NCBI RefSeq assembly: GCF_000177375.1
Contig: NZ_ADFR01000003.1
Coordinates: 62,001-126,000, forward strand
DNA length: 64,000 bases
From: Bulleidia extructa W1219
Lineage (GTDB): Bacteria; Bacillota_I; Bacilli_A; Erysipelotrichales; Erysipelotrichaceae
Reading direction: 5' to 3'
Below are positions 1 through 64,000 of this stretch, one piece after another. How positions within the stretch are numbered: the first letter of the stretch is position 1; each line of letters begins with the position of its first letter. Under the pieces are notes generated by a model. The model searched no databases. It was not told where the DNA came from and saw only the letters and a program-made list of their open reading frames with translations. The position numbers and the translations under genes are program-made.

Positions 1-644
1 GTGACTGTACCACCAAGTGTTCCTAAAGGATTACCAATGACAATAGCAGTATCTCCAATACTAATCTTAGAGGAATCTCCTAAAGTAGCCGGTGTTAAAT
101 TTTTGCCCTCTATCTTTAAAACAGCAATATCACTCTTTGGATCAGCTCCAACTAATTTAGCTGTGTATTCTTTTCCATCGTTAGTCTTAACTTTGATGGA
201 AGTCGCATTTTTGATCACATGATTATTTGTCAAAATATAACCATCTTTGGAAATAATCACTCCAGACCCAGCAGAATTAGAAGTATAATTACCACCTAAG
301 AAACCATAAGTTTTTCCTTTTGACTCTGTTCTGATCTCAACAACGGAAGGAGCTGCTTTTTTAGCGGCTTGACTAACCGTTAAACCTTGACCATTTTTAA
401 CAGAAGTGGTTTTGGATGGTGGTTCAGCCGCAGATTGGTACACCACTGCAGAACCTTTAGAACTTTTACTAACCACATAGCCACTAGCTCCACCAACGGC
501 GACGCATAAAATTAAATTTAAGAGTGTTTTATTGATTTTTAAAACAAAGCTAGGTTTTTTGGTCGGTTTTGGATTGTTTTCGACCCTAGAAGTTTCTTCC
601 ACTTTATCTTCTACTTTATTTTCTTCAGAATGAAATTCAGACAT
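1..644 (-). CDS. htrA: HtrA/DegP-like membrane-anchored serine protease (3' part outside window)
   Basis: Surface quality-control protease that degrades misfolded exported proteins. Reading leftwards from ATG at 644-642, the protein has a charged Lys/Glu/Pro-rich cytoplasmic tail (1-38), one membrane segment (about 41-58), a linker, and the start of a trypsin-like domain. The catalytic His lies in TNNHVI (His142) and the Asp in DPKSDIAVL (Asp172). The catalytic Ser would fall beyond the window edge, so the gene is partial but not visibly broken. The start is supported by AGGAGGTC 5-12 nt upstream. The gene is divergent from the SseB-like gene. Its promoter carries TTCA direct repeats of response-regulator type (see separate entry). 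Confidence 0.9.
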   Translation of the reverse strand, partial: MSEFHSEENKVEDKVEETSRVENNPKPTKKPSFVLKINKTLLNLILCVAVGGASGYVVSKSSKGSAVVYQSAAEPPSKTTSVKNGQGLTVSQAAKKAAPSVVEIRTESKGKTYGFLGGNYTSNSAGSGVIISKDGYILTNNHVIKNATSIKVKTNDGKEYTAKLVGADPKSDIAVLKIEGKNLTPATLGDSSKISIGDTAIVIGNPLGTLGGTV

Positions 645-672
645 ATAAGACCTCCTGATCGCTTCTATATCT

Positions 673-714
673 ATTATACTAGTGTTCATTTGTGAAGTTT
701 GGGTGAATTTTGAA
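673..714 (-). promoter_or_regulatory. htrA promoter with 11-bp spaced TTCA half-sites
   Basis: On the minus strand TATAAT (678-673) lies 28 nt before the htrA start codon. Upstream are TTCA words at 696-693, 707-704 and 714-711. The first two are 11 bp apart (one helical turn), and the proximal one is 14 nt from the -10 box. No good -35 hexamer is present, so an activator of the OmpR/PhoB class is plausible (inference). A similar half-site arrangement occurs before the small RNA genes near 38.6 kb. Confidence 0.55.
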
Positions 715-790
715 TGAGTTTTTTGGGAACTTAAAGCTTGTTAAAAAGTATTATTTTCAATACACTTAATAATGAGAAAAGAGGGTTTTT

Positions 791-1570
791 ATGTCTAAAA
801 AATTAATGAAGAATCTAAATGTGAAACCGGTGAAAAATCTTGAGTTGCGTTCAGCTATTAATGAATTAAAACTTGGTTCTACTCCGGAAAGACAATTAAA
901 ATTCATCCAAGCTTTAGAAAAAGCTCAATTAATTGCACCAACCAAGTTTGAGATGGCGTTTACTAAGAAGCATATTCCAAGTGTAAAATCAGATTACATT
1001 AATTTCTATTTGATTAACACCAATGATGGAGAAACATTCTTTCCTGTTTTTACCGATTTAGAAAGTGCCGGAAAGTTCCAATTGACACAAGCAAATGAAC
1101 CGTTGCCAAAGATGGTGATCCAAACTTTGACCCAATATGATAAATTATTATCCGATCCAAACACTAAGGCGGTGGGGATTATAATCAATCCTGGTGTAGA
1201 TAATATGGTAACTCCGGCAGCTCTCATCCATCAATTGCTTCATCCAAGTGATCCTGAAGAGATGGAAATTCAAATTAATGAACCAAGCATTTATCCCACT
1301 CAATTGGTTAACCAAATGTATGAATGGTCAAAAGAAAGAAGAAATATTCAACGAGTTTGGTTAAAACAAAAATTGGGGAATAGCCAAGTTTCCTTTTATT
1401 TCGTTTTGGATGTGGATGAACAAAAAGAAGATCTCTTGAAAGAATTCTGCACGAAGGCCTTAGAGTACTCCAAGAAAATACCATGTGAAGCTGTATTTTA
1501 TACGCCAACATTGAAAGAGGAAGTGATTAAGGAAAGTATTCCGTTCTTTGATCGTTCTTTAGAGTTTTAA
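791..1570 (+). CDS. SseB-family protein
   Basis: 259-residue soluble protein resembling the SseB family: an N-terminal SseB domain (about 20-140, with a FFPVFTDLESAGKF segment and a GIIINPG segment) and a C-terminal SseB-type domain (about 150-259). These proteins are widespread and their biochemical role is poorly known; several sit near secretion or cell-surface genes. No signal peptide or membrane segment is visible. RBS AGAGGG lies 5 nt before the ATG. The next gene starts 2 nt after the stop, so the two are almost certainly co-transcribed. Confidence 0.65.
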   Translation: MSKKLMKNLNVKPVKNLELRSAINELKLGSTPERQLKFIQALEKAQLIAPTKFEMAFTKKHIPSVKSDYINFYLINTNDGETFFPVFTDLESAGKFQLTQANEPLPKMVIQTLTQYDKLLSDPNTKAVGIIINPGVDNMVTPAALIHQLLHPSDPEEMEIQINEPSIYPTQLVNQMYEWSKERRNIQRVWLKQKLGNSQVSFYFVLDVDEQKEDLLKEFCTKALEYSKKIPCEAVFYTPTLKEEVIKESIPFFDRSLEF

Positions 1571-1572
1571 AC

Positions 1573-2253
1573 ATGAAGAAGATTTTAGAAATCAATCAAC
1601 TAAAACCTTATTTGGATAAATATGTTCCTTTTGTGAATGTTCGAAAAAGGTTATTAGAAAGTTTTGATGAATTCCAATGGTTATCTTCGGATAGTCAAGA
1701 AGGAATTGTTGGTCTAAGTTGGAATGGTGAAATTGCGTTATTAGAATCTTCCAACAATCTTGAATTGCTGAAAGAATTAGTGGAATATGAAGCTCAAAAA
1801 GGCCATGGAAAATTGATTAAGCGTGCTTTTGATGAAGAAAAGCAACTTTATATTCATTTTGGTTTTGAAAGAATTCAACATGAAGATGGTTATGATTTCT
1901 TGGAATATCCTTTAGCCAATGCTTGGTTAGGAAAACAAGTAAAGGTTCAAATTGACCAACCTATGGGAAAATTCCATCCTTATTTAGAAGATGCCATCTA
2001 CCAAGTTCCAATGGGCTATGTTTATGAAGCTGAAACGATGGAAGAACCGATCAATGCGTATGTGATTGGAGTTGGCGAGATGGTTGATTCTTTTTCAGGA
2101 GTTGTAGTAGCGGTCATTTATCATGAATATAGTGATGAAGCCACACTGGTGGTAGGACGCATTGGTGAGGAAGTTCAACAAGATAAAATTTTAAAAGATA
2201 TTGCCTTTCGAGAACAATATTTCTCATCGAGGATTGTATGGAAATCCAATTAA
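1573..2253 (+). CDS. Fusion: acetyltransferase-like N-terminus plus degenerate family I pyrophosphatase-like domain
   Basis: 226 residues. The N-terminal half ends in HFGFERIQHEDGYDFLEYPL, which resembles the closing strands of a GNAT fold (typically YxKxGF). The second half (about 118-226) resembles the short family I pyrophosphatase-like proteins of Firmicutes: IDQPMGKFHP, PMGYVYEAETMEEPINAYVIG, then FSGVVVAVIYH. In true family I enzymes the segment matching EEPINAYVIG carries metal-binding aspartates (GDPxDxLV); here the first is Asn, so catalytic loss is likely (inference). It starts 2 nt after the SseB-like gene and overlaps the next gene by 16 nt. A complete family II pyrophosphatase is encoded at 59265. 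Confidence 0.55.
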   Translation: MKKILEINQLKPYLDKYVPFVNVRKRLLESFDEFQWLSSDSQEGIVGLSWNGEIALLESSNNLELLKELVEYEAQKGHGKLIKRAFDEEKQLYIHFGFERIQHEDGYDFLEYPLANAWLGKQVKVQIDQPMGKFHPYLEDAIYQVPMGYVYEAETMEEPINAYVIGVGEMVDSFSGVVVAVIYHEYSDEATLVVGRIGEEVQQDKILKDIAFREQYFSSRIVWKSN

Positions 2254-2912
2254 AACATTTCTGGAAACATCTTTTGATTGAAACCGTTGGTGTCATTATT
2301 TTAAGTATTGGCGGGGCAGGCATTATGAAAGTGGGCTTAGGAAATTCTGCCTATGACGCTTTTTCTGTGTCGATTAGTTTATTGAGTCATATTGAAGTGG
2401 GAACGGTTGCGACCATCATCAATTTATTTTGTGTGTTGACACAAATGGTTTTATTAAGAAAAAAGTATAAACCACTTTATTTATTACAGATATTTGTATC
2501 TATTGTGATTGGGGTCGTGGTCAATCTTTTCTATTACCATATTTTTGATCAAATCATGCCGGAAAGTTATGTTTTGAAGATGGTCTGGTTTGTGTTTTTG
2601 GTGCTGGTGGATATTTTAGGTGTTTCTTTGGTAGTCGCTTCGGGGATGATTGGCTTGGCGATGGAATCAACTTGTATGGTGGTGGCGAAGAAGTTCTGCT
2701 TGCGTTTTTCGTCCATACGTTTTGTAGTAGATGTGTTCTTCTTTATAGCTGTTTTTATGATTTGGCATTGGTATCATATTCCTCTTCCTTTGCGGGAAGG
2801 AACCGTGATATTGATGTTATTGTTTAGTCCATTAGTGGATTATGGGGTGAAGTATTTAAAACCCATTTTACATAATTGGATTTATGGAGAGAAGGAGGGG
2901 ATGAAATCATGA
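2238..2912 (+). CDS. YczE/YyaS-type integral membrane protein
   Basis: 224 residues with about five membrane segments (12-32, 48-70, 80-100, 115-140, 165-185). The early GLGNSAYDAFSVSIS motif is typical of the YczE/YyaS family, a relative of YitT proteins whose substrate is not established. It overlaps the preceding reading frame by 16 nt and the next start by 4 nt (ATGA at 2909-2912), consistent with translational coupling. A GAGG-like RBS lies within the upstream coding sequence. Confidence 0.7.
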   Translation: MEIQLKHFWKHLLIETVGVIILSIGGAGIMKVGLGNSAYDAFSVSISLLSHIEVGTVATIINLFCVLTQMVLLRKKYKPLYLLQIFVSIVIGVVVNLFYYHIFDQIMPESYVLKMVWFVFLVLVDILGVSLVVASGMIGLAMESTCMVVAKKFCLRFSSIRFVVDVFFFIAVFMIWHWYHIPLPLREGTVILMLLFSPLVDYGVKYLKPILHNWIYGEKEGMKS

Positions 2913-3373
2913 AAAAATTTCATTACTCAAGAAAAAAGATAGGAGTGGCCATGGTAGTAGTGGTTTTGCCTATTTTTCTAATTTCTTATTTTTTAGATTT
3001 AATGGCTAGTCAAAGCAGATGGAATCATTCCATTTTATCGTATTTATTATTTATGATAAATTTGGTTCTTTGGCTATATTTCATACTTTTAGTTGTTCGT
3101 TTGTTTGGCAACCAGACGGTTCTTGAAATATCGGAAAAAAGTTTAGTGTATCGGACGGGAGTCATTAGTGTTGAGAAAACCACTTGGGATGAAGTGCAAT
3201 CGCTTCATTATTTGTCAGGTCATCGCATAGGTGCCGTTCCATTCCAAAATTTTTATGTTAAAGAAAAAGGGCAACCGGCTTTGACAATCCCACTTCTTTT
3301 TATGGAAGGAACGATTGATGAAGTGGAGAAGGCCATTCAAAAGGTTCAACCGAATATGACAATTCAAAAATAA
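2909..3373 (+). CDS. Small two-helix membrane protein with a PH-like C-terminal domain
   Basis: 154 residues. The chosen start is ATG at 2909, because GGAGGGG lies 8 nt upstream and the ATGA overlap couples it to the preceding gene; an upstream in-frame start would have no RBS. Two hydrophobic segments (about 10-30 and 42-65) are followed by a roughly 85-residue soluble part (LEISEKSLVYRTGVISVEKTTWDEVQSL) with the strand pattern of bacterial PH-like domains, as in STM3941-type proteins. Function unknown. Last gene of the 791-3373 run. Confidence 0.55.
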   Translation: MKKFHYSRKKIGVAMVVVVLPIFLISYFLDLMASQSRWNHSILSYLLFMINLVLWLYFILLVVRLFGNQTVLEISEKSLVYRTGVISVEKTTWDEVQSLHYLSGHRIGAVPFQNFYVKEKGQPALTIPLLFMEGTIDEVEKAIQKVQPNMTIQK

Positions 3374-3470
3374 TCTAGATAGATGATCACCTATAATCGG
3401 AATTAGGGATAATGGTATCATTGAAGTGTAAAAATAGAGATGGTATTTAACCTATATTGGAGGGAATCAT

Positions 3471-3920
3471 ATGAAAGAATTAGAGACATTTGAACCGGCA
3501 TGTCAATATTTAATCGGTATCATGAGTGAATTTAAAGATGTATTAGAATCAAAAGTTGAAGCACTTCAACAGATAGAATGGATCTATCATAAAGGAACTG
3601 TGAAAGTTTGCCAGCCTGATGATAAAGGAAGAAAGAAAAGATGCAAGGTTGGAATGGATTATTGGTCAAAAATTATTTTATCAGCAGATGATGCTAATAC
3701 TATTTGGAATGAATTCAGGACATTTTTTGCCAAGAGTTATTTAGTGAAAATGGATAGGATTGAGTTGAATGAAGAGATTGGTCAATACGAGTTTATTGCG
3801 AAAGGTTTGATGGGTGATGAGGTTGAGTGTCGGATTTATACGCCTAATGAATGGAATATACCACAGATTCGTATCTCGGGCTTTGTGTCTTCCAAATATA
3901 GAAGCATGGATCAAGATTAG
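3471..3920 (+). CDS. Hypothetical protein, possible orphan immunity protein
   Basis: 149 residues, soluble, acidic, no signal peptide. I do not recognise the family. A KVCQPDDKGRKKRCKVG segment and a C-terminal stretch with Trp and Ile resemble small antitoxin/immunity-type proteins, but that is only an impression. RBS TTGGAGGG lies 8 nt before the ATG. The next hypothetical gene begins 2 nt after its stop, so they form a pair. No toxin gene is adjacent. Confidence 0.45.
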   Translation: MKELETFEPACQYLIGIMSEFKDVLESKVEALQQIEWIYHKGTVKVCQPDDKGRKKRCKVGMDYWSKIILSADDANTIWNEFRTFFAKSYLVKMDRIELNEEIGQYEFIAKGLMGDEVECRIYTPNEWNIPQIRISGFVSSKYRSMDQD

Positions 3921-3922
3921 AA

Positions 3923-4357
3923 ATGGTAGAGACAACAATGGAATGGATACAAGATAGAAACAATCGTATTCCTTTTAGTCTGCACGATAGTCGGATAAAG
4001 AAAATTACAATTCAAAATAATACATTGACATTAAAGTTGGATAAAGTATTTCAATACACAAAAGATAAGGAAACCATATATTCAGGGGATTTGATATTTA
4101 ATGATAGTGATTTAGATGAATGTAGTGTTTTTATACTCGATCGGATTGTTTATGAAGGTGATTTTTCCGGAAAAGCCATCAGCCTGAAAGAATATATGAA
4201 TCAGTTTTCAAACTTAGAATTTGAAATTCTTACGGAAGGATACTTTGGTTATAGTACAACTTATACAGGTTGGATTTGGGAAGAGGGAAAGAATCCGGTA
4301 TCCGGGATGATGTATATTCGAAATACTGGCGATATCATTTATTGTCTTGAGCCATAA
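3923..4357 (+). CDS. Hypothetical protein with LHDSRI motif, immunity-like
   Basis: 144 residues. The N-terminal IPFSLHDSRIKKITIQNNTL pattern (LHD[S/A]RI followed by alternating hydrophobics) is common in small beta-rich proteins found among contact-dependent toxin immunity genes. This is a family impression, not a confirmed match. The start at 3923 has no good RBS and ATG at 3938 is an alternative; coupling to the upstream gene is likely. A 19-codon open frame follows at 4383-4442 (MEIWREVGCLVNPVMVDEI), perhaps a decayed neighbour. Confidence 0.45.
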   Translation: MVETTMEWIQDRNNRIPFSLHDSRIKKITIQNNTLTLKLDKVFQYTKDKETIYSGDLIFNDSDLDECSVFILDRIVYEGDFSGKAISLKEYMNQFSNLEFEILTEGYFGYSTTYTGWIWEEGKNPVSGMMYIRNTGDIIYCLEP

Positions 4358-4484
4358 TTTGGAATTTTCATAAGAGGCTATTATGGAAATATGGAGAGAA
4401 GTGGGATGTTTGGTGAATCCTGTGATGGTAGATGAAATTTAAAAGGTGATATATCATAAAAAATGAACAGGTGGTCTATACTAA

Positions 4485-5723
4485 ATGAAACGTTGCTATG
4501 TTGTAGGGGTGGAAATAAAAGGAAGTTCGGATCAAGAAATCATTCAAGAATGTGTGGCTTTATGTCAAGCTTGTGAATATGAAGTTGTTAAAACATTTAT
4601 TCAAAAGTTGAAATCACGAGATCCTAAGATGGTCTATCGATCCGGAAAAATACAAGAATTAAAAGAATGGCTAATAGCGGATGAAGTTGAGACGGTTGTG
4701 TTTTATCATGAAATATCTGTTTCTGCTTCCAGAAGACTAAGTGAGGAATTGGGAGTAGAAGTGTTAGATCGAACAGCTGTTATTTTAGATATTTTCTCGC
4801 AAAGGGCGCGTAGTAAACAATCTAAAATTCAAACGGAGTTGGCGCGTCTATCGTATGCTCTTCCTAAGGAGTTGGCTTCTTTAGAACAAGAAAGTGATCA
4901 TCAACGAGGAGGAGGTACTATTACCCGTGGATCAGGAGAACAGCGCTCTGAACAAATCGTTCGAAAGTATGCCCGCCGCAAGCATGTACTACAAGAAGAA
5001 TTGAAACTGGTGGAAAAACAACGTCAACAAGATGAAAAAAGAAGAGCGAAAACGTTGTATCCAAGAGTAGGTTTAGTTGGTTACACCAATGCCGGAAAGA
5101 GTTCGTTATTAAATGCGATATTAGCGTATACCAGACAAAACGGTCAACCGGTGATGGTTCGAGATCGTGTTTTTGAGACCTTAGATACAGCTGTTCGTTT
5201 GGTAGAATATAAAGGTTTTGCGTTTTATTTATACGACACGGTCGGATTTGTCTCGAATTTACCAAAAACATTGATAGATGCTTTTTTTAGTACCTTAGAA
5301 TCAGCGAAACAAGCGGATGTATTGATTCATGTCGTGGATGGTAGTGACCCCTTATCTTTTGAAAAGCAAGAAGCGACGAAATCGGTTTTAGTTAAAATAG
5401 GGGCTCATCCAAAACAAAGTCTATTGGTTCATACCAAAAAAGATTTAGTTTCTTCTTTTGAAGATGGTTTATGGGTTTCGTCTTATACCCAAGAAGGGAT
5501 CGGAGAGCTGCTAGATCAATTGATTGGTTTATTATTTCCGAAAGAGGTTCAATTTACTTGCTTATTACCCTATGATAAAATGGCTCTGTTCGACCGACTT
5601 TCTTCTTTGGCTCATCTTCAAATTGTGGGTCAAGAGGAGACGGGGCTGATTTTAAAGGTGGCAGGTGATGTGGATCACTTAAGGCCTCTAAAACCATATG
5701 AAATAATCAGAAAGGATATCTAA
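4485..5723 (+). CDS. hflX: GTPase HflX
   Basis: Ribosome-associated GTPase that splits or rescues stalled 70S ribosomes under stress. The N-terminal HflX domain is about 1-195, with the glycine-rich GGGTITRGSGE motif near 145-155 followed by a Lys/Arg-rich helix. The G domain begins with GYTNAGKSS (about 200), then DTVGF (G3) and HTKKDL (an NKxD variant with Thr before the Lys). Length 412 fits the family. RBS AGGTGG lies 10 nt upstream of the ATG. The M18 aminopeptidase gene starts 4 nt after its stop. Confidence 0.93.
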   Translation: MKRCYVVGVEIKGSSDQEIIQECVALCQACEYEVVKTFIQKLKSRDPKMVYRSGKIQELKEWLIADEVETVVFYHEISVSASRRLSEELGVEVLDRTAVILDIFSQRARSKQSKIQTELARLSYALPKELASLEQESDHQRGGGTITRGSGEQRSEQIVRKYARRKHVLQEELKLVEKQRQQDEKRRAKTLYPRVGLVGYTNAGKSSLLNAILAYTRQNGQPVMVRDRVFETLDTAVRLVEYKGFAFYLYDTVGFVSNLPKTLIDAFFSTLESAKQADVLIHVVDGSDPLSFEKQEATKSVLVKIGAHPKQSLLVHTKKDLVSSFEDGLWVSSYTQEGIGELLDQLIGLLFPKEVQFTCLLPYDKMALFDRLSSLAHLQIVGQEETGLILKVAGDVDHLRPLKPYEIIRKDI

Positions 5724-5726
5724 AAA

Positions 5727-7091
5727 ATGAAAACGGTTTGGGAAAAACTAGATAAAGACGGTGTTAAAGCTGTCATGGATTTTAATGAAGAATATCGTCA
5801 ATTTTTAACAAAATCAAAAACAGAGAGAACTTTTGTGACGAATACAGAAGCGTTTGCACTGGAAAATGGGTTTAAATCATTTGATTCTTTCCAAGAATTA
5901 AAAGCAGGGGATCGTGTGTATGTCGTGAACCGTAAAAAGAATATTATGATGCTGGTCGTGGGGGAAGAACCGATGAATAAGGGTGTCAATGTTTTAGGAG
6001 CACACATTGATTCTCCTCGAATGGATTTGAAACAAAAGCCACTTTATGAAAAAGATGGCATCGCTTTCTTTGATACACATTATTATGGTGGTATTAAGAA
6101 GTACCAATGGGTAGCACGACCATTAGCTTTAGTAGGGGTTGTAGCGAAGAAAGACGGTACTGTGGTGGATATTAATATTGGTGATAAACCGGGTGATCCG
6201 GTGGTGGGTGTTTCTGATTTATTGATTCATTTGGCTCAAAAGCAACTTCAAAAAACAGGTGCTACGGTGATTGAAGGAGAAAAGTTGGATTTAACGGTTG
6301 CCAGTCGTCCTAAAAAAGAGGTAGAAGAGGAAGCGGTGAAGGCTTTCTTACTTGATTTACTTCAAGAACAGTATGGCATTGATGAAGAGGATTTCTTAAG
6401 TGCGGAGATTGAAGTGGTACCGGCTGGAGAAGCTCGTGATTATGGTTTGGATCGTTCCATGATTTTAGGTTATGGACATGATGATAAAGTTTGTGCTTAT
6501 ACTTCTGTTCGAGCTATCAATGAAATCAAAACTCCTAAGAGAACTTCCGTTTTGATTTTAACGGATAAAGAAGAGATCGGTTCTGTTGGGGCAACGGGAG
6601 CTCATTCTGATTTCTTTGAACATGTGATGGTTCGTGCGTTAGAAAAACAAGGGTTTACCAAGATGACTGATTTATATGATTTGTATGAAAACAGCTATAT
6701 GTTATCCATTGATGTATCGGCCGGCTATGATTCTAATTACGCAGAAGCCTTTGAAGCAAGAAACTCTGCTTACCTAGGTAAGGGGGTTTGTTTCAATAAG
6801 TATACCGGAGCTCGTGGTAAGTCGGGATCCAATGATGCCAGTGCTGAATTTATGGCAAAAGTTCGTAAAGTTATGGATGAAAATGATGTTGTTTTCCAAA
6901 CTGCTGAATTGGGAGCTGTTGATGTAGGAGGTGGTGGAACCATCGCTTATATCTTGGCAGAAAAGAATATGGATGTTATTGATGCCGGTATTGCCGTACA
7001 AAATATGCATGCTCCAGATGAAGTGGTTTCAAAAGTAGATGTGTATGAAGCTTATCGAGCTTATTTTGCTTTCTTAAAGGATATGCAATAA
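5727..7091 (+). CDS. M18 family metalloaminopeptidase
   Basis: 454-residue zinc aminopeptidase of the M18 (aspartyl aminopeptidase/ApeA) family, cytoplasmic, trimming acidic or neutral N-terminal residues from peptides. Visible motifs: GAHIDSPRMD (zinc His and Asp, about 92), TDKEEIGSVGATG (catalytic and zinc Glu pair, about 286) and NMHAPDEVV near the C-terminus. Length is normal. It sits directly behind hflX and ends in a rho-independent terminator, so the two genes form a small operon. Confidence 0.92.
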   Translation: MKTVWEKLDKDGVKAVMDFNEEYRQFLTKSKTERTFVTNTEAFALENGFKSFDSFQELKAGDRVYVVNRKKNIMMLVVGEEPMNKGVNVLGAHIDSPRMDLKQKPLYEKDGIAFFDTHYYGGIKKYQWVARPLALVGVVAKKDGTVVDINIGDKPGDPVVGVSDLLIHLAQKQLQKTGATVIEGEKLDLTVASRPKKEVEEEAVKAFLLDLLQEQYGIDEEDFLSAEIEVVPAGEARDYGLDRSMILGYGHDDKVCAYTSVRAINEIKTPKRTSVLILTDKEEIGSVGATGAHSDFFEHVMVRALEKQGFTKMTDLYDLYENSYMLSIDVSAGYDSNYAEAFEARNSAYLGKGVCFNKYTGARGKSGSNDASAEFMAKVRKVMDENDVVFQTAELGAVDVGGGGTIAYILAEKNMDVIDAGIAVQNMHAPDEVVSKVDVYEAYRAYFAFLKDMQ

Positions 7092-7095
7092 GATA

Positions 7096-7121
7096 AGTCT
7101 TGCTAAGGCAAGGCTTTTTTT
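7096..7121 (+). terminator. Rho-independent terminator after the aminopeptidase gene
   Basis: 8-bp stem AGTCTTGC / GCAAGGCT with a 4-nt loop and seven T residues, directly after the M18 stop codon. Confidence 0.9.
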
Positions 7122-7135
7122 ATGAAAGGAGACAT

Positions 7136-8398
7136 ATGAAACGGCTATTTTACTTTGTTCGCCATGGTGAAACGCGATTTAATCAAGAAAAACGTTTACA
7201 AGGACATTGTGATTCACCATTAAGCCAAACAGGAATTGAACAAGTGAAGCAACTTAAAAAAGTGTTGGATCAACGCTATTTTGATGCCGTTTTTGCCTCT
7301 ACTTCAGGACGAGTTCGTTTAACAACGGATATTTTATTAAAAAATCGATCGCTTTCCTGTACGTACTTGGATGATTTACAAGAGCCTTCATTTGGAATAG
7401 TGGAAGGAGATTATTTTCAGGATCATCGTGAATTAAAGGATTGTTTTGAACAATTTGATTGGTCTTTTTTTCATGGAGACTCCTTTGAAAAAACCAAGGA
7501 AAGAATCCAGCGAGTTTTTAAAGAAATTTTGTCTAAGACAAAAGAAGATGATCGCATTTTAGTTGTATCGCATGGCACGATGATGCAGATGGTTGAAAAA
7601 GTACTATTAGGAATGGAGGTATTAGCGTATCGCAAACATTGTCATCAGCAGGGAAAATCGGCCATTCCAAATGCTGGGATTTTGATTTTCAGTTATGAGG
7701 ATGGTCACTATTCATTAGTGCAAGCCCCAGTTAGCCCTTATGAAATAAATTTAGAACCCGAAGAAAAAACCATTCATTTTTATTACGTTCGTCATGGTCA
7801 AACACTATTTAATCAACAAAAGAAAGTGATGGGTCAAAGCGATTCTCCGTTAACGGAAAAAGGAATTGAACAAGCTCGTATTGTTCAAAGAAAACTAAGT
7901 CGAATTCCTTTTCGAAAAGCGTATAGTTCTTTTGCAAAAAGGGCAATTGATACCACAAAAATCATTTTAGAAGGAAGAGATGTACCGATTTCTATTGAAA
8001 AGGATTTACAACAATTAGACTTTGGAGATTTAGAGGGACAATCCCGGATGAAAGTCAATGATGAAATGAACGATTGTCATGAGCATGGGGAAGATTTTCG
8101 TTCACATCAAGGAGAAAGAAAAGAGGATCTTTTAGTACGTTTTGATCGTTTGTTGAAGAAAATGGTATTGGAAGCTAAAGATGGTGATTCTATTCTGTTG
8201 GTGTCACATGGTACGTATTATACGATTTTGATTGATCGCTATGCCGGTTTAAATCGAAAACTTTTACAATATCAACAAGCTAAATTGGGTGAAAAGGAAA
8301 GTTATCATGGTGGGATTGCTTTATTTGAGTGGAAAAACCAACAATTCCAACTCAAGCAACTCATGAAAAAAGGATCTGATTTTAGGGAGGAAAAATGA
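7136..8398 (+). CDS. Two-domain histidine phosphatase (tandem phosphoglycerate-mutase folds), copy 1
   Basis: 420 residues from ATG 7136, chosen because AAAGGAG lies 5 nt upstream; a longer frame would run back into the terminator. There are two complete branch-1 histidine phosphatase domains. Domain A: FVRHGETRFNQ (about 6) with the second catalytic His in VVSHGTMMQ (about 145). Domain B: YVRHGQTLFNQ (about 216) and LVSHGTYYT (about 355). Each domain has the phosphohistidine RHG and the SHG motif, so both look catalytic. Substrate unknown (phosphosugar, phosphoserine or nucleotide phosphate). Overlaps its paralogue by 4 nt. Confidence 0.88.
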   Translation: MKRLFYFVRHGETRFNQEKRLQGHCDSPLSQTGIEQVKQLKKVLDQRYFDAVFASTSGRVRLTTDILLKNRSLSCTYLDDLQEPSFGIVEGDYFQDHRELKDCFEQFDWSFFHGDSFEKTKERIQRVFKEILSKTKEDDRILVVSHGTMMQMVEKVLLGMEVLAYRKHCHQQGKSAIPNAGILIFSYEDGHYSLVQAPVSPYEINLEPEEKTIHFYYVRHGQTLFNQQKKVMGQSDSPLTEKGIEQARIVQRKLSRIPFRKAYSSFAKRAIDTTKIILEGRDVPISIEKDLQQLDFGDLEGQSRMKVNDEMNDCHEHGEDFRSHQGERKEDLLVRFDRLLKKMVLEAKDGDSILLVSHGTYYTILIDRYAGLNRKLLQYQQAKLGEKESYHGGIALFEWKNQQFQLKQLMKKGSDFREEK

Positions 8399-9657
8399 GT
8401 CGTTTATTTTATTTTGTTCGTCATGGGCAAACATATTTCAATCTTCGTTTACAACTTCAAGGGCGTTGTGATTCTCCTTTGACACCGTTGGGAATTCAAC
8501 AAGCCGAGAAAAGTGCCAAAGTATTGTCAGGTCAATTTTTTGATCGAGCCTTTGCTTCTCCAGCCGGAAGAGTGCGAGAGACGGCGGATATTTTATTGAA
8601 AAATCGGCAAGTAGAATTAACGTATTTAGAAGATTTGCAAGAACCGGATTTTGGGGTCATGGAAGGATGCTATGTTCAAGATCAAGAATTGGTACAGAAA
8701 TGTTTTGGCCATTTGGATTTTAAGGAAGCAGAAGGAGAAGGAAAAGATTCTCTTCGCTTTAGGACAGAAAAAGTCTTTCAAGATATACTTTCCCAAACTA
8801 AAGAAAATGATCGGATCTTAATTGTGTCCCATGGGATTATGTCCATGGCCTTTATGTCTTATGTTTTGAAAATGGATATGCGAGCGTATCGTCAAGCTTG
8901 TTTAGATGAAGGTAGGGCTTTTATGCCCAATGCAGGGATTTTGATTTTCAAAGAAGAAATGGGAAAAGTTAGCCTGATTCAAAAACCATGTGAAGCGAAG
9001 GATTTGTGTTTGCCAAAGAAAGATAAAACCATTGATATTTTCTACGTTCGTCATGGGCAGACGATTTTTAATCTAAGACATCAAGTGCAAGGAAGAAGTG
9101 ATGCTCCTTTAACAGAGCTGGGAATTCAGCAAGCTAATCAGGCTCAAAAAGCATTAAGAAATAAGGTTTTTTCAAAAGCTTATGTGTCTTATGCTAAAAG
9201 AGCGATTGATACGGCTAAGATTGTGTTAGAAGGACATGATATTCCGATCTCTATTGAGAAGAATCTTCAAGAAATGAATTTTGGAGATTTGGAAGGAAGA
9301 TTAATAGACGAAGCTATTTTAAAAGAATTGTATGCGTGCCATCAAAATCAGGAAAATTTTTTAAGCCATCAGGGAGAAAATTTAGGGGCAGTAAAAACAC
9401 GTTGGCAATCTCTATTAGAAAAAGTTTATTTTGAAAATCAAGATGGTGATCAGGTTCTATTAGTGGGGCATGGAACAATGTATGCGATTATGGCGGCTTA
9501 TTTGTTGAAACTGGATCGTCTTGGTCTAGAATTGTATTGTAAGAATCAAGGACAGTCTTATTCGTATAATGGTGGCATTGCTCGTTTTCAACTGGATAAA
9601 GAAGGACTTCATTTGGTTCATTTGATGCAAGATCCGAAGACTTATTTGTGCGAATAA
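8395..9657 (+). CDS. Two-domain histidine phosphatase, copy 2
   Basis: 420 residues, a diverged tandem duplicate of the preceding gene with the same two-domain plan. Domain A has FVRHGQTYFNL and IVSHGIMSM; domain B has YVRHGQTIFNLR and LVGHGTMYA, where Ser of SHG is replaced by Gly but the His is kept. Shared blocks such as PNAGILIF close domain A in both paralogues. The start overlaps the previous stop (ATGA) and has its own GGGAGG RBS. The stop codon lies inside the terminator stem. Four phosphatase domains in a row imply internal duplication followed by gene duplication (inference). Confidence 0.88.
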   Translation: MSRLFYFVRHGQTYFNLRLQLQGRCDSPLTPLGIQQAEKSAKVLSGQFFDRAFASPAGRVRETADILLKNRQVELTYLEDLQEPDFGVMEGCYVQDQELVQKCFGHLDFKEAEGEGKDSLRFRTEKVFQDILSQTKENDRILIVSHGIMSMAFMSYVLKMDMRAYRQACLDEGRAFMPNAGILIFKEEMGKVSLIQKPCEAKDLCLPKKDKTIDIFYVRHGQTIFNLRHQVQGRSDAPLTELGIQQANQAQKALRNKVFSKAYVSYAKRAIDTAKIVLEGHDIPISIEKNLQEMNFGDLEGRLIDEAILKELYACHQNQENFLSHQGENLGAVKTRWQSLLEKVYFENQDGDQVLLVGHGTMYAIMAAYLLKLDRLGLELYCKNQGQSYSYNGGIARFQLDKEGLHLVHLMQDPKTYLCE

Positions 9658-9668
9658 GTCTTTTTTTT
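9637..9668 (+). terminator. Terminator overlapping the stop codon of the second phosphatase gene
   Basis: Stem AAGACTTATT / AATAAGTCTT with a 6-nt loop and eight T residues. The TAA stop is within the 3' arm. Confidence 0.88.
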
Positions 9669-9719
9669 ATGGAACTGTTTGTCTTTCGGGAAAAAAGAAG
9701 TACATAGAAAGAGAGGAGT

Positions 9720-12700
9720 ATGAGACGACAGAAAAAAGCAATATGGATCTGGATAGGCAGTATTCTGATGAGTTTAGTTTTACCCGTTTATGCTGAACAA
9801 TTGACGGTTGTTCGACGCATGGAATATTTGGTGACCCCCGGTCCAAAGAAGGATCAAGCAAAAGAATATATTAGTTATGTGATGTATCAAGGCCATCCGG
9901 CCATTTGTATAGAACCTCAGCAAGACATGCATTTTGGGAATGATTATCACAAGAAAAGTCTTGAACAAGTCATGGGTTCAAATACAAATCGATTGAATCA
10001 TTTTATGGCATACGCTTTTGAAAAGGGTGTTGGTCAAGGGGATATTAATTATGCGGCAGCACAGATGTACGCCTGGTCTTTGAATGGTTATCATCCAACT
10101 ATTCAGAAAGGGCCTCATAGCCATCAGGAAGTCCAAAAAAGAATCCAAGAAATTCAGAAGAAAGTTCTGAGTTTAGAGAATAGTGAAATTGAATTAAAAG
10201 ATTTAACAACAGGTCAAGTTGTCACAAAAGTAAAAGGAAATAAATTACTTTTTACAAAGGCAATGGTAGGTCATCGCTATCAAGTCACTCGAAAATTAAA
10301 CGGTTTTCAATTAAAGAAAGCAGAAGGAGATATTCAAGGATCTATCGTTCATAATCAATTTGAGTTTACAGTAGATGCTAGTTTTACTAAGAAAAATAAA
10401 AAAATAGCGTTATTGAGTCAATCTTCCAGAAAGAAAAATTTTGCGTTAATTGGTAAAAACATTCAAAATCTAATGGTTTATGAAGGAGAAGAGGTCGAAG
10501 GATTTGATTTAGAAATCAGAGCGCAGGGTTATCACTTAGAAATTCAAAAAGAAGATATAGAGACCAAGTATCCTCAGGGAGATGTTCCTAACTTTGATGG
10601 GACTAAGTATCAGCTTTTCAATAAAGAAGGAAAGTCATTAGGAGTATTTCTGATTCAAAAAGGAAAATCCAATCGAATCGAGAATCTTTTACCGGATGAA
10701 ATCTATTATTTAAAAGAGCTAGTTCCACCGATTGGGATGCGACTCCATGGAGAAAAAATACCAATTCAAGTGAAGAGTTCTGAATTGGTAAATTTGAAGG
10801 AAAATACGAAAACAATAGTAGTTCGTGATCAGGTAAAAACAGGTACTTTTTCTATTCAAAAGTATCTTTCCACTTCTGAAGATAGTGAGTTTCTACCACC
10901 GGAAGAAAAAGCGGAATTTATGGCCATTCTTTCTAAACATATCCGAAAATATGGAAGTTTTTCTGAAGCCAGAAAACATGTAAAAGAATTCCATTCAAAA
11001 GAATACGCCATTTTAACCACCAATGAAACAGGATATGCCAAAAGTTCTGAACTGGCTTATGGAAACTATGAAATTAGACAAATCAAAGCCGGGAATAAAG
11101 ATATTCAAATATATCCATCTCCTTTCTTTTTGACGATACAAAAAGATCATCAACATCAATCTTATGTCTTGAAAAATAGAAATAAGAAATACTATTTGCG
11201 TATTCTGAAATTGGATCAAGATACAAAACAAAAAATCCAAAGAAGTTCCGCTACATTTCGTATCACGCGCTTAGAAAATGAAAAGGGACAACCAGTGAAA
11301 GAGGTGATTTCTCAAATCATCGCTTCAAAAAAATATTCTCTTTTTTCAACAAATTCCAGTGGTCTGATTCAATCTGGTTGGCAAGATAAAAATGACATGC
11401 TTGGAGAATTAACCATACCTTTAGCCCTATCAGCCGGAAAGTATGAAATTGAGGAAGTAAAAGCTCCTAAGGGTTATACGAAAGGATTTAAGCAGGTCAT
11501 TGTATTGAATCAAGATACGGTAGAAGAAAAGAATAGTCGTATGGTGGTGATTCCCATTGAAAACAAGAGAAAAAAAGCTTCTTTTCATTTGGAAAAGAAG
11601 TGGGAGGAAATAAAAAAAGAAACTAATTTTGCTAACAGGGATTTTGCGAAAGTTCAATTTGAACTAAGGGCGAAAGAAAGTATCTATTCAGATGTAGATG
11701 GAACAAAGGTCATGAAAAAAGGAGATTTAGCGAAAAATATTTTCGGTCAAGAAGTTGGTTCTTTCTTTTTAAACAAAGACGGGAAAGCGGATTTGTGGAA
11801 TCTGTATCAAGGATCTTATGAGTTACAAGAAGTCAAAGTTCCAAAGGGTGTGGAATTGGATCGTAGGTCAAAGACCATTCAATTATCTGAAACCCCTTAT
11901 TTTTTTCACATGAAGAATTTCTTTACCAAAACGGAATTTTTTAAACAGGACTTAAATGGAAAAGAAATTGAAGGGGCTAAGATGATTTTAAAAGAAGAAA
12001 ATGGAAACGAAATCACACGATGGACTTCTAAAAAAGAAGTACATTGTATCCAAGGCTTGGAAAAAGGAAAAATCTATCGTTTAGAGGAAAGTGTCACTCC
12101 AATCGGCTATGCGTTTGCACCAAGTATTTCTTTTAAAATAAAAGAAGATGGCTCTATTACGAAAGTGATCATGATCGATCATCTTTTAGATATACACATT
12201 CAAAAAGTAGATGAATTGGGAAATTTTGTACAGGGAGCTAGGTTACAGCTATTAGATGAAAAGAAAGAAAAAATATTGAAAGAATGGATTTCAAATGGCA
12301 AGAAAATGAATATATCCCCCATCGTAAAAGCAGATGGAAATTATTGGGTTCGTGAAGTGAAAACGCCATCTGGATATCGAAATCAGGAAGACCAACTCAT
12401 CCATGTTCCAAAATATGCCCAAACCGTTAACGTTTTTTTCTTAAATGAAACCAAGAAAATACAACTTCAACTTAAAAAAAGAGAGCGTGGTCAATCTAAA
12501 GGGCTATCGGGTGCACATTATCGGGTATTCCATCAAAATGGTCAAGCTTTACGAGATGAGTTTGGACAAATTGTAGAGTTGGTCAGTGATGAACAAGGAA
12601 AAGCTAAAAAGGCGATTCCTTATTCCAAAGAAGGATATTTTCTAAAAGAAATCAAGGCGCCAAAGGGGTATGAAGTGGATATGAATCCGATACCGATTCT

Positions 12701-12893
12701 AGTTGAAAAAGGGGATTCTTTCGATTGTAATAAGCCTATTTTGTTAAAAGTAGAAGATCAGAAAAAGCGGTTGGTACCAACGGGAGATGAATGGCATACT
12801 CAGTGGGGGATTTTATTATTCATTTCTTTCGTCTGTATGATGTTGGTTTTTAAAATCAGAGTCAGGAATGAACAGGAATTTTTGATTCAGTAG
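9720..12893 (+). CDS. Thioester-domain (TQXA) surface adhesin with Cna-B/SpaA repeats and a sortase signal
   Basis: 1057-residue wall-anchored protein. A signal peptide (1-25, cleavage near VYA) is followed by a thioester domain: Cys63 in AICIEPQQ and Gln115 in YAAAQMYAW, the pair that forms an internal Cys-Gln thioester for covalent host attachment in this family. Then come about seven SpaA/Cna-B modules, several ending in KAPKGY-like motifs (VKAPKGYTKG, KTPSGYRNQ, KAPKGYEVD). The C-terminus has LVPTGD (about 1018), a hydrophobic segment and a short positive tail, a sortase signal deviating from LPXTG. No sortase gene is in the window. RBS AGAGGAG; flanked by terminators, so monocistronic. 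Confidence 0.88.
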   Translation: MRRQKKAIWIWIGSILMSLVLPVYAEQLTVVRRMEYLVTPGPKKDQAKEYISYVMYQGHPAICIEPQQDMHFGNDYHKKSLEQVMGSNTNRLNHFMAYAFEKGVGQGDINYAAAQMYAWSLNGYHPTIQKGPHSHQEVQKRIQEIQKKVLSLENSEIELKDLTTGQVVTKVKGNKLLFTKAMVGHRYQVTRKLNGFQLKKAEGDIQGSIVHNQFEFTVDASFTKKNKKIALLSQSSRKKNFALIGKNIQNLMVYEGEEVEGFDLEIRAQGYHLEIQKEDIETKYPQGDVPNFDGTKYQLFNKEGKSLGVFLIQKGKSNRIENLLPDEIYYLKELVPPIGMRLHGEKIPIQVKSSELVNLKENTKTIVVRDQVKTGTFSIQKYLSTSEDSEFLPPEEKAEFMAILSKHIRKYGSFSEARKHVKEFHSKEYAILTTNETGYAKSSELAYGNYEIRQIKAGNKDIQIYPSPFFLTIQKDHQHQSYVLKNRNKKYYLRILKLDQDTKQKIQRSSATFRITRLENEKGQPVKEVISQIIASKKYSLFSTNSSGLIQSGWQDKNDMLGELTIPLALSAGKYEIEEVKAPKGYTKGFKQVIVLNQDTVEEKNSRMVVIPIENKRKKASFHLEKKWEEIKKETNFANRDFAKVQFELRAKESIYSDVDGTKVMKKGDLAKNIFGQEVGSFFLNKDGKADLWNLYQGSYELQEVKVPKGVELDRRSKTIQLSETPYFFHMKNFFTKTEFFKQDLNGKEIEGAKMILKEENGNEITRWTSKKEVHCIQGLEKGKIYRLEESVTPIGYAFAPSISFKIKEDGSITKVIMIDHLLDIHIQKVDELGNFVQGARLQLLDEKKEKILKEWISNGKKMNISPIVKADGNYWVREVKTPSGYRNQEDQLIHVPKYAQTVNVFFLNETKKIQLQLKKRERGQSKGLSGAHYRVFHQNGQALRDEFGQIVELVSDEQGKAKKAIPYSKEGYFLKEIKAPKGYEVDMNPIPILVEKGDSFDCNKPILLKVEDQKKRLVPTGDEWHTQWGILLFISFVCMMLVFKIRVRNEQEFLIQ

Positions 12894-12919
12894 TATTTTG
12901 CAAGAAATACTACTTTTTT
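12891..12919 (+). terminator. Terminator of the adhesin gene
   Basis: Stem AGTATTT / AAATACT with a 6-nt loop, followed by C and six T residues; it begins at the stop codon. Confidence 0.85.
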
Positions 12920-12964
12920 GATATTAAAATAAAAGAATCATGAAGAGGGATTTTAGTATTAAGA

Positions 12965-13002
12965 GTGATGATTGGAATGAGAGATTTGTGCCAAATCATC
13001 AC
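12965..13002. other. Imperfect inverted repeat in the 12920-13158 spacer
   Basis: Arms GTGATGATTGG (12965-12975) and CCAAATCATCAC (12991-13002) pair with one bulge around a 15-nt loop, flanked by the similar words TAGTATTA and TGTATTA. There is no T-run, so it is not a terminator. It could be an operator or a structured leader element for the reductase gene. Nothing else recognisable lies in this spacer. Confidence 0.4.
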
Positions 13003-13158
13003 ATTGTATTAAAAGATTCAAAGACTTAGCTTTTTTCGTTGGAAGATGGGCAGAAAATAGTCCAAAAATTCATAAAAAAATAAAGTCGGATATCTTGTTT
13101 GAATTTTTGCAAAATGGTTTAATAATTCGTGTGAGAATTGATGAAGAGGGAGAAGATT

Positions 13159-15336
13159 ATGAAGAAAGTGATATATGGGCTTTTAACCATCACCATGGTT
13201 GTAAGTCTTGTGGGATGTTCTGGTAGTGCTAAATATAAACCTGGTGTGTATACGGGATCTTCTAAGGGACATAGTAGTGAAGTTAAGGTGACCGCCACCT
13301 TTTCAAAAAATAAAATTGAAAAAGTGTCCATTGATGCTCATGGGGAAACAGCTTCTATTGGTCAAGCGGCTGTGGAACAGTTGATGAAAAATATTCAGAC
13401 TAAACAAAACGCTGAATTTGATGCAGTGACAGGAGCAACGGAAACAAGTGAGGCAGTTCGAAGAGCTTTAAAGGCTACTTTCAATCAAGCCAGTACTTCT
13501 ATGGAAAAGAAAGAAAAAACAGCACTGAAAGATGGCACATACAGTGCTATTACCAATTCATTTTCTGTCACAGGACAAATGAAGGGTGAGGTAACTATTA
13601 AAGATGGTAAAATAGCGGGTATTAGAATTACGGAAGAAAGTGATAGTCGTACAGGACCGTGGTTTGAACAAGCTAAGATGAAATTTATTCCCCGTTTACT
13701 GGCCAGTCAATCTTTAGCAACGGATTCTGTCACAGGAGCTACCACTTCTTCATCAGCGATTCGTAGTTTGGTTTCCTCCGCTATTGATCAAGCTGGTGGT
13801 AAGAGTGATGAATGGTATACACCGGTTCAAAAAAAGAATCATACAGTGAAATTAGATGGTTATGATGTCATTGTGGTTGGTTTAGGAGGATCGGGTATTT
13901 TATCATATGCTAGTGCCGCGGATCAAGGAGCTAAGGTTTTTGGTTTAGAAGCGGCTGCTCAAATCGGCGGTAATTCCGCTTCTGCGTATGGACCAATGGC
14001 TTTAAATTCTAAAAATTTAGCGAAAAAGTACAATGGTGGTAAAGAGTATATTTCGATGAGTGAAGTGTATAAAACTTGGTTGAAGTATGTGGGGACGGAT
14101 AAAAAGGCGGATGTCATTAAAAAAGCCGTTGAACAATCCGGTACAGCATTGGATTATTATATGGATCAATATGGATTTTCTTTTGATGGATTGGGCGGCT
14201 TGTTGGGATCTTTTGTCGTTCCAAGTTGGACAAAATTATGGGCAGCTTATACCGCTGATCAAGGGAATAAAAAGTGGTATACTTTCGGACCGGATCATAT
14301 GTTTCAATTTAGGCATGCCCTGGAAAAAGCGAAAGCGAAGAATGGAAAAAATGACTATCAATTAGAACTGACAGCCCAAGAATTATTAAAAGATGACAAG
14401 GGAAATGTGATAGGAGTCAAAGCTGTTTCTTATGATGGAACGATTTATGAAATTTTTGGTAAATCCGTGATTTTAGCTACCGGTGGTTTTTTGGGAAATG
14501 AAGAAATGTTAAAGGAAGTATATGGTTCTAGTATTCGCCCAATTGGGAATACGGTAAATAAGGGTAGTGGCATTAAGATGGGACAATCGGTTGGTGGTGT
14601 GACTTACGCTATGAAGTCTTTACCAATGGTTCATGTTTCACAAGTGCCAAATATCATTCGTGATAACTCTTTAAATCCTAATCAAAAGGCTATTTTATCA
14701 GCTATGGCAACCACAACTGATGGTAAACAAGTGGATGAAACAGGTAGGAAGTTAGATCGTATGGATCAAACTGTCACAGAAAATATGGAAGGGTCTACAG
14801 GGATTGTTCATACTCCCGGATTCCACTTTTATAACGTGTATAGTCAAGAAGATATTGATACGATAAAAACAAAGGGTTTAAGTGAAAAAACTTCAAAAAT
14901 TTCGATTTTCGGCTTGGGACAAGGGGGTAAAGTACCAGCTAGCGGCACGCCAATTAAAGATATTGATAAAATCATTGAAGTAGCTATCAATACCAATAAC
15001 GCTTGGAAAGGAACCCCGGCGGAATTGGCGAAGAAGTTGAACATGAAAGAAGAAGAGTTAGTGAAATCATTAGGTGATAAAGATAAAAACTATTACTTGT
15101 TTGAAAGTGCTGCTTATTCTTATGGAACCGTTGGTTCTTTAGATGTGGATCAGAATATGAATGTTTTAAAGAAAGATGGTCGTCCAATTAAAAATCTATT
15201 TGCGGTTGGTCAAGATTCACAAGGAGTTTGTAATCAGGATGGGAAGGCTTATACACCTTGGGGTGGTCAAGCTCAATCTTGGACATTTGTTTCTGGGAAG
15301 ATTGCGGGTGAACAAGCGGCTAAATTAGCAAAATAA
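13159..15336 (+). CDS. Flavinylated lipoprotein reductase: two FMN-binding domains plus fumarate-reductase-type flavoprotein
   Basis: 725 residues from ATG 13159, chosen for the GAGGGAGAAG RBS; in-frame TTG 13138 and ATG 13141 are less likely. The lipoprotein signal ends in LVGC, so the protein is exported and lipid-anchored. Two FMN_bind domains follow, with covalent FMN attachment motifs DAVTGAT (Thr94) and DSVTGAT (Thr195) of the type modified by ApbE. From about 235 there is an FAD_binding_2 / fumarate-reductase module (VIVVGLGGSG, ILATGGF). Known relatives are extracellular electron-accepting reductases for fumarate, urocanate and similar compounds; the substrate here cannot be told. The NusG-II and Gx genes follow. 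Confidence 0.85.
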   Translation: MKKVIYGLLTITMVVSLVGCSGSAKYKPGVYTGSSKGHSSEVKVTATFSKNKIEKVSIDAHGETASIGQAAVEQLMKNIQTKQNAEFDAVTGATETSEAVRRALKATFNQASTSMEKKEKTALKDGTYSAITNSFSVTGQMKGEVTIKDGKIAGIRITEESDSRTGPWFEQAKMKFIPRLLASQSLATDSVTGATTSSSAIRSLVSSAIDQAGGKSDEWYTPVQKKNHTVKLDGYDVIVVGLGGSGILSYASAADQGAKVFGLEAAAQIGGNSASAYGPMALNSKNLAKKYNGGKEYISMSEVYKTWLKYVGTDKKADVIKKAVEQSGTALDYYMDQYGFSFDGLGGLLGSFVVPSWTKLWAAYTADQGNKKWYTFGPDHMFQFRHALEKAKAKNGKNDYQLELTAQELLKDDKGNVIGVKAVSYDGTIYEIFGKSVILATGGFLGNEEMLKEVYGSSIRPIGNTVNKGSGIKMGQSVGGVTYAMKSLPMVHVSQVPNIIRDNSLNPNQKAILSAMATTTDGKQVDETGRKLDRMDQTVTENMEGSTGIVHTPGFHFYNVYSQEDIDTIKTKGLSEKTSKISIFGLGQGGKVPASGTPIKDIDKIIEVAINTNNAWKGTPAELAKKLNMKEEELVKSLGDKDKNYYLFESAAYSYGTVGSLDVDQNMNVLKKDGRPIKNLFAVGQDSQGVCNQDGKAYTPWGGQAQSWTFVSGKIAGEQAAKLAK

Positions 15337-15454
15337 GATTTTTTAAAGTCCTTTGGTAAGAAAAATTAGACAGTTCTTATTTTTATCAAGTGAATGCTCA
15401 ATATTCATCAAATGGAAAATTGATTTTTTCGATGAAAAGAAGGATGAGAGTTTA

Positions 15455-15463
15455 TGCTATAAT
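15455..15463 (+). promoter_or_regulatory. Extended -10 promoter directly before the NusG-II gene
   Basis: TGCTATAAT (a TGN extended -10 with perfect TATAAT at 15458-15463) ends 7 nt before ATG 15471. A start site about 7 nt downstream of the -10 would leave essentially no leader. No Shine-Dalgarno lies between it and the ATG. Confidence 0.5.
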
Positions 15464-15470
15464 TTTGAAT

Positions 15471-15914
15471 ATGAAAAAGAAAGAAATTTATATTGTCATT
15501 GTATTAGCTTTGGTGTCTTTTGGTCTCATTGGTTTTATGAAACTAAGAGAACAGCAAGTAGCCAAAAAAAATGAAGTGACAGAAAATACAAAAAAGAAAT
15601 CAAGTCAAAATAAGGGTTTACCAAAACCGACAACAAAGCCAAAGGGACAATGGGTTGGTATTGTTTATCGTCGTGAGGTGATTAAATGGTTTGATTCCGG
15701 TATTGATGGAAAGTATGTCGTGAAAGGAAATTATGGCAAGTTTGGGGTTGAAGTAAAAAATGGAAAGTGGCATGCTCATGAAGTGGATTGTCCAAACCAT
15801 CTTTGCGAAAAAATGGGATGGGACGATGGAAAAGCCTTAGTGCCAATTTCTTGTATTCCAAATGGTATTTATGTTGGAACGAGTGATTGGATAGAAAGCT
15901 ATGTGAATTCATGA
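15471..15914 (+). CDS. NusG domain II-containing membrane-anchored protein (EetA-like)
   Basis: 147 residues from ATG 15471; upstream in-frame ATGs exist but lack RBSs and overlap the promoter. One N-terminal membrane anchor (about 5-24, positive-inside) is followed by a Lys-rich linker and a small NusG domain II-like beta domain with CPNHLCEKMGW and PISCIPNG, whose cysteines could coordinate a cofactor or form disulfides. Proteins of this type pair with Gx/EetB membrane proteins in flavin-based extracellular electron transfer loci (known from Listeria). The gene overlaps the Gx gene by 4 nt and follows the flavoprotein reductase. Confidence 0.7.
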   Translation: MKKKEIYIVIVLALVSFGLIGFMKLREQQVAKKNEVTENTKKKSSQNKGLPKPTTKPKGQWVGIVYRREVIKWFDSGIDGKYVVKGNYGKFGVEVKNGKWHAHEVDCPNHLCEKMGWDDGKALVPISCIPNGIYVGTSDWIESYVNS

Positions 15915-16417
15915 ATCCATATCATCGAACGAAGAGATTTACTATTTTAGCTTTGTTGGTTGCTATGGCTATCACTGTAAATGTGATAGAAACGAAGACG
16001 ATTCCACCGATTGCCGGGGTATTTCGAATTGGGTTAGCGAATATTATTGCTTTGGTAGCGATGAAGAATCTGGGTATTAAAGAGATGGTCATCGTGAATG
16101 GCATGAGAGTCTTGATTGGAACATTGATGAGTGGTACTTTCTTAGGTTCTTCTTTTTGGATTAGTTTTGGTGGTGTCTTTTTATCCAGTTGCCTTTTAGT
16201 GTTGTGTGATTACATGGATTCGAGTATTTTATTTACTTCTATCTTAAGTTCTATCGCTCATTCGGCTGGTCAAGTGGTCATCGTGATGTTTTTTTATAAC
16301 CAACCACTGATTATGGTGATTTTACCTTACTTCTTGGCTTTATCAATTCCAACCGGTTTATTGACAGGATATATTTCCAAGATGGCTATACAGAGAATTA
16401 AACCAATGCGTGCTTAG
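15911..16417 (+). CDS. Gx transporter family membrane protein (EetB-like)
   Basis: 168 residues from ATG 15911, coupled to the preceding stop by ATGA. Five or so membrane helices; early sequence IPPIAGVFRIGLANIIALVAM and NGMRVLIGTLMSGTF match the Gx family (also called heptaprenyl diphosphate synthase component I). In Gram-positive electron-transfer loci such proteins sit with NusG-II proteins and are required for extracellular electron export; the exact activity is unsettled. An ends-with-terminator arrangement closes the cassette. Confidence 0.72.
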   Translation: MNPYHRTKRFTILALLVAMAITVNVIETKTIPPIAGVFRIGLANIIALVAMKNLGIKEMVIVNGMRVLIGTLMSGTFLGSSFWISFGGVFLSSCLLVLCDYMDSSILFTSILSSIAHSAGQVVIVMFFYNQPLIMVILPYFLALSIPTGLLTGYISKMAIQRIKPMRA

Positions 16418-16440
16418 GGTTAACCTAGGCTTTTTCTTTT
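16412..16440 (+). terminator. Terminator of the electron-transfer cassette
   Basis: Stem GCTTAGG / CCTAGGC (one G-T pair), 5-nt loop, then TTTTTCTTTTT; it overlaps the stop codon region. Confidence 0.85.
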
Positions 16441-16454
16441 TCTGATGGATATCA

Positions 16455-16480
16455 AATAAAAAAGGAAGTTCAACTTCCTT
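16455..16480 (-). terminator. Terminator of the tRNA-Glu/tRNA-Trp transcript
   Basis: On the minus strand stem AAGGAAG / CTTCCTT with a 5-nt loop followed by a T-rich run, 6 nt downstream of tRNA-Trp. Confidence 0.85.
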
Positions 16481-16485
16481 AGTGA

Positions 16486-16556
16486 CAGGGGTGGAGAGAA
16501 TCGAACTCCCGTCAGCGGTTTTGGAGACCGATGTACTACCATTGTACGACACCCCT
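16486..16556 (-). tRNA. tRNA-Trp (CCA)
   Basis: 71-nt cloverleaf: acceptor AGGGGTG / CACCCCT, D-arm GTAC/GTAC, anticodon loop with CCA, T-arm GGGAG / CTCTC with TTCGATT. Discriminator G; 3' CCA not encoded. Confidence 0.97.
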
Positions 16557-16578
16557 ATAAATAAAATAAAAAAATGAG

Positions 16579-16652
16579 TGACGCGTACGGGATTCGAACC
16601 CGTGAATGCCGCCGTGAAAGGGCGGTGTGTTAAGCCACTTCACCAACGCGCC
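16579..16652 (-). tRNA. tRNA-Glu (TTC)
   Basis: 74 nt: acceptor GGCGCGT / ACGCGTC, anticodon stem CCGCC / GGCGG around loop CTTTCAC (anticodon TTC), T-arm ACGGG-TTCGAAT-CCCGT, discriminator A. First gene of the two-tRNA transcript. Confidence 0.96.
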
Positions 16653-16667
16653 ATGTCGTGCTAGATG

Positions 16668-16696
16668 ATAATAACATGATAGGGGTGTGTTGACAA
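16668..16696 (-). promoter_or_regulatory. Promoter of the tRNA-Glu/tRNA-Trp operon
   Basis: Minus strand TTGTCA (16696-16691), 17-bp spacer, TATTAT (16673-16668), 15 nt before tRNA-Glu. Confidence 0.75.
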
Positions 16697-16703
16697 GGCA
16701 TTT

Positions 16704-16732
16704 TTGAAAAAAAGATAAAAAATTACTATAAT
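16704..16732 (+). promoter_or_regulatory. Promoter of the uridine phosphorylase gene
   Basis: TTGAAA (16704-16709), 17-bp spacer, TATAAT (16727-16732), 20 nt before the ATG. The divergent tRNA promoter is immediately upstream. Confidence 0.75.
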
Positions 16733-16752
16733 GAAAAAGAGGAGAATTATAT

Positions 16753-17532
16753 ATGATTGATTATGCAGAAGGCTCTGGAAAACAATATCATATTGGTGTT
16801 GGAAAAGGAGAAGTGGGGCGATATGTTTTCTTGCCGGGTGATCCAAAACGTTGTGAAAAAATTGCGAAGTATTTTGATCAACCGGTGAAAGTAGGAGATT
16901 CTAGAGAATTTGTGACTTACACAGGTTATTTGAATGGCGTAAAAGTTTCTGTGACTTCAACGGGGGTTGGTGGACCGAGTGCTTCTATTGCCATGGAAGA
17001 ATTGGTAGCTTGTGGAGCGGATACGTTCATTCGAGTAGGTACTTGTGGTGGTATGGATATGAATGTTCAATCAGGTGACTTGGTCATTGCGACAGGAGCT
17101 ATCCGAATGGAAGGTACAAGTAAAGAATATGCTCCAATTGAATATCCTGCTGTAGCGGATCTGGATATGGTGAATGCCTTAGTAGAAGGGGCCAAGAGAG
17201 TAAATGCTTCTTATCATACAGGTGTTGTGGAGTGTAAGGATGCGTTTTATGGGCAACATCGTCCTGAAACATTACCCAATGGTCAAGATTTATTAAGAAA
17301 GTGGAATGCTTGGTTGGGGATGGGTTGTAAAGCTTCCGAAATGGAATCAGCGGCTCTGTTTATTGTGGCTGGTTATTTGCATGTCCGCTGTGGAACAACT
17401 TTACTAGTCGTGGCCAATCAGGAAAGAGAGAAACAAGGGTTACCGAATCCACAAGTGCATGATACAGATTTGGCGATTCGTTCTGCCATTGAAGCAGTGA
17501 AATACTTGATTGAAACAGACGAGAATCATTGA
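16753..17532 (+). CDS. udp: Uridine phosphorylase
   Basis: 259 residues. Phosphorolyses uridine to uracil and ribose 1-phosphate. NP-I family motifs: [12 protein letters not shown] (phosphate-binding, about 28), [16 protein letters not shown] (about 75), RVGTCGGM (about 97) and the nucleoside-binding [13 protein letters not shown] (about 190). FYGQHRPE is typical of uridine rather than purine phosphorylases. RBS AGAGGAG. Its end overlaps the convergent mutY by 7 nt. It works with the pyrimidine/purine salvage genes at 30-38 kb and deoD at 53.7 kb. Confidence 0.9.
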
Positions 17533-18566
17533 TAAAAATACGATCGGTATGGATCAAAAGCAGAGGAGAAAGCTAAATGCTGACTCTTCTTTTTTTCAAT
17601 CCACTGGTATTCGGGAAAAGGGAAAAGTTCTTTGACTTCAATCGCATATGCTTGAATTTGCCAAATACGATGGGAAAAGATATGTTTGTGGCTGCTTAAT
17701 GTTTGGTAGGAAAGAACAGGAATTTGGTGTTGTTGTAAGAAATCTTCTATATCAATGAAGAAATCAAGATTGACAGGTTCATATAAGTTGGCTAATAGAC
17801 CATTAACTGGACGTTTGTGAACTAAAATAGCTTCTTTGGTGTAAAAAATCAGGAAACTATGTTCTTCTTTTTTCTTTTTGGTTTTTGAGATACGGATGGG
17901 TAATTCACCTTGTTTGTGATGAAGAAAACTAAAGCATCCTTTTTGAATGGGGCAATTTTGACAATCCGGATTTTTAGGCAAACAAATTTGTTCACCCAGT
18001 TCCATAATAGCTTGATTAAAATCTCCATTATCAGAGTGTTTTTCTTTAGTGTATAAAGGCAACATCTGTTGCTTGACAAGAGACTTTACAGAAGGATCCA
18101 ATACGTTTTGATAGAGGCCTTCATGTCGACTATACACTCGAAGCACATTACCATCAATAGCAGGTACCCCCACACCAAAGGAAAAAGACGCAATAGCACC
18201 AGCTGTATAATCTCCAATACCGGTTAAAGCTTGTATTTCTTCTAGTTGATGAGGAAAAATGCCGTGATGTCTATCTTCTATTTGAAGGGCCGCTTTTTGT
18301 AGATTGCGGGCGCGAGAATAATAGCCTAATCCTTCCCAAAAGTGCATTAAATGATCTTCTGAAACAGTAGCCAGGTCATGGATGCTTGGGAGTTCTTTCA
18401 TGAAGCGTTCATATTTTGGTAGTACAGTCTCAATGCGTGTTTGTTGTAACATGATTTCAGAAATCCAGACGGCATAAGGATCTTTTGTGAGTCGCCAAGG
18501 ATAGTTTTGGTGATGAGCTTGATACCATTGAATTAGTTGTTGAAATTCTTTTTTCTGAAAGGACAT
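17526..18566 (-). CDS. mutY: A/G-specific adenine DNA glycosylase MutY
   Basis: 346 residues. Removes adenine mispaired with 8-oxoguanine. Helix-hairpin-helix glycosylase core with [13 protein letters not shown] (catalytic Glu), [12 protein letters not shown] (HhH) and [11 protein letters not shown] (catalytic Asp). The [4Fe-4S] cluster loop has the C-x6-C-x2-C-x5-C pattern ([17 protein letters not shown], about 187). The C-terminal MutT-like domain (about 225-346) recognises 8-oxoG. Single gene on the minus strand, convergent with udp. Confidence 0.95.
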
Positions 18567-18731
18567 GCTTTTATACTAACAAACTTTCTTTTTCTTTGCT
18601 TGAAACAAGACTTTTTAGAAGAGAATGAGTTGTAATCAAAAACGAAAAAAATTCAGAAATTAAGCAAGTATTTTAAGCAAAATGGCGAGGGATTGGAAAA
18701 TTTTATCATCAATATTTTAGTCATTTATGAT

Positions 18732-18762
18732 AGAAAGTCACTCAATGGGACTTTCTTTTTTT
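18732..18762 (+). terminator. Orphan rho-independent terminator
   Basis: Stem GAAAGTC / GACTTTC, 9-nt loop, then seven T residues. No plus-strand gene precedes it (mutY runs the other way), so it may end a short unannotated transcript from the 18567-18731 spacer, or act as an attenuator before the YwaF-like gene. Confidence 0.7.
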
Positions 18763-18775
18763 AAGGAATTACCTT

Positions 18776-18781
18776 TATACT
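18776..18781 (+). promoter_or_regulatory. -10 box close to the YwaF-like start codon
   Basis: TATACT ends 8 nt before ATG 18790 with no RBS between; the -35 match is weak. Suggests a leaderless or near-leaderless mRNA. Confidence 0.4.
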
Positions 18782-18789
18782 AGATTCAT

Positions 18790-19458
18790 ATGAATCATTT
18801 TTTTAGTACACAGGGAACTTCGAATGCGTTTATGCCTCCTATATGGGTGTATATTTTGATGATGGTTATGATGTTTTTGGAGATTATCTTATGCTTGAAA
18901 TATCATGACAAGAGATGGTGTAAGAGATTATTTTGGTTTCTTCAATTGGTTCAATTGATTGGTCTGTATGGTTTTTATGTGGTACAAAGAATTTCAATAT
19001 CTATTTCTTTACCACTATATCATTGTCGGATGGCTATGTTTGCTATGATGTTGATGAAGGATGATAAAATGAAAAATTTTTTTGCGACCATCGGTATTTT
19101 TGGCGGTTTAATAGCTGTGATTTATCCAATTATGGATAAATATGCTTGGCCTCATGTGACATTGGTTTCCTTTTATTTAGGTCATTTTGCGTTATTTGGA
19201 AATTCGTTTTTATATCTTTTGGAAACGAAAAAGAAGTTATCTTTAAAAGAGTCTTTGTTAATCAATGGATTGATGAATATCGGTTTAGTGATGATCAATG
19301 AGATCACAGGTGGAAATTATGGTTTTCTCAGAGAAACTCCGCTTATCTCTTCTTGGTCATTTCCTTTGAGATTTGTTTGCATTACTTTAATGTTATGTAT
19401 CGTATCCTATGGGGTTCAAATAGGAATGAACCATTTAAAATGTCGTATGAAGATTTAG
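18790..19458 (+). CDS. YwaF-like TIGR02206-family membrane protein
   Basis: 222 residues with six or seven membrane helices. LPLYHCRMAMFAMM in the middle and the late NYGFLRETP motif match the YwaF/TIGR02206 family, whose function is not established. A terminator lies just upstream and no Shine-Dalgarno is visible before the ATG; the -10 box proximity points to leaderless initiation. Monocistronic as far as can be seen. Confidence 0.72.
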   Translation: MNHFFSTQGTSNAFMPPIWVYILMMVMMFLEIILCLKYHDKRWCKRLFWFLQLVQLIGLYGFYVVQRISISISLPLYHCRMAMFAMMLMKDDKMKNFFATIGIFGGLIAVIYPIMDKYAWPHVTLVSFYLGHFALFGNSFLYLLETKKKLSLKESLLINGLMNIGLVMINEITGGNYGFLRETPLISSWSFPLRFVCITLMLCIVSYGVQIGMNHLKCRMKI

Positions 19459-19507
19459 AGCGTTTGTGATCAGTTAACGTGGTTAAATAAGTCATTAGGA
19501 GGATCAA

Positions 19508-20356
19508 GTGGCGATAGATGGAGTGAAGATTATCGACAGTGATGATGGTTATGACATATATCATTCAATCATCGAAAGATATAAGGATGGCGAAAAGGTA
19601 GATAAAATCATTGCCGATGTTTTAAGCCATAAGGATAACTTTTGTACAGATGAATTGTATACGGAGATTTATTGGACTGCATTGGCCTATTCTCTTTGGA
19701 AAATAGGGCATCTTCCGGATGATATAAGAGATCAAGCCTTAAAAATCATCCAAAAAGGAGCGAATGAATTTTGGCTTGAAATAGATTGTAAGGCGTTATC
19801 ACAAAGACAAAAGGAGCTTCATAAATTAGCTATACAGCTACAAAGAAAAAATCTTAAACCAATCAAAGTTCCTAAGGCAAGAGTAAAACGCAAGCCATAT
19901 TTTAAAAAGGGAGATGTTCTTGCTGTTAAATTTAAAAATGAATATGGGCTGATATTCGTTTCAGCCATAGATCAAACACCAAGGAAGATAGAATACCATT
20001 TAGCGTGTACCCGTTGGTTACACAAAGAAAAACCGAATATGGATGATTTTTTGAACAGTAAAATTGATTGCAGTCAACAAGATATAAAATATTGGCTCAA
20101 TACAGATTGCTGGTTTAATCATAAAGATTTTGGAATGCTATTGAATCATTTTGAAAAGATAGGTCAAGTTGAATTGGAAGATTACTTTTTGGGGGTGTTG
20201 TCACCTGCTCACACCCTTGATGATATTTATAATGAAATCACAGAAAATATTGAAACTTGCCCTAGTCTATTGACGGAATATTGTCCTCATGAATTGAACA
20301 ATACCTATTACCTCATAAAGAATCTTAACATGGAAGAAGATGAAGGGTATGGATAG
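19508..20356 (+). CDS. Immunity-type protein (DUF4259-like N-terminus, Imm26-like C-terminus), copy 1
   Basis: 282 residues from GTG 19508 with AGGAGG 5 nt upstream. The N-terminal helical part (DSDDGYDIYHSIIERYKDGEKVDKI) ends at a RQKELHKL helix. It leads through a Lys/Arg-rich linker into FKKGDVLAVKFKNEYGLIFVSAID, the strand pattern of Imm26-like immunity domains. It is clearly paralogous to the gene at 20756 over its whole length. No toxin gene is nearby, so it is probably an orphan immunity gene protecting against neighbours' polymorphic toxins (inference). Confidence 0.55.
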   Translation: MAIDGVKIIDSDDGYDIYHSIIERYKDGEKVDKIIADVLSHKDNFCTDELYTEIYWTALAYSLWKIGHLPDDIRDQALKIIQKGANEFWLEIDCKALSQRQKELHKLAIQLQRKNLKPIKVPKARVKRKPYFKKGDVLAVKFKNEYGLIFVSAIDQTPRKIEYHLACTRWLHKEKPNMDDFLNSKIDCSQQDIKYWLNTDCWFNHKDFGMLLNHFEKIGQVELEDYFLGVLSPAHTLDDIYNEITENIETCPSLLTEYCPHELNNTYYLIKNLNMEEDEGYG

Positions 20357-20432
20357 TGAGTTTGGATGTTTCGATTCATGAATCAGGGTACTAATTTGGG
20401 TTGACCGCATCAATTTTGTAGCAATCATTTAA

Positions 20433-20480
20433 GGTGACAGTGCGGAAATGGTGGCGGATTGGTATAAAAGAAATGGATAG
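20433..20480 (+). pseudogene. Possible short coding remnant (GDSAEMVADWYKRNG)
   Basis: Between two stop codons the frame reads a natural-looking C-terminal peptide of 15 residues, in a frame different from the downstream hypothetical gene. It may be the tail of a decayed third member of the immunity-gene cluster. The 20357-20432 stretch before it shows no intact frame. Confidence 0.3.
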
Positions 20481-20724
20481 AATAGAGAGTCTTATTTTAT
20501 TTTTAGACGTGATGGATATGAAATTTTCTAACTTCAAGATGAAAGAAAATAATTATCGTTACCAATTTGAAGAAATTTCTCCTACACGGTTTGCGGTCAA
20601 AGTGAATGAATATCAAAAATCAAAAGGTTATGTGGATGATACCATGGTCACGCTTGACAATTTAGTTTGGTTTTCGTTTTCTGAGTTAAAAAGCGATGAA
20701 AGAAGATGGCTATCAGAAAGATAA
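20473..20724 (+). CDS. Small hypothetical protein in the immunity-gene cluster
   Basis: 83 residues from ATG 20473 (MDRIESLILFLDVMDMKF). A GTG start at 20434 would add 13 residues but overlaps the remnant and has no better RBS. Soluble, charged, no recognisable family. It lies between two paralogous immunity-like genes and may be a further immunity or a decayed protein. Confidence 0.4.
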   Translation: MDRIESLILFLDVMDMKFSNFKMKENNYRYQFEEISPTRFAVKVNEYQKSKGYVDDTMVTLDNLVWFSFSELKSDERRWLSER

Positions 20725-20755
20725 GGCAACTTAGAATTGAAATGAAGGGGGTATT

Positions 20756-21655
20756 ATGGGAACATGGAATGCGACTATTTTTGGAAATGATACTTCATGT
20801 GATATTAAAGATGAATTTTTCACAAGATATAATCGTGGAGAAGATCCGATTGATATCAAAAATGATTTGCTTCCTTATGAAGATGATGAGGATAGATTTG
20901 ATGTCATATTCAGTTTGGCGCATTGTATGTGGGAAGTCGGTCAAATAGAGGATGACTTTTTTCTTAGAGTAAAGGAAGTGATTGAAAGCGGAGAAGATTT
21001 ATCCGTTGCGAAGAAGTTAGGTGCCGATGATCAATTTTTACGTCAAAGACAAAAGAATCTGGAAAAATTTTTGGATAAAATCAGTGTAAAGAAAGCAAGA
21101 CCTAAAAAACGAGTAGCCCCACCCATTCCGATAGATAGCAAATACAGAAACGGAGCAGTAATGGCATTTCAATATCATGATGGTATGTGGGGAGCTTTGA
21201 TTGCCATAAACGGACGATTCTTTGATAAAGAGACATACTATTGCTACATCCAAACGACAGTAAGAGCAATAGATAAGCCGACAATGGATGATGTGCTTAA
21301 ATCATATATTATTGATGCAAATTTTCATAACAGAGAACGAAATTCTCTTCCATGGCGTTCTCCTGAGTTTTATTATGCGTTTGATAGCTGTTTTAGCGAG
21401 TACTTGGGAGTTAGAGAAACGAAGAAGTTTGAGTCTTACAATGATTCATTTTTTGAAATCATCGGATATTTATCTGATTGGGGAAAGTGTTCAGGTGGAA
21501 TATACAATCGCTTTGAATATGATTCTAAAACTGTTGAGGAATTTCAATTTAAAGCAAGGAAATCGTTGGGGACAGAATATAAAAAGCATATATCTTTTCA
21601 TACAACAATGACAGTGGAAGAAATAGATCAGGAGTTTCTTACTCGTCTAAAATAA
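20756..21655 (+). CDS. Immunity-type protein (DUF4259-like N-terminus, Imm26-like C-terminus), copy 2
   Basis: 299 residues; RBS AAGGGGG before the ATG. N-terminus MGTWNATIFGNDTSCDIKDEFF is typical of the GTW-x-IFxND family, followed by FTRYNRGEDPIDIKNDLL, a RQRQKNLEKFL helix, a Lys/Arg linker and the YRNGAVMAFQYHDGMWGALIAI immunity-like core. Same architecture as the gene at 19508, with strong divergence, as expected for specificity-evolving immunity proteins. Likely last gene of the cluster. Confidence 0.6.
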   Translation: MGTWNATIFGNDTSCDIKDEFFTRYNRGEDPIDIKNDLLPYEDDEDRFDVIFSLAHCMWEVGQIEDDFFLRVKEVIESGEDLSVAKKLGADDQFLRQRQKNLEKFLDKISVKKARPKKRVAPPIPIDSKYRNGAVMAFQYHDGMWGALIAINGRFFDKETYYCYIQTTVRAIDKPTMDDVLKSYIIDANFHNRERNSLPWRSPEFYYAFDSCFSEYLGVRETKKFESYNDSFFEIIGYLSDWGKCSGGIYNRFEYDSKTVEEFQFKARKSLGTEYKKHISFHTTMTVEEIDQEFLTRLK

Positions 21656-21925
21656 TGGGATAGGTCTTTACTATTTAAAGTAAGTATCATTCATAGTTGT
21701 ATAATGATATCCGGCTTAATTCTTAATAACAATTCCTTTTCATTAAAATTTCCTTTTTCTTAAGTGTAGATCCTTTGTACTATTATGATAAAGAGAACGT
21801 TCAAATGGTTAGTCATTTTTTGCAAGCTGATTTTATCCATGAATACAATCATACCTATTCATGCTTGTATCTTATGTAAATGATGGTGGAAGATCAGTAT
21901 TGATGAGATATAGGATATATATTGT

Positions 21926-22030
21926 ATGTCAAAAGGGCTGATTATTAATGGATATTCAGTCGGTTACAGTTTACTGGCTGATACTCTTATGAAAGCTATG
22001 GATTCTAAAGTCAAGAGTGGTCATTCTTGA
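21926..22030 (+). pseudogene. 34-codon open frame, probable gene fragment
   Basis: Reads MSKGLIINGYSVGYSLLADT and on to KSGHS, with protein-like composition but no RBS. I do not recognise it. The rest of 21656-22290 has no intact frame. It looks like eroded coding sequence, in keeping with the adjacent remnant at 22044. Confidence 0.3.
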
Positions 22031-22043
22031 AGTGATGGAATGA

Positions 22044-22121
22044 AATAAGAAATTGTAAAAGCGGTGATACTGTGCTTTTGTCAAAAAAGCATAGGAAAAC
22101 CGTTTTTTTATGCTTATGCTA
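22044..22121 (-). pseudogene. Remnant related to the 44403-44597 reading frame
   Basis: Minus-strand frame reads KKTVFLCFFDKSTVSPLLQF, matching KKTVSLCFLYRSERTPLLRF encoded at about 44.4 kb. The DNA around it (22042-22148) aligns without gaps to 44404-44510. No start codon or full-length frame remains. Confidence 0.45.
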
Positions 22122-22290
22122 TGAAGTAGGGCTGATATAGGATTCAAAGGATGGTTTTGATAAAGTAAGAAAACTAGATTTTCCCTTTTAAAAATGAACT
22201 CATTAAGGTGACTTGTTTTTATCTTCTGATTTTATTTTCCATCTTCTGATGGTCATTATCGGTTTGTTTCTTAAATGAGGTGTTAAAGCA

Positions 22291-22314
22291 ATAAAAAACC
22301 CTATTAACTAGGGT
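22291..22314 (-). terminator. Terminator of tRNA-Gly
   Basis: Minus-strand stem ACCCTA / TAGGGT, 5-nt loop, then six T residues, 10 nt downstream of the tRNA. Confidence 0.85.
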
Positions 22315-22323
22315 CAAGGTATA

Positions 22324-22394
22324 AGCAGGCGACGAGAATCGAACTCGCGTATTAACCTTGGGAAGGTCACATTCTACCATTGAATCACGCCTGC
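22324..22394 (-). tRNA. tRNA-Gly (CCC)
   Basis: 71 nt: acceptor GCAGGCG / CGCCTGC, D-arm ATTC/GAAT, anticodon loop TTCCCAA (anticodon CCC), T-arm GCGAG-TTCGATT-CTCGT, discriminator T. Confidence 0.95.
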
Positions 22395-22571
22395 ATGCCT
22401 TTAGTATAGCACTTGCCTTTCCTTCTGTTAAAGTATTTTAAATAGAATTTTGAAATAAGGTTACTTTTAGCTTATGAAAAAATGGACAAGTATATCGGAA
22501 GTGACTTTCTTTTTTGACATAATTCGATTAAAATTTACGTTGTAGAAATGCACAAAGCATGGAGGCAATAA

Positions 22572-24245
22572 ATGAATCTTAGTAGTTTGCGATGGGATGT
22601 GATTTTAGGGGGATTCGGTTTATTCCTCTTTGGCATTGGCTTTATGGGAGATGGTTTAAAAGCTATTGCTGGTGATCAATTAAGAGATTATATCAATAAA
22701 TATACCACCAACCCGTTTTCCGCTTTGATCATCGGTATTTTGATTACCATTATTATGCAATCTTCTTCGGCTTCAACAGCTATTACGATTGGATTGGTAC
22801 GTGCCGGGTTGATGACCTTACCGCAAGCTGCAGGCATCATTATGGGAGCCAACATTGGGACGACTTTTACTTCCTTACTGATCTCTTTAAATATTGATAA
22901 TTATGTTTTATATTTTGTATTCTTTGGTGCTATTGTCGTTAGTTTTGCTAAGAAAGTAAAGATAAAATCAGTTGGAACCATTGTAATGGGTTTCGGTTTG
23001 ATATTCTATGGCTTAAACTCAATGGGATCGGCTTTAAGCGCCATTAAAGATTTACCGGAATTTACGAAGTTTGCGACAGATATGGCTAATAATCCGTTCT
23101 TAGGTTTATTGGCAGGGACGCTGATGACAGGGGCTGTGCAGGCTTCTTCAGCCACTATCGGTATTGTACAAAAATTATATGCGGCTGGTGCTTTGCAATT
23201 TATTGCAGTCTTACCTTTTGTCTTCGGGGCTAATATTGGAACGACGGTAACAGGTATTTTGGCTTGTATTGGCGGTAGTACAGCGGCTAAAAGAACGGCC
23301 GGAATTCATATTCTATTTAATATTATCGGAACAGCGATTGGAATGATTTTCTTACATCCATATGCTCGTTTTATTCTATGGATCTCACAAATTTTTGGTA
23401 TTTCCGGCATGGCTCAGTTAGCGGTGGCACATATTATTTTTAATACGACAGCGACGATCGTTTTCTTCCCATTTATGAACCAATTCTGTAACTTGATTCG
23501 TAAGATTCTTCCAGGAGAAGAGCCTAAGCGTATTGAAATCAATATTGATGAGTTGACGACTAATTTAGCAGCTAATACGCTTCCTTCCGTGGCGATTGAT
23601 TCAGCGAAGACAGCGATTGTCAAGATGGCTTCCGTGGTTGACCAAGATAACCAAGACACAAGAGATTATCTGAATAAACCGGGTAATAGCGAAGATCATG
23701 AAAACTTAATGACAGGAGAAAATACGGTCAATAAGTTGGATAAGAAGATCACTGAATTCTTAATTGCCATCTCGAAGAATCAACAACTAACTCCATCAGA
23801 TCAAACCGAGTTACGGCGGGGATTGGAAATCACGAAAAATCTAGAACGTATTGGTGATTTAGGAGTGAATCTGGTAGAATTCTTTGATATGGTTCGAGAG
23901 GATAAATCCACCTTCTCACCGGTGGCTATTGTAGATATGAATACCATGTTTGATGAATTGAATGAAATGATGAAACTATGTATTCGTGTTTATGAAGAAC
24001 GTGATGAAAAGGTGTATCACGAATTGATGGAAAAAGAAAATGAAATGGATGAAACGGAGTATGCTGCTAGACAAGGGCATTTTACACGGATGGCTAATGG
24101 TGATTGTCATTCCTCGGTTGCTTCATCGGTTTATGTAGATATTTTAGGAACGATTGAACGTATGGGAGATCATGCTTGTAATATTGCCCGATCAGCTATT
24201 TTGGATTACGTAGATCAAGATGAACCCGGTTTTGAAAAGCATTGA
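22572..24245 (+). CDS. Na+/phosphate symporter (NptA family) with PhoU-like C-terminal domain
   Basis: 557 residues. The membrane part (about 1-310) has two inverted repeats, each with the QSSSA signature: MQSSSASTAITIG (about 63) and VQASSATIGIVQ (about 185), plus the GANIGTT motifs (about 95 and 215). The C-terminal PhoU-like helical domain (about 340-540, with LERIGDLGVNLVE and IERMGDHACNIAR) is usual in this family and thought to regulate the symporter. RBS ATGGAGG. Ends in a strong terminator. Confidence 0.9.
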   Translation: MNLSSLRWDVILGGFGLFLFGIGFMGDGLKAIAGDQLRDYINKYTTNPFSALIIGILITIIMQSSSASTAITIGLVRAGLMTLPQAAGIIMGANIGTTFTSLLISLNIDNYVLYFVFFGAIVVSFAKKVKIKSVGTIVMGFGLIFYGLNSMGSALSAIKDLPEFTKFATDMANNPFLGLLAGTLMTGAVQASSATIGIVQKLYAAGALQFIAVLPFVFGANIGTTVTGILACIGGSTAAKRTAGIHILFNIIGTAIGMIFLHPYARFILWISQIFGISGMAQLAVAHIIFNTTATIVFFPFMNQFCNLIRKILPGEEPKRIEINIDELTTNLAANTLPSVAIDSAKTAIVKMASVVDQDNQDTRDYLNKPGNSEDHENLMTGENTVNKLDKKITEFLIAISKNQQLTPSDQTELRRGLEITKNLERIGDLGVNLVEFFDMVREDKSTFSPVAIVDMNTMFDELNEMMKLCIRVYEERDEKVYHELMEKENEMDETEYAARQGHFTRMANGDCHSSVASSVYVDILGTIERMGDHACNIARSAILDYVDQDEPGFEKH

Positions 24246-24253
24246 TTAAAAAT

Positions 24254-24279
24254 AAAGGTCAGGGGATTCCTGACTTTTT
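24254..24279 (+). terminator. Terminator of the Na/Pi symporter gene
   Basis: Ten-pair stem AAAGGTCAGG / CCTGACTTTT (one G-T pair) with a 5-nt loop and T-run. Confidence 0.85.
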
Positions 24280-24309
24280 AAAATGATCATTTGTTAAATA
24301 AAAAAGTGC

Positions 24310-25071
24310 TTATTCAGCACTATGTTGCCAATCTTCTCCTTTTACCCAAAGATCTAATTGTGCTTGATTGGATAAGGAAGTCAAGAAGTTTTCTTTGGCT
24401 GTGGGGAAAGCATGGTAAATTTGGTGTAAGAGTTCCTTGGTTTCTTGACGTTTGGTATATCCGTCATTAGGACAAGTACTTTTGACCAATGGTAACTGTT
24501 CCTGTTCTACCGTTTTTCGAATTTCATTTTCAAAGCAATAAATAAGAGGACGAATAAAATCCATGCCGGATACTTTTAAATGCATAGCAGGAGAAAAAGT
24601 AGAAATTCGAGCTCCGTAAATCATATTCATCAATAAGGTTTCAATGGCATCATCGGCATGATGAGCAAACGCCACTTTATTACAACTGTACTCTTTGGCT
24701 GCTTGAACAATCGCTCCTTTTTTTAATTTAGAACATAGTGAACATTGAATCTTATTGTTTTTAGGATGAAGTTTAAGAATTTCATATAACCGAGTGGGAT
24801 AATCAACATATTCAATTTCTTTTTTTTTCAGAAAAGAGTGCAAATCGGTGAAATCCATATTTTCAAAACCCATTTCTAAGTGAATGCCAATCACACTGAA
24901 GTCTTTGTTGGCAATCCGTTTCGCTGCTTTTTGATAAAGGGATAAGGCATAAAGTAATAGAACAGAATCTTTGCCTCCTGATACCCCTACACAAATACGA
25001 TCTCCTTTTTGAATTAGGTTAAAATCTGTATCAGCTTTAAAAATTTTACCAATTATTTTTTTCATGGACAT
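24310..25071 (-). CDS. TtcA-like tRNA 2-thiolation protein (PP-loop)
   Basis: 253 residues from ATG 25071. The much longer open frame extending to 25353 is a shadow over ldh and is rejected. PP-loop VGVSGGKDS (about 35) binds ATP; CSLC (about 120) gives the pair of cysteines for the Fe-S cluster; AHHADDAIETLLMN follows. This fits the TtcA family, which makes 2-thiocytidine at tRNA position 32. No Shine-Dalgarno is visible; a minus-strand -10 box (TAAAAT) ends 7 nt before the ATG, suggesting a leaderless mRNA. Divergent from ldh. Confidence 0.82.
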   Translation of the reverse strand: MSMKKIIGKIFKADTDFNLIQKGDRICVGVSGGKDSVLLLYALSLYQKAAKRIANKDFSVIGIHLEMGFENMDFTDLHSFLKKKEIEYVDYPTRLYEILKLHPKNNKIQCSLCSKLKKGAIVQAAKEYSCNKVAFAHHADDAIETLLMNMIYGARISTFSPAMHLKVSGMDFIRPLIYCFENEIRKTVEQEQLPLVKSTCPNDGYTKRQETKELLHQIYHAFPTAKENFLTSLSNQAQLDLWVKGEDWQHSAE

Positions 25072-25078
25072 GTTAATT

Positions 25079-25084
25079 ATTTTA
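25079..25084 (-). promoter_or_regulatory. -10 box next to the ttcA-like start codon
   Basis: TAAAAT on the minus strand, 7 nt from ATG 25071. The 25085-25180 divergent spacer also has an inverted repeat GGATAT / ATATCC (arms near 25103 and 25127) that could be an operator for ldh, and TATAAT plus AGGAGG before ldh. Confidence 0.4.
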
Positions 25085-25180
25085 ACAGAAATTTGATCAT
25101 GGATATCGTTTCTTAAAACAAAATATCCTTTTTTAAGCAATTTTGGTTGAAATGGATATAATGAGAGAGGAGGTAAAAAG

Positions 25181-26137
25181 ATGAGTATTAATTTTAGAAA
25201 AGTAGCAGTTATCGGAACTGGCTTTGTTGGATCATCCAGTGCTTTTGCGTTAATGCAAAGTAGCCTTTTTTCAGAAATGGTTTTAGTGGATGTGATGAAG
25301 GAGAAAGCAGAAGGAGAGGCTATGGATATTAACCATGGTGCTGCTTTATGCAACCCAATGAATATCTATGCAGGGGATTATGCGGATATCAAAGATGCTG
25401 CTATCATTGTTTTAACAGCTGGGGCCAATCAAAAACCGGGAGAAACCAGATTGGATTTATTAAAGAAAAATATTTCAATTCATTCGTCTATCATGGCAGA
25501 AATTCGCAAACAAAATTGTGAAGGGATTTTGATTGTGGTAGCGAATCCGGTAGATGTTTTAACATTATATGCTCAAAAGTATTCCGGCATGCCGGAAAAT
25601 CGTGTTTTTGGATCAGGGACCGTTTTAGATACGGCTCGTTTGCGATATCTGATTGGTAATAGATTGGATGTCGATGCTCGTTCGGTTCATGCCTATGTGA
25701 TTGGTGAACATGGTGATTCTGAAATTGTAACGTGGTCGAATGCGAATGTATCAGGAGTTCCGTTGTCAGATTTCTTTGCGTTAAGAGGGATGCAAGGAAT
25801 TGGTGACTTGGAAGCCTCACAAAAAGATATTGCAGATGATGTTAAGAATGCGGCTTATAAAATTATTGAAAAGAAACATGCGACCTATTATGGTATTGCG
25901 GCTTCCGTGGTTCGCCTTTGTCGAGCGGTTTTGAAAGATGAGAAGTGTGTTCTTCCGATTAGCACTTGTTTGCATGGGGAATATGGGATTAGTGAGGTGA
26001 GTCTCAGTGTTCCAGCGATTGTAGGGCGCAATGGAATTGAAGAATTGGTTCCAGTGTTACTTTCGGAACAAGAAAGAGATGATTTATTGAAGTCGGCGAA
26101 CATTTTGAAGAAATCTTTGGAAAATTTGGATATTTAA
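25181..26137 (+). CDS. ldh: L-lactate dehydrogenase
   Basis: 318 residues. Reduces pyruvate to L-lactate with NADH, the main fermentative sink expected of this organism. N-terminal Rossmann motif VAVIGTGFVGSSSA; substrate loop QKPGETRLDLL, where Gln favours pyruvate over oxaloacetate; active site GEHGDSE with the proton-relay His; VANPVDV before it. RBS GAGGAGGT. TATAAT lies 12 nt before the RBS. The ribokinase-like gene follows after 30 nt and may be co-transcribed. Confidence 0.93.
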   Translation: MSINFRKVAVIGTGFVGSSSAFALMQSSLFSEMVLVDVMKEKAEGEAMDINHGAALCNPMNIYAGDYADIKDAAIIVLTAGANQKPGETRLDLLKKNISIHSSIMAEIRKQNCEGILIVVANPVDVLTLYAQKYSGMPENRVFGSGTVLDTARLRYLIGNRLDVDARSVHAYVIGEHGDSEIVTWSNANVSGVPLSDFFALRGMQGIGDLEASQKDIADDVKNAAYKIIEKKHATYYGIAASVVRLCRAVLKDEKCVLPISTCLHGEYGISEVSLSVPAIVGRNGIEELVPVLLSEQERDDLLKSANILKKSLENLDI

Positions 26138-26167
26138 GATAATATCCTATGAAATAGGAGTGAAAAG

Positions 26168-27052
26168 ATGAAAGTACTTAGTTTTGGCTCTTTAAATTTT
26201 GATTATGTGTATGAAATGGATCACTTTGTTCAACCAAAAGAAACGATTTCATCCCTTCGTTATAGCCGTCACTTTGGAGGTAAAGGATTGAACCAATCGA
26301 TTGCTTTAGCGAAAGCCGGTATGGAAGTATATCATGCGGGGATGGTTGGTATAGATGGACAACCATTTATAGATTATTTACAAAAATATGGTGTTCGAAC
26401 AGATTATTTGATAAGTCATGAATCTTTATCCACAGGACACGCTATTATCCAAGTGGCACATGGTGAAAATTGTATTATTTTACATGGTGGTGCTAACGAA
26501 GCTATCGGTTTTGAGCAAGTAGATGATGTCTTAAAACAGTTTGAAAAAGGGGATTTATTATTGATTCAAAATGAAATTTCTTCTTTGGCTTATTTGATTG
26601 AAAAAGCCCATGAGAAAGGGATGAGAATAGCTTTCAATGTGGCTCCTATGAATGACAAGGTATTCCAATATCCTTTGCACTTGGTGGACTATTTGTTGGT
26701 GAATGAAGTGGAAGCTAAAGAATTGGCTAAGTGTGATTGCGAAGAAAATGAAGCCATCATTATGGCTTTGCAAAAGGCGTATCCAAAGGCTGAAATGGTG
26801 ATGACGGTCGGTAGTGAAGGTTCTTATTATATCCATGGTGAAGAAGTGATTCATCAAAAAGCTTTTAAAGTTGAAGCAAAGGATACAACCGCAGCCGGAG
26901 ATACTTTTACAGGTTTTTTCTTAGCCATGATTTTACAAGGAAGTACTATAAAGGAGGCCTTGCAAATGGCTAGTAAAGCTAGCAGTATTACGGTTACCAG
27001 AGAAGGAGCTGCTCAAAGTATTCCTTTGATGGAGGAAGTAAGGGTTTGGTGA
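26168..27052 (+). CDS. PfkB-family sugar kinase, ribokinase-like
   Basis: 294 residues. PfkB signature 1 is FGGKGLNQSIALAKAG (about 36-51) and signature 2 DTTAAGDTFTGFF (about 239-251), with the catalytic Asp in AAGDTF. The short N-terminal FGSLNFDYVYEMD is typical of ribokinases. It would phosphorylate ribose, consistent with the nucleoside hydrolases at 36-38 kb that release it; a specific sugar cannot be proven from sequence. RBS TAGGAGTG. Confidence 0.82.
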   Translation: MKVLSFGSLNFDYVYEMDHFVQPKETISSLRYSRHFGGKGLNQSIALAKAGMEVYHAGMVGIDGQPFIDYLQKYGVRTDYLISHESLSTGHAIIQVAHGENCIILHGGANEAIGFEQVDDVLKQFEKGDLLLIQNEISSLAYLIEKAHEKGMRIAFNVAPMNDKVFQYPLHLVDYLLVNEVEAKELAKCDCEENEAIIMALQKAYPKAEMVMTVGSEGSYYIHGEEVIHQKAFKVEAKDTTAAGDTFTGFFLAMILQGSTIKEALQMASKASSITVTREGAAQSIPLMEEVRVW

Positions 27053-27158
27053 ATGAATCATCAGACTCTTTTTAGCTTGCTATTTTTAATGAAATCTATC
27101 ATTGAGTTTAATAAAATAGGAAGATAGGGAAATGGATTGTTTTGGAGGATGAATCAAA

Positions 27159-28199
27159 ATGGATTATCAAATAATGAGGGTGGAAGAATTCCAACAGCTT
27201 AGTAAAGATCAGAAGTTACAAAGTATCATAGAATTACATAATGCTGATCAATCAGAAGAAATCATTGATTTACTCTTATCGGTAGGATTCGAAAATTTAG
27301 ACGGAAAACTTTTAGCTGAACTTGCCAAAGCCTATAATAACCAGGCTCAATCAGAAGAGGCGAAAAAGGTTTTAGATAGAGTTTTGGAAAAGGATAGAGA
27401 TGCTGTTTGGTATTATCGGTATGGTTTTACATGTTGGAAGTTATCAGAAAATTTAAAATATGATTTTGAAACGGAATCTAAAAAAGCATTATATATGCTT
27501 GATAAAGCAACGGCACTTGCAAAAGATCAGGAGAATGAAATCATCGAATGGTGTATTGAACTGGTCAGACTTAGTGATTTAAAGAAAGTTCTTGAAGATT
27601 CTTCTGAAAAGTATCCACTTTTATATAAATACTATTTTTCGTATGTGGATAAAAGTATTCAGGAAATAAAAAAACTGCAAAGACCGGAAAAATACAAAAA
27701 AATGACAGTACAAGATATTCAGAAAGTGGAAGACTCATGGGAAGTTATTGAGCCGGTATACGCTATGGTTAATATTTATGATTCTTATGAGAAATATTTG
27801 GAATCGGCGAAATCTTTCACTTTAGAACAAAGATATTTACTGGCGATCATTTGGTACTTTATAGAGGTGAATAATGGCGGACATCATCAATTTTTCTTTA
27901 ATTCCACCGGAATTGTTTGGGAGGATACCTTGAATGGTTTTAGGTTATTTGGGATGAATCATTTTGCCAATAATTTTGAAAAAGTGATTGATTATTTTGG
28001 GGGAAAGATTCCATTGGATAGAGAAGAAAGGTTAAAAGTTCTAAAAGTATTAGAAGCAGAAAATAAAAATGCTTTTTATGAGATGTTAGAAGAAGCGGAT
28101 GATTTTGTTTATGATTACGATGGAGAAGAAACAGAACTTGATTACATTCAAAAGAATCCTGAAAAATTTCTTTTTGAAGGATATTATCATGGATATTAA
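27159..28199 (+). CDS. DMP19/DUF4375-domain protein with TPR-like N-terminus
   Basis: 346 residues. The N-terminal part (about 1-190) is helical with TPR-like spacing (ELAKAYNNQAQSEEAKKVLDRVLE). The C-terminal part carries the DMP19 hallmark LAIIWYFIEVNNGGHHQFFFNSTG followed by the acidic tail DDFVYDYDGEETE; DMP19 proteins are DNA-mimic-like and often found with immunity genes. RBS TTGGAGGA. Stands alone after the ribokinase gene. Confidence 0.68.
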   Translation: MDYQIMRVEEFQQLSKDQKLQSIIELHNADQSEEIIDLLLSVGFENLDGKLLAELAKAYNNQAQSEEAKKVLDRVLEKDRDAVWYYRYGFTCWKLSENLKYDFETESKKALYMLDKATALAKDQENEIIEWCIELVRLSDLKKVLEDSSEKYPLLYKYYFSYVDKSIQEIKKLQRPEKYKKMTVQDIQKVEDSWEVIEPVYAMVNIYDSYEKYLESAKSFTLEQRYLLAIIWYFIEVNNGGHHQFFFNSTGIVWEDTLNGFRLFGMNHFANNFEKVIDYFGGKIPLDREERLKVLKVLEAENKNAFYEMLEEADDFVYDYDGEETELDYIQKNPEKFLFEGYYHGY

Positions 28200-28253
28200 G
28201 TCATTGATGTATAGTTAGAAAATAGAATATTCCAATGAAGTCGGGATTTATTT

Positions 28254-29003
28254 TTATCCTTTTTCACCATTTATTTTACGGTTAAAAACAATCATAGTTA
28301 ATATGAAGATAGTGGCTGTATATCCTATTACAATCATTAAATGAGGAAGGATATGGTTGAAATGACCGCTTAAACTTACCCTTATTATTTCGACACTATG
28401 GTAAAAGGGGAAAATAGTTGTGATTTCCTTAAAAGTACCACCTATCAAATCAATTGGGATAAAAACTCCGGATAGCCAACCTGCAATATTGGTCAGTAAT
28501 GCTCCACAAACACCACCAACCGCTTTATCATTCAAAAGACTACCAAAAAACAAACCTGTACCGATAAATAATAATGAGGTCAAGGCTGTCATCATAATGG
28601 CAAAAAAGATATTGATGTTGATATCAAGGCCAAAAGCACCGGCCATCAAGAAGGTTATGGTAGCTTGTACGATGGTGATAACGATCATAGGCAACGTGTA
28701 ACCTAAAATAAAATCTTTGGTTGTCATCGGAGATGTAAACAAACGCATTAAGAAAGAAGATGTGCGATCTTTTGCTAACAACATACCTGCAAATAACGCC
28801 ATAAACACACTACCGAACATGGCCACTCCCGGTGCGAGATTTGTGATTTGAAACATGGTGTTTTTCGCTTCTGATGGAATAGCAGAGTTGATAATGGATA
28901 ACAAAGCTAATAGAACAAGTGGAAAGCCAAGGCTAAAAAAGAGATGAATAGGATCACGTAATATCTCTTTGATATTCCGCTTTGCAAATAGAAATATTTT
29001 CAT
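28254..29003 (-). CDS. ABC-2 type export permease
   Basis: 249 residues with six membrane helices, starting MKIFLFAKRNIKEILRDPIHLFFSLGFP, an ABC-2 permease N-terminus (cytoplasmic Arg/Lys-rich start then the first helix). The LLAKDRTSSFLMRLFTSPMT loop is typical. Last gene of the AbrB-ATPase-permease operon, overlapping the ATPase by 4 nt. Exported compound unknown (drug, peptide or lipid). Confidence 0.82.
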   Translation of the reverse strand: MKIFLFAKRNIKEILRDPIHLFFSLGFPLVLLALLSIINSAIPSEAKNTMFQITNLAPGVAMFGSVFMALFAGMLLAKDRTSSFLMRLFTSPMTTKDFILGYTLPMIVITIVQATITFLMAGAFGLDININIFFAIMMTALTSLLFIGTGLFFGSLLNDKAVGGVCGALLTNIAGWLSGVFIPIDLIGGTFKEITTIFPFYHSVEIIRVSLSGHFNHILPHLMIVIGYTATIFILTMIVFNRKINGEKG

Positions 29004-29725
29004 AGTGAACCTCCTGAAAGGGCAACAAAGGCATCTTCTAATTTAGAAGTACCTGTTTGCTTAGTTAATTCTGCTACTGTTCCAACAGTTGTTAATTGTC
29101 CCTTAATCATGATTCCTATACGATCAGCTAAATTTTCAACTTCATCCATATAATGGCTTGTAAGAATGATCGTCACTTTCCCTTTTAATGATTTGATAGA
29201 AGCCCATAACTCACGGCGAGCTAAGACATCAAGTCCTAAAGTCGGTTCATCCAAAAACAAAATTTGAGGTTTTGAAATCAAAGCCATAGCGATAGAAAGT
29301 CGGCGTTGCATTCCACCGGATAAATGGCTGGCTTTTTTATTCAATTCTGTTTCCAAACCAAATTTTTGTGCTATTTCATGAGCGTTTTTAGTGGCTGTTT
29401 TACGGTCTTGTCCATATAAACCTGCAATAAGCACCAAATTTTCTAAAACAGATAAATTGGCAGCTACCGCTGTTTCCTGTGGTGAGATATTGATTATTTT
29501 TTTTACGGCTTGTGAATTAGAAATGATACTATTTCCAAGCAGTAAGGCATCTCCGCTCATTGGTTGTATCAAACAAGATAATAGTTTAATCGTTGTACTT
29601 TTTCCTGCACCATTTACACCAAGTAAAGCAAATAATTCACCTTGTTCAACTGTTAAATTAAGATGATTTACAGAAACTATATTTCCATATTTCTTTGTAA
29701 GATCTCTAATGATGATTGCATTCAT
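29000..29725 (-). CDS. ABC transporter ATPase (export type)
   Basis: 241 residues. Walker A GVNGAGKST, Q-loop in ISPQETAV, signature LSGGMQRRLSIAMAL, Walker B ILFLDEPTLGLD, H-loop TSHYMDE. It energises the adjacent ABC-2 permease. Overlaps both the upstream AbrB-like gene (4 nt) and the permease, so translation is coupled. Confidence 0.92.
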   Translation of the reverse strand: MNAIIIRDLTKKYGNIVSVNHLNLTVEQGELFALLGVNGAGKSTTIKLLSCLIQPMSGDALLLGNSIISNSQAVKKIINISPQETAVAANLSVLENLVLIAGLYGQDRKTATKNAHEIAQKFGLETELNKKASHLSGGMQRRLSIAMALISKPQILFLDEPTLGLDVLARRELWASIKSLKGKVTIILTSHYMDEVENLADRIGIMIKGQLTTVGTVAELTKQTGTSKLEDAFVALSGGSL

Positions 29726-29946
29726 TCTTTGTCTTCCTTTGAGGTGTTTTGGTTAAAAATAGTGTCCATTAAATGGGAAAACATATTTTTAGGTGGAATA
29801 GCGATACCCTTATTGGTATCCGCTAGAACGATTAAAGTATCTCCGGGTTTAATGTTGAAAATATCGCGGGCTTCTTTAGGTATAACAAACTGCCCTTTTT
29901 CTCCTATCTTAACAGTCCAAGCGTATTTTCCTTCTGGGTATTTCAT
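29722..29946 (-). CDS. AbrB/SpoVT-type DNA-binding protein, probable operon regulator
   Basis: 74 residues with the swapped-hairpin AbrB fold: WTVKIGEKGQFVIPKEARDIFNIKPGDTLIVLAD. As first gene of the ABC-export operon it is likely the transcriptional regulator of its own cluster (inference from context). RBS GGAGGTT before the ATG. It is also of antitoxin size, but the neighbour is clearly an ABC ATPase rather than a toxin. Confidence 0.8.
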   Translation of the reverse strand: MKYPEGKYAWTVKIGEKGQFVIPKEARDIFNIKPGDTLIVLADTNKGIAIPPKNMFSHLMDTIFNQNTSKEDKE

Positions 29947-30024
29947 AGATAACCTCCAAACTAAAAGTATGATTTGTATGATTAGTATAACACAAATAAT
30001 TCTTTGTCCACTTTATTGCAACAA

Positions 30025-30050
30025 AAAAAGTGCTTGATACAGCACTTTTT
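30025..30050. terminator. Bidirectional terminator-like hairpin
   Basis: Perfect stem AAAAAGTGCT / AGCACTTTTT with a 6-nt loop in the 29947-30203 spacer. It lies upstream of the AbrB operon and downstream of add (both minus strand), so it would end add transcripts. No gene seen in the rest of the spacer. Confidence 0.7.
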
Positions 30051-30203
30051 ATTTAAACGAATGTCTTTTTATATTTCTGAATTCATGATGATCATGCACT
30101 ATAACTTTTTAAATGGGGAGGTATTCGATCTCCATCTGTTAGACGATTCAACATAATGATGGATTTTACTTGGATAAGATGCTTTACATAAGAATATGAT
30201 GTT

Positions 30204-31229
30204 TTAGCACTTCTTTAAGGCTTGTTGTAAGTCTTGGATGATTTTCTTTTTTTCTGATTCCTTTATAAAAGCGGCTTGGATGGAATAAAGATTCATTTGG
30301 ATGAGATCTTTCTTTGTAAAACCCATTTCATTTATGCAATGTCTATATTCATCTTCTAAATGAACACCAGCTAAAGTCATGTTATCGGTATTGATAGAAA
30401 CAGGAACACCCAGTTCATATAGTTTTTTAACGGGATGTTTTGGATAAGAAGAGACTGTTTGACATTGGACATTGGAGGTAGGACATATTTCCAGCAAAAT
30501 CTGTTTTTCCTTAGCCAGTTGACACAATTTTAAATCATCAATGATACGATGCCCATGACCAATTCTTTGAACACCAAAAGAAATGGCATCTTGAACACTT
30601 TGAGATGGTTGACTATCTCCTGCATGACAAGTACAAGGAATTCCTAATGATTGAGCTTGTTGAAAAAAAGGACTAAAGTCACTTAAGGGAACAATTCCTT
30701 CCATTCCGGCCAAGTCTAAAGCAACGACACCCTTATGTAAATATTTTTTACATAGTTCAACGGTTTGGCGGTTAGCCGCTTCATTGATGGTTATAGAATC
30801 AAGACTCATCATGCAAAGGATAATGCCGATTTGAATATGAGGATAAAGTTCTAAAGCTTGTTTTCTACCTTCTAAAACGGCTTCAATTACTTGAGCTTGG
30901 GATAGCTTTTTTTGCGTGTGAAGTTGAGGGGCAAAACGAATTTCCGCATAACAAACTTCTTGTTTAACTAGATCTTCAATCAGTTCTTTAGTGATTCGAT
31001 GTAGAGATTTTATATCTTGCATGACTTTTAAAGGGTCATCAAACATTTTTAAGTATTCATTCACATTTCGGGCATGAGAACAACGTTGAATGTAGGCTTT
31101 ATATTCATCTAAGGTTTTAGCAGGCATTGGAATTTTTTGTTCCATAGCTAATTCCCAGATAGTTTCCATACGAAAAGACCCATCTAAATGCAAGTGCAGA
31201 TCAATTTTAGGAAAAAGAAATTCACTCAT
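30204..31229 (-). CDS. add: Adenosine deaminase
   Basis: 341 residues from ATG 31229, chosen because CAGGAGGTT lies just upstream; longer in-frame starts run into the divergent promoter. Deaminates adenosine/deoxyadenosine to inosine. Metal ligands and active site: HLHLDGS (about 12), CHAGDS (about 200, catalytic Glu-equivalent region upstream), GHGHRI, CPTSN (about 260) and NTDN (about 285). Divergent from the nucleoside uptake operon, so the pair supplies inosine for hydrolysis. Confidence 0.93.
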   Translation of the reverse strand: MSEFLFPKIDLHLHLDGSFRMETIWELAMEQKIPMPAKTLDEYKAYIQRCSHARNVNEYLKMFDDPLKVMQDIKSLHRITKELIEDLVKQEVCYAEIRFAPQLHTQKKLSQAQVIEAVLEGRKQALELYPHIQIGIILCMMSLDSITINEAANRQTVELCKKYLHKGVVALDLAGMEGIVPLSDFSPFFQQAQSLGIPCTCHAGDSQPSQSVQDAISFGVQRIGHGHRIIDDLKLCQLAKEKQILLEICPTSNVQCQTVSSYPKHPVKKLYELGVPVSINTDNMTLAGVHLEDEYRHCINEMGFTKKDLIQMNLYSIQAAFIKESEKKKIIQDLQQALKKC

Positions 31230-31275
31230 TGAAATAACCTCCTGTTTTTTTTGGTTGTTTTTCATATATAAAATA

Positions 31276-31304
31276 TTGACAGAAAGTATTAACAACCATA
31301 AAAT
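31276..31304 (+). promoter_or_regulatory. Promoter of the nucleoside uptake/salvage operon
   Basis: TTGACA (31276-31281), exactly 17 bp, TAAAAT (31299-31304). Start of transcription expected near 31311. Confidence 0.8.
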
Positions 31305-31312
31305 AAAGTTAG

Positions 31313-31326
31313 TGAAACCGCTTACA
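31313..31326 (+). promoter_or_regulatory. cre-like operator (catabolite control)
   Basis: TGAAACCGCTTACA matches the cre consensus TGWAANCGNTNWCA at every specified position. It overlaps the expected start region just after the -10 box, a position at which CcpA represses. CcpA is not in the window, so binding is inferred. Confidence 0.72.
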
Positions 31327-31386
31327 GATATTCTAACGCATTTAGGAAGATTTTGTAAGAGTTCAAAGGCTTTGGGAGGAGAAAAG

Positions 31387-32508
31387 ATGAAAAAATTATA
31401 CAAAGCACTTTTAGCGTTATTCTTGGTAATTCCATTAATTGGATGTGGTGCTAAGAAGGAAAATGGCAAGGGCAATGAAAAGAAGACAGGAAAAGTTCAT
31501 AAGGTTGCCTATTTGGTTAACGGTAATTTGGGTGATAAATCCTTCTTCGATTCCGCTATGGCAGGTTTAACCAAGCTGAAAAATGATGGTCGTATTACTT
31601 TGAAGACGATTGAAATGGGTGGTACAGAGCAAGATAAACCTAAATGGTTGTCAACGTTGTATGAAGTATCTGAAAGTAAGGAATACGATGTTATTGTTGT
31701 TGGTACGTATCAAATGCCGGATTATTTAAAAGAAGTGGCGACTAAATATCCGGATCAGAAGTATGTGATTTTTGATGATAATACATATGTTGGTGCCAAT
31801 AAGAATGTGTTAAATTTAACGTATAAACAAAATGAATTGGGTTATGTGGTGGGGGTATTCGCTGCTTGCATGACGACAGATACTAATGTGAAAAATATCA
31901 ATCCGGATAAAGTATTAGGCTTTGTTGGTGGTATTGACAGTCCGGTTATTAATGATTTCTTGTATGGCTATATTGAAGGAGCTCGTTCTGTTGATCCAAA
32001 TATTAAAATTGATACTCGTTATACCAATGATTATGTAGATACGGCGAAAGCAAAAGAATATGGTTTATCCATGATTTCCGATAAGAAGGCTGACATTATC
32101 TGGGGTGTTGCCGGTAATGCCGGTAATGGTGCTACAGAGGCTGCTTTGGCTAAGAAAGCTTGGTTTATTGGGGTGGATTCTGATCAAGAGTTAACTTTAT
32201 CAAAGAATTTAGCGGATATTACATTAACATCGGGATTAAAGAATATTGGCAATTCTTTGATTTGGGTATTTGATGAATTAGATGCCGGTAAAGAACACTG
32301 GGGAACAGAAGTTTCCTTAGGCTTGAAGGAAAATGGTGTTGGTTTGGTTAAGGATAAAAACTTTAAGAAATACGCTTCTGAAGCAACGAAAAAGAAAGTG
32401 GAAGAAGCGATCAAAGCTATTTTAGATGGCAAAGTGAAAGTTCCAACAGCCTTAGGCGATAAGAAAAAGACATTAGAAAAATTGCGCGAAGAAGTTCGCC
32501 CTAAATAA
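31387..32508 (+). CDS. BMP-family nucleoside-binding lipoprotein of an ABC importer
   Basis: 373 residues from ATG 31387 (GGGAGGAG RBS). Lipoprotein signal MKKLYKALLALFLVIPLIGC with cleavage before Cys20. The rest is the BMP/PnrA fold (KVAYLVNGNLGDKSFFDSAMAGL, VIVVGTYQMPDYL, DIIWGVAGNAGNGATEAAL), whose characterised members bind purine or other nucleosides. It is followed by a rho-independent terminator-like hairpin before the ATPase gene, which may reduce expression of the transporter relative to the abundant binding protein. Confidence 0.88.
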   Translation: MKKLYKALLALFLVIPLIGCGAKKENGKGNEKKTGKVHKVAYLVNGNLGDKSFFDSAMAGLTKLKNDGRITLKTIEMGGTEQDKPKWLSTLYEVSESKEYDVIVVGTYQMPDYLKEVATKYPDQKYVIFDDNTYVGANKNVLNLTYKQNELGYVVGVFAACMTTDTNVKNINPDKVLGFVGGIDSPVINDFLYGYIEGARSVDPNIKIDTRYTNDYVDTAKAKEYGLSMISDKKADIIWGVAGNAGNGATEAALAKKAWFIGVDSDQELTLSKNLADITLTSGLKNIGNSLIWVFDELDAGKEHWGTEVSLGLKENGVGLVKDKNFKKYASEATKKKVEEAIKAILDGKVKVPTALGDKKKTLEKLREEVRPK

Positions 32509-32518
32509 TGTAAAGAAA

Positions 32519-32562
32519 GGTAGATGAAGTAGGGTGACTTATTTCATCTACCCTATATTTTT
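32519..32562 (+). terminator. Hairpin between binding protein and ATPase genes
   Basis: 10-bp stem GGTAGATGAA / TTCATCTACC with a 14-nt loop; the following T-run is interrupted. Could be a partial terminator or an mRNA stabilising structure. Confidence 0.55.
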
Positions 32563-32678
32563 ACGAGAAGTAATCATTTATTGTACATATTGTATTTAGA
32601 TCCAATTTTCTTCTCAATTCTAAAGGATGATGATTGGATTTATTTTTATCGTTTCAGTCAATAGATCGAGAGGTAAGC

Positions 32679-34241
32679 ATGATGAATGAAGAATATGTCA
32701 TTCAAATGAAAGGTATCAAGAAGATTTATCCAAACGGTGTTGTGGCCAACCAAAATGTAGATTTGAATGTTCGTAAAGGTGAAATCCATGCTCTGATGGG
32801 GGAAAATGGAGCCGGAAAATCAACATTGATGAAAATGCTGTTCGGTTTGGAACAACCGACGGAAGGGGAAATTTTTATTCATGGAGAAAAAGTGAATTTA
32901 ACATCGCCTAATGTAGCGATTGCAAAAGGGATTGGTATGGTGCATCAACATTTTATGTTGGTGCCAAGTTTAACGGTAGCGGAAAATATTGTTTTAGGGA
33001 TGATCCCTAAAAAAGGCGGTATTTTCATTGATCGACAAAAAGCCATTCAAATTACAGAGGAGTATGCTAAAAAATTCAATTTAATAGTGGATCCTAATGC
33101 TCGTGTCGTGGATATTCCCGTAGGCATGAAACAAAAGGTAGAGATTTTAAAGGCACTGGTTCGTGGAGCTAAGATTTTGATTTTAGATGAGCCGACAGCG
33201 GTTTTGACCACACAAGAAACAGCTGAATTATTCAAAGAATTGGTTCATTTAAAAAAACAAGGCTATACATTGATTTTCATTTCCCATAAGTTAAATGAAA
33301 TCATGGAAATCACCGATCGTTTAAGTATTTTACGGGGTGGTAAATTTTTAGGGGTTTATGAAACTAAAGAGGTAACACCAGAAAAAATTTCACGGTTGAT
33401 GGTTGGTCGTGATGTGATTTTACAAGTGGAAAAAGAAACGGCGAAACCAACGAAAGAAGTTTTGAAAGTTCGGGATCTGGAGTTCATCAATGATTGGGGC
33501 AAGAAAATGCTGGATAAAGTTTCCTTTTCTGTACGTAAGGGGGAAATTTTAGGCATTGCCGGTGTTGAAGGAAATGGTCAAAAAGAATTGGTGGATATGT
33601 TGTTTGGCTTGGATCGTCCCAATGCAGGATCAATTTTTATCAATGGAGAAAATATGGTAGGAATGGATCAATTGCAGTTACGTCAAAGACGAGTTTCTTT
33701 AGTTCCTGAGGATCGGATGTTGTATGGGATTGCGGCCAGTGCGACGGTGGAAGAAAATCTTTTATCCGATCGTTGTTCCTATAAAGAATATAATAAGGGT
33801 CTTTTATTTCATACAAAGGCAATTCATGAAGCTTCGGATCAATTGATTCAAGAATATCAAATTTTATGCAAGAATCGTAATCAAAGGGTCGGCATGTTAT
33901 CGGGAGGAAATATTCAAAAGGTTGTCGTGGCGCGTGAGTTTTCCAGTCATCCGGAATTAATTATTGCTGATCAGCCGACACGAGGTATTGATGTTGGAGC
34001 AACGGAATTTATTCGCAAAAAATTAGTGGAATTGTCACGCTCGGGAATTGGTGTTTTGCTGGTATCGGCTGATTTGAATGAGGTCATGGAATTATCCGAT
34101 AGTTTGATGGTTATGTATGGTGGAAAGATCGTTGCCTATTTTGAGGATACGTCGAAATTGGATGATGAAACAATGGGACGTTTTATGTTAGGTCTTCAAA
34201 AACAAACACCGGAAGAAATAAAGAGGGTATGTCATGAATAA
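32679..34241 (+). CDS. Double-domain ABC ATPase of the nucleoside importer
   Basis: 520 residues. The start is placed at ATG 32679 (GAGAGGTAAGC RBS; ATG 32682 equally possible); the longer frame from 32634 lacks an RBS. Two ABC domains as in ribose/BMP-type importers. First: Walker A GENGAGKST, ILDEPTAVL. Second: less typical Walker A GVEGNGQKE, LSGGNIQKVVVAREF and IADQPTRGID. The degenerate second site is normal for this family. Overlaps the first permease by 8 nt. Confidence 0.92.
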   Translation: MMNEEYVIQMKGIKKIYPNGVVANQNVDLNVRKGEIHALMGENGAGKSTLMKMLFGLEQPTEGEIFIHGEKVNLTSPNVAIAKGIGMVHQHFMLVPSLTVAENIVLGMIPKKGGIFIDRQKAIQITEEYAKKFNLIVDPNARVVDIPVGMKQKVEILKALVRGAKILILDEPTAVLTTQETAELFKELVHLKKQGYTLIFISHKLNEIMEITDRLSILRGGKFLGVYETKEVTPEKISRLMVGRDVILQVEKETAKPTKEVLKVRDLEFINDWGKKMLDKVSFSVRKGEILGIAGVEGNGQKELVDMLFGLDRPNAGSIFINGENMVGMDQLQLRQRRVSLVPEDRMLYGIAASATVEENLLSDRCSYKEYNKGLLFHTKAIHEASDQLIQEYQILCKNRNQRVGMLSGGNIQKVVVAREFSSHPELIIADQPTRGIDVGATEFIRKKLVELSRSGIGVLLVSADLNEVMELSDSLMVMYGGKIVAYFEDTSKLDDETMGRFMLGLQKQTPEEIKRVCHE

Positions 34242-35367
34242 GAAAAGAAGTTTGATGTTTAATATTGTTCGTGGAGCTATGGCTATTGGAATTGCGTTGC
34301 TGGTTGCAGCCATATTTATTTTTATCAGTTCTAAGGGAGACTCACTGATTGAAAAATTAAGTTCTACTTTTTCAGCTTTATCAACGATGTTATTTAGACC
34401 TTTATTTAAGGCGGATGGTAGTTTCAGTGTTAAGAGTTTCACCGATATTTTAGCCAGTATGATTCCAATTGTTTTCACCGGTTTAGCGACTTGTGTGATG
34501 TTCTCAGCCAATCAATTTAATCTTGGCTCAGAAGGAGGAATTCTTCTTGGTGGTTTTGTGACAGCGTTAGTGGCTGTTTACGCTCCTTTACCGGGGGCTT
34601 TATTACCAATCATTGCCATATTAGCGGGAACGATTGTAGCGGGCTTGATGATGTTGATACCATCGGTTTTAAAGGCTAAATTAAATGTCAGTGAAATGGT
34701 AAATTCGTTGATGTTGAACTATGTTATCATGTACATTATTAAGTTTTTAATGAATACTTTTATTGCTGATAAGACAAAGGGAACGGTACAGACAGCTAAT
34801 TTTCAATCCAATGCGATGTTGCCTCAATTGATTGATAATGGGTCAAAATTATCTATTGGTTTTATAGTTGTGATGGTTATGGTTGTTTTGGTGACTTTAT
34901 TCATGTATCGAACTCGTTGGGGATATGCCATCCGCATGATTGGTATCAATCAAAAATTCTCCATGTATTCGGGTTTGAATGTGGCCTTCATCATTATCTT
35001 GGCTCAAGTGATCGGTGGTTTATTAGCCGGCATGGGTGGTGGTATTGAAATGCTGGGTAAGAATATTTATTTTGACTGGACTTCTTTACCTGGTTATGGC
35101 TGGACAGGGGTAACGGTCGCCATTTTGGCTGGCAATAATCCTGCTTTTACACCATTAGCGGCTTTCTTTATTTCTTATTTAGGAAAAGGATGTACGTTGA
35201 TGTCCACTTATTCTACGGTACCGGCTCAATTAATTGATATTATTCAAGCGGTGATCTTCTTGTTCTTTGCGGCTGATCAATTCTTGGCGAAATATCGTCA
35301 ACGTTTGGTGGTTAAGAGCGCTGAGGAAGAACTGAAAGAAAAACCGAACTCGGAAAGAGGTAAATAA
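34234..35367 (+). CDS. Nucleoside ABC importer permease 1
   Basis: 377 residues with about ten membrane helices, BPD_transp_2 family: ANQFNLGSEGGILLGGF and LNVSEMVNSLMLNYV motifs, then GGLLAGMGGGIEMLG and LPGYGWTGVTVAILAGNNP. The RBS AAGAGGG lies inside the ATPase gene. Its Lys/Glu-rich cytoplasmic tail is longer than usual. Second permease starts 4 nt after its stop. Confidence 0.9.
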   Translation: MNKKRSLMFNIVRGAMAIGIALLVAAIFIFISSKGDSLIEKLSSTFSALSTMLFRPLFKADGSFSVKSFTDILASMIPIVFTGLATCVMFSANQFNLGSEGGILLGGFVTALVAVYAPLPGALLPIIAILAGTIVAGLMMLIPSVLKAKLNVSEMVNSLMLNYVIMYIIKFLMNTFIADKTKGTVQTANFQSNAMLPQLIDNGSKLSIGFIVVMVMVVLVTLFMYRTRWGYAIRMIGINQKFSMYSGLNVAFIIILAQVIGGLLAGMGGGIEMLGKNIYFDWTSLPGYGWTGVTVAILAGNNPAFTPLAAFFISYLGKGCTLMSTYSTVPAQLIDIIQAVIFLFFAADQFLAKYRQRLVVKSAEEELKEKPNSERGK

Positions 35368-35371
35368 TAGT

Positions 35372-36337
35372 ATGTTTGAAATGATCTTGAATCCTGAATT
35401 TTTCTTCTCTGTTTTCCGTATTACAGCTCCAATTTTATTTGCGGCATTGGCGGCTGTGATTTGTGAAAAGGCAGGTATTTCTAATATTGGTTTAGAAGGA
35501 ACCATGATGATTTCAGCGTTGTTTGGTTCTTTATTTGCGTATTATTTTTCCAGTTGGCTGATAGGGTTATTGGTGGCGATTGTAACGGGAATCTTAGTGA
35601 GTTTATTGATGGGGTTCTTCGCTTTTCAATTGAAGACAAATGTGATTTTAACGGGTACGGCAATCAATATGATTGGATCGGGAGGAACGATTTTCTTAGT
35701 TAAGATTATTACCGGAATAACCGAAGGAAAACAATTCACATCAACGACTTCCTTTATCACAAAGGAATTGCAGATTCCAAATATTCATATTCCCGGTTTA
35801 CAGTCTATTCCTTTCATTGGTCCAATTTTTTCGGGACATAATTTATTGACTTATATTGCCTTTATCTTAGTGGCTTTGACTTGGGTTCTTTTGTATCGGA
35901 CTTCTTTAGGCTTAAACATTCGTTCAGTTGGTGAAAATCCAAATGCGGCTTCCTCTGTTGGTGTCAGTGTCAAAAAAATTAAATATATCACCATGGTGAT
36001 TGCCGGTGTATTTTGTGGGTTAGGTGGTGCTTTTATGTCCATGTATTATGCGGCCGGTTGGTCTTTAGATATGGTAGCCGGACGTGGTTTTATTGCTTTG
36101 GCAGCACAAGCGATGGGAGCAGGAGAACCGGTTGGTGCCATGTTTGCGGCCATGATTTTTGGTTTGGCACAAGCCCTAGGCATTAAGATTTCAGCAACGG
36201 GTATTGATTCAAACTTAGTTTCACCAATTCCATATTTAATTACAATCATTGGTTTAGTCATTTTTGCAGTACATGAAATTCGTAAAGCTAAACGCTCTCA
36301 TTCTAAAGAAGCTTTACAGGAAGTCATAAATCAATAA
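35372..36337 (+). CDS. Nucleoside ABC importer permease 2
   Basis: 321 residues, the second and shorter BPD_transp_2 permease: APILFAALAAVICEKAGISNIGLEGTMM at the N-terminus, TGTAINMIGSGGTIF, and GRGFIALAAQAMGAGEPVGA near the C-terminus. It forms a heterodimeric channel with the preceding permease. Initiation is probably coupled; the upstream AGAGGTA serves as RBS. Confidence 0.92.
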   Translation: MFEMILNPEFFFSVFRITAPILFAALAAVICEKAGISNIGLEGTMMISALFGSLFAYYFSSWLIGLLVAIVTGILVSLLMGFFAFQLKTNVILTGTAINMIGSGGTIFLVKIITGITEGKQFTSTTSFITKELQIPNIHIPGLQSIPFIGPIFSGHNLLTYIAFILVALTWVLLYRTSLGLNIRSVGENPNAASSVGVSVKKIKYITMVIAGVFCGLGGAFMSMYYAAGWSLDMVAGRGFIALAAQAMGAGEPVGAMFAAMIFGLAQALGIKISATGIDSNLVSPIPYLITIIGLVIFAVHEIRKAKRSHSKEALQEVINQ

Positions 36338-36347
36338 GGAGAAAAAC

Positions 36348-37298
36348 ATGAAAAAGATACCATTGATTTTAGATGGTGATCCGGGACATGATGATGCGAT
36401 AGCGTGGGTGATAGCGAAAGCTAATCCTCTCTTCGATATTCTGGCTGTAACCAGTGTTGCCGGTAATCAAACGTTAAAAAAGACAACCTATAATGCAATG
36501 AGAATTTGTACATTATTAAAAATTCAAGCCCCAATCGCAAAGGGTAGAGAGGTTCCTTTAATGTCAGATTTGATAACAGCGGGGAATTTCCATGGAGAAT
36601 CGGGTCTGGATGGTCCGGCTTTACCAGAACCTGTCATGAATTTGTCTTCTTTATCTTCAGTTTCCTTGATGGCAAAAGTTTTAAAGGAAAGCGAAGAAGC
36701 AGTAACGATTGTTGCAACAGGTCCTTTAACAAATGTGGCGGAATTATTATTGGCTCATCCGGAATTGAAGGAAAAAATAGAACGTATTTCTATTATGGGT
36801 GGTGGTTTAAAGAATGGAAACTGGACTCCGGCGGCTGAATTTAATATTTTTGAAGATCCTGAAGCAGCAGCCATTGTTTTTCAATCGGGAATCCCATTGA
36901 TTATGTGTGGATTGGATGTGACTGAAAAGGCTATTGTTTATCCTGAGGATGGTCAGAAGATCAGATCTGTTAAAAACCAAGTGGCAACGATTGTAGCGGA
37001 TTGGTTAGAGTTTTTCTTTAAGCATCATAAAGAACTTGGTTGGAATGGTTCTCCTTTGCATGACCCATGTGCCGTGGCGGTTTTGGTAAAACCGGAAATT
37101 TTTGAAATGAAAGAGGCTTATGTCCAAATTGAAACTAAGGGTCATTATACAAGAGGAGCCACTATCGGTGATTTTGGTGGAAAGTTGAGTGGAAAGACTT
37201 GTAATGCCCAAGTGGTTGTCAATGTAAATCGAGCTGCATTTGTGCAATTATTGGTGGATAGCTGTAGAGCTTATGAAGGTCATGAGGTAAAAATATGA
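36348..37298 (+). CDS. Inosine/uridine-preferring nucleoside hydrolase, copy 1
   Basis: 316 residues. Hydrolyses nucleosides to base plus ribose. The N-terminal Ca2+-binding motif LDGDPGHDDAIAW (about 7-19) carries the DxDxxxDD aspartates; later motifs are VATGPLTNVAELL, MGGG, EFNIFEDPEAA and the late LHDPCAVA (Asp ligand). RBS AAGGAG. Overlaps the paralogous second hydrolase by 4 nt; the pair sit at the end of the importer operon so that imported nucleosides are cleaved at once. Confidence 0.93.
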   Translation: MKKIPLILDGDPGHDDAIAWVIAKANPLFDILAVTSVAGNQTLKKTTYNAMRICTLLKIQAPIAKGREVPLMSDLITAGNFHGESGLDGPALPEPVMNLSSLSSVSLMAKVLKESEEAVTIVATGPLTNVAELLLAHPELKEKIERISIMGGGLKNGNWTPAAEFNIFEDPEAAAIVFQSGIPLIMCGLDVTEKAIVYPEDGQKIRSVKNQVATIVADWLEFFFKHHKELGWNGSPLHDPCAVAVLVKPEIFEMKEAYVQIETKGHYTRGATIGDFGGKLSGKTCNAQVVVNVNRAAFVQLLVDSCRAYEGHEVKI

Positions 37299-38233
37299 GT
37301 CGTTTAATTCCAGTATGGATTGATACAGACACCGGAGTGGATGATGCGGTTGCTTTATTATGTGCTTTTCAGTTGGATCATCTTTTGATAAAAGGGATTT
37401 CAGCAGTAGCTGGAAATGTAGGGCATGATCGAACTTTCGTGAATGCTAGAAATGTTTGTTCTTTAGCAAAAAAAGAGGATATTAAAGTTTATCCTGGAGC
37501 GCATAAACCTTTAATGATTGATTTACAGGATGCGGCTTTTGTACATGGAAAAGATGGTTTGGGTGGTGCTATTATCCCGGAGTCAAAAGCTATCGTAGAA
37601 GAAAAAAAGGCATGGGATGCCCTCTATGAAGCGGCTTTGGAAGCTAAAGGTAATTTAGAAATTGTGGCGGTTGGACCGCTAACGAATATTGCTATCAGTT
37701 TGTATAAACATCCTGATTTAACACAATATGTGAAGCGTATCTTAATTATGGGTGGAGCTGCTATGGGCGGTAATTGTACACCTTGCTCAGAATTTAATAT
37801 CCATACGGATCCTCATGCGGCAGAAACAGTCTTTAAGTGCGGTATTCCTATTGTTATGTTTGGCTTAGATGTGACCATGAAGGCTTATCTTGAAGTAGAA
37901 GAAGTTCAAAAAATGGCACAAGACAAAACGGCAGTTTCAGAATTTTACCTAGAATCCACAAAATCAAATATTGATCTATACACCCGTTATTATCGACCAA
38001 TGTTATGTTTACACGATGTTTGTCCTGTCCTGTATTTGAAATATCCAGATCTTTTCACAGGAAAAAAAGCCGGTGTCTATGTAGAAACACAAGGAGAAAT
38101 CAGCTTTGGTAAAACAGTAACGGATCTATGGAGTGATGCTAAGTTTCCAAAACGTCAGACACTTGTGATCCTGGATGTTAAGCGAAATCAATTTAGAGAT
38201 GTAGTGGCGAAGCTATTAGCTAAATATAAATGA
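37295..38233 (+). CDS. Inosine/uridine-preferring nucleoside hydrolase, copy 2
   Basis: 312 residues, same fold as the preceding gene but clearly diverged: IDTDTGVDDAVALL (about 8-21), AVGPLTNIAISL, MGGAAMGGNCTPCSEFNIHTDPHAAE and LHDVCPVL. Active-site Asp residues are all kept. The two copies differ in the base-recognition region, so purine versus pyrimidine preference may be split between them (inference). Stop codon is followed at once by a bidirectional terminator. Confidence 0.93.
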   Translation: MSRLIPVWIDTDTGVDDAVALLCAFQLDHLLIKGISAVAGNVGHDRTFVNARNVCSLAKKEDIKVYPGAHKPLMIDLQDAAFVHGKDGLGGAIIPESKAIVEEKKAWDALYEAALEAKGNLEIVAVGPLTNIAISLYKHPDLTQYVKRILIMGGAAMGGNCTPCSEFNIHTDPHAAETVFKCGIPIVMFGLDVTMKAYLEVEEVQKMAQDKTAVSEFYLESTKSNIDLYTRYYRPMLCLHDVCPVLYLKYPDLFTGKKAGVYVETQGEISFGKTVTDLWSDAKFPKRQTLVILDVKRNQFRDVVAKLLAKYK

Positions 38234-38262
38234 AAAACCACTTTTGAAGAAGTGGTTTTTCA
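38233..38262. terminator. Bidirectional terminator: salvage operon (+) and third small RNA (-)
   Basis: Stem AAAAACCACTT / AAGTGGTTTTT with a 6-nt loop; runs of A on the left and T on the right give a poly-U tail in both directions. It ends the nucleoside operon and also serves as the 3' end of the most downstream small RNA. Confidence 0.85.
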
Positions 38263-38316
38263 TTTCATAAATATTTTTATAGGGGAGAGAATGAGTGTCA
38301 GTTCTGTTAACTGACA
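38233..38316 (-). ncRNA. Predicted tandem small RNA, third in the array
   Basis: Minus-strand -10 TATTCT (38327-38322) gives a start near 38316. 5' hairpin with 9-bp arms GTGTCAGTT / AACTGACAC (38317-38309 with 38303-38295), then the linker CTCTCCCC (38289-38282), an A/T-rich stretch and the bidirectional terminator. The 5' stem is longer than in the other two copies and the terminator is unrelated, so this copy captured a different 3' end. About 84 nt. Confidence 0.55.
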
Positions 38317-38360
38317 CCTATAGAATAAAAGAAGAATGTGGGAAGATCATGGACTTATTC

Positions 38361-38375
38361 TGAATTTTATGTGAA
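38361..38375 (-). promoter_or_regulatory. TTCA half-sites before small RNA 3
   Basis: Minus-strand TTCACATAAAA and TTCAGAATAAG (TTCA words at 38375-38372 and 38364-38361, 11 bp apart), followed by weaker TCCA and TTCT words; the TTCT word is 13 nt from the -10 box. Confidence 0.5.
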
Positions 38376-38391
38376 TTTTCAAAAAAGGGAT

Positions 38392-38467
38392 AAAAAAAAG
38401 AAAACCGACCAAAGTCGGTATCTTTTTTAATGGGAGAGAATGAAGAATCAGTTATTATTAACTGACA
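38392..38467 (-). ncRNA. Predicted tandem small RNA, second in the array
   Basis: -10 TATTCT (38478-38473), start near 38467. 5' hairpin TCAGTTA / TAACTGA (38465-38459 with 38454-38448) with loop ATAA, unpaired linker TTCTTCATTCTCTCCC, then terminator stem ACCGAC / GTCGGT (38419-38404) followed by TTTTCTTTTTTTT. About 76 nt. The CTCTCCC linker is complementary to GGGAGAG, i.e. to strong Shine-Dalgarno sequences. Confidence 0.6.
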
Positions 38468-38511
38468 CCTATAGAATAAAAGAAGAATGTGAGAAGCTCA
38501 TGGACTTATTC

Positions 38512-38526
38512 TGAATTTTATGTGAA
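38512..38526 (-). promoter_or_regulatory. TTCA half-sites before small RNA 2
   Basis: TTCA words at 38526-38523 and 38515-38512, 11 bp apart, identical in arrangement to those before small RNA 3. Confidence 0.5.
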
Positions 38527-38541
38527 TTTTCAAAAAAAGAT

Positions 38542-38616
38542 AAAAAAAGAAAACCGACCAAAGTCGGTATCTTTTTTAATGGGAGAGAATGAAGAATCAG
38601 TTATCATTAACTGACA
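38542..38616 (-). ncRNA. Predicted tandem small RNA, first in the array
   Basis: -10 TATAGT (38627-38622), start near 38616. 5' hairpin TCAGTTA / TAACTGA (38614-38608 with 38603-38597), loop ATGA, CTCTCCC linker (38587-38581), terminator stem ACCGAC / GTCGGT (38568-38553) and TTTTCTTTTTTT. About 75 nt. The stem pairs are kept between copies while the loop varies, which supports an RNA-level function. Confidence 0.6.
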
Positions 38617-38640
38617 CCTATACTATACCGATAGGGTGTG

Positions 38641-38675
38641 TGAAATAAATGAAGGTTATGTGAATTTTACCTGAA
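38641..38675 (-). promoter_or_regulatory. Four TTCA half-sites before small RNA 1
   Basis: TTCA at 38675-38672, 38664-38661 and 38653-38650 with strict 11-bp period, and a fourth at 38644-38641 (9 bp further), 13 nt from the -10 box. The -35 position has no good hexamer. The pattern suits cooperative binding of an OmpR/PhoB-type response regulator. The remaining 38676-38782 stretch shows no gene. Confidence 0.55.
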
Positions 38676-38783
38676 CTTTTAAAAATAGATGCTAGGTGTT
38701 TAAACTAAAAGTAAAGAGGGTCGAACTATCGGTATTACGATAATCAGAGCAATTCTTTGTTAGAAAAATTTCTGAAAGAACGA

Positions 38784-38811
38784 TTCACTGTAGATTTCTT
38801 TTTGTTAAAAT
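38784..38811 (+). promoter_or_regulatory. Promoter directly before the HAD phosphatase gene
   Basis: TTCACT (38784-38789), 16-bp spacer, TAAAAT (38806-38811), ending 6 nt before ATG 38818. The only RBS-like bases are AAGG 2 nt from the ATG, too close for a normal Shine-Dalgarno. Confidence 0.45.
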
Positions 38812-38817
38812 AAGGTT

Positions 38818-39603
38818 ATGAAAACCATTTTTTTTGATATAGATGGCACTTTATTATCTTTTCAAACACATCGTATATCTAAACAAACTTTACAATCATT
38901 ATATTGCTTGAAAGAAAAGGGATTTCGCTTAGCTTTAGCAAGTGGACGACCACCGATTCAACTGCCGACATTGGATTCTTCTTTAATGAGTTTTCCATGG
39001 GACGGATATGTTTTAATGAATGGTCAATATGTTTTGAATGAGAAAAAAGAGTGTATTTATGAATTGCCGATCTCGAAAAACAGTGTGAAAAAGGCTTTTG
39101 ACTATATGGCGAAAACAGAGGCTTTTTGTGCTTATTTTGCAAAGGATCAATCCTTTCATGTTTGTCGAAACAAAGACGTGATGGATCAATTTAAAAAAAG
39201 GCTTCCTGCCACCTATTTCTATGAGCCAAAAAGTTTAGATGAAATTTTAGAAAAACCTATTTATCAAATATGCCCTTACATTCCAAAAGAACAGGATTCT
39301 CTTTTTTTAAAGGCTGTTCCTGCTTTGAAATCGCAAAGATGGACAGAGACATTTGCAGATATGATTCCCAAGGAAGGTGGGAAGTCAGAAGGAATTGAAA
39401 AAGCCGTTGAATTACTTGGCTTTTCGAAGGACTGGATTTGTTTTGGAGATGGTGGAAATGATAAAACCATGATTCAAAAAGCAGAATTGGGAATTGCCAT
39501 GGGTAATGCAAGCGAAGAAGTTAAATCGGTAGCGGATTATGTGACAGCAAACGTGGATGAAGAAGGTGTTACCAAAGCATTAGAACATTTTGGATTTTTA
39601 TAA
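38818..39603 (+). CDS. Cof-type HAD phosphatase
   Basis: 261 residues. Cof/IIB HAD hydrolase that dephosphorylates small phosphate esters such as sugar phosphates or flavin mononucleotide. Motif I FFDIDGTLLS (nucleophile Asp6), motif II ALASGRPP, motif III Lys in EGGKSEGIEKA, motif IV FGDGGNDKTMI. The C2 cap is between motifs II and III. Probably leaderless (see promoter). Followed by a small conserved gene after 35 nt. Confidence 0.9.
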   Translation: MKTIFFDIDGTLLSFQTHRISKQTLQSLYCLKEKGFRLALASGRPPIQLPTLDSSLMSFPWDGYVLMNGQYVLNEKKECIYELPISKNSVKKAFDYMAKTEAFCAYFAKDQSFHVCRNKDVMDQFKKRLPATYFYEPKSLDEILEKPIYQICPYIPKEQDSLFLKAVPALKSQRWTETFADMIPKEGGKSEGIEKAVELLGFSKDWICFGDGGNDKTMIQKAELGIAMGNASEEVKSVADYVTANVDEEGVTKALEHFGFL

Positions 39604-39638
39604 AAATAGACTATACTTAAGAAAAAGGGAGATGGTTT

Positions 39639-39884
39639 ATGTTACTGAAAGTGGTCAGAGAAAAAGAAATTACTTATTATAACAGTGATCAACTTAAGGC
39701 AGTGATTGTTAGTCGTGTGTATGAAGATGATGGTTCTTATGATGTTAGTTTTGATATGTATAATGGTGTAGAGCCGATCCGTGTCTTTAAAAATCAAGAA
39801 CAAGCAGAGGCATTTGTACAACGATTGGCGATGATGATTTCAGATGAAAAAGCCTATGTTTTAGTGGATTGTGATAAATTATAA
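39639..39884 (+). CDS. Small conserved hypothetical protein
   Basis: 81 residues, soluble, predicted alpha/beta: MLLKVVREKEITYYNSDQLKAVIVSRVY, then YDVSFDMYNGVEPIRVFKNQEQAEAFVQRLA. Not recognised; the last helix resembles short single-domain regulators of nucleotide or RNA binding but no assignment is made. RBS GGGAGATGG (its GGGAGA would pair with the CTCTCCC linker of the small RNAs). Ends in a terminator shared with the convergent phosphodiesterase gene. Confidence 0.6.
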   Translation: MLLKVVREKEITYYNSDQLKAVIVSRVYEDDGSYDVSFDMYNGVEPIRVFKNQEQAEAFVQRLAMMISDEKAYVLVDCDKL

Positions 39885-40475
39885 GAGCTTCGGCTCTTTT
39901 TTAATGAAAACAGTAGATGACTCAGTTTTGAAAAGACAAGAAATGGAATATGGCTGATGATCTAAAGTATAGGTTTGAAAATCTTTTTCTGATAATATCG
40001 CATAACTGGCTTTATGATTGGCTTTCGGAATAGAAACGCTACCGGGATTTAGAAAGTAAATACCATCTTGAAACGAAGCGGTTGGAATATGGGTATGTCC
40101 GGAAAGAAAAATATCGTCTTTTTTTAAGAAAGAATAGACTTTAGGCTCATAAATATGACCATGACTTAAAAAACAACGTAAAGTGCCGATTTGATAAAAA
40201 GAATAATCCGAAGTGATAGGAAAATCTAAAACCATTTGATCCACTTCTCCATCGCAATTGCCTCGAACACAAATGATTTTGGTTTGGTAGGTATTGAGTA
40301 ATTTCGCTACTTCTTTTGGTTGATAATCCATTGGTAAAGCATTACGAGGTCCATGATAAAGAAGATCTCCTAACAGTAAAAGACCATCTGCTTGGTGAAA
40401 TTCATAAGCTTCAATGATTTTCTTGGTAGCATAAAAAGATCCATGAATATCGGATGCGACTAAATACTTTTTCAT
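39879..40475 (-). CDS. YfcE-type metallophosphoesterase
   Basis: 198 residues from ATG 40475, preceded by AAAAGGAGAGCC; the longer frame to 40541 would run into the divergent coaBC promoter. Two-metal phosphodiesterase of the YfcE/MJ0936 class: VASDIHGS (about 5), LGDLLYHGP (about 37), VRGNCDGE (about 77), LSHGH (about 107) and SGHTHIP (about 128). Acts on cyclic nucleotides or related phosphodiesters in vitro; physiological substrate uncertain. Confidence 0.85.
   Translation of the reverse strand: MKKYLVASDIHGSFYATKKIIEAYEFHQADGLLLLGDLLYHGPRNALPMDYQPKEVAKLLNTYQTKIICVRGNCDGEVDQMVLDFPITSDYSFYQIGTLRCFLSHGHIYEPKVYSFLKKDDIFLSGHTHIPTASFQDGIYFLNPGSVSIPKANHKASYAILSEKDFQTYTLDHQPYSISCLFKTESSTVFIKKEPKLL
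39883..39902. terminator. Terminator between convergent genes
   Basis: Stem AAGAGC / GCTCTT around a TTCG tetraloop with a T-run on the plus side; it overlaps the last codons of both flanking genes. Confidence 0.85.
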
Positions 40476-40524
40476 AAAGGCTCTCCTTTTTAGCGTGTTA
40501 TAATATCCGAAAGTGAGGTGTTTT

Positions 40525-41711
40525 ATGACAAATAAACACATTGTGATTGCAGTGACAGGCGGTATTGCAGCCTATAAATCTGCCTTCCTTGTTTCTAGTT
40601 TAAGCAAACAAGGCTATGAAGTGCAAGTTTTGATGACAAAATCAGCTTGTGAATTTATTTCTCCTTTAACCTTTGAAACGTTATCAAAGAGAAAAGTGTA
40701 TACAGATGTCTTCGTCAATGAAGAAACCCCTTTTGTTCGTCATATTGAGTTGGCAAAGTGGGCAGATTTATTTGTAGTAGCTCCGGCCAGTGCTAATACA
40801 ATATCGAAAATAACGTATGGAATGGCAGATAATATGTTGACGAGTAGCTTTTTAGCAGCGACTTGCCCTAAACTACTTGTGCCGGCGATGAATAGTCATA
40901 TGCTTGAAAATCCAATCACTCAACATAATTTAAAAACATTGGAAGCTTATGGAATTTCAGTGATGGAAAGTGAAACCGGCTTGTTGGCATGTGGAGATGT
41001 CGGAAAAGGAAAATTTCCGGAAATAGAATTGATTGTGGAAGAGATAGAACGCTTATTAACCACTAAGAAAGATTTACTTGGAAAAACGGTTTTGATTAGT
41101 GCCGGGCCGACTCAAGAAGCACTAGATCCTGTTCGATATTTAACGAACCATTCTTCTGGAAAGATGGGGTATGCTTTGGCTAAGGAAGCGAGAAATCGAG
41201 GAGCTAGGGTCTATCTGGTGAGTGGATGTGTGAGTTTAGCTTGTCCTAAAGATATTGAAGTAATTTCGGTTCAATCTGCAAAAGAAATGGAAGTATCGAT
41301 GCTTTCTCATTTTGAACAAGCAGATATCACCATTATGGCAGCTGCGGTAGCGGATTATCGACCAGTGAATATCTATAAGGAAAAAATTAAAAACAAGATT
41401 CCGGTTGGGCATTGTCTTTGGAGAGGACAATGGATATTTTAGCCACTCTAGGTACTCGAAAGAAAGAACATCAAATTCTGATCGGTTTTGCGATGGAAAC
41501 GGAAAACTTGTTAAAGAATGCTCAGGAAAAATTGATAAAAAAGAAGTGTGATTACTTAATTGCAAATTCCATTCATGAGCTTGGTTCGGGTTTTCAAGGG
41601 GATACCAATCATGGCTATCTGTTATCCAAAAATGGTCAAACCGATTTTGGTTTATTGACAAAAAAGGAATTGGCAGAAAAGATCTTTGATCAAATCAATA
41701 AAGGAGATTAA
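40525..41711 (+). CDS. coaBC: Phosphopantothenoylcysteine decarboxylase/synthase CoaBC, interrupted by a frameshift
   Basis: Two CoA-pathway steps in one protein. The first frame from ATG 40525 (GTGAGGTG RBS) carries CoaC (VTGGIAAYKSAFL, PAMNSHM) and most of CoaB (SAGPTQEALDPVRYLTNHSSGKMGYA, MAAAVADYRP). It then stops at 41442. The remaining CoaB sequence (KQDSGWALSLERTMDILATL, then the GFAMET block) continues in the -1 frame to 41711. The break lies in the A-run at 41389-41393, one A short of an intact frame. Sequencing error, recent mutation or frameshifting are all possible; loss would be surprising in an essential gene. coaX follows after 4 nt. Confidence 0.85.
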
Positions 41712-41715
41712 GAAG

Positions 41716-42510
41716 ATGCTGGTATGCGTGGATGTGGGAAATACAAATATTGCGATTGCCTTAATGCGAGATGAGGTAATTGTGGATCGTTTTCGCTTGA
41801 TGTCAAAAACGCCTAGAACATCGGACGAATATGGGTTCTTTTTAATGAATTTGATGAATCAAGCGAAGGTGAAAGTGGAAGATTTAGAAGGGGTTATTTT
41901 ATCTTCAGTGGTTCCGAAGCTGAATTATTCTTTGACTTCTGCTTTTAAGAAATACCTTCATTGCAATACGATGATGGTGGACTATAAGATGAAACTCAAT
42001 TTTCAATTGGTGACACCATACGCTGATCAAGTAGGTGCAGATCGTATTGTGAATTGTGCTTATATCCATCATTTTCATCCTGAAGGAGGACTTGTAGTGG
42101 ATTTTGGAACAGCAACCACCTATGACTATGTGGATGCCAAAGGGGATTTTAAATATGTCATCATTCAACCCGGATTAGGCATTTCAGCCAATGCTTTAAC
42201 GAATCAAACCGCTCAATTACCGGAAATTGAAATTAAGAAACCTTCATCTATTTTAGGAACCAGTACCGTTACCGGTATGCAGGCGGGAATTGTGTATGGT
42301 TATCTTGGTGCAGTGAAGGAAATCATCCGCACAGCTAAAAAAGAGTTAAATGATGAAACGGCTTATGTGATCGCTACCGGTGGTCTTGGCAAAGTGATGG
42401 CGAAGGAATTAGAAGAGATTGATGAATATGATGGTGATTTAGCTTACCGAGGAATGCGATATCTCTTTGATCAAAATAAAGAAAATTATAGGAAGAGTTC
42501 AGAATACTGA
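41716..42510 (+). CDS. coaX: Type III pantothenate kinase
   Basis: 264 residues from ATG 41716; AAGGAGA lies 10 nt upstream. First step of CoA synthesis. ASKHA-fold motifs CVDVGNTNIAIAL (about 4), GADRIVNC (about 100) and VVDFGTATTYD (about 120) are characteristic of CoaX. Directly behind coaBC, so the two CoA genes are co-transcribed. The CoaX type is unaffected by CoA feedback in characterised cases. Confidence 0.93.
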   Translation: MLVCVDVGNTNIAIALMRDEVIVDRFRLMSKTPRTSDEYGFFLMNLMNQAKVKVEDLEGVILSSVVPKLNYSLTSAFKKYLHCNTMMVDYKMKLNFQLVTPYADQVGADRIVNCAYIHHFHPEGGLVVDFGTATTYDYVDAKGDFKYVIIQPGLGISANALTNQTAQLPEIEIKKPSSILGTSTVTGMQAGIVYGYLGAVKEIIRTAKKELNDETAYVIATGGLGKVMAKELEEIDEYDGDLAYRGMRYLFDQNKENYRKSSEY

Positions 42511-42633
42511 ATTCTTTTTATAATGTCTACATGAACTTTTGTTACGATCTAAAAAGAAGTGAAAAACGCTTTCCTCCCACTTGAAACGGGTTCTAATATT
42601 CACTATTATTAACTAGGAATAGAGGATTGATAT

Positions 42634-43512
42634 ATGTCTGATATGGTCTTTGTCAAACCTAAAAAAGTGACGATTAAAAATATTATTTTAATTGTTGTAG
42701 GTTCTATTTTATATGCGTTTTCAGTTAATTATTTTTTATTACCCTTGGCACTTTATTCTGGTGGTGTGCCCGGGACAGCACAGATGGTAAGAACTTTAAT
42801 GTTCCCCAAATTAACCGGTGTAGATTTAGCCGGTATCATCAATTTACTGTTTAATATACCTTTACTATTATTAGCCTATAAAACAATGAAAAAAAGAATG
42901 GTGTTTGGTACCATCTTATCCATTGCTGTGCAAACTTTGATATTTACATACTTTATCCTTACCAAAGAGCCTGTTTTAGATGATAAATTGGCTAGTATTG
43001 TGATGGCTGGTGTTTTAGGTGGTGCTGGCTGTGGTTTGATTTTAAGCAATGGAGCCAGTGCTGGTGGATTAGATTTATTGGGCTTATATATGAGTTCAAA
43101 AAATAAAATCTTTTCAGTTGGTAAATTTAATACTTTTTATAATATGATTTTATACGCTATTATGGCGATGTTGTTTGACGTTGCAACAGCGTTGTATTCG
43201 ATTATTTATATAGTTGTTTTTTCTTTGACAATTGATCGTTGGCACTTTCAAAACATTGAAATCAAACTGATGATTTTCACTCATCATCCGGAAGTTAAAG
43301 AAAAAATCATGAAAGAATATAGACGAGGAGTCACTTATTGGGATGGTAAAGGAGCCTATACTAATCAACAAACAGAAGTACTGGTGACCATTGTGGATAA
43401 ATCAGAAGTCAATGATGTTAAAAAGGATATTCGAAATTTAGATCCTAACGCTTTTGTAATCACAACGAATGTATTGGATATTAGTGGGGGCTATCAGAAG
43501 AGGTTGATGTAG
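42634..43512 (+). CDS. YitT-family membrane protein with DUF2179 domain
   Basis: 292 residues. The N-terminal five-helix YitT domain (SILYAFSVNYFLLPLALYSGGVPGTAQM near 17-45; LSNGASAGGLDLLGLYMS near 135) is followed by a cytoplasmic DUF2179 domain (about 215-290: GVTYWDGKGAYTNQQTEVLVTIV and DPNAFV). Function of the family is unknown. RBS AGAGGATT. The 42511-42633 spacer holds no gene; GTGAAAAACGCTTTCC there is only a poor cre match. Confidence 0.85.
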   Translation: MSDMVFVKPKKVTIKNIILIVVGSILYAFSVNYFLLPLALYSGGVPGTAQMVRTLMFPKLTGVDLAGIINLLFNIPLLLLAYKTMKKRMVFGTILSIAVQTLIFTYFILTKEPVLDDKLASIVMAGVLGGAGCGLILSNGASAGGLDLLGLYMSSKNKIFSVGKFNTFYNMILYAIMAMLFDVATALYSIIYIVVFSLTIDRWHFQNIEIKLMIFTHHPEVKEKIMKEYRRGVTYWDGKGAYTNQQTEVLVTIVDKSEVNDVKKDIRNLDPNAFVITTNVLDISGGYQKRLM

Positions 43513-43570
43513 TCTTTTTGAACCGATTAGAATGAAAATGCTATAATGAAAAAAGAAAAGGGGTATGGGA

Positions 43571-43825
43571 ATGTTAGTAAAGGATCTTTTAGCTTGTTAT
43601 AATCAAAATGTAGATGATGACCAAAAGGCCATTATTGTTGAAGATGATCATAAATTATTTCAAACTATTGAAATTTTAAGTCCTATTTATTTTTTGACAA
43701 AATTAAAAGAAATTTCTTACGAGGAATTATTAGCTACCTTTGGTGAACGAGAAGTTGAAAATTTTTTTGATGAGTTAGCTGATCAGCGCTTCGGAACAAC
43801 TTATTTAACGATTCGATTGAAATAA
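43571..43825 (+). CDS. Small hypothetical protein upstream of the Nudix gene
   Basis: 84 residues from ATG 43571 (AAGGGG RBS 7 nt away; ATG 43565 is too close to it). Acidic, soluble: MLVKDLLACYNQNVDDDQKA, ending YLTIRLK. Not recognised. TATAAT lies upstream at 43542-43547, so it begins an operon with the Nudix gene, which starts 2 nt after its stop. Confidence 0.55.
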   Translation: MLVKDLLACYNQNVDDDQKAIIVEDDHKLFQTIEILSPIYFLTKLKEISYEELLATFGEREVENFFDELADQRFGTTYLTIRLK

Positions 43826-43826
43826 C

Positions 43827-44243
43827 ATGAAAAAAGAAATCTCTTGTGGAGCGATTGTCTATCGAGACGATTTGAAACAAAGAAGGTTTTTGGTCATTCA
43901 TCAAGTTCAGGGTCATTGGACATTTCCAAAAGGGCATATGGAACAAGGGCAAGATGAATTCATGACGGCTAAAAGAGAAGTCTTCGAAGAAACAAATGTG
44001 AAAATACAGTTGCTTCCGGGTTTTCGAAGGGGTCATCACTATTTGGTTATGCCAAGTGTTTGGAAGAAAGTTATTTTTTTCGTAGCGAAAGCGTTGAATG
44101 GAGATTTAAAGCCTCAGTTAGAAGAAGTTTGTGAAGTGTATTGGCTTACGCAAGAAGAGGTAGAAAATATCTTAACGTATCCAAGTGATAGTACTATTTT
44201 TCAAGAAGCCATTGACTTTTTTGCTTTAGACTTTAATAATTAA
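43827..44243 (+). CDS. Nudix hydrolase, diadenosine tetraphosphatase-like
   Basis: 138 residues. Nudix box GHMEQGQDEFMTAKREVFEETNV (about 36-58, GX5EX7REUXEEXGU pattern with Thr in place of the last Gly). KKEISCGAIVYR at the N-terminus and WTFPKGHME resemble Ap4A hydrolases, which remove stress dinucleotides. Coupled to the preceding gene. Last gene before the probable transferred island. Confidence 0.85.
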   Translation: MKKEISCGAIVYRDDLKQRRFLVIHQVQGHWTFPKGHMEQGQDEFMTAKREVFEETNVKIQLLPGFRRGHHYLVMPSVWKKVIFFVAKALNGDLKPQLEEVCEVYWLTQEEVENILTYPSDSTIFQEAIDFFALDFNN

Positions 44244-44402
44244 CCCTCAAACCCCTTGAAATACAAGGGAATTTACAAGAGAATAAGTTGAATTTACTAC
44301 CAATTTACTACTTTTGAGGGAAAAGCCTTGATGTTCTGTAAAAACTCTTGCAGATAAAAGTATTCTACCACAGATAAGAAAGGTATATTGCAGGGATCAA
44401 AA
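44244..44402. other. Left border region of the 44-49 kb island
   Basis: Directly after the Nudix stop come an inverted pair CCCTCAAA (44244-44251) and TTTGAGGG (44314-44321), a small stem CCCTTG / CAAGGG, and a direct repeat of ATTTACTAC in tandem (44293-44311). Such tandem TTTACTAC words often flank tyrosine-integrase elements in Firmicutes (my recollection, not checked), but no integrase gene is present. Confidence 0.35.
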
Positions 44403-44597
44403 TTAAATAGGAAATCGTAAAAGAGGTGTTCTTTCACTTCTGTAAAGAAAGCATAAGGACACCGTTTTTTTCATACCCATGTTACGAAATAGAGGCATAT
44501 ACAGGCTTGTAATACAGGGCTTTTTGAGGGCGGTGAATTTCCTTTCTGCGTTCATAGAGGGTTTGGGAGACTTCCCAGCAAGCAAAATCTTTATCAC
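44403..44597 (-). pseudogene. 64-codon reading frame, probable mobile-element remnant
   Basis: Reads MIKILLAGKSPKPSMNAERK and ends KKTVSLCFLYRSERTPLLRF plus PI. The C-terminal motif recurs in decayed form at 22044-22121, so it derives from a dispersed family. No RBS is evident and no functional family is recognised. The remaining 44598-44875 stretch has no credible gene. Confidence 0.35.
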
Positions 44598-44875
44598 CGG
44601 AACTTCGGGAAATAGAGATTTTTTATGGAAAGGGTACCCCTTTCCTATGCTTGCTATTCCACTTATCCCTTAATCTCTACAACAACGGAAATTCACTTTT
44701 TGCCAAAGATTGCAAAGAAAAACGCTTCAATTTATATAACAGCAACGTTTATTTTGTAAGATCTGTTCAATTAGTATTTGACACATTAGATGTCTGTTTC
44801 TTCGTCTTTTTATCTCTTTTGTTTAGGCGATATCTACCCATTATCATTGGTTACTCATATCATAAAATAACCTAA

Positions 44876-45862
44876 TCACTTATTTATTATCATCTGCATT
44901 TTTTCCCTGTATTCGGTAGGCTTCATTCCTGTATGCTGTCTAAACATATCAGACAGACTGCTTATATGTTTATAACCGACCATTTCGGCAATTTGAGATA
45001 CCGGAAGTACTGTATCTCTAAGGAGATGTTCAGCATGTGTAATACGACGTGTAACAATATATTGCTGAATGCTCATCCGATATACATCCTTGAATATATA
45101 TTTCAGCTTAGCTTGGCTCATGCATGCAATTTGTGCAAGAAAATCGATCCTGATATCCGCGGCATAATGGTCGTTAATATAATTAGCCACAGATACAACG
45201 GCATCCAAATCATCATCGGGTATTAAAAATCTATGTCTAATATGTTCTTTATTCCGTTTTTTTGCTTTTTCAAGAATTATGGAAAGCGCTTCATTCACTT
45301 TGCTTTCATAAAACAACTTTGCAGATATACCGTCACCCATATAGCTTTTAATTTGGTTGAAAACCGTGACCAGTTCAGGAAAATCGGGATAGCCGTCTAT
45401 CTGTGCGAATGCTTCTGAAGGATTTTCATAAAGGTCCGGGTATTGTTCGCTTAAATATTTCTTATAGTATTCCGGCATAAAGGTAATGCTTACACTGTCT
45501 ATAGGAATTTTTTTGTGAAGTATCATACGATATTCACTCTTTTTCCCTACATATGCCTGGATTGCTCCGGATGTCAAACGGCGGTATGGTGTCAGTATTT
45601 CGCCGGAAACAGAGTAAAAATAACCGACGCAAATATATTCCGGCTGTTCAAAAGCGCAACAGGTATCTTCGTAGTGAATCTGATTCATAATGGTGATAGT
45701 CACGTATGGGTTACATTGATATACCCAGCAGTGTCCCTTTCCAAGCTCAGGATTCATTTTATAAAATTTGCCGTTCGGATTAAACCCGGGCAAGGGTTCA
45801 CACGGAATAACGCCTCTGTCCGCAAAAATATCCTTGTACATTTTTTCTAATTGCCCGCTCAT
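44876..45862 (-). CDS. AraC-family transcriptional regulator
   Basis: 328 residues. The C-terminal AraC domain (about 222-324) has two helix-turn-helix units: IRIDFLAQIACMSQAKLKYIFK and VSQIAEMVGYKHISSLSDMFRQHTGMKPTEYR. The N-terminal part (about 1-180) is an undefined sensor domain, Cys- and Tyr-rich (GHCWVYQCNPYVTI; DTCCAFEQPEYICVGYFY). Divergent from the nitroreductase operon, so it is its likely activator. Base and codon use (more GCG, CCG, GAT-ATC) is richer in G+C than the neighbours, in keeping with transfer. Confidence 0.88.
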   Translation of the reverse strand: MSGQLEKMYKDIFADRGVIPCEPLPGFNPNGKFYKMNPELGKGHCWVYQCNPYVTITIMNQIHYEDTCCAFEQPEYICVGYFYSVSGEILTPYRRLTSGAIQAYVGKKSEYRMILHKKIPIDSVSITFMPEYYKKYLSEQYPDLYENPSEAFAQIDGYPDFPELVTVFNQIKSYMGDGISAKLFYESKVNEALSIILEKAKKRNKEHIRHRFLIPDDDLDAVVSVANYINDHYAADIRIDFLAQIACMSQAKLKYIFKDVYRMSIQQYIVTRRITHAEHLLRDTVLPVSQIAEMVGYKHISSLSDMFRQHTGMKPTEYREKMQMIINK

Positions 45863-46034
45863 AAAGTTATATTTTCTCCATTCGATAAATAGTTTATGCT
45901 AATAGCTAATTATTGTCATCTTTCATTGACGCTAAAGATATGAATAAATAATATAAAAAATAGGTTAGATTCGACTAATTTAATTATATATTAGGCAAAA
46001 TAAGTTTGCAAAATTTTTGCGTGAGGAGGTAAAA

Positions 46035-46799
46035 ATGAAAATCGAAGAATATCTTTCCGCTATGAAAAAAAGATGCTCCCGCAGAAAGTATACAAATAGA
46101 CCTATTGATTCCAAGTATGTGAAACAGCTTGAAGATATCATTGCTTTGTTCAACAAAGAATCCGGACTTAATATAAAATTAGTCATTGGAAGCGGAGCGG
46201 AACTTTTTAACGGATTCCGAAAAAGCTATGGTTTATTTGTAGGTGTTCAGAACTACATTGCTATGATTGGCAACAAAGATCTTCCTGACCGTATGGAGAA
46301 AGTGGGTCGTTATGGTGAAAAAATAATTCTTGAAGCGACCGCAATGGGATTATCTAGTTGTTGGGTAGGAACCAGTTATGACAAAAAAGCAGCGACGACA
46401 TTGTGTAGAGCGAACGACACATTAGACTGTGTGATAGCAATCGGATATTCAGATGAAAAACATTCACTTAAAGAACGAATGATGGAATATGGTATGAACA
46501 GGCAGAGTAAAGCTAAGGAAGCTTTAATAGAAACAGAAGCGCCTTTGCCGGAGTGGTTTAACCATGGTATGGATGCCGTTTATCTTGCCCCTACTGCAAG
46601 AAATTTACGCCCCTTTGTATTCAAATATAAAGATGGACAGGTAACTGCTTCCATTACAGTGCCGACAGAAACTGCGATGATTGATCTTGGAATTGCTAAA
46701 TTACATTTTGAATTAGGAGCAGGGGGTGGAAGCTGGGAGTATGGAAACGGCAGTTATTATTGTTTTGATGATAAACGGAAGGAAAGTGATAAGCAATGA
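46035..46799 (+). CDS. Nitroreductase-family flavoprotein
   Basis: 254 residues from ATG 46035 (GAGGAGGT RBS). FMN-dependent oxidoreductase of the TM-nitroreductase type: MKKRCSRRKYTNRPID (FMN-phosphate-binding Arg cluster, about 11-26), ILEATAMGLSSCWVGTS (about 108) and APTARNLRPFVFKY (about 188, second half). It could reduce nitroaromatics or quinones. Its stop overlaps the ferredoxin gene start (ATGA at 46796). The 45863-46034 spacer is A/T-rich and should hold the AraC sites. Confidence 0.85.
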   Translation: MKIEEYLSAMKKRCSRRKYTNRPIDSKYVKQLEDIIALFNKESGLNIKLVIGSGAELFNGFRKSYGLFVGVQNYIAMIGNKDLPDRMEKVGRYGEKIILEATAMGLSSCWVGTSYDKKAATTLCRANDTLDCVIAIGYSDEKHSLKERMMEYGMNRQSKAKEALIETEAPLPEWFNHGMDAVYLAPTARNLRPFVFKYKDGQVTASITVPTETAMIDLGIAKLHFELGAGGGSWEYGNGSYYCFDDKRKESDKQ

Positions 46800-47662
46800 A
46801 AGTCGTTTTTATTGTATTTAGTCCATCAGGACATACACTCATTGCGGCACAAAAATTCATGCATTTGCTTGAAAATAATGGAATTTCCTGTCATATGATC
46901 AATATCACAAAAAACGATAAGTATATTCAGGACTTCACAATTACAAAAACACTGGTTAATGATCTTGGAGAACATCATTTGTTAATTCCCTGTGCTCCGG
47001 TATATGCCGGACATTGTGAGCAAAATATGCTCAGGACAATACGGGCACTTCCTCGGGAAAAGGAAAAACAGATTCCTGCGATTCCACTTGTGACCTATGG
47101 GGGAGTGCACAGCAGTGTTGCACTGGAAGAAATGGGTAAAGCGCTTAATGGCAGAGGATATATTCCGATTATGGGCATTAAGATTGCTGCGGAGCATACT
47201 TTGACAGCAACTTTCAAAAAACGGATCAATCCAAATCTGCCGGGAAAAGTTGAGGATCAAATCCTTGCAGAAGCGGCAAAAATAACAGAAAAGGTTGTAA
47301 ATGACAAGATAGCTGTGGTCAATGTAAGAAAGAAATTTGCATATGCACCGTTTATGAAACGCATTATGTTCCGCATTTTCAGCCAAGAAAAAATTCATGG
47401 AAAATATAAGAAAGTTACAATCAATACAGAAAAATGCATTGGTTGTAAACGATGTGTTGCAGCTTGTCCTGTCAATATGTTTGCATATATTGATAACACC
47501 ATACAAATGGTTCGTGAACCTAAGCATTGTATTTTATGTGCCGAGTGTTATCATCAATGTCCTGTAAAAGCCGTTATACATCCATATATTGAAGTTGCAC
47601 GAAAGAGACTTTCGAATGGTTTTGCAGAGCTTGAAAACCCACAATCTGAAATTTATCGATAA
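46796..47662 (+). CDS. EFR1-family flavodoxin/ferredoxin fusion
   Basis: 288 residues. The N-terminal flavodoxin-like domain (about 1-170) has the SPSGHT phosphate loop. The C-terminal ferredoxin domain has two [4Fe-4S] motifs: CIGCKRCVAACP (about 221) and CILCAECYHQCP (about 249). EFR1 proteins are low-potential electron carriers; here it would pass electrons to the adjacent nitroreductase (inference from coupling). Middle gene of the AraC-controlled operon. Confidence 0.85.
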   Translation: MKVVFIVFSPSGHTLIAAQKFMHLLENNGISCHMINITKNDKYIQDFTITKTLVNDLGEHHLLIPCAPVYAGHCEQNMLRTIRALPREKEKQIPAIPLVTYGGVHSSVALEEMGKALNGRGYIPIMGIKIAAEHTLTATFKKRINPNLPGKVEDQILAEAAKITEKVVNDKIAVVNVRKKFAYAPFMKRIMFRIFSQEKIHGKYKKVTINTEKCIGCKRCVAACPVNMFAYIDNTIQMVREPKHCILCAECYHQCPVKAVIHPYIEVARKRLSNGFAELENPQSEIYR

Positions 47663-47737
47663 AACTGATATTCACTAAACATAAAATGGAAAAATTATGC
47701 CATAAGCAATTATAAATTAAAGAAAGGATAAATTACT

Positions 47738-48741
47738 ATGATTAACAAAGCAAATATTTATGAACAACTTACAGCACTACCGTATCTCACCGCTTATCAG
47801 CAACTGATACAGGGTGCCATCGAATTAGATGTCTTTTCTAATTTAGAAAAGCCTATTACCACAAAAGAGCTATCTAAAAAAATGAACTGGAATGAAGGCA
47901 ACACCTTCAATCTTTTGAAAGGTTTGTACAGTCTTGGTTATCTTGAGCGAAAAGGAGATACATTTTGTAATATGCCGGAAACTTCAAAATATCTTGTTAA
48001 GGGGAAGCCTGCATATATGGGAAGTATGTTAGCATTTTTCTGCAATAATCAAGGAATGAGCCTTGGAAACGTAGCACAGCAAGTGAAAGAAGGTCCTAAA
48101 CCGCAGGAACAGACACAGCAGTCTATGGATTTTGCATCTTATGGCGATGCGATGCGTGATGCTCAATCAGGGATACGTCAATATGAACTGTTAGAAATTC
48201 TTCGATTCCTTCCTGAGTATAAATCTATTCACAAAATATTGGATTTGGGCTGCGGTGCAGGTTGTCTTGGAATTGCAGTTATACAGGACGTAAGCAATCG
48301 TACGGGCGTTCTTTTTGACAGATCGGATATGCAGCCACTTATCGAAGAAAGTGTGGCGCTTTCCGATATGCAAGACAGCGTTTCAGTCAAAACCGGAGAC
48401 TTTATAAACGATGATATTGGCAGCGGATATGATCTAATCATCTGCTCATCCATTATGTTATTCGCCATTGCAGGCGGTGCAAATTTCTTTGCAAAGTTAA
48501 AAAAGCATTAAATCCCGGTGGTGTAGTTGTATGTTTAAATGAAGGAATTGAACCGGATTATTCCGGACCATGGGACATGATTTTAGGCTATATGGCATTT
48601 AATTTACAAGGAATGCCTATGGGTGTAATAAAAGGTCAGATTGCTGATGCAGCAAAAGCCGGAGGGTTTCATTCTGTAGAAAATCACAGCGTGCTTCTCA
48701 GTACCGGAATGCACGATATCAATATTTTGAGAATTGAATAA
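47738..48741 (+). CDS. O-methyltransferase-like SAM enzyme split by a -1 frameshift at a slippery site
   Basis: The first frame (47738-48511) encodes a winged-helix dimerisation domain (about 1-95: QGAIELDVFSNLEKPITTKE) and the first half of a class I SAM fold (HKILDLGCGAGCLGIAV, glycine-rich SAM loop about 168-178). After KLKKH it stops at 48509-48511. The -1 frame continues without interruption as ALNPGGVVVCLNEGIEPDYS, the rest of the methyltransferase fold, to 48741. Resembles acetylserotonin-type O-methyltransferases. RBS AAAGGAT. Full length would be 334 residues. See slippery site. Confidence 0.8.
48499..48505 (+). other. A AAA AAG slippery heptamer at the frame junction
   Basis: The zero-frame codons TTA AAA AAG give the classical bacterial -1 slippery heptamer of dnaX and IS elements. 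A -1 slip makes the next codon GCA, exactly the continuing methyltransferase frame. The zero-frame stop is only 2 codons downstream. A one-base deletion from a seven-A run is the alternative. Confidence 0.6.
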
Positions 48742-48901
48742 AAGATTGAATTTGTGATTTTTATGAAGAGTTTTTTAAGAAGCAAGAGCAAGCCGCCGGT
48801 TTCATTTTATGAATGAAAAAGCGGAAGTTCAAATTAGGTCATAGCTTACGAAAAGCGGCGGTATCAAAGGAGATATCGTCGTGTTCATTTTTCGTTATCT
48901 T

Positions 48902-48931
48902 AAAAAGAAAAGGAATAATCCTTTTCTTTTT
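48902..48931. terminator. Bidirectional terminator between the island and pepD
   Basis: 13-bp perfect stem AAAAAGAAAAGGA / TCCTTTTCTTTTT with a 4-nt loop. Between 48742 and 48900 no intact gene is visible; the sequence is G+C-richer than the flanks and looks like further remnant of the transferred segment. Confidence 0.85.
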
Positions 48932-48966
48932 CATATGTGAACCAGTGATGATATTTTAAAAATAAT

Positions 48967-50439
48967 TTAAGCATCAGATCTGGAAAAGCCGTTTTTCATT
49001 AAGCAACTGGCTGTATATAAAACTTTATCTAATGTAAAATTAGTCTCTTTTTTAACCATTTCAGCGATGATTTCATTCGCTTCTTGTAATAATTCCACTT
49101 TCTTTTCAGATAAATATTGCTGATCAGTTTGATGAATCAAGAAATGTCCTTTGGATTGGACGCTATTTTGATAGCGTTCGATATGATTAGCTGTTTCCGC
49201 AAAATGAGCATCACTTAAAGCACCAATGATACGATTGACCCAATAGAAGTTTTCGGTGGTGACTTCAGCTGTGGTATTAGCTAAATAGTCAGGCGTTTTT
49301 TCAATATTGGTATAGAAAGGTACAAAGGCATTGAAAACATTGGATCCATAACAAATCCATTCTAAAGAGCGATTTTCTTTCGGCATATAAGGACGAATCT
49401 GAGTACAAGATAAAAAGTTATTTCGATTAATGCCGATGGGACGATATTTCCCCCTTAATCGTGGATCAGCGTGTTGGTTGTAAGGATCAAAATCGGTACC
49501 TTGATAGTGATAGGAAAGAGAATATTTCACATCTTCAATCGTGATTTTCCTTTCCGGTTTCAAAGAAAAAGGTAGATTATCCATTTCTGGTGTGTAATCC
49601 GCATGTTCTCCTTCCCATTTATAAGTGGTTGGATTGAAATACTTCAACATCATCCAAGCCCTTGGAGTGTTGTAAACATGATCCGCATCAGAATGAGACC
49701 CAAAGGCCCATCTTGGATTAAAGTTTCCATCCAGAGATAGGTCTAAGAAATGATTTGTGACGAAGTCTTTTAAATCGGATGAACATAGATAATTCTTTTG
49801 AGCTCCATAAGCATCTTCAAAGTCAAAATGGTCAATTCCCAATTGGTTTGGCATGACCACATATTGATCATCCGGAACACGAATAGCCATCCAATGGTGA
49901 CCGCCAATGGTTTCTAACCACCAGATTTCATCTATATCTTGAAAGGCAATCCCATTCATTTCGTAAGTTCCATAAGTTTCCAATAAAGAACCTAAACGCA
50001 ATACACCTTCTCGAGCGGAATGAATATAGGGAAGTGTTAAAGTGACGATATCTTCTTCTCCAATTCCACCAATGACTTCCGGATGATCTTGGGTTGCTTC
50101 TTTATATTCGACAAGAGGATCTGCAGATAAAACAAGCTCATTAGAAGTAATGGTTTCAGTAGCTGTCATGGCGACATTTTCAGCGTTAACACCGGCTGCT
50201 GCCCAAATGCCAATTTTTCCTAAGGCATCCGGCATAGCGGTATAGCGCATAGGATTATCCGGTAATTCAATCTCCACATGAGATAGAACTGATTTGTATT
50301 TTCTTGGCTGTTCTTCTGGATGAATGACCACAAATTTTTTGGCTGTGAATTCTCCAGAAGGGGAATCTTCATTACGAGCGATGAAAGTAGATCCATCATA
50401 GCTGGCTTTTTTACCAACTAAAAGAGTTGTACATGGCAT
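48967..50439 (-). CDS. pepD: C69-family dipeptidase
   Basis: 490 residues. N-terminal nucleophile hydrolase: after removal of MP, Cys3 (MPCTTLLVGKKAS) is the nucleophile. RNEDSPSGEFTAKKF (about 22), GIWAAAGVNAENVAMTATETI (about 76) and IAFQDIDEIWWLETIGGHHW (about 166) are typical of PepD dipeptidases, which cleave broad dipeptides in the cytoplasm. Preceded by GGAGAT. Monocistronic. Confidence 0.92.
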   Translation of the reverse strand: MPCTTLLVGKKASYDGSTFIARNEDSPSGEFTAKKFVVIHPEEQPRKYKSVLSHVEIELPDNPMRYTAMPDALGKIGIWAAAGVNAENVAMTATETITSNELVLSADPLVEYKEATQDHPEVIGGIGEEDIVTLTLPYIHSAREGVLRLGSLLETYGTYEMNGIAFQDIDEIWWLETIGGHHWMAIRVPDDQYVVMPNQLGIDHFDFEDAYGAQKNYLCSSDLKDFVTNHFLDLSLDGNFNPRWAFGSHSDADHVYNTPRAWMMLKYFNPTTYKWEGEHADYTPEMDNLPFSLKPERKITIEDVKYSLSYHYQGTDFDPYNQHADPRLRGKYRPIGINRNNFLSCTQIRPYMPKENRSLEWICYGSNVFNAFVPFYTNIEKTPDYLANTTAEVTTENFYWVNRIIGALSDAHFAETANHIERYQNSVQSKGHFLIHQTDQQYLSEKKVELLQEANEIIAEMVKKETNFTLDKVLYTASCLMKNGFSRSDA

Positions 50440-50525
50440 TATATGATCTCCTATCTAGTGTTTAACTTACACAATATATCTAGGGCAATTATAATATGGC
50501 ATGAACGAGAAAGACAAATGAAAAG

Positions 50526-50654
50526 TCAGTTAAAACCGGGATAATCTTCAATATCAACAGTGGTTTTACTGACTATCATCACATGATCTGTTTCTAAGAT
50601 TTCATCATCCTTATCAACAGCGATGACAATGTTATAGATAAGTATGATTGTTTT
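50526..50654 (-). pseudogene. Open-frame remnant with protein-like C-terminus
   Basis: Between a TAA at 50657-50655 and a TGA at 50528-50526 the frame reads NIVIAVDKDDEILETDHVMI and ends DIEDYPGFN, which looks like genuine coding sequence, yet no suitable start codon or RBS is present. The ends also form a long imperfect hairpin (AGTCAGTTAAAACC with GGTTTTACTGACT). Not recognised. The rest of 50440-50705 appears empty. Confidence 0.3.
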
Positions 50655-50705
50655 TTAGCACATTTCTTCTATTCAATTGCCCACTTTTTGAAGTTATAAT
50701 TTAGT

Positions 50706-52646
50706 TTAATATAACTTTGCTCCGGCAGGGATATGATGATCCACCATTAAGACATGGAGTACTTCTTCGTTATTTTCCATGTGCAAAGCAGAGAGAATCA
50801 TTCCGCAAGACTCAATACCCATCATTTTACGACTAGGAAGATTGGTAATCGCAATTAAAGTTTTGCCAATTAATTCTTCCGGATCATAGTACATACGGAT
50901 ACCGGATAAAATAATACGATCTTCTCCACTTCCATCGTCTAAAGTAAACTTTAAGAGTTTATTGGATTTAGGGACAGTTTCACAGGCTTTTACTTTAACG
51001 GCTCTAAAATCTGACTTGGAGAAGGTATCAAAATCCACTTCTTCTTTAAAAAGAGGTTCGATCTGGACATTGGAAAAATCAATTTTTTCATTGGATATCG
51101 AGAATTCTTCGTTTTCTTTGGAATTGGCTAACTTCTTTCCTTCGGATCCTAAAGGTTTCATGGTCGGGAATAAAAGAACATCACGAATGGAGTCATTTCC
51201 CGTTAGTAACATGACAAAACGATCAATCCCAAAGCCGATACCGCCGGTTGGTGGAAGGCCATATTCCAAAGCTTCAACATAATCTTGATCCATTTCCGAA
51301 GCTTCTTCATCTCCTGCTTCCTTGGCAGCTAATTGATCTAAGAAACGTTGTTTTTGATCAATTGGATCATTTAATTCCGAGAAAGCATTGTTCATTTCAA
51401 TTCCCATGATGCTTAATTCAAAACGTTCTGTAAAACGAGGATCTTTACCTTTTTTGGCTAATGGGGAAACTTCAATCGGGTGTCCCCAAATAAAGGTTGG
51501 TTGTTCAATCTTATTTTCACAGAATGCTTCAAAGAATAAGCTGATGATATGACCAACACTCTTTTGGTGTTCTTCTACTTCGATGTGATGTTCTTTGGCT
51601 AATTGAAGAGCTTCTTCAACAGACATTTCTTTCCAAAAATCAATACCGGTGCATTCTTTGACAGCATCAACCATGTTCCACTTCTTAAATGGAGCCTTCA
51701 AGGAAATGGTTTTCCCCATGAACTCAAAATCGGTCTTACCGAAGACTTCCATCGCTACCGTTTCATAAAGACCTTCTGTCAAATCCATCATGCCTTGCAT
51801 ATCGGAATAAGCGCAATACGCTTCCATGGTGGTAAATTCAGGATTATGTTTTAAGTCCATTCCTTCATTACGGAAAATACGACCAATTTCATATACCCGT
51901 TCCAATCCGCCAACGATTAACCTTTTTAACGGTAATTCTGTGGCAATACGCAAATAGAAATCACGATCAAGGGCATTGTGATGAGTGATAAAAGGGCGGG
52001 CAGAGGCACCTGTTAATAGTGGTTGTAAAACAGGGGTTTCTACTTCAATATACCCTTGGGAATCCATGTAATGACGAATGGCGGAAATGATCTTCGGTCT
52101 TAAAATCGCTACTTTTCTTGATTCATCATTGGTGATCAAATCTAAATAACGACGACGGTATCTTTCTTCCTTATCTTGTAGACCATGAAATTTATCCGGC
52201 AAAGGTCGAAGAGCTTTGGTTAAATGAGTGTATTCATGAGCTTCAATGGATAGTTCACCGGTTTGTGTTTTCATGATGGTACCTTTGACACCGATGATAT
52301 CGCCTAGATCACTTTTTTTGAATAATTCATAGATTTCTTCACCAATAATGCGTTGATTCATAACGATTTGAATCCGCCCTGTCTTATCTAATAAAGAGAT
52401 GAACCCCATTTTACCCATTCTGCGTTTCATCATGATACGACCGGCTACGGTTGTTTCAACTTTTTTTTCTTCCAATTCTTCTTTGGTTTTGGAACCATAT
52501 AAATCCTTAATGTCTTGAGCATGGGATTCTTGATGAAAACCTTGACCAAAAGGCGCAATGCCTTGTTCGACTAAAGCGTTCATTTTATCTAGACGCGCTT
52601 GCATTTGGTCATTTAATGGTAATTCTGGTTGTTGATTGTTTGCCAT
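50706..52646 (-). CDS. lysS: Lysyl-tRNA synthetase (class II) with fused C-terminal tRNA-binding domain
   Basis: 646 residues against about 490-500 for standard LysS. Order: OB-fold anticodon domain (about 55-165, [20 protein letters not shown]), class II core with motif 1, motif 2 [20 protein letters not shown] (about 265) and motif 3 [17 protein letters not shown] (about 468). An acidic linker follows. From about 540 there is an EMAP-II/Trbp111-like domain ([41 protein letters not shown]). That module raises tRNA affinity in MetRS and free Trbp proteins. RBS AAGGAGG. Regulated by the T-box upstream. Confidence 0.92.
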
Positions 52647-52867
52647 AAAACCTCCTTAAAACAACAAAAGCTCCTCGTTTAGGGACGAAGAGCTTATTCG
52701 TGGTACCAACCCTAATTTACGGAATGAATCCGCCTATTTAGTCAAAAGTATCGTGTTTCACCGGTTCACTCCGGAGTCTTTAACACATAAAACTCCCCTT
52801 GTCTAACTTCCACCATCATAGACTCGCTGAAAGGTTCTGCTTTAAGGCCTTCTCCATCACTGTGTAC
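52647..52867 (-). promoter_or_regulatory. T-box leader of lysS (uncharged tRNA sensor)
   Basis: Conserved T-box sequence AATTAGGGTTGGTACCACG on the minus strand (52717-52699), followed by a terminator stem AGCTCTTCGTCCC...ACGAGGAGCT with T-rich tail, close to the lysS start. Upstream are the Stem I hallmark AGCGAGTC...GATGGTG and a long variable region. The lysine specificity is inferred from the downstream gene; I did not fix the specifier codon with certainty. Confidence 0.9.
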
Positions 52868-52873
52868 GGTCAT

Positions 52874-52902
52874 ATTCTACAATTGATTTCATTTCATTTC
52901 AA
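52874..52902 (-). promoter_or_regulatory. Promoter of the T-box/lysS transcript
   Basis: Minus-strand TTGAAA (52902-52897), 17-bp spacer, TAGAAT (52879-52874); the transcript would begin near 52867. Confidence 0.78.
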
Positions 52903-52943
52903 TTCCTATTTAATGGTATAATGCAAAAAACAAGGAGGTATCT

Positions 52944-53675
52944 ATGAGCCAAATCGCTGCTTTTTTTGACATTGATGGAACTATTTATCGAGAAGGGTTA
53001 ATTACAGAGGTCTTTAAGAAACTGGTGACGCATGAAATTATTGAAGCTGATCGCTGGCGTGATGAAGTCCAACCGGCTTATTCAGCTTGGGATAGAAGAC
53101 AAGGTGACTACGATGATTATTTGCAAAAAATGGTCGCTATTTTTAAAGAAGTATCTGTTGGCATATCCTCTGAGCATATTACATTAATTGCGGATCGGGT
53201 GATTCAACAAAAAGGGGAAAGAGTGTACCAATTTACTCGTGATGAAATTCGCCGTCATAAGAAATTAGGCCATAAGATTATTGCGATTTCCGGTTCGCCC
53301 GATGCTTTAGTAAAGAAAATGGCGGAAAAATATGAATTTGATGACTGGCGTGGAACTATCTATCAAGTGGATCAAAGAGGTTATTATACAGGGGAAGTGA
53401 TTCCGATGTGGGATGCCGAGAGTAAACGAAAAGCCATTCATCAATTAGCTGAACAATATGATTTGGATCTGGAGGCTTGCTATTCATATGGAGATACCAA
53501 TGGTGATTTTGCGATGTTTGATGAAACAGGTCATCCAACTTGTATCAACCCAACTAGAGAATTGATTCACCGCATTCAAATGACGGAAAATATTCGCCAA
53601 AAAATTCAGGTGGTTGTCGAAAGAAAAGATGTGATTTATCATTTGGATATTAATCATATTCGATTAGATCAATAA
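52944..53675 (+). CDS. HAD-IB family phosphatase (SerB-like)
   Basis: 243 residues. Motif I AFFDIDGTIYREG (Asp9/Asp11), motif II IAISGSPDALV (about 116), motif III/IV KRKAIHQLAEQ and YGDTNGDFAMFD (about 180). HAD-IB hydrolases include phosphoserine phosphatase-type and lipid-phosphate enzymes; substrate undetermined. RBS AAGGAGG; TATAAT lies 19 nt upstream of the ATG. Divergent from lysS. Confidence 0.85.
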   Translation: MSQIAAFFDIDGTIYREGLITEVFKKLVTHEIIEADRWRDEVQPAYSAWDRRQGDYDDYLQKMVAIFKEVSVGISSEHITLIADRVIQQKGERVYQFTRDEIRRHKKLGHKIIAISGSPDALVKKMAEKYEFDDWRGTIYQVDQRGYYTGEVIPMWDAESKRKAIHQLAEQYDLDLEACYSYGDTNGDFAMFDETGHPTCINPTRELIHRIQMTENIRQKIQVVVERKDVIYHLDINHIRLDQ

Positions 53676-53705
53676 AAAGAAAATGGGAAACCCCATTTTC
53701 TTTTT
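53674..53705. terminator. Bidirectional terminator between HAD-IB and deoD genes
   Basis: Stem AAAAAGAAAATGGG / CCCATTTTCTTTTT with a 4-nt loop; gives poly-U in both directions. Confidence 0.88.
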
Positions 53706-53709
53706 CACT

Positions 53710-54423
53710 TTAATCGGCAATAGCAGCGTCTAAAGCAATTTTCATCATTCTTGTAAAACTGGTTTGTCTTTCTTCAGCTGTAGTGGCTTCATGAGACACT
53801 AAACTATCTGAAATGGTCAATAAGCAAGAGGCATTTTTTCCTAAAACACGAGCGTTATTAAATAACGCAAAACTTTCCATTTCAACGCAGATACAGTGTT
53901 TATCATTAACCGGGTCTTCACCACCATCATGATTTTCACGATAGAAAACATCAGAACTATGAATTACCCCTTCTTTAACCGGAATTTCTAGATCTTTAGC
54001 GGCTTTTAATAGTTTTTCATTCAACGCTTTAGAAGGGTAACCAAAACAATCTTCATAACCCGATTGCACTTTGGCATAACTACTTTCCGAATAAGCTGCA
54101 CTTGCTAGAACCACATCAAACATCTTTAAATCCGGGACATAGGCACCAGCGGATCCGATACGAATGATGTTTTCGACATCGTATTCTTTGAATAATTCAT
54201 AGCTGTAAATACCAATAGACGGCATCCCCATACCGGAAGCCATCACAGAAACAGGTTTTCCTTTCCAAGTTCCTGTATAGCCTTGGATACCACGTACATT
54301 ATTGACCAGTACAGGATTTTCAAGGAATGTTTCAGCGATGAATTTTGCTCTTAATGGATCGCCAGGCATTAAGACAGTTTTCGCAAATTGACCTTTTTCG
54401 GCACTATTATGTGGAGTTGACAT
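53710..54423 (-). CDS. deoD: Purine nucleoside phosphorylase (DeoD type)
   Basis: 237 residues. Hexameric PNP cleaving (deoxy)inosine, guanosine and adenosine with phosphate. Motifs: MPGDPLRAKFIAETFLEN (about 19), MGMPSIGIYSYEL (about 65), RIGSAGA (about 87), and the catalytic Asp in CLLTISDSLV (about 205) that marks the adenosine-accepting DeoD class. Complements the hydrolases and adenosine deaminase at 30-38 kb. Single gene; AGTGAGGTT is its RBS. Confidence 0.93.
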   Translation of the reverse strand: MSTPHNSAEKGQFAKTVLMPGDPLRAKFIAETFLENPVLVNNVRGIQGYTGTWKGKPVSVMASGMGMPSIGIYSYELFKEYDVENIIRIGSAGAYVPDLKMFDVVLASAAYSESSYAKVQSGYEDCFGYPSKALNEKLLKAAKDLEIPVKEGVIHSSDVFYRENHDGGEDPVNDKHCICVEMESFALFNNARVLGKNASCLLTISDSLVSHEATTAEERQTSFTRMMKIALDAAIAD

Positions 54424-54611
54424 AATAACCTCACTTTCTTATACCCCTATTATATAGAAAGATTTCAGAGTTCGAAAGAAGAACATTGATCTGAATGAAA
54501 CGAGAATAGATTGATAAAGGATTTGACGAATGAACAAAACAAAAAATGGTGGGATGAGCTTATTTAAGCATTGGTAGATAAGACATAGTGGATCTATAGA
54601 TAACTTTTTGA

Positions 54612-55163
54612 CTATGGTAAAATAATAGGAAGAATAATTCCTAAAAGAGTTGCCATGAAACCGAATATCATACCAAAAATACATATCAGTAAAACATACT
54701 CGGGAGTATGATGACGAATTTGAATAGAATACAAACTATCATCAACAGATTGCTTATTGATCATATTGCGGATAATGGCACTTATTTTATCTCGATGACT
54801 CGTTTCGCCATCTAGCGAAATGACATAGGTTCCTTTTTCTGCATGAAAAGAATACAATTCTATTCGTCCTGTTTTAATTCCATTTACGCTTCTACGTAAA
54901 AAGGTTATTGAAAGAGGAATTTTCTTTCCTGTCTGTTGATGAGTGATATTAAAACCAAATTCTCCCAGTGGAGGCTTGGTCCATAGTTTCCCATGAAGCC
55001 ATAAACCATATGTTCCATCAGTTTCAAGTGTAAAGGTTCCTGTTTTATTTTTATAAGGCATTTCATAAATGATTTCATTCTTTGCAAAACGGATTATGGA
55101 TTTGAGGCATATAATCAATAGGGATACTCCTATTGGTATCAATAAGCAAAATAAGTATTTCAT
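54612..55163 (-). CDS. Hypothetical membrane protein with two terminal helices
   Basis: 183 residues. N-terminal helix (about 3-22) and C-terminal helix (about 155-181) frame a roughly 130-residue beta-rich domain (KTGTFTLETDGTYGLWLHGK, RIELYSFHAEKGTYVISLDG). No family recognised; the central domain resembles carbohydrate-binding or DUF-type sandwich folds only in strand pattern. GAAAGG serves as RBS. The 54424-54611 spacer shows no gene. Confidence 0.5.
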   Translation of the reverse strand: MKYLFCLLIPIGVSLLIICLKSIIRFAKNEIIYEMPYKNKTGTFTLETDGTYGLWLHGKLWTKPPLGEFGFNITHQQTGKKIPLSITFLRRSVNGIKTGRIELYSFHAEKGTYVISLDGETSHRDKISAIIRNMINKQSVDDSLYSIQIRHHTPEYVLLICIFGMIFGFMATLLGIILPIILP

Positions 55164-55363
55164 ATTTTTCCTTTCAAAGTTGTATAGTGTAGGTTCTCAT
55201 TATACCATGAGCTAAATGGTCGAAATATTGTTTTTGTTTTCTCCATTATGTAAAGATTTGAAGCATGATCGTAAAGTTGATAGTATAAAAAATGTCATAA
55301 CGATACCGTAAGGATTTAAGAAAAGGGAAATCATCGTAAAAAATAATCAGAAGTCAAAACGTA

Positions 55364-55398
55364 GAAAAAAAGCCTATTGATCATGGCTTTATCAATAG
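55364..55398 (-). terminator. Terminator of ddl
   Basis: Minus-strand stem CTATTGAT / ATCAATAG, 9-nt loop, then GCTTTTTTT. The 55164-55363 stretch beyond it is A/T-rich and holds no visible gene. Confidence 0.78.
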
Positions 55399-55407
55399 AC
55401 TGTGAGA

Positions 55408-56592
55408 TTACACTTTACTACCCTTTGAACCACCCTTTGTCATATTCTCCAAAATATTTGAAGAAAAAGAAGTGGTGATCTGATTACGACGGCGTTCTCT
55501 ATCTAGCGCTAAGGTAATTAATTGATTCATTAATTTACTAAAATCAACCCCTTCTTCTTTCCATAAATAGAAAGCTAGAGATCCTGGAATAGTGTTGATT
55601 TCATTGATGTAAATTTTTTTGGTTTCGGCATCCATGATGAAATCAATCCGGCATACACCAGCAGATCCTAAGACACGGAATGTGTCTTTCGCTAATTGTT
55701 GGATGTATTTCGTTTCCTCATGGGATAAAGGAGCCGGAACTTGTCTGGAAGTGGCCGCCATACCTGATTTTCCTTTCGAACCACCCGATCCATATTTTTT
55801 ATCAAAGTCCAATAATTCTTTTTCTTGTTGAGTGACTTCTTCTAGGACAGAAGCTCGAGAACCTGTATGATCACCAATGACGGAACAATTAATTTCACGC
55901 ATTGGCTTGATGACTTTTTCAGTAATGATTTTTTCATCGTAACGCATGGCATCTTTGAAACAGTCTAAATACTCTTCGTTGTCATGAGCGATGGAAATAC
56001 CGATTGAAGAACCTGTGCGAGCCGGTTTTAAGATGACGGGATAGCCTAAGCTATTCACTTTTTCTAAGATTTGTGTTTGATAGGTTTCAATATCTTGACC
56101 ATAGACCCAAAACCAAGGGGTAATCGGTAAGTGATTATCATGGAGAATGTGTTTTTGGAAGACTTTATCTTGACCGATCACAGCTCCATAAATATCACAA
56201 CCGGCGAAAGGGATCTTCAACATTTCAAATAACCCTTGAATGGTGCCATCTTCACCATTGGTACCGTGCATGACGGGGATTGCCAAATCAATCGTTCCCA
56301 ATGTTTTCTTTTGAAAAAGGCCGATGTGGACGGGACGAATGGCACATTCATTTCCCAGATTGACCAAAGTCACTTGAATGCTTTCTTTTAATAATGCAGG
56401 AAGATTGGTGAAATTCTCTACTGAAAAAAACTTCTCCGGATTGTAATAAATTTTACGATCCTTTGCTACGTAAAGGGGGATGACCTCATATTTATCTTTA
56501 TCTAGGGCATGAATAGCTTGTTGAGCAGAAATAATGGATACTTCGTGTTCAACAGATTCTCCGCCAAAAAAGACACCAACGCGTAATTTCAT
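55408..56592 (-). CDS. ddl: D-alanine--D-alanine ligase
   Basis: 394 residues, somewhat longer than usual. ATP-grasp ligase making D-Ala-D-Ala for peptidoglycan. MKLRVGVFFGGESVEHEVSIISAQQA (N-terminal motif), MHGTNGEDGTIQGLFE, KPARTGSSIGI (ATP loop), YINEINTIPGS (metal ligands). The region before PAPL has an unusual Gly/Ser/Lys insert (KKYGSGGSKGKSGM, about 266) and the C-terminus ends in a similar GGSKGSKV tail. A Tyr precedes the insert as in D-Ala-D-Ala rather than lactate-forming enzymes, but the insert makes that call uncertain. Confidence 0.9.
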   Translation of the reverse strand: MKLRVGVFFGGESVEHEVSIISAQQAIHALDKDKYEVIPLYVAKDRKIYYNPEKFFSVENFTNLPALLKESIQVTLVNLGNECAIRPVHIGLFQKKTLGTIDLAIPVMHGTNGEDGTIQGLFEMLKIPFAGCDIYGAVIGQDKVFQKHILHDNHLPITPWFWVYGQDIETYQTQILEKVNSLGYPVILKPARTGSSIGISIAHDNEEYLDCFKDAMRYDEKIITEKVIKPMREINCSVIGDHTGSRASVLEEVTQQEKELLDFDKKYGSGGSKGKSGMAATSRQVPAPLSHEETKYIQQLAKDTFRVLGSAGVCRIDFIMDAETKKIYINEINTIPGSLAFYLWKEEGVDFSKLMNQLITLALDRERRRNQITTSFSSNILENMTKGGSKGSKV

Positions 56593-56675
56593 GTTAAAAA
56601 ACTCCTTCTTATCTGTCCTATTATATAACGAGTTTAAGGCTTCGTGTTATGATAGATAAAAAGAGGTGAAAATAA

Positions 56676-57911
56676 ATGAGAGCCTTGGTTTTATCCGGTG
56701 GGGGTACCAGAGGAGCTTTTGAACTTGGTGTGATCAAAGCTTTAAAGGAAAGAGAAGCTTATCAGTTTGATTTGATTTGCGGAACATCAGTTGGAGCTTT
56801 AAATGCCCTATTTTTAGTTCAAGATGATTGGGATAAGATGAAAGAAATGTATGCTTGTTTGACACGGGATCAAATTATTCAAAATTTCATTCCGGATGAT
56901 TGGCAAATTCGAACGATCATTGAACAACGTAAACATTTATCTAATAGCATTCGAGAGTATTTTCAACAAAAGGGATTAGATGTGACTCCTTTGAAAAAAA
57001 TGATTGATGATTATTATGATGAAGAAAAATTTTTCTCAAGTCCCATTGATTTTGGCATAGTAGTGGCTAGAGCAAAAGATAAATCAGGTGTTTACGTGAA
57101 TAAAGAGATGATGAAAACCCATGGGAAACAATGGTTATTGGCCAGTGCTTCAGCGTATCCGGCTTTTCCGGTTTGTACCATTGAGGGGCAAGACTATATT
57201 GATGGTGGTTACTTTGATAATGTTCCGGTTGATTGTGCTTTACAAAAAGGAGCTGATGAATTGGTGGTCGTGGATCTAGGGGCGAAAGTCAGTCACCCTG
57301 AATGTATGGGAGTTCCTTTTATTACTTATATTCACCCACATGTGGAGTTACCGAATTTCTTGGAATTTAATGCTGATATGATGATGAGAAATCAACGTTT
57401 GGGTTATCTGGAAGCTAGAAAAGCTTTAGGAGATTATGAGGGCTATCATTACACTTTCCAATTATTTCCAATGCCGAAATTTTTTCGAGGTTTTTTTGTG
57501 AATTTGTTACGATATGAACGAAAAATTGAAATCATTCATACGAGGAGTAGTCATATAAAAGCGGGTTATATCCAAGAAAAAGCTGTGACTTTCAGTTTGG
57601 AAAAACAACTAGATGAAAAAGGGTTGTGCGTTTCTCTTTTGGAAGAAGTGATGGATTTGGCTGATTTTAATGATGAAATCGTTTATACTTTCGAGGATGT
57701 GAAAAAAGAATTATTAATCACTTTTAAGAAAGCTATTTTGGGACAAATTCCTTGTAAAAAGAAAAAAAGAGTGACTTCTAAAGAAGCTTTTGAATTTTTC
57801 TTACAAGCCAAGATTTCTGGGAATGAATGGATGAGTGAAGAAAAAGCTTTGGATTTTTATCCAAACGAATACGTGTTGGTTCAGTTTTTTATTGAAATGA
57901 TGAAAGGGTAA
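56676..57911 (+). CDS. Patatin-like phospholipase
   Basis: 411 residues. Patatin catalytic dyad: oxyanion loop LVLSGGGTRGAFELGV (about 4), nucleophile GTSVGAL (about 39, Ser41) and DGGYFDNVP (about 173, Asp). The C-terminal 130 residues are helical and specific to this subfamily. Cytoplasmic or membrane-peripheral acyl hydrolase on lipids. RBS AAGAGGTG. It starts a compact run of genes with 2-12 nt gaps or overlaps to 62722. Confidence 0.88.
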   Translation: MRALVLSGGGTRGAFELGVIKALKEREAYQFDLICGTSVGALNALFLVQDDWDKMKEMYACLTRDQIIQNFIPDDWQIRTIIEQRKHLSNSIREYFQQKGLDVTPLKKMIDDYYDEEKFFSSPIDFGIVVARAKDKSGVYVNKEMMKTHGKQWLLASASAYPAFPVCTIEGQDYIDGGYFDNVPVDCALQKGADELVVVDLGAKVSHPECMGVPFITYIHPHVELPNFLEFNADMMMRNQRLGYLEARKALGDYEGYHYTFQLFPMPKFFRGFFVNLLRYERKIEIIHTRSSHIKAGYIQEKAVTFSLEKQLDEKGLCVSLLEEVMDLADFNDEIVYTFEDVKKELLITFKKAILGQIPCKKKKRVTSKEAFEFFLQAKISGNEWMSEEKALDFYPNEYVLVQFFIEMMKG

Positions 57912-57913
57912 GT

Positions 57914-58399
57914 ATGGCAATTGCAAAATTTGAAAAAGTAAGTTTAGAACAATTTCGAAAGGATCTTTTGAAATTAGGTTATGAGGAAGAGGCTATTCAA
58001 AAAGCTTATCAGCAAATTGAAATTCCTAAACGAGGAACCAAAAGTTCAGCCGGTTATGATTTTGTGTGTCCTATGGATGTGGTGATTCATCAAGAAAGTC
58101 AACTAATTCCAACGGGGATTCGTGCTAAAATAGAACAAGATTATGTTTTATTGATCGTTCCAAGATCTTCCTTGGGTTTTAAATATCGTTTGACATTAGA
58201 TAATAGCGTGGGTGTCATTGATAGTGATTATTATCAATCGGATAATGAAGGTCATATTTTGGCAAAAGTTCATGCGTCTAAGTCGATGAAGTTAAAGGCT
58301 GGAGATCGTTTTGTACAAGGTATTTTTATGCAATATGGTCTGGCAGAAGAAAGAGAAGTAGAAACTATCCGAAATGGTGGGATAGGTAGTACAGATTGA
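57914..58399 (+). CDS. dut: dUTP diphosphatase-like protein
   Basis: 161 residues. Trimeric dUTPase fold: motif 1 GTKSSAGYDFVCP (about 36, Asp), motif 3 IVPRSSLGFKYRLTLDNSVGVIDSDYY (about 79-105) with the uracil-pocket sequence, and the late GDRFVQGIFMQYG (motif 4). The final motif 5 (RGGFGSTG-like) is present as RNGGIGSTD. The N-terminal 30 residues (FEKVSLEQFRKDLLKLGYEE) are an extra helical extension. Confidence 0.85.
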   Translation: MAIAKFEKVSLEQFRKDLLKLGYEEEAIQKAYQQIEIPKRGTKSSAGYDFVCPMDVVIHQESQLIPTGIRAKIEQDYVLLIVPRSSLGFKYRLTLDNSVGVIDSDYYQSDNEGHILAKVHASKSMKLKAGDRFVQGIFMQYGLAEEREVETIRNGGIGSTD

Positions 58400-58410
58400 T
58401 AGGAGAAAAT

Positions 58411-59265
58411 ATGGATCAAAAAAAGTGGAAAGAAATCATGGATAAGGAGCCTATTCCGAATTCCATCTTAGAAAAAATGGAGTATCTTCGTCGACGGGGA
58501 GAAACGGTGATTGCAGATAAGTATATCAAGCGACCAACCATGATTGAAGGGATTCGAAAAGCTTCGGCGTTGAACACATTGGTATTAAATGAAGTGGAGA
58601 AAAATATTCATGTTGGAATGAATACACAGGAAATTGATGTCATCGTGGCTGAATTCACAGAAAAAAATGGTGGTATTTGTGCCCCTTATCATTTTGAAGG
58701 ATTTCCGAAACATGTGTGTACATCAGTGAATGAAGAAGTGTGTCATGGTATTCCGACACGTTTGAAGAAACTTCATGAGGGAGATATCATCAATGTGGAT
58801 TGCACTACCATTGTAAATGGTTACTATGGAGATGCTTCGAGAATGTTTTATATTGGTCATGTTTCTGAAGAAAGAAGAAAACTTTGTGAGGTAACCAAAG
58901 AAGCTTTGGAAATCGGTTTAAAAGCTGCCCAACCGTGGGCTCATGTAGGTGATATCGGCTATGCGATTCAAAACTTTATTAAGAAAACCGGTTATTCAGT
59001 GGTTCGAGATATTGGGGGTCATGGAGTTGGTTTAGAATTCCATGAAGATCCTTTTGTAGCTCATATTGGTCAAAAGGGTAGGGGTATGGTATTAGTACCC
59101 GGTATGGTGATCACCATTGAACCGATGATTAATGCGGGAGGAGCTAGTGTGGTGATTGATCCTTATAATGATTGGACAATTTCAACCAGAGATGGGAAAG
59201 ATTCGGCTCAATGGGAGTACACGATTTTAATTACGGAAGAAGGAAATGAGGTATTGAGTTATTAA
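58411..59265 (+). CDS. map: Methionine aminopeptidase (type I)
   Basis: 284 residues from ATG 58411 (AGGAG RBS; the longer frame from 58396 overlaps dut without an RBS). Removes the initiator Met. Conserved metal ligands: VNEEVCHGIP (about 113), INVDCTTIVNGYYGDASRMF (two Asp, about 130), GHGVGLEFHEDP (His), TIEPMI (Glu) and the final Glu in WEYTIL. The N-terminal 40 residues (KKWKEIMDKEPIPNSILEKM) are an extension beyond minimal MAP. Overlaps the next start by 1 nt. Confidence 0.92.
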   Translation: MDQKKWKEIMDKEPIPNSILEKMEYLRRRGETVIADKYIKRPTMIEGIRKASALNTLVLNEVEKNIHVGMNTQEIDVIVAEFTEKNGGICAPYHFEGFPKHVCTSVNEEVCHGIPTRLKKLHEGDIINVDCTTIVNGYYGDASRMFYIGHVSEERRKLCEVTKEALEIGLKAAQPWAHVGDIGYAIQNFIKKTGYSVVRDIGGHGVGLEFHEDPFVAHIGQKGRGMVLVPGMVITIEPMINAGGASVVIDPYNDWTISTRDGKDSAQWEYTILITEEGNEVLSY

Positions 59266-60902
59266 TGTTAAATGAGACAATTTATGTGAGTGGGCATCGT
59301 CATCCGGATAGTGATGCTATTTGTAGTGCTATAGCGTATGCGAACTTATTAAATGAGACAGGGAAAAAAGCATTAGCTTGTCGACAAGGGCCTTTGAATG
59401 AAGAAACTAAATTCATTTTGAAACGTTTCGGTTTGGATAATCCACTATTAATGACGGATGCCAGGGCTCGTTTATGTGATATTGAATTAGATATACCAAC
59501 AACGATTAAAACTTATGAAACGGTACATCATGCTTGGCATTTGATGGAAAATACGCAAAATAGAAGTTTGTTTGTGATAAATGATGAAGGAAAGTTAAAA
59601 GGGATTTGTACAACTTCTGATTTATCTCGTTTCCGTTTTCATCCGGAAACGGATTTAGAGCAACTGATGAAGACAGCCAGTTTAGCCAATATTTCAAGAA
59701 CGATTGGTGGTCGTATTCGTTTTGAACCGGAACATTTTTCTTTTAATGGTCAAGTACACGTGATTACAGTGGATCAAATGGCGGATAGTCCTTATGAAGT
59801 AAGAGATTGTGTGGTCATGATGTCGGTTGGCTCAATGCGCCAAATTGATGCCATTCGAGAAGGGGCAAAATGTCTGGTTTTAACCATGGGGGCTTGCGCT
59901 ACTTTAGAAGTGATGTCGGAAGCGAAACGGTTGGGTTGTGCCATTATTGAAACCCCGGAAAGTACTATGCATACAGCGGCAGTGATTAATGAAAGCTATT
60001 CTGTTGAACAAATTATGTCATGTAATCCGATCACTTTTTTAGATACGGAATATGTCGATGATGTGGCTTCTAAGATGAATCATTCGCGGGTTCGTTCTTA
60101 TCCTGTCTTAAATGAAAATGGAGATATTGTTGGTGGAGTTTCTCGTTACCATACCAGGAATTATCGGAAGTTACAGATTGCTTTAGTGGATCATTCCGCT
60201 AAAAATCAATCAATGCAGAATATTGATAAAGGGGATATTGTAGCCATTATAGATCATCACCATATTGGTGATATCACGACAAGCCATCCAATTGAATATC
60301 GTAATCATCGCTGTGGTTGTACTTGTACGATTGTGAATCTTTTGTATAAAGAAGCCGGTTTGGTGCCTTCTAAACCAATGGCAGGGATCATGCTGTCAGC
60401 TATTTTATCAGATACCTTAAATTTCAAATCGGCTACCACGACTCAAGAAGATAGGGATACCGTTCAATTCTTAGCTGAAATTGCCGGTATTAAGGATGTG
60501 AATGCCTATGCGGTGGAAATGTTGGCGGCTTCGGTGGCTCTAAAGGATTCAACACCTAAGGATATCTTATATCGTGATTTGAAGTTTTATGATGTGGATC
60601 GTTATCATATTGCGATTGGACAAACTAACTTTTCTCATACCGAAGAAGTACAATCATTACTTCCAAAGATGAAGGAACAGGTTTTCAAGGAACAAGAACG
60701 TCAAGGCTTGGATTTATTGGTGATGTTGTTTACAGATGTTTTAGGAAATGGTTCTTATTTTGTATATGGTGGTTCCATGTCCTATGTATTACAGGAATTA
60801 TTGGAGACCATCATTGATGATCATAGTGGTTTTGATCCAACTATTATTTCCCGTAAGCAACAATTGATGCCTAAGTTATCGGAGTTATTAAAACAACAGT
60901 AG
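59265..60902 (+). CDS. Manganese-dependent inorganic pyrophosphatase, CBS/DRTGG-regulated family II
   Basis: 545 residues. Family II DHH pyrophosphatase: DHH-type N-terminus VSGHRHPDSDAICSAIAYANLL (His/Asp metal ligands) and a second DHH-like block IIDHHHIGDITT (about 325), closing with DHHA2 (LSAILSDTLNFKSATTT). Between them lie two CBS segments flanking a DRTGG domain (about 70-305), the adenine-nucleotide regulated form known from clostridia. Cytoplasmic pyrophosphate removal. Starts TTA-ATG with 1-nt overlap to map. Confidence 0.88.
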   Translation: MLNETIYVSGHRHPDSDAICSAIAYANLLNETGKKALACRQGPLNEETKFILKRFGLDNPLLMTDARARLCDIELDIPTTIKTYETVHHAWHLMENTQNRSLFVINDEGKLKGICTTSDLSRFRFHPETDLEQLMKTASLANISRTIGGRIRFEPEHFSFNGQVHVITVDQMADSPYEVRDCVVMMSVGSMRQIDAIREGAKCLVLTMGACATLEVMSEAKRLGCAIIETPESTMHTAAVINESYSVEQIMSCNPITFLDTEYVDDVASKMNHSRVRSYPVLNENGDIVGGVSRYHTRNYRKLQIALVDHSAKNQSMQNIDKGDIVAIIDHHHIGDITTSHPIEYRNHRCGCTCTIVNLLYKEAGLVPSKPMAGIMLSAILSDTLNFKSATTTQEDRDTVQFLAEIAGIKDVNAYAVEMLAASVALKDSTPKDILYRDLKFYDVDRYHIAIGQTNFSHTEEVQSLLPKMKEQVFKEQERQGLDLLVMLFTDVLGNGSYFVYGGSMSYVLQELLETIIDDHSGFDPTIISRKQQLMPKLSELLKQQ

Positions 60903-60914
60903 AAAAGGGGAAAT

Positions 60915-61826
60915 ATGATAGAAGTCCATTTAATTGGAACCGGAGGAACCGTTCCATTACCAAAACGGTGGTTGACTTCGCTTTATATTAAATTACGAGG
61001 AAAAGCAACTTTGATTGATTGTGGTGAGGGAACCCAAATCGCTCTTCAAGAACAAGGTCTTTCCTTAAAACAAATTGATACGATTATTTTGACACATTAT
61101 CATGCAGATCATACTGCCGGTTTGCCGGGATTATTATTGACTATGGCAAAAAATAATCGTTTGGAACCAATTCGTATTTACGGACCAAAGGGATTGAAAG
61201 AAGTGATTCAAGGAGTGACTTTATTGGCTCGTTTTATTCCTTTTGAAGTGAACTGTATTGAAATTGATGGTCATTCTGTTTTCTCTTTAGAAGAGTTACA
61301 AGTACAAGCTTTTCCACTGATCCATAGTGTAGAGTGTTTGGGATATCGTTTTGATTTGAAAAGAAAACCGAAGTTTTTGGTAGAAAAAGCAAAGGCTTTG
61401 AACTTACCGGTGCAATATTGGTCTAAACTCCAAAAGGGAGAAACCGTTCTTTTTGAAGGAAAAGAAATCTTACCTAGTGCTGTCTTGGGAAATGAAAGAA
61501 AAGGAATTTCTTTGGTGTATGCAACGGATACCAGACCAACTAGTTCTTTGGTTCGACAGGCTTTACAAGCGGATCTCTTGATTGCAGAAGGCATGTATGG
61601 AGATGTGGAAAAGATAGAGAATGCTCAAATGAATAAGCACATGATGATGCAAGAGGCTTGTGATATTGCTCAAAAGTGTGGTGTGAAAGATCTCTGGTTA
61701 ACCCATTATTCTCCTTCAATGCCCTTTCCATCTATTTATGAAAAAATGTTGAAAGAAATTTATCCAAATGTGAAAATCAGCCAGGATGGGCAAAGTTGTG
61801 TTCTTGTGTTTGAGGAGGAAACCTAG
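60915..61826 (+). CDS. rnz: Ribonuclease Z
   Basis: 303 residues. tRNA 3' processing nuclease of the metallo-beta-lactamase fold: LIGTGGTVPLPKRWLTSLYIKLRG (N-terminal), LTHYHADHTAGLPGLLLTM (about 59, HxHxDH zinc motif), HSVECLGYRFD, YATDTRP (about 200) and LTHYSPSMP (last His). Length fits RNase Z. RBS AAAAGGGG. Its stop TAG shares its last base with the GTG of the next gene. Confidence 0.88.
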   Translation: MIEVHLIGTGGTVPLPKRWLTSLYIKLRGKATLIDCGEGTQIALQEQGLSLKQIDTIILTHYHADHTAGLPGLLLTMAKNNRLEPIRIYGPKGLKEVIQGVTLLARFIPFEVNCIEIDGHSVFSLEELQVQAFPLIHSVECLGYRFDLKRKPKFLVEKAKALNLPVQYWSKLQKGETVLFEGKEILPSAVLGNERKGISLVYATDTRPTSSLVRQALQADLLIAEGMYGDVEKIENAQMNKHMMMQEACDIAQKCGVKDLWLTHYSPSMPFPSIYEKMLKEIYPNVKISQDGQSCVLVFEEET

Positions 61827-62722
61827 TGTATTATGTGATTGTTAATCCCGGTTCGGGATCGTATCGAAACAAAACATGGTTGTATGTGAAAGGTGAGTTT
61901 CAAAAAAGAGGTATTTTATACCAAGCGTTTTTTTCTACTAAGAATCGTGATGTGAATGACATTTTAAAAAGTCTTCAGCATGGTCAAGTCATTGATGTCA
62001 TTATCATTGGTGGAGACGGTTCTATGAACTTAGCGGTGAATGCCATTCAAGATTTTTCCAAGGTTCGTTTAGGATATATTCCAAGTGGATCAGGAAATGA
62101 TTTCGGTCGAGGAATGGGCATTACACGTGATATTACGATAGCATTGGAATCCATTTTAAAAAAAGGATATCGAGAAGTGGATGTTCCAATGATTCATATT
62201 CTACAAGGAGATAAACCGCAAAGACGAAGATTTTTGATTTCTTGTGGAATCGGGTATGATGCGCTAGCTTGTTATCACGTTTCAAAAAGTCGTTGGAAGG
62301 CACGTTTGAATAAAGTGGGTATGGGACATTTGGTGTATCTTGCTTATGGGGCTTTATCCATGTTTGAATATCAACCGTTCTCTTTAAGAGATGAAAAAGA
62401 AGACGTGGCTTTTATTGCGGTGATGAATCAGCCTTATGAAGGCGGTGGTTTCTTATTTAGTCCTAAAGCCAGTGCTCAGGATGGGTTGTTGGATTTTGTT
62501 AAAATATCGGAAATTAAACGTTTTCGGATGGTTGGCTTGATTCCTAGTGCGCGTGAGGGAAAACATGTTGAAACTCCGTATGTCCATATTGAACAACATT
62601 CCTATCAATCTTTTGAATTTGATCAACCGGTTTATCTTCATGTCGATGGTGAGACGTTAGGAAAAGCCGTCAGGGTGGAATTTTCTATCTTAAAAGACAA
62701 AATGATCTTATTGAACAATTAG
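61826..62722 (+). CDS. Diacylglycerol kinase-family lipid kinase
   Basis: 298 residues from GTG 61826. Catalytic domain signatures VNPGSGSYRNKTW (about 5), VIIIGGDGSMNLAVNAI (about 52) and PSGSGNDFGRGMG (about 85, the ATP loop). Later CGIGYDALACYHVSK and HVDGETLGKA typify the soluble DagK/YegS class that phosphorylates diacylglycerol or similar lipids. Translationally coupled to rnz. The 62723-62860 spacer has no other gene. Confidence 0.9.
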   Translation: MYYVIVNPGSGSYRNKTWLYVKGEFQKRGILYQAFFSTKNRDVNDILKSLQHGQVIDVIIIGGDGSMNLAVNAIQDFSKVRLGYIPSGSGNDFGRGMGITRDITIALESILKKGYREVDVPMIHILQGDKPQRRRFLISCGIGYDALACYHVSKSRWKARLNKVGMGHLVYLAYGALSMFEYQPFSLRDEKEDVAFIAVMNQPYEGGGFLFSPKASAQDGLLDFVKISEIKRFRMVGLIPSAREGKHVETPYVHIEQHSYQSFEFDQPVYLHVDGETLGKAVRVEFSILKDKMILLNN

Positions 62723-62861
62723 GTGATAGGATTCAATTTTGGAATGTGGTAGTCATTAAAAGATGAAGGGACAAGTGGGAATAATCGAACAGATACGGAC
62801 GTATATTTTCTTTTTCATAGAGGGAAATTTTGAAAATTAAAAAACAATAGGAGGAAATAAG

Positions 62862-62999
62862 ATGCTTAAAAAGATGATCGGTGGATTTCTTGTCATTTTA
62901 ATGGGGATTGGGCTAACCGGTTGTATTGATGTGAAACAAAAAACAGGAAAAGTAACCGATATGAAAGGAAATTTTGAAACGGTCAATACAAATCACTAA
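62862..62999 (+). CDS. 45-residue lipoprotein
   Basis: ATG 62862 follows a good AGGAGG RBS. MLKKMIGGFLVILMGIGLTGC is a lipoprotein signal with lipobox LTGC (Cys21), leaving a mature peptide of 25 residues (IDVKQKTGKVTDMKGNFETV...). No homologous family is recognised; the mature part is polar with a KTGK/TDMKG motif. A strong terminator follows 10 nt after the stop, so it is a self-contained, likely expressed unit. Confidence 0.7.
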   Translation: MLKKMIGGFLVILMGIGLTGCIDVKQKTGKVTDMKGNFETVNTNH

Positions 63000-63009
63000 T
63001 AAGATGATG

Positions 63010-63046
63010 GAAGAACGTTATCACAAGAGGATAACGTTCTTCTTTT
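63010..63046 (+). terminator. Terminator of the small lipoprotein gene
   Basis: Perfect 13-bp stem GAAGAACGTTATC / GATAACGTTCTTC with a 7-nt loop and TTTT. Confidence 0.85.
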
Positions 63047-63058
63047 AGAAAGAAGTAT

Positions 63059-63093
63059 TAAAAAAGCTTGTTGATTATGGTATCAACAAGCTA
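63059..63093 (-). terminator. Terminator of tRNA-Arg
   Basis: Minus-strand stem AGCTTGTTGAT / ATCAACAAGCT, 6-nt loop, then six T residues, about 28 nt after the tRNA. Confidence 0.82.
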
Positions 63094-63121
63094 AAACACT
63101 TTGAACCAAGTGTCTTTTAAG

Positions 63122-63195
63122 TGTGCTCGATGAGACTCGAACTCACAACCTTTTGATTCGGAATCAAATGCGCTATCCAATTGCGCCACGAGCAC
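63122..63195 (-). tRNA. tRNA-Arg (CCG)
   Basis: 74 nt: acceptor GTGCTCG / CGAGCAC, anticodon stem TTTGA / TCAAA around loop TTCCGAA (anticodon CCG), T-arm TGTGA-GTTCGAG-TCTCA region, discriminator A. Confidence 0.95.
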
Positions 63196-63338
63196 ATATC
63201 TACAATATTATAGCATGATTCATATCAGTTGAAAAAGAATAGTTGATATGATAGACTCGGATTTGGTTAGTTATGTCTAACTTCCCGTGGTTTTATGACC
63301 GATGGTTGAAACCAAAATGCCATAGAGAAGGAAAATAA

Positions 63339-64000
63339 ATGAGTTTAGAAAAGTCATATAGAAACTTGTTATATAGAAAAGTGTTATACATCTTATTGTT
63401 ACTGATTATTTTGTTTATCAATATACTCATTTCCGTGAATATGGGTTCTTCCGAGATGACCATTCAAGAAAGTCTATTAACTTTGTTGGGAAAGGGAACC
63501 GATATTACAAAACATATTGTTTTTAATATAAGGTTGCCAAGAATTTTGGGAGGATTGTTTATCGGCATGAATTTAGCCATGTCAGGTATGATTATTCAAT
63601 CGGTATTAAATAATCCACTAGCTTCGCCATCAACTCTTGGTATTTCTAATGCTTCTGTATTAGGAGCCAACATAGCGCTTATCGTATTTTCGGGTATGGG
63701 AATAGAGGTTGGAATGGCAACAACAGGGATATTATCTTTTGTTTTTGCGATGATTTGTACCTTAATAGTTCTCTGGTTTTCATCTTTGAAAAGAGCCAAT
63801 CGATCAACTGTATTGTTACTTGGAGTTGCTTTGAACGCTATGTTTTCAGCAATGACCATACTCATTCAGTTTTTTTCCACAGATGAACAAATTGCATCAG
63901 CTGTGTCTTGGACGTTTGGTGATTTGGGGCGAATTAATTATTCTCAAATTTTAATAGTTGGAATGGTTTTCATACTATCATCGATGATTATCTATCAATT
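63339..64000 (+). CDS. FecCD-type iron/siderophore/B12 ABC permease (3' part outside window)
   Basis: First 220 residues. A hydrophobic N-terminus (about 15-35) is followed by the BtuC/FecCD hallmark RLPRILGGLFIGMNLAMSGMIIQSVLNNPLASPSTLGISNA-type block (about 66-106) and a LGVALNAMFSA segment. It is the membrane component of an importer for siderophore-iron, heme or cobalamin. RBS AGAAGG. The 63196-63338 leader has two possible hairpins (GTTAG/CTAAC; GGTTT/AAACC), so a structured 5' UTR is possible but unassigned. Confidence 0.88.
   Translation, partial: MSLEKSYRNLLYRKVLYILLLLIILFINILISVNMGSSEMTIQESLLTLLGKGTDITKHIVFNIRLPRILGGLFIGMNLAMSGMIIQSVLNNPLASPSTLGISNASVLGANIALIVFSGMGIEVGMATTGILSFVFAMICTLIVLWFSSLKRANRSTVLLLGVALNAMFSAMTILIQFFSTDEQIASAVSWTFGDLGRINYSQILIVGMVFILSSMIIYQ

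Follow-up and report, generated by a model that had tools for sequence, protein, structure and literature searches.

The minus strand at 38228-38690 of the window (the whole stretch of 64,000 nucleotides of Bulleidia extructa W1219 DNA analyzed here) carries three complete activator-type transcription units, and these belong to an undescribed small RNA (sRNA) family that is found across the genus. Taking the evidence together, we consider it highly probable that they are three paralogous genes for trans-acting sRNAs, activated by an mrp-linked response regulator (RR), with a linker that likely blocks translation under envelope or folding stress. The sequence itself shows the units and their family, together with the spacing, covariation, and shared sites; expression, regulator binding, signal, and mode of action are predicted from it. 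What appears to be new is a two-component-controlled sRNA family within a CiaRH-like regulon that has another regulator and another site.

Architecture of the array

The genome (G000; 1.42 Mb in 16 contigs, 36.3% GC) holds the array between two plus-strand genes, a nucleoside hydrolase gene ending at 38233 and a HAD hydrolase gene starting at 38818; the array is thus not the leader of any minus-strand gene. A preliminary description of this DNA had proposed three tandem sRNA genes on a 149-bp repeat, each with TTCA half-sites of 11-bp period, a -10 box, a TCAGTTA/TAACTGA-type hairpin, a CTCTCCC stretch, and a terminator, the third copy having a longer hairpin and another terminator. We recovered all of these elements in each copy, along with the peculiarities of the third, and can add that every promoter contains four half-sites. 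The 149-nt copies occupy 38242-38390 (C), 38393-38541 (B), and 38542-38690 (A, transcribed first), are 69-83% identical to the middle copy, and give a Tandem Repeats Finder score of 594. Each unit begins with four half-sites spaced by 11 bp and a -10 box that lacks a -35; its RNA part then has a 5' hairpin, a CUCUCCC linker that is single-stranded, and a terminator. No usable -35 hexamer was found at the right place in the array promoters, as expected for activator-dependent promoters.

All features of the array lie on the minus strand, and both ends of each sRNA are predicted. The copy A promoter (38637-38675) has the half-sites TTCAGG, TTCACA, TTCATT, and CACACA with an 11-bp period, and its -10 box TATAGT (38622-38627) lies 9 nt past the fourth half-site. 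The sRNA of ~78 nt (38540-38617) would comprise a hairpin (38597-38614), the CUCUCCC linker (38581-38587), and a terminator stem (38553-38568). Copy B has a promoter at 38488-38526 (TTCACA, TTCAGA, TCCATG, CTCACA), the -10 box TATTCT at 38473-38478, and a putative sRNA of ~79 nt (38390-38468) with its hairpin at 38448-38465, linker at 38432-38438, and terminator stem at 38404-38419. In copy C the promoter (38337-38375; TTCACA, TTCAGA, TCCATG, CCCACA) and the -10 box TATTCT (38322-38327) precede a putative sRNA of ~90 nt (38228-38317), with a longer hairpin (38295-38317), the linker (38283-38289), and a terminator (38228-38265) that is unrelated to those of A and B and can serve the nucleoside hydrolase transcript of the plus strand as well. 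Half-sites of the window such as TTCAGA and TCCATG are degenerate, which speaks against the proposed reading. Compared with dinucleotide shuffles, the RNAs reach folding z-scores of -4.8 (A, 78 nt), -6.4 (B, 79 nt), and -8.1 (C, 90 nt). The motif CTCTCCC occurs just three times in the window, once per unit and always on the minus strand.

An sRNA family across the genus

The preliminary description had suggested a covariance-model search. Built from the three array copies (promoter, hairpin, and linker) and applied with a cut-off of E <= 0.1, such a model found matches in 21 of 70 genus genomes; when the exact promoter pattern was used as well, 38 genomes showed evidence of a relative. The more distant matches retain the layout and differ in sequence. 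BLASTN matches in 40 relatives were rejected as chance. Lineage I is the window type (UCAUUCUCUCCC; two to three copies), lineage II carries UUUCUUUCCCUCCC or UUUCUUUCCCCCU in a single copy, and lineage III forms arrays of two to four copies adjoining dus-type genes, with C-runs in the terminator loops too. Related arrays by dus-type genes were seen in G071 (L052, four units) and G068 (L074, two units), with C-runs in both terminator loops and linker.

A pattern scan of GTDB genomes returned 56 stretches, 36 of which were kept as having the sRNA-unit layout; a strict window-type pattern gave zero matches in GTDB genomes. The kept stretches come from rumen and gut Solobacterium/Erysipelotrichaceae MAGs, Lactimicrobium massiliense, strain NK3D112, a Holdemania MAG, and one Lachnospiraceae MAG. 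The last (L149) contributes a single sRNA-like unit whose promoter is laid out alike, although the MAG stands outside the Erysipelotrichaceae; a binning error is possible. Most of the stretches left out look like chance, those of Aquificota excepted (Persephonella and Hydrogenothermaceae; L113, L114, L119, L130, L137, L146). There, a recurring locus has TTTCACA-N4-TTTCACA, and the box is followed by a run such as CCTCCTCCCCTCTCCCTCCTTTCCC and then a terminator-like end. It looks like another C-rich sRNA, probably without common descent with the present family.

Rfam release 15 contains no family matching the array or the tested relatives' sRNA loci at gathering score, and we found no published sRNA work on the clade of this family. 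For B. extructa PP_925 (1.38 Mb, 36.1% GC), the only ncRNAs given are the RNase P and SRP RNAs (PMC12786226).

Judged by its pattern of substitutions, the 5' hairpin structure is selected. In a 35-row alignment (A4), 93% of the cells in the 5' helix are paired, and five of its seven pairs show changes on both sides. Covariation in this helix amounts to 0.249, compared with 0.067 for shuffled and at most 0.043 for slid alignments, figures that lean in favor of the structure since A4 was fitted to it. Folding z-scores obtained independently of A4 point the same way: they average -2.3 over 53 distinct relatives and lie below -1 in 77%, though about a fifth of the 53 lack a stable 5' hairpin. All 53 conform to an arrangement of four half-sites followed by a -10 box at a fixed offset. 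The earlier reading of the repeats as sRNA genes is supported by the relatives, which keep the promoter spacing, a covarying hairpin, the C-rich linker, and a terminator.

Linker pairing and candidate targets

The linker 5'-CAUUCUCUCCC lies unpaired between hairpin and terminator, as in csRNAs, and is complementary to a Shine-Dalgarno sequence plus start codon (GGGAGAGAAUG). It thus spans both the Shine-Dalgarno and the AUG, as csRNAs do (PMC3091779). Its pairing with the 57 start regions of the window is better than that of 98.5% of shuffled linkers. Against such pairing, the excess over a reversed control of matches to its complement before start codons is only modest in most genomes. We regard translation repression through anti-Shine-Dalgarno pairing as the likely mode of action predicted by the sequence.

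GGGAGA pairing sites had been pointed out before the genes at 13159 and 39639. The first, preceding a flavoprotein gene, is the best-scoring of the 57 window start regions (-20.0), and the second falls outside the top 14. Elsewhere in the genome, the best candidates are the PGA_cap-type gene at G000:C14:14785 (GGGAGAGAA-N4-ATG; -22.8 kcal/mol), a gene for an extracellular solute-binding protein at C10:52568, and a LemA gene at C14:170924 (named by the Pfam families PGA_cap, SBP_bac_8, and LemA). Membrane proteins are not enriched among the candidate targets in the window (10 of 30 vs 16 of 54). Searching by Shine-Dalgarno complementarity, we found no target genes recurring across species, except between near-identical ones; the targets are thus leads only.

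This lack of a conserved target would also suit RNAs that bind a protein, acting as a sponge for an RNA-binding protein instead of pairing with mRNAs. So would the linker UUUCUUUCCC, which is nearly invariant in most relatives, as a protein site might be. On the other hand, the linker of the window type matches an anti-Shine-Dalgarno plus anti-AUG exactly, and some relatives repeat C-rich motifs in their terminator loops, as known anti-Shine-Dalgarno sRNAs do. We consider a sponge unlikely and mRNA pairing the better reading.

Promoter code and candidate regulator

The promoters of the family follow a strict geometry. We searched 51 genomes for TTCACA-N5-TTCACA-N{9,33}-TANNNT, keeping one -10 where several were possible, and obtained 97 sites, compared with two for the reversed pattern. 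The spacing is N9 at 44 sites and N31 at 27, and every other spacing occurs at most three times. The N31 class, TTCACA-N5-TTCACA-N31-TANNNT, is that of the sRNA promoters: in most relatives the -10 box begins exactly 31 nt after the first two half-sites, and the window copies have the identical offset with weaker half-sites. Since the difference of 22 equals two 11-bp half-sites, sRNA promoters have four half-sites whereas the others have two, and the distance from the last half-site to the -10 is equal in both classes.

In 22 genomes an N9 site stands before htrA, as identified from the protease translations, one of which was confirmed to contain trypsin and PDZ domains. In the window, an N9-class box (TTCACC-N5-TTCACA-N9-TAGTAT; 676-707, minus strand) stands before htrA, the gene of a presumably co-regulated S1C serine protease with PDZ domain (1-644, minus strand, start at 644, cut by the window edge). 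N9 sites also precede a single RR gene, at a locus ordered as mrp-type ATPase gene, RR gene directly after, and histidine kinase gene (mrp-RR-HK). In each of the 20 relatives tested, the box lies 51-70 bp upstream of the RR start codon, with two to four mismatches to TTTCACA-N4-TTTCACA, mostly in the first T. This RR or a close paralogue is encoded in 69 of 70 genomes (60-residue query); in the present genome it corresponds to G000:C1:55289-55942. Its own gene has no box in G000 and in relative G047, so that it is the other relatives and htrA that tie the sRNAs to this RR. No box was found before other RR genes.

The closest solved relatives of the mrp-linked RR are RegX3 and PhoP of Mycobacterium tuberculosis, both of which bind TTCAC-type direct repeats. 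Because exactly spaced sites are common to its own promoter (in relatives) and to htrA, this RegX3/PhoP-type RR is the likely regulator. The same shared sites support the earlier proposal that the sRNA genes stand under a response regulator. The genes could instead answer to another OmpR-family activator, such as the VanR/YycF-like RR at G000:C15:302031 or the RR at C14:42188. Both have orthologues in most compared genomes, and the former is also RegX3-like by sequence. However, the promoters of these two RR genes contain no box within three mismatches, and only the mrp-linked RR gene has one upstream in the relatives. We consider control by either unlikely and retain the mrp-linked RR as the candidate. 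Phosphate (Pho) control was rejected, as the sole PhoU domains in the genome are those of a Na/Pi cotransporter at 22572-24245 of the window.

Coding potential and history of the repeat

The plus strand of the copies has an ATG after a good Shine-Dalgarno and could encode small proteins in repeated form, such as MKNQLLLTDTYRIKEECEKLMDLF after GGGAGAGA. We find this very improbable: that Shine-Dalgarno is a mere complement of the anti-Shine-Dalgarno linker, the frames vary in length between copies (24, 19, and 7 codons), relatives do not preserve them, and hairpin covariation and promoter spacing account for the conservation. Least credible of all is a dispersed REP/MITE-like repeat, which the preliminary description had set against its own proposal, or a functionless chance repeat. 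The copies do form a clean tandem repeat, but BLASTN and the covariance model found no copies in G000 outside the array locus, and relatives at unrelated loci preserve the regulatory geometry, not the repeat ends.

The sRNA array appears to have a short history of its own. G047 has a syntenic two-copy array beside the nucleoside hydrolase gene; copy A matches its first copy and copy C its second (hairpin loop, CCCC, terminator), and copy B combines the RNA of A with the promoter of C. The array thus looks like a two-copy ancestor in which a segment comprising RNA A and promoter C was duplicated once in tandem, giving rise to copy B, which would explain the mosaic.

Proposed mechanism and relation to known systems

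In the proposed mechanism, envelope or folding stress would activate the histidine kinase, and the activated RR would switch on htrA and the sRNAs. Each sRNA gene would have its own activator-dependent promoter, with the OmpR/PhoB-family RR bound to four TTCACA-type half-sites at 11-bp intervals, of which the last lies 9 bp before the -10. The resulting sRNAs (78-90 nt; 5' hairpin, single-stranded C-rich linker, intrinsic terminator) would pair through the linker with Shine-Dalgarno regions, blocking translation of selected mRNAs, and additional copies would provide a higher dose.

The csRNAs of streptococci are short, multicopy, and CiaRH-controlled, and many have two stem-loops with an unpaired anti-SD/anti-AUG stretch; in S. 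sanguinis, two of them are arranged in tandem (PMC3091779, PMC8186281). CiaR, an OmpR-family RR, recognizes hexamer-N5-hexamer repeats ~10 bp upstream of the -10 and also controls htrA (PMC3091779, PMC8186281). The predicted regulon of RR, htrA, and C-rich sRNAs likely mirrors that of CiaRH, the membership of htrA being based on its site. The repeat geometry is equal as well, but the sequence is TTCACA-N5-TTCACA here and NTTAAG-N5-TTTAAG (half-site TTTAAG) for CiaR, the array promoters have four half-sites, and the host belongs to a different family of Bacillota. The recognition helix also differs, reading TLDTHIKLLRKNL in the candidate RR and VVEVYVSKVRKKL in CiaR (3 of 13 residues identical; PMC3091779). 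With half-site and helix both different, the regulator is not CiaR. The csRNA nonamer [A/C]UCCUAAA[A/C] (UCCUAAA) was not seen by eye in the window copies or the relatives inspected. The earlier suggestion of a csRNA-like yet independent family is strengthened: htrA and autoregulation are common to both systems, and the independence lies in the half-site and the recognition helix.

LhrC1-5 of Listeria offer a second comparison: they are multicopy, 111-114 nt long, and controlled by the envelope-stress two-component system LisRK, and their three UCCC sites are proven seeds that bind GGGAG Shine-Dalgarno sequences (PMC4132741). No site was defined for LisR in that study (PMC4132741). The present sRNAs are also multicopy and apparently under a two-component system; UCCC is present in their linker, and its pairing with GGGAG is predicted. 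Neither the array nor the tested relatives' loci match the Rfam LhrC family.

We think it reasonably likely that, in the Erysipelotrichaceae, a regulon of CiaRH type was assembled independently by a two-component system with a RegX3/PhoP-type RR and comprises that system, htrA, and several anti-Shine-Dalgarno sRNAs, with sRNA genes expanding in lineage-specific arrays (one to four copies in at least three lineages). If true, envelope-stress two-component systems that combine HtrA with multicopy anti-Shine-Dalgarno sRNAs would number three cases in three lineages, the present one apparently independent, suggesting that the combination is a recurring design. The clade would gain an assigned regulator, a binding-site code (N9 vs N31, i.e., two vs four half-sites), and an sRNA family.

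Further occurrences of the box

A few boxes lie elsewhere. TTCACA-N5-TTCACA stands before a Bmp/PnrA-type lipoprotein gene in two genomes (G000:C14:138668, L216; G047:C1:462612), 15-17 nt from a TANNNT, making the gene a possible further regulon member. At L043:5004 (G000:C3:12003), a 290-aa ORF without Pfam match is preceded by three half-sites spaced 11 bp apart and by a -10-like hexamer that lies in another phase. Finally, two species (L101 in G047; L107 in G068) have a near-matching box upstream of a gene resembling that for D-Tyr-tRNA deacylase (dtd).
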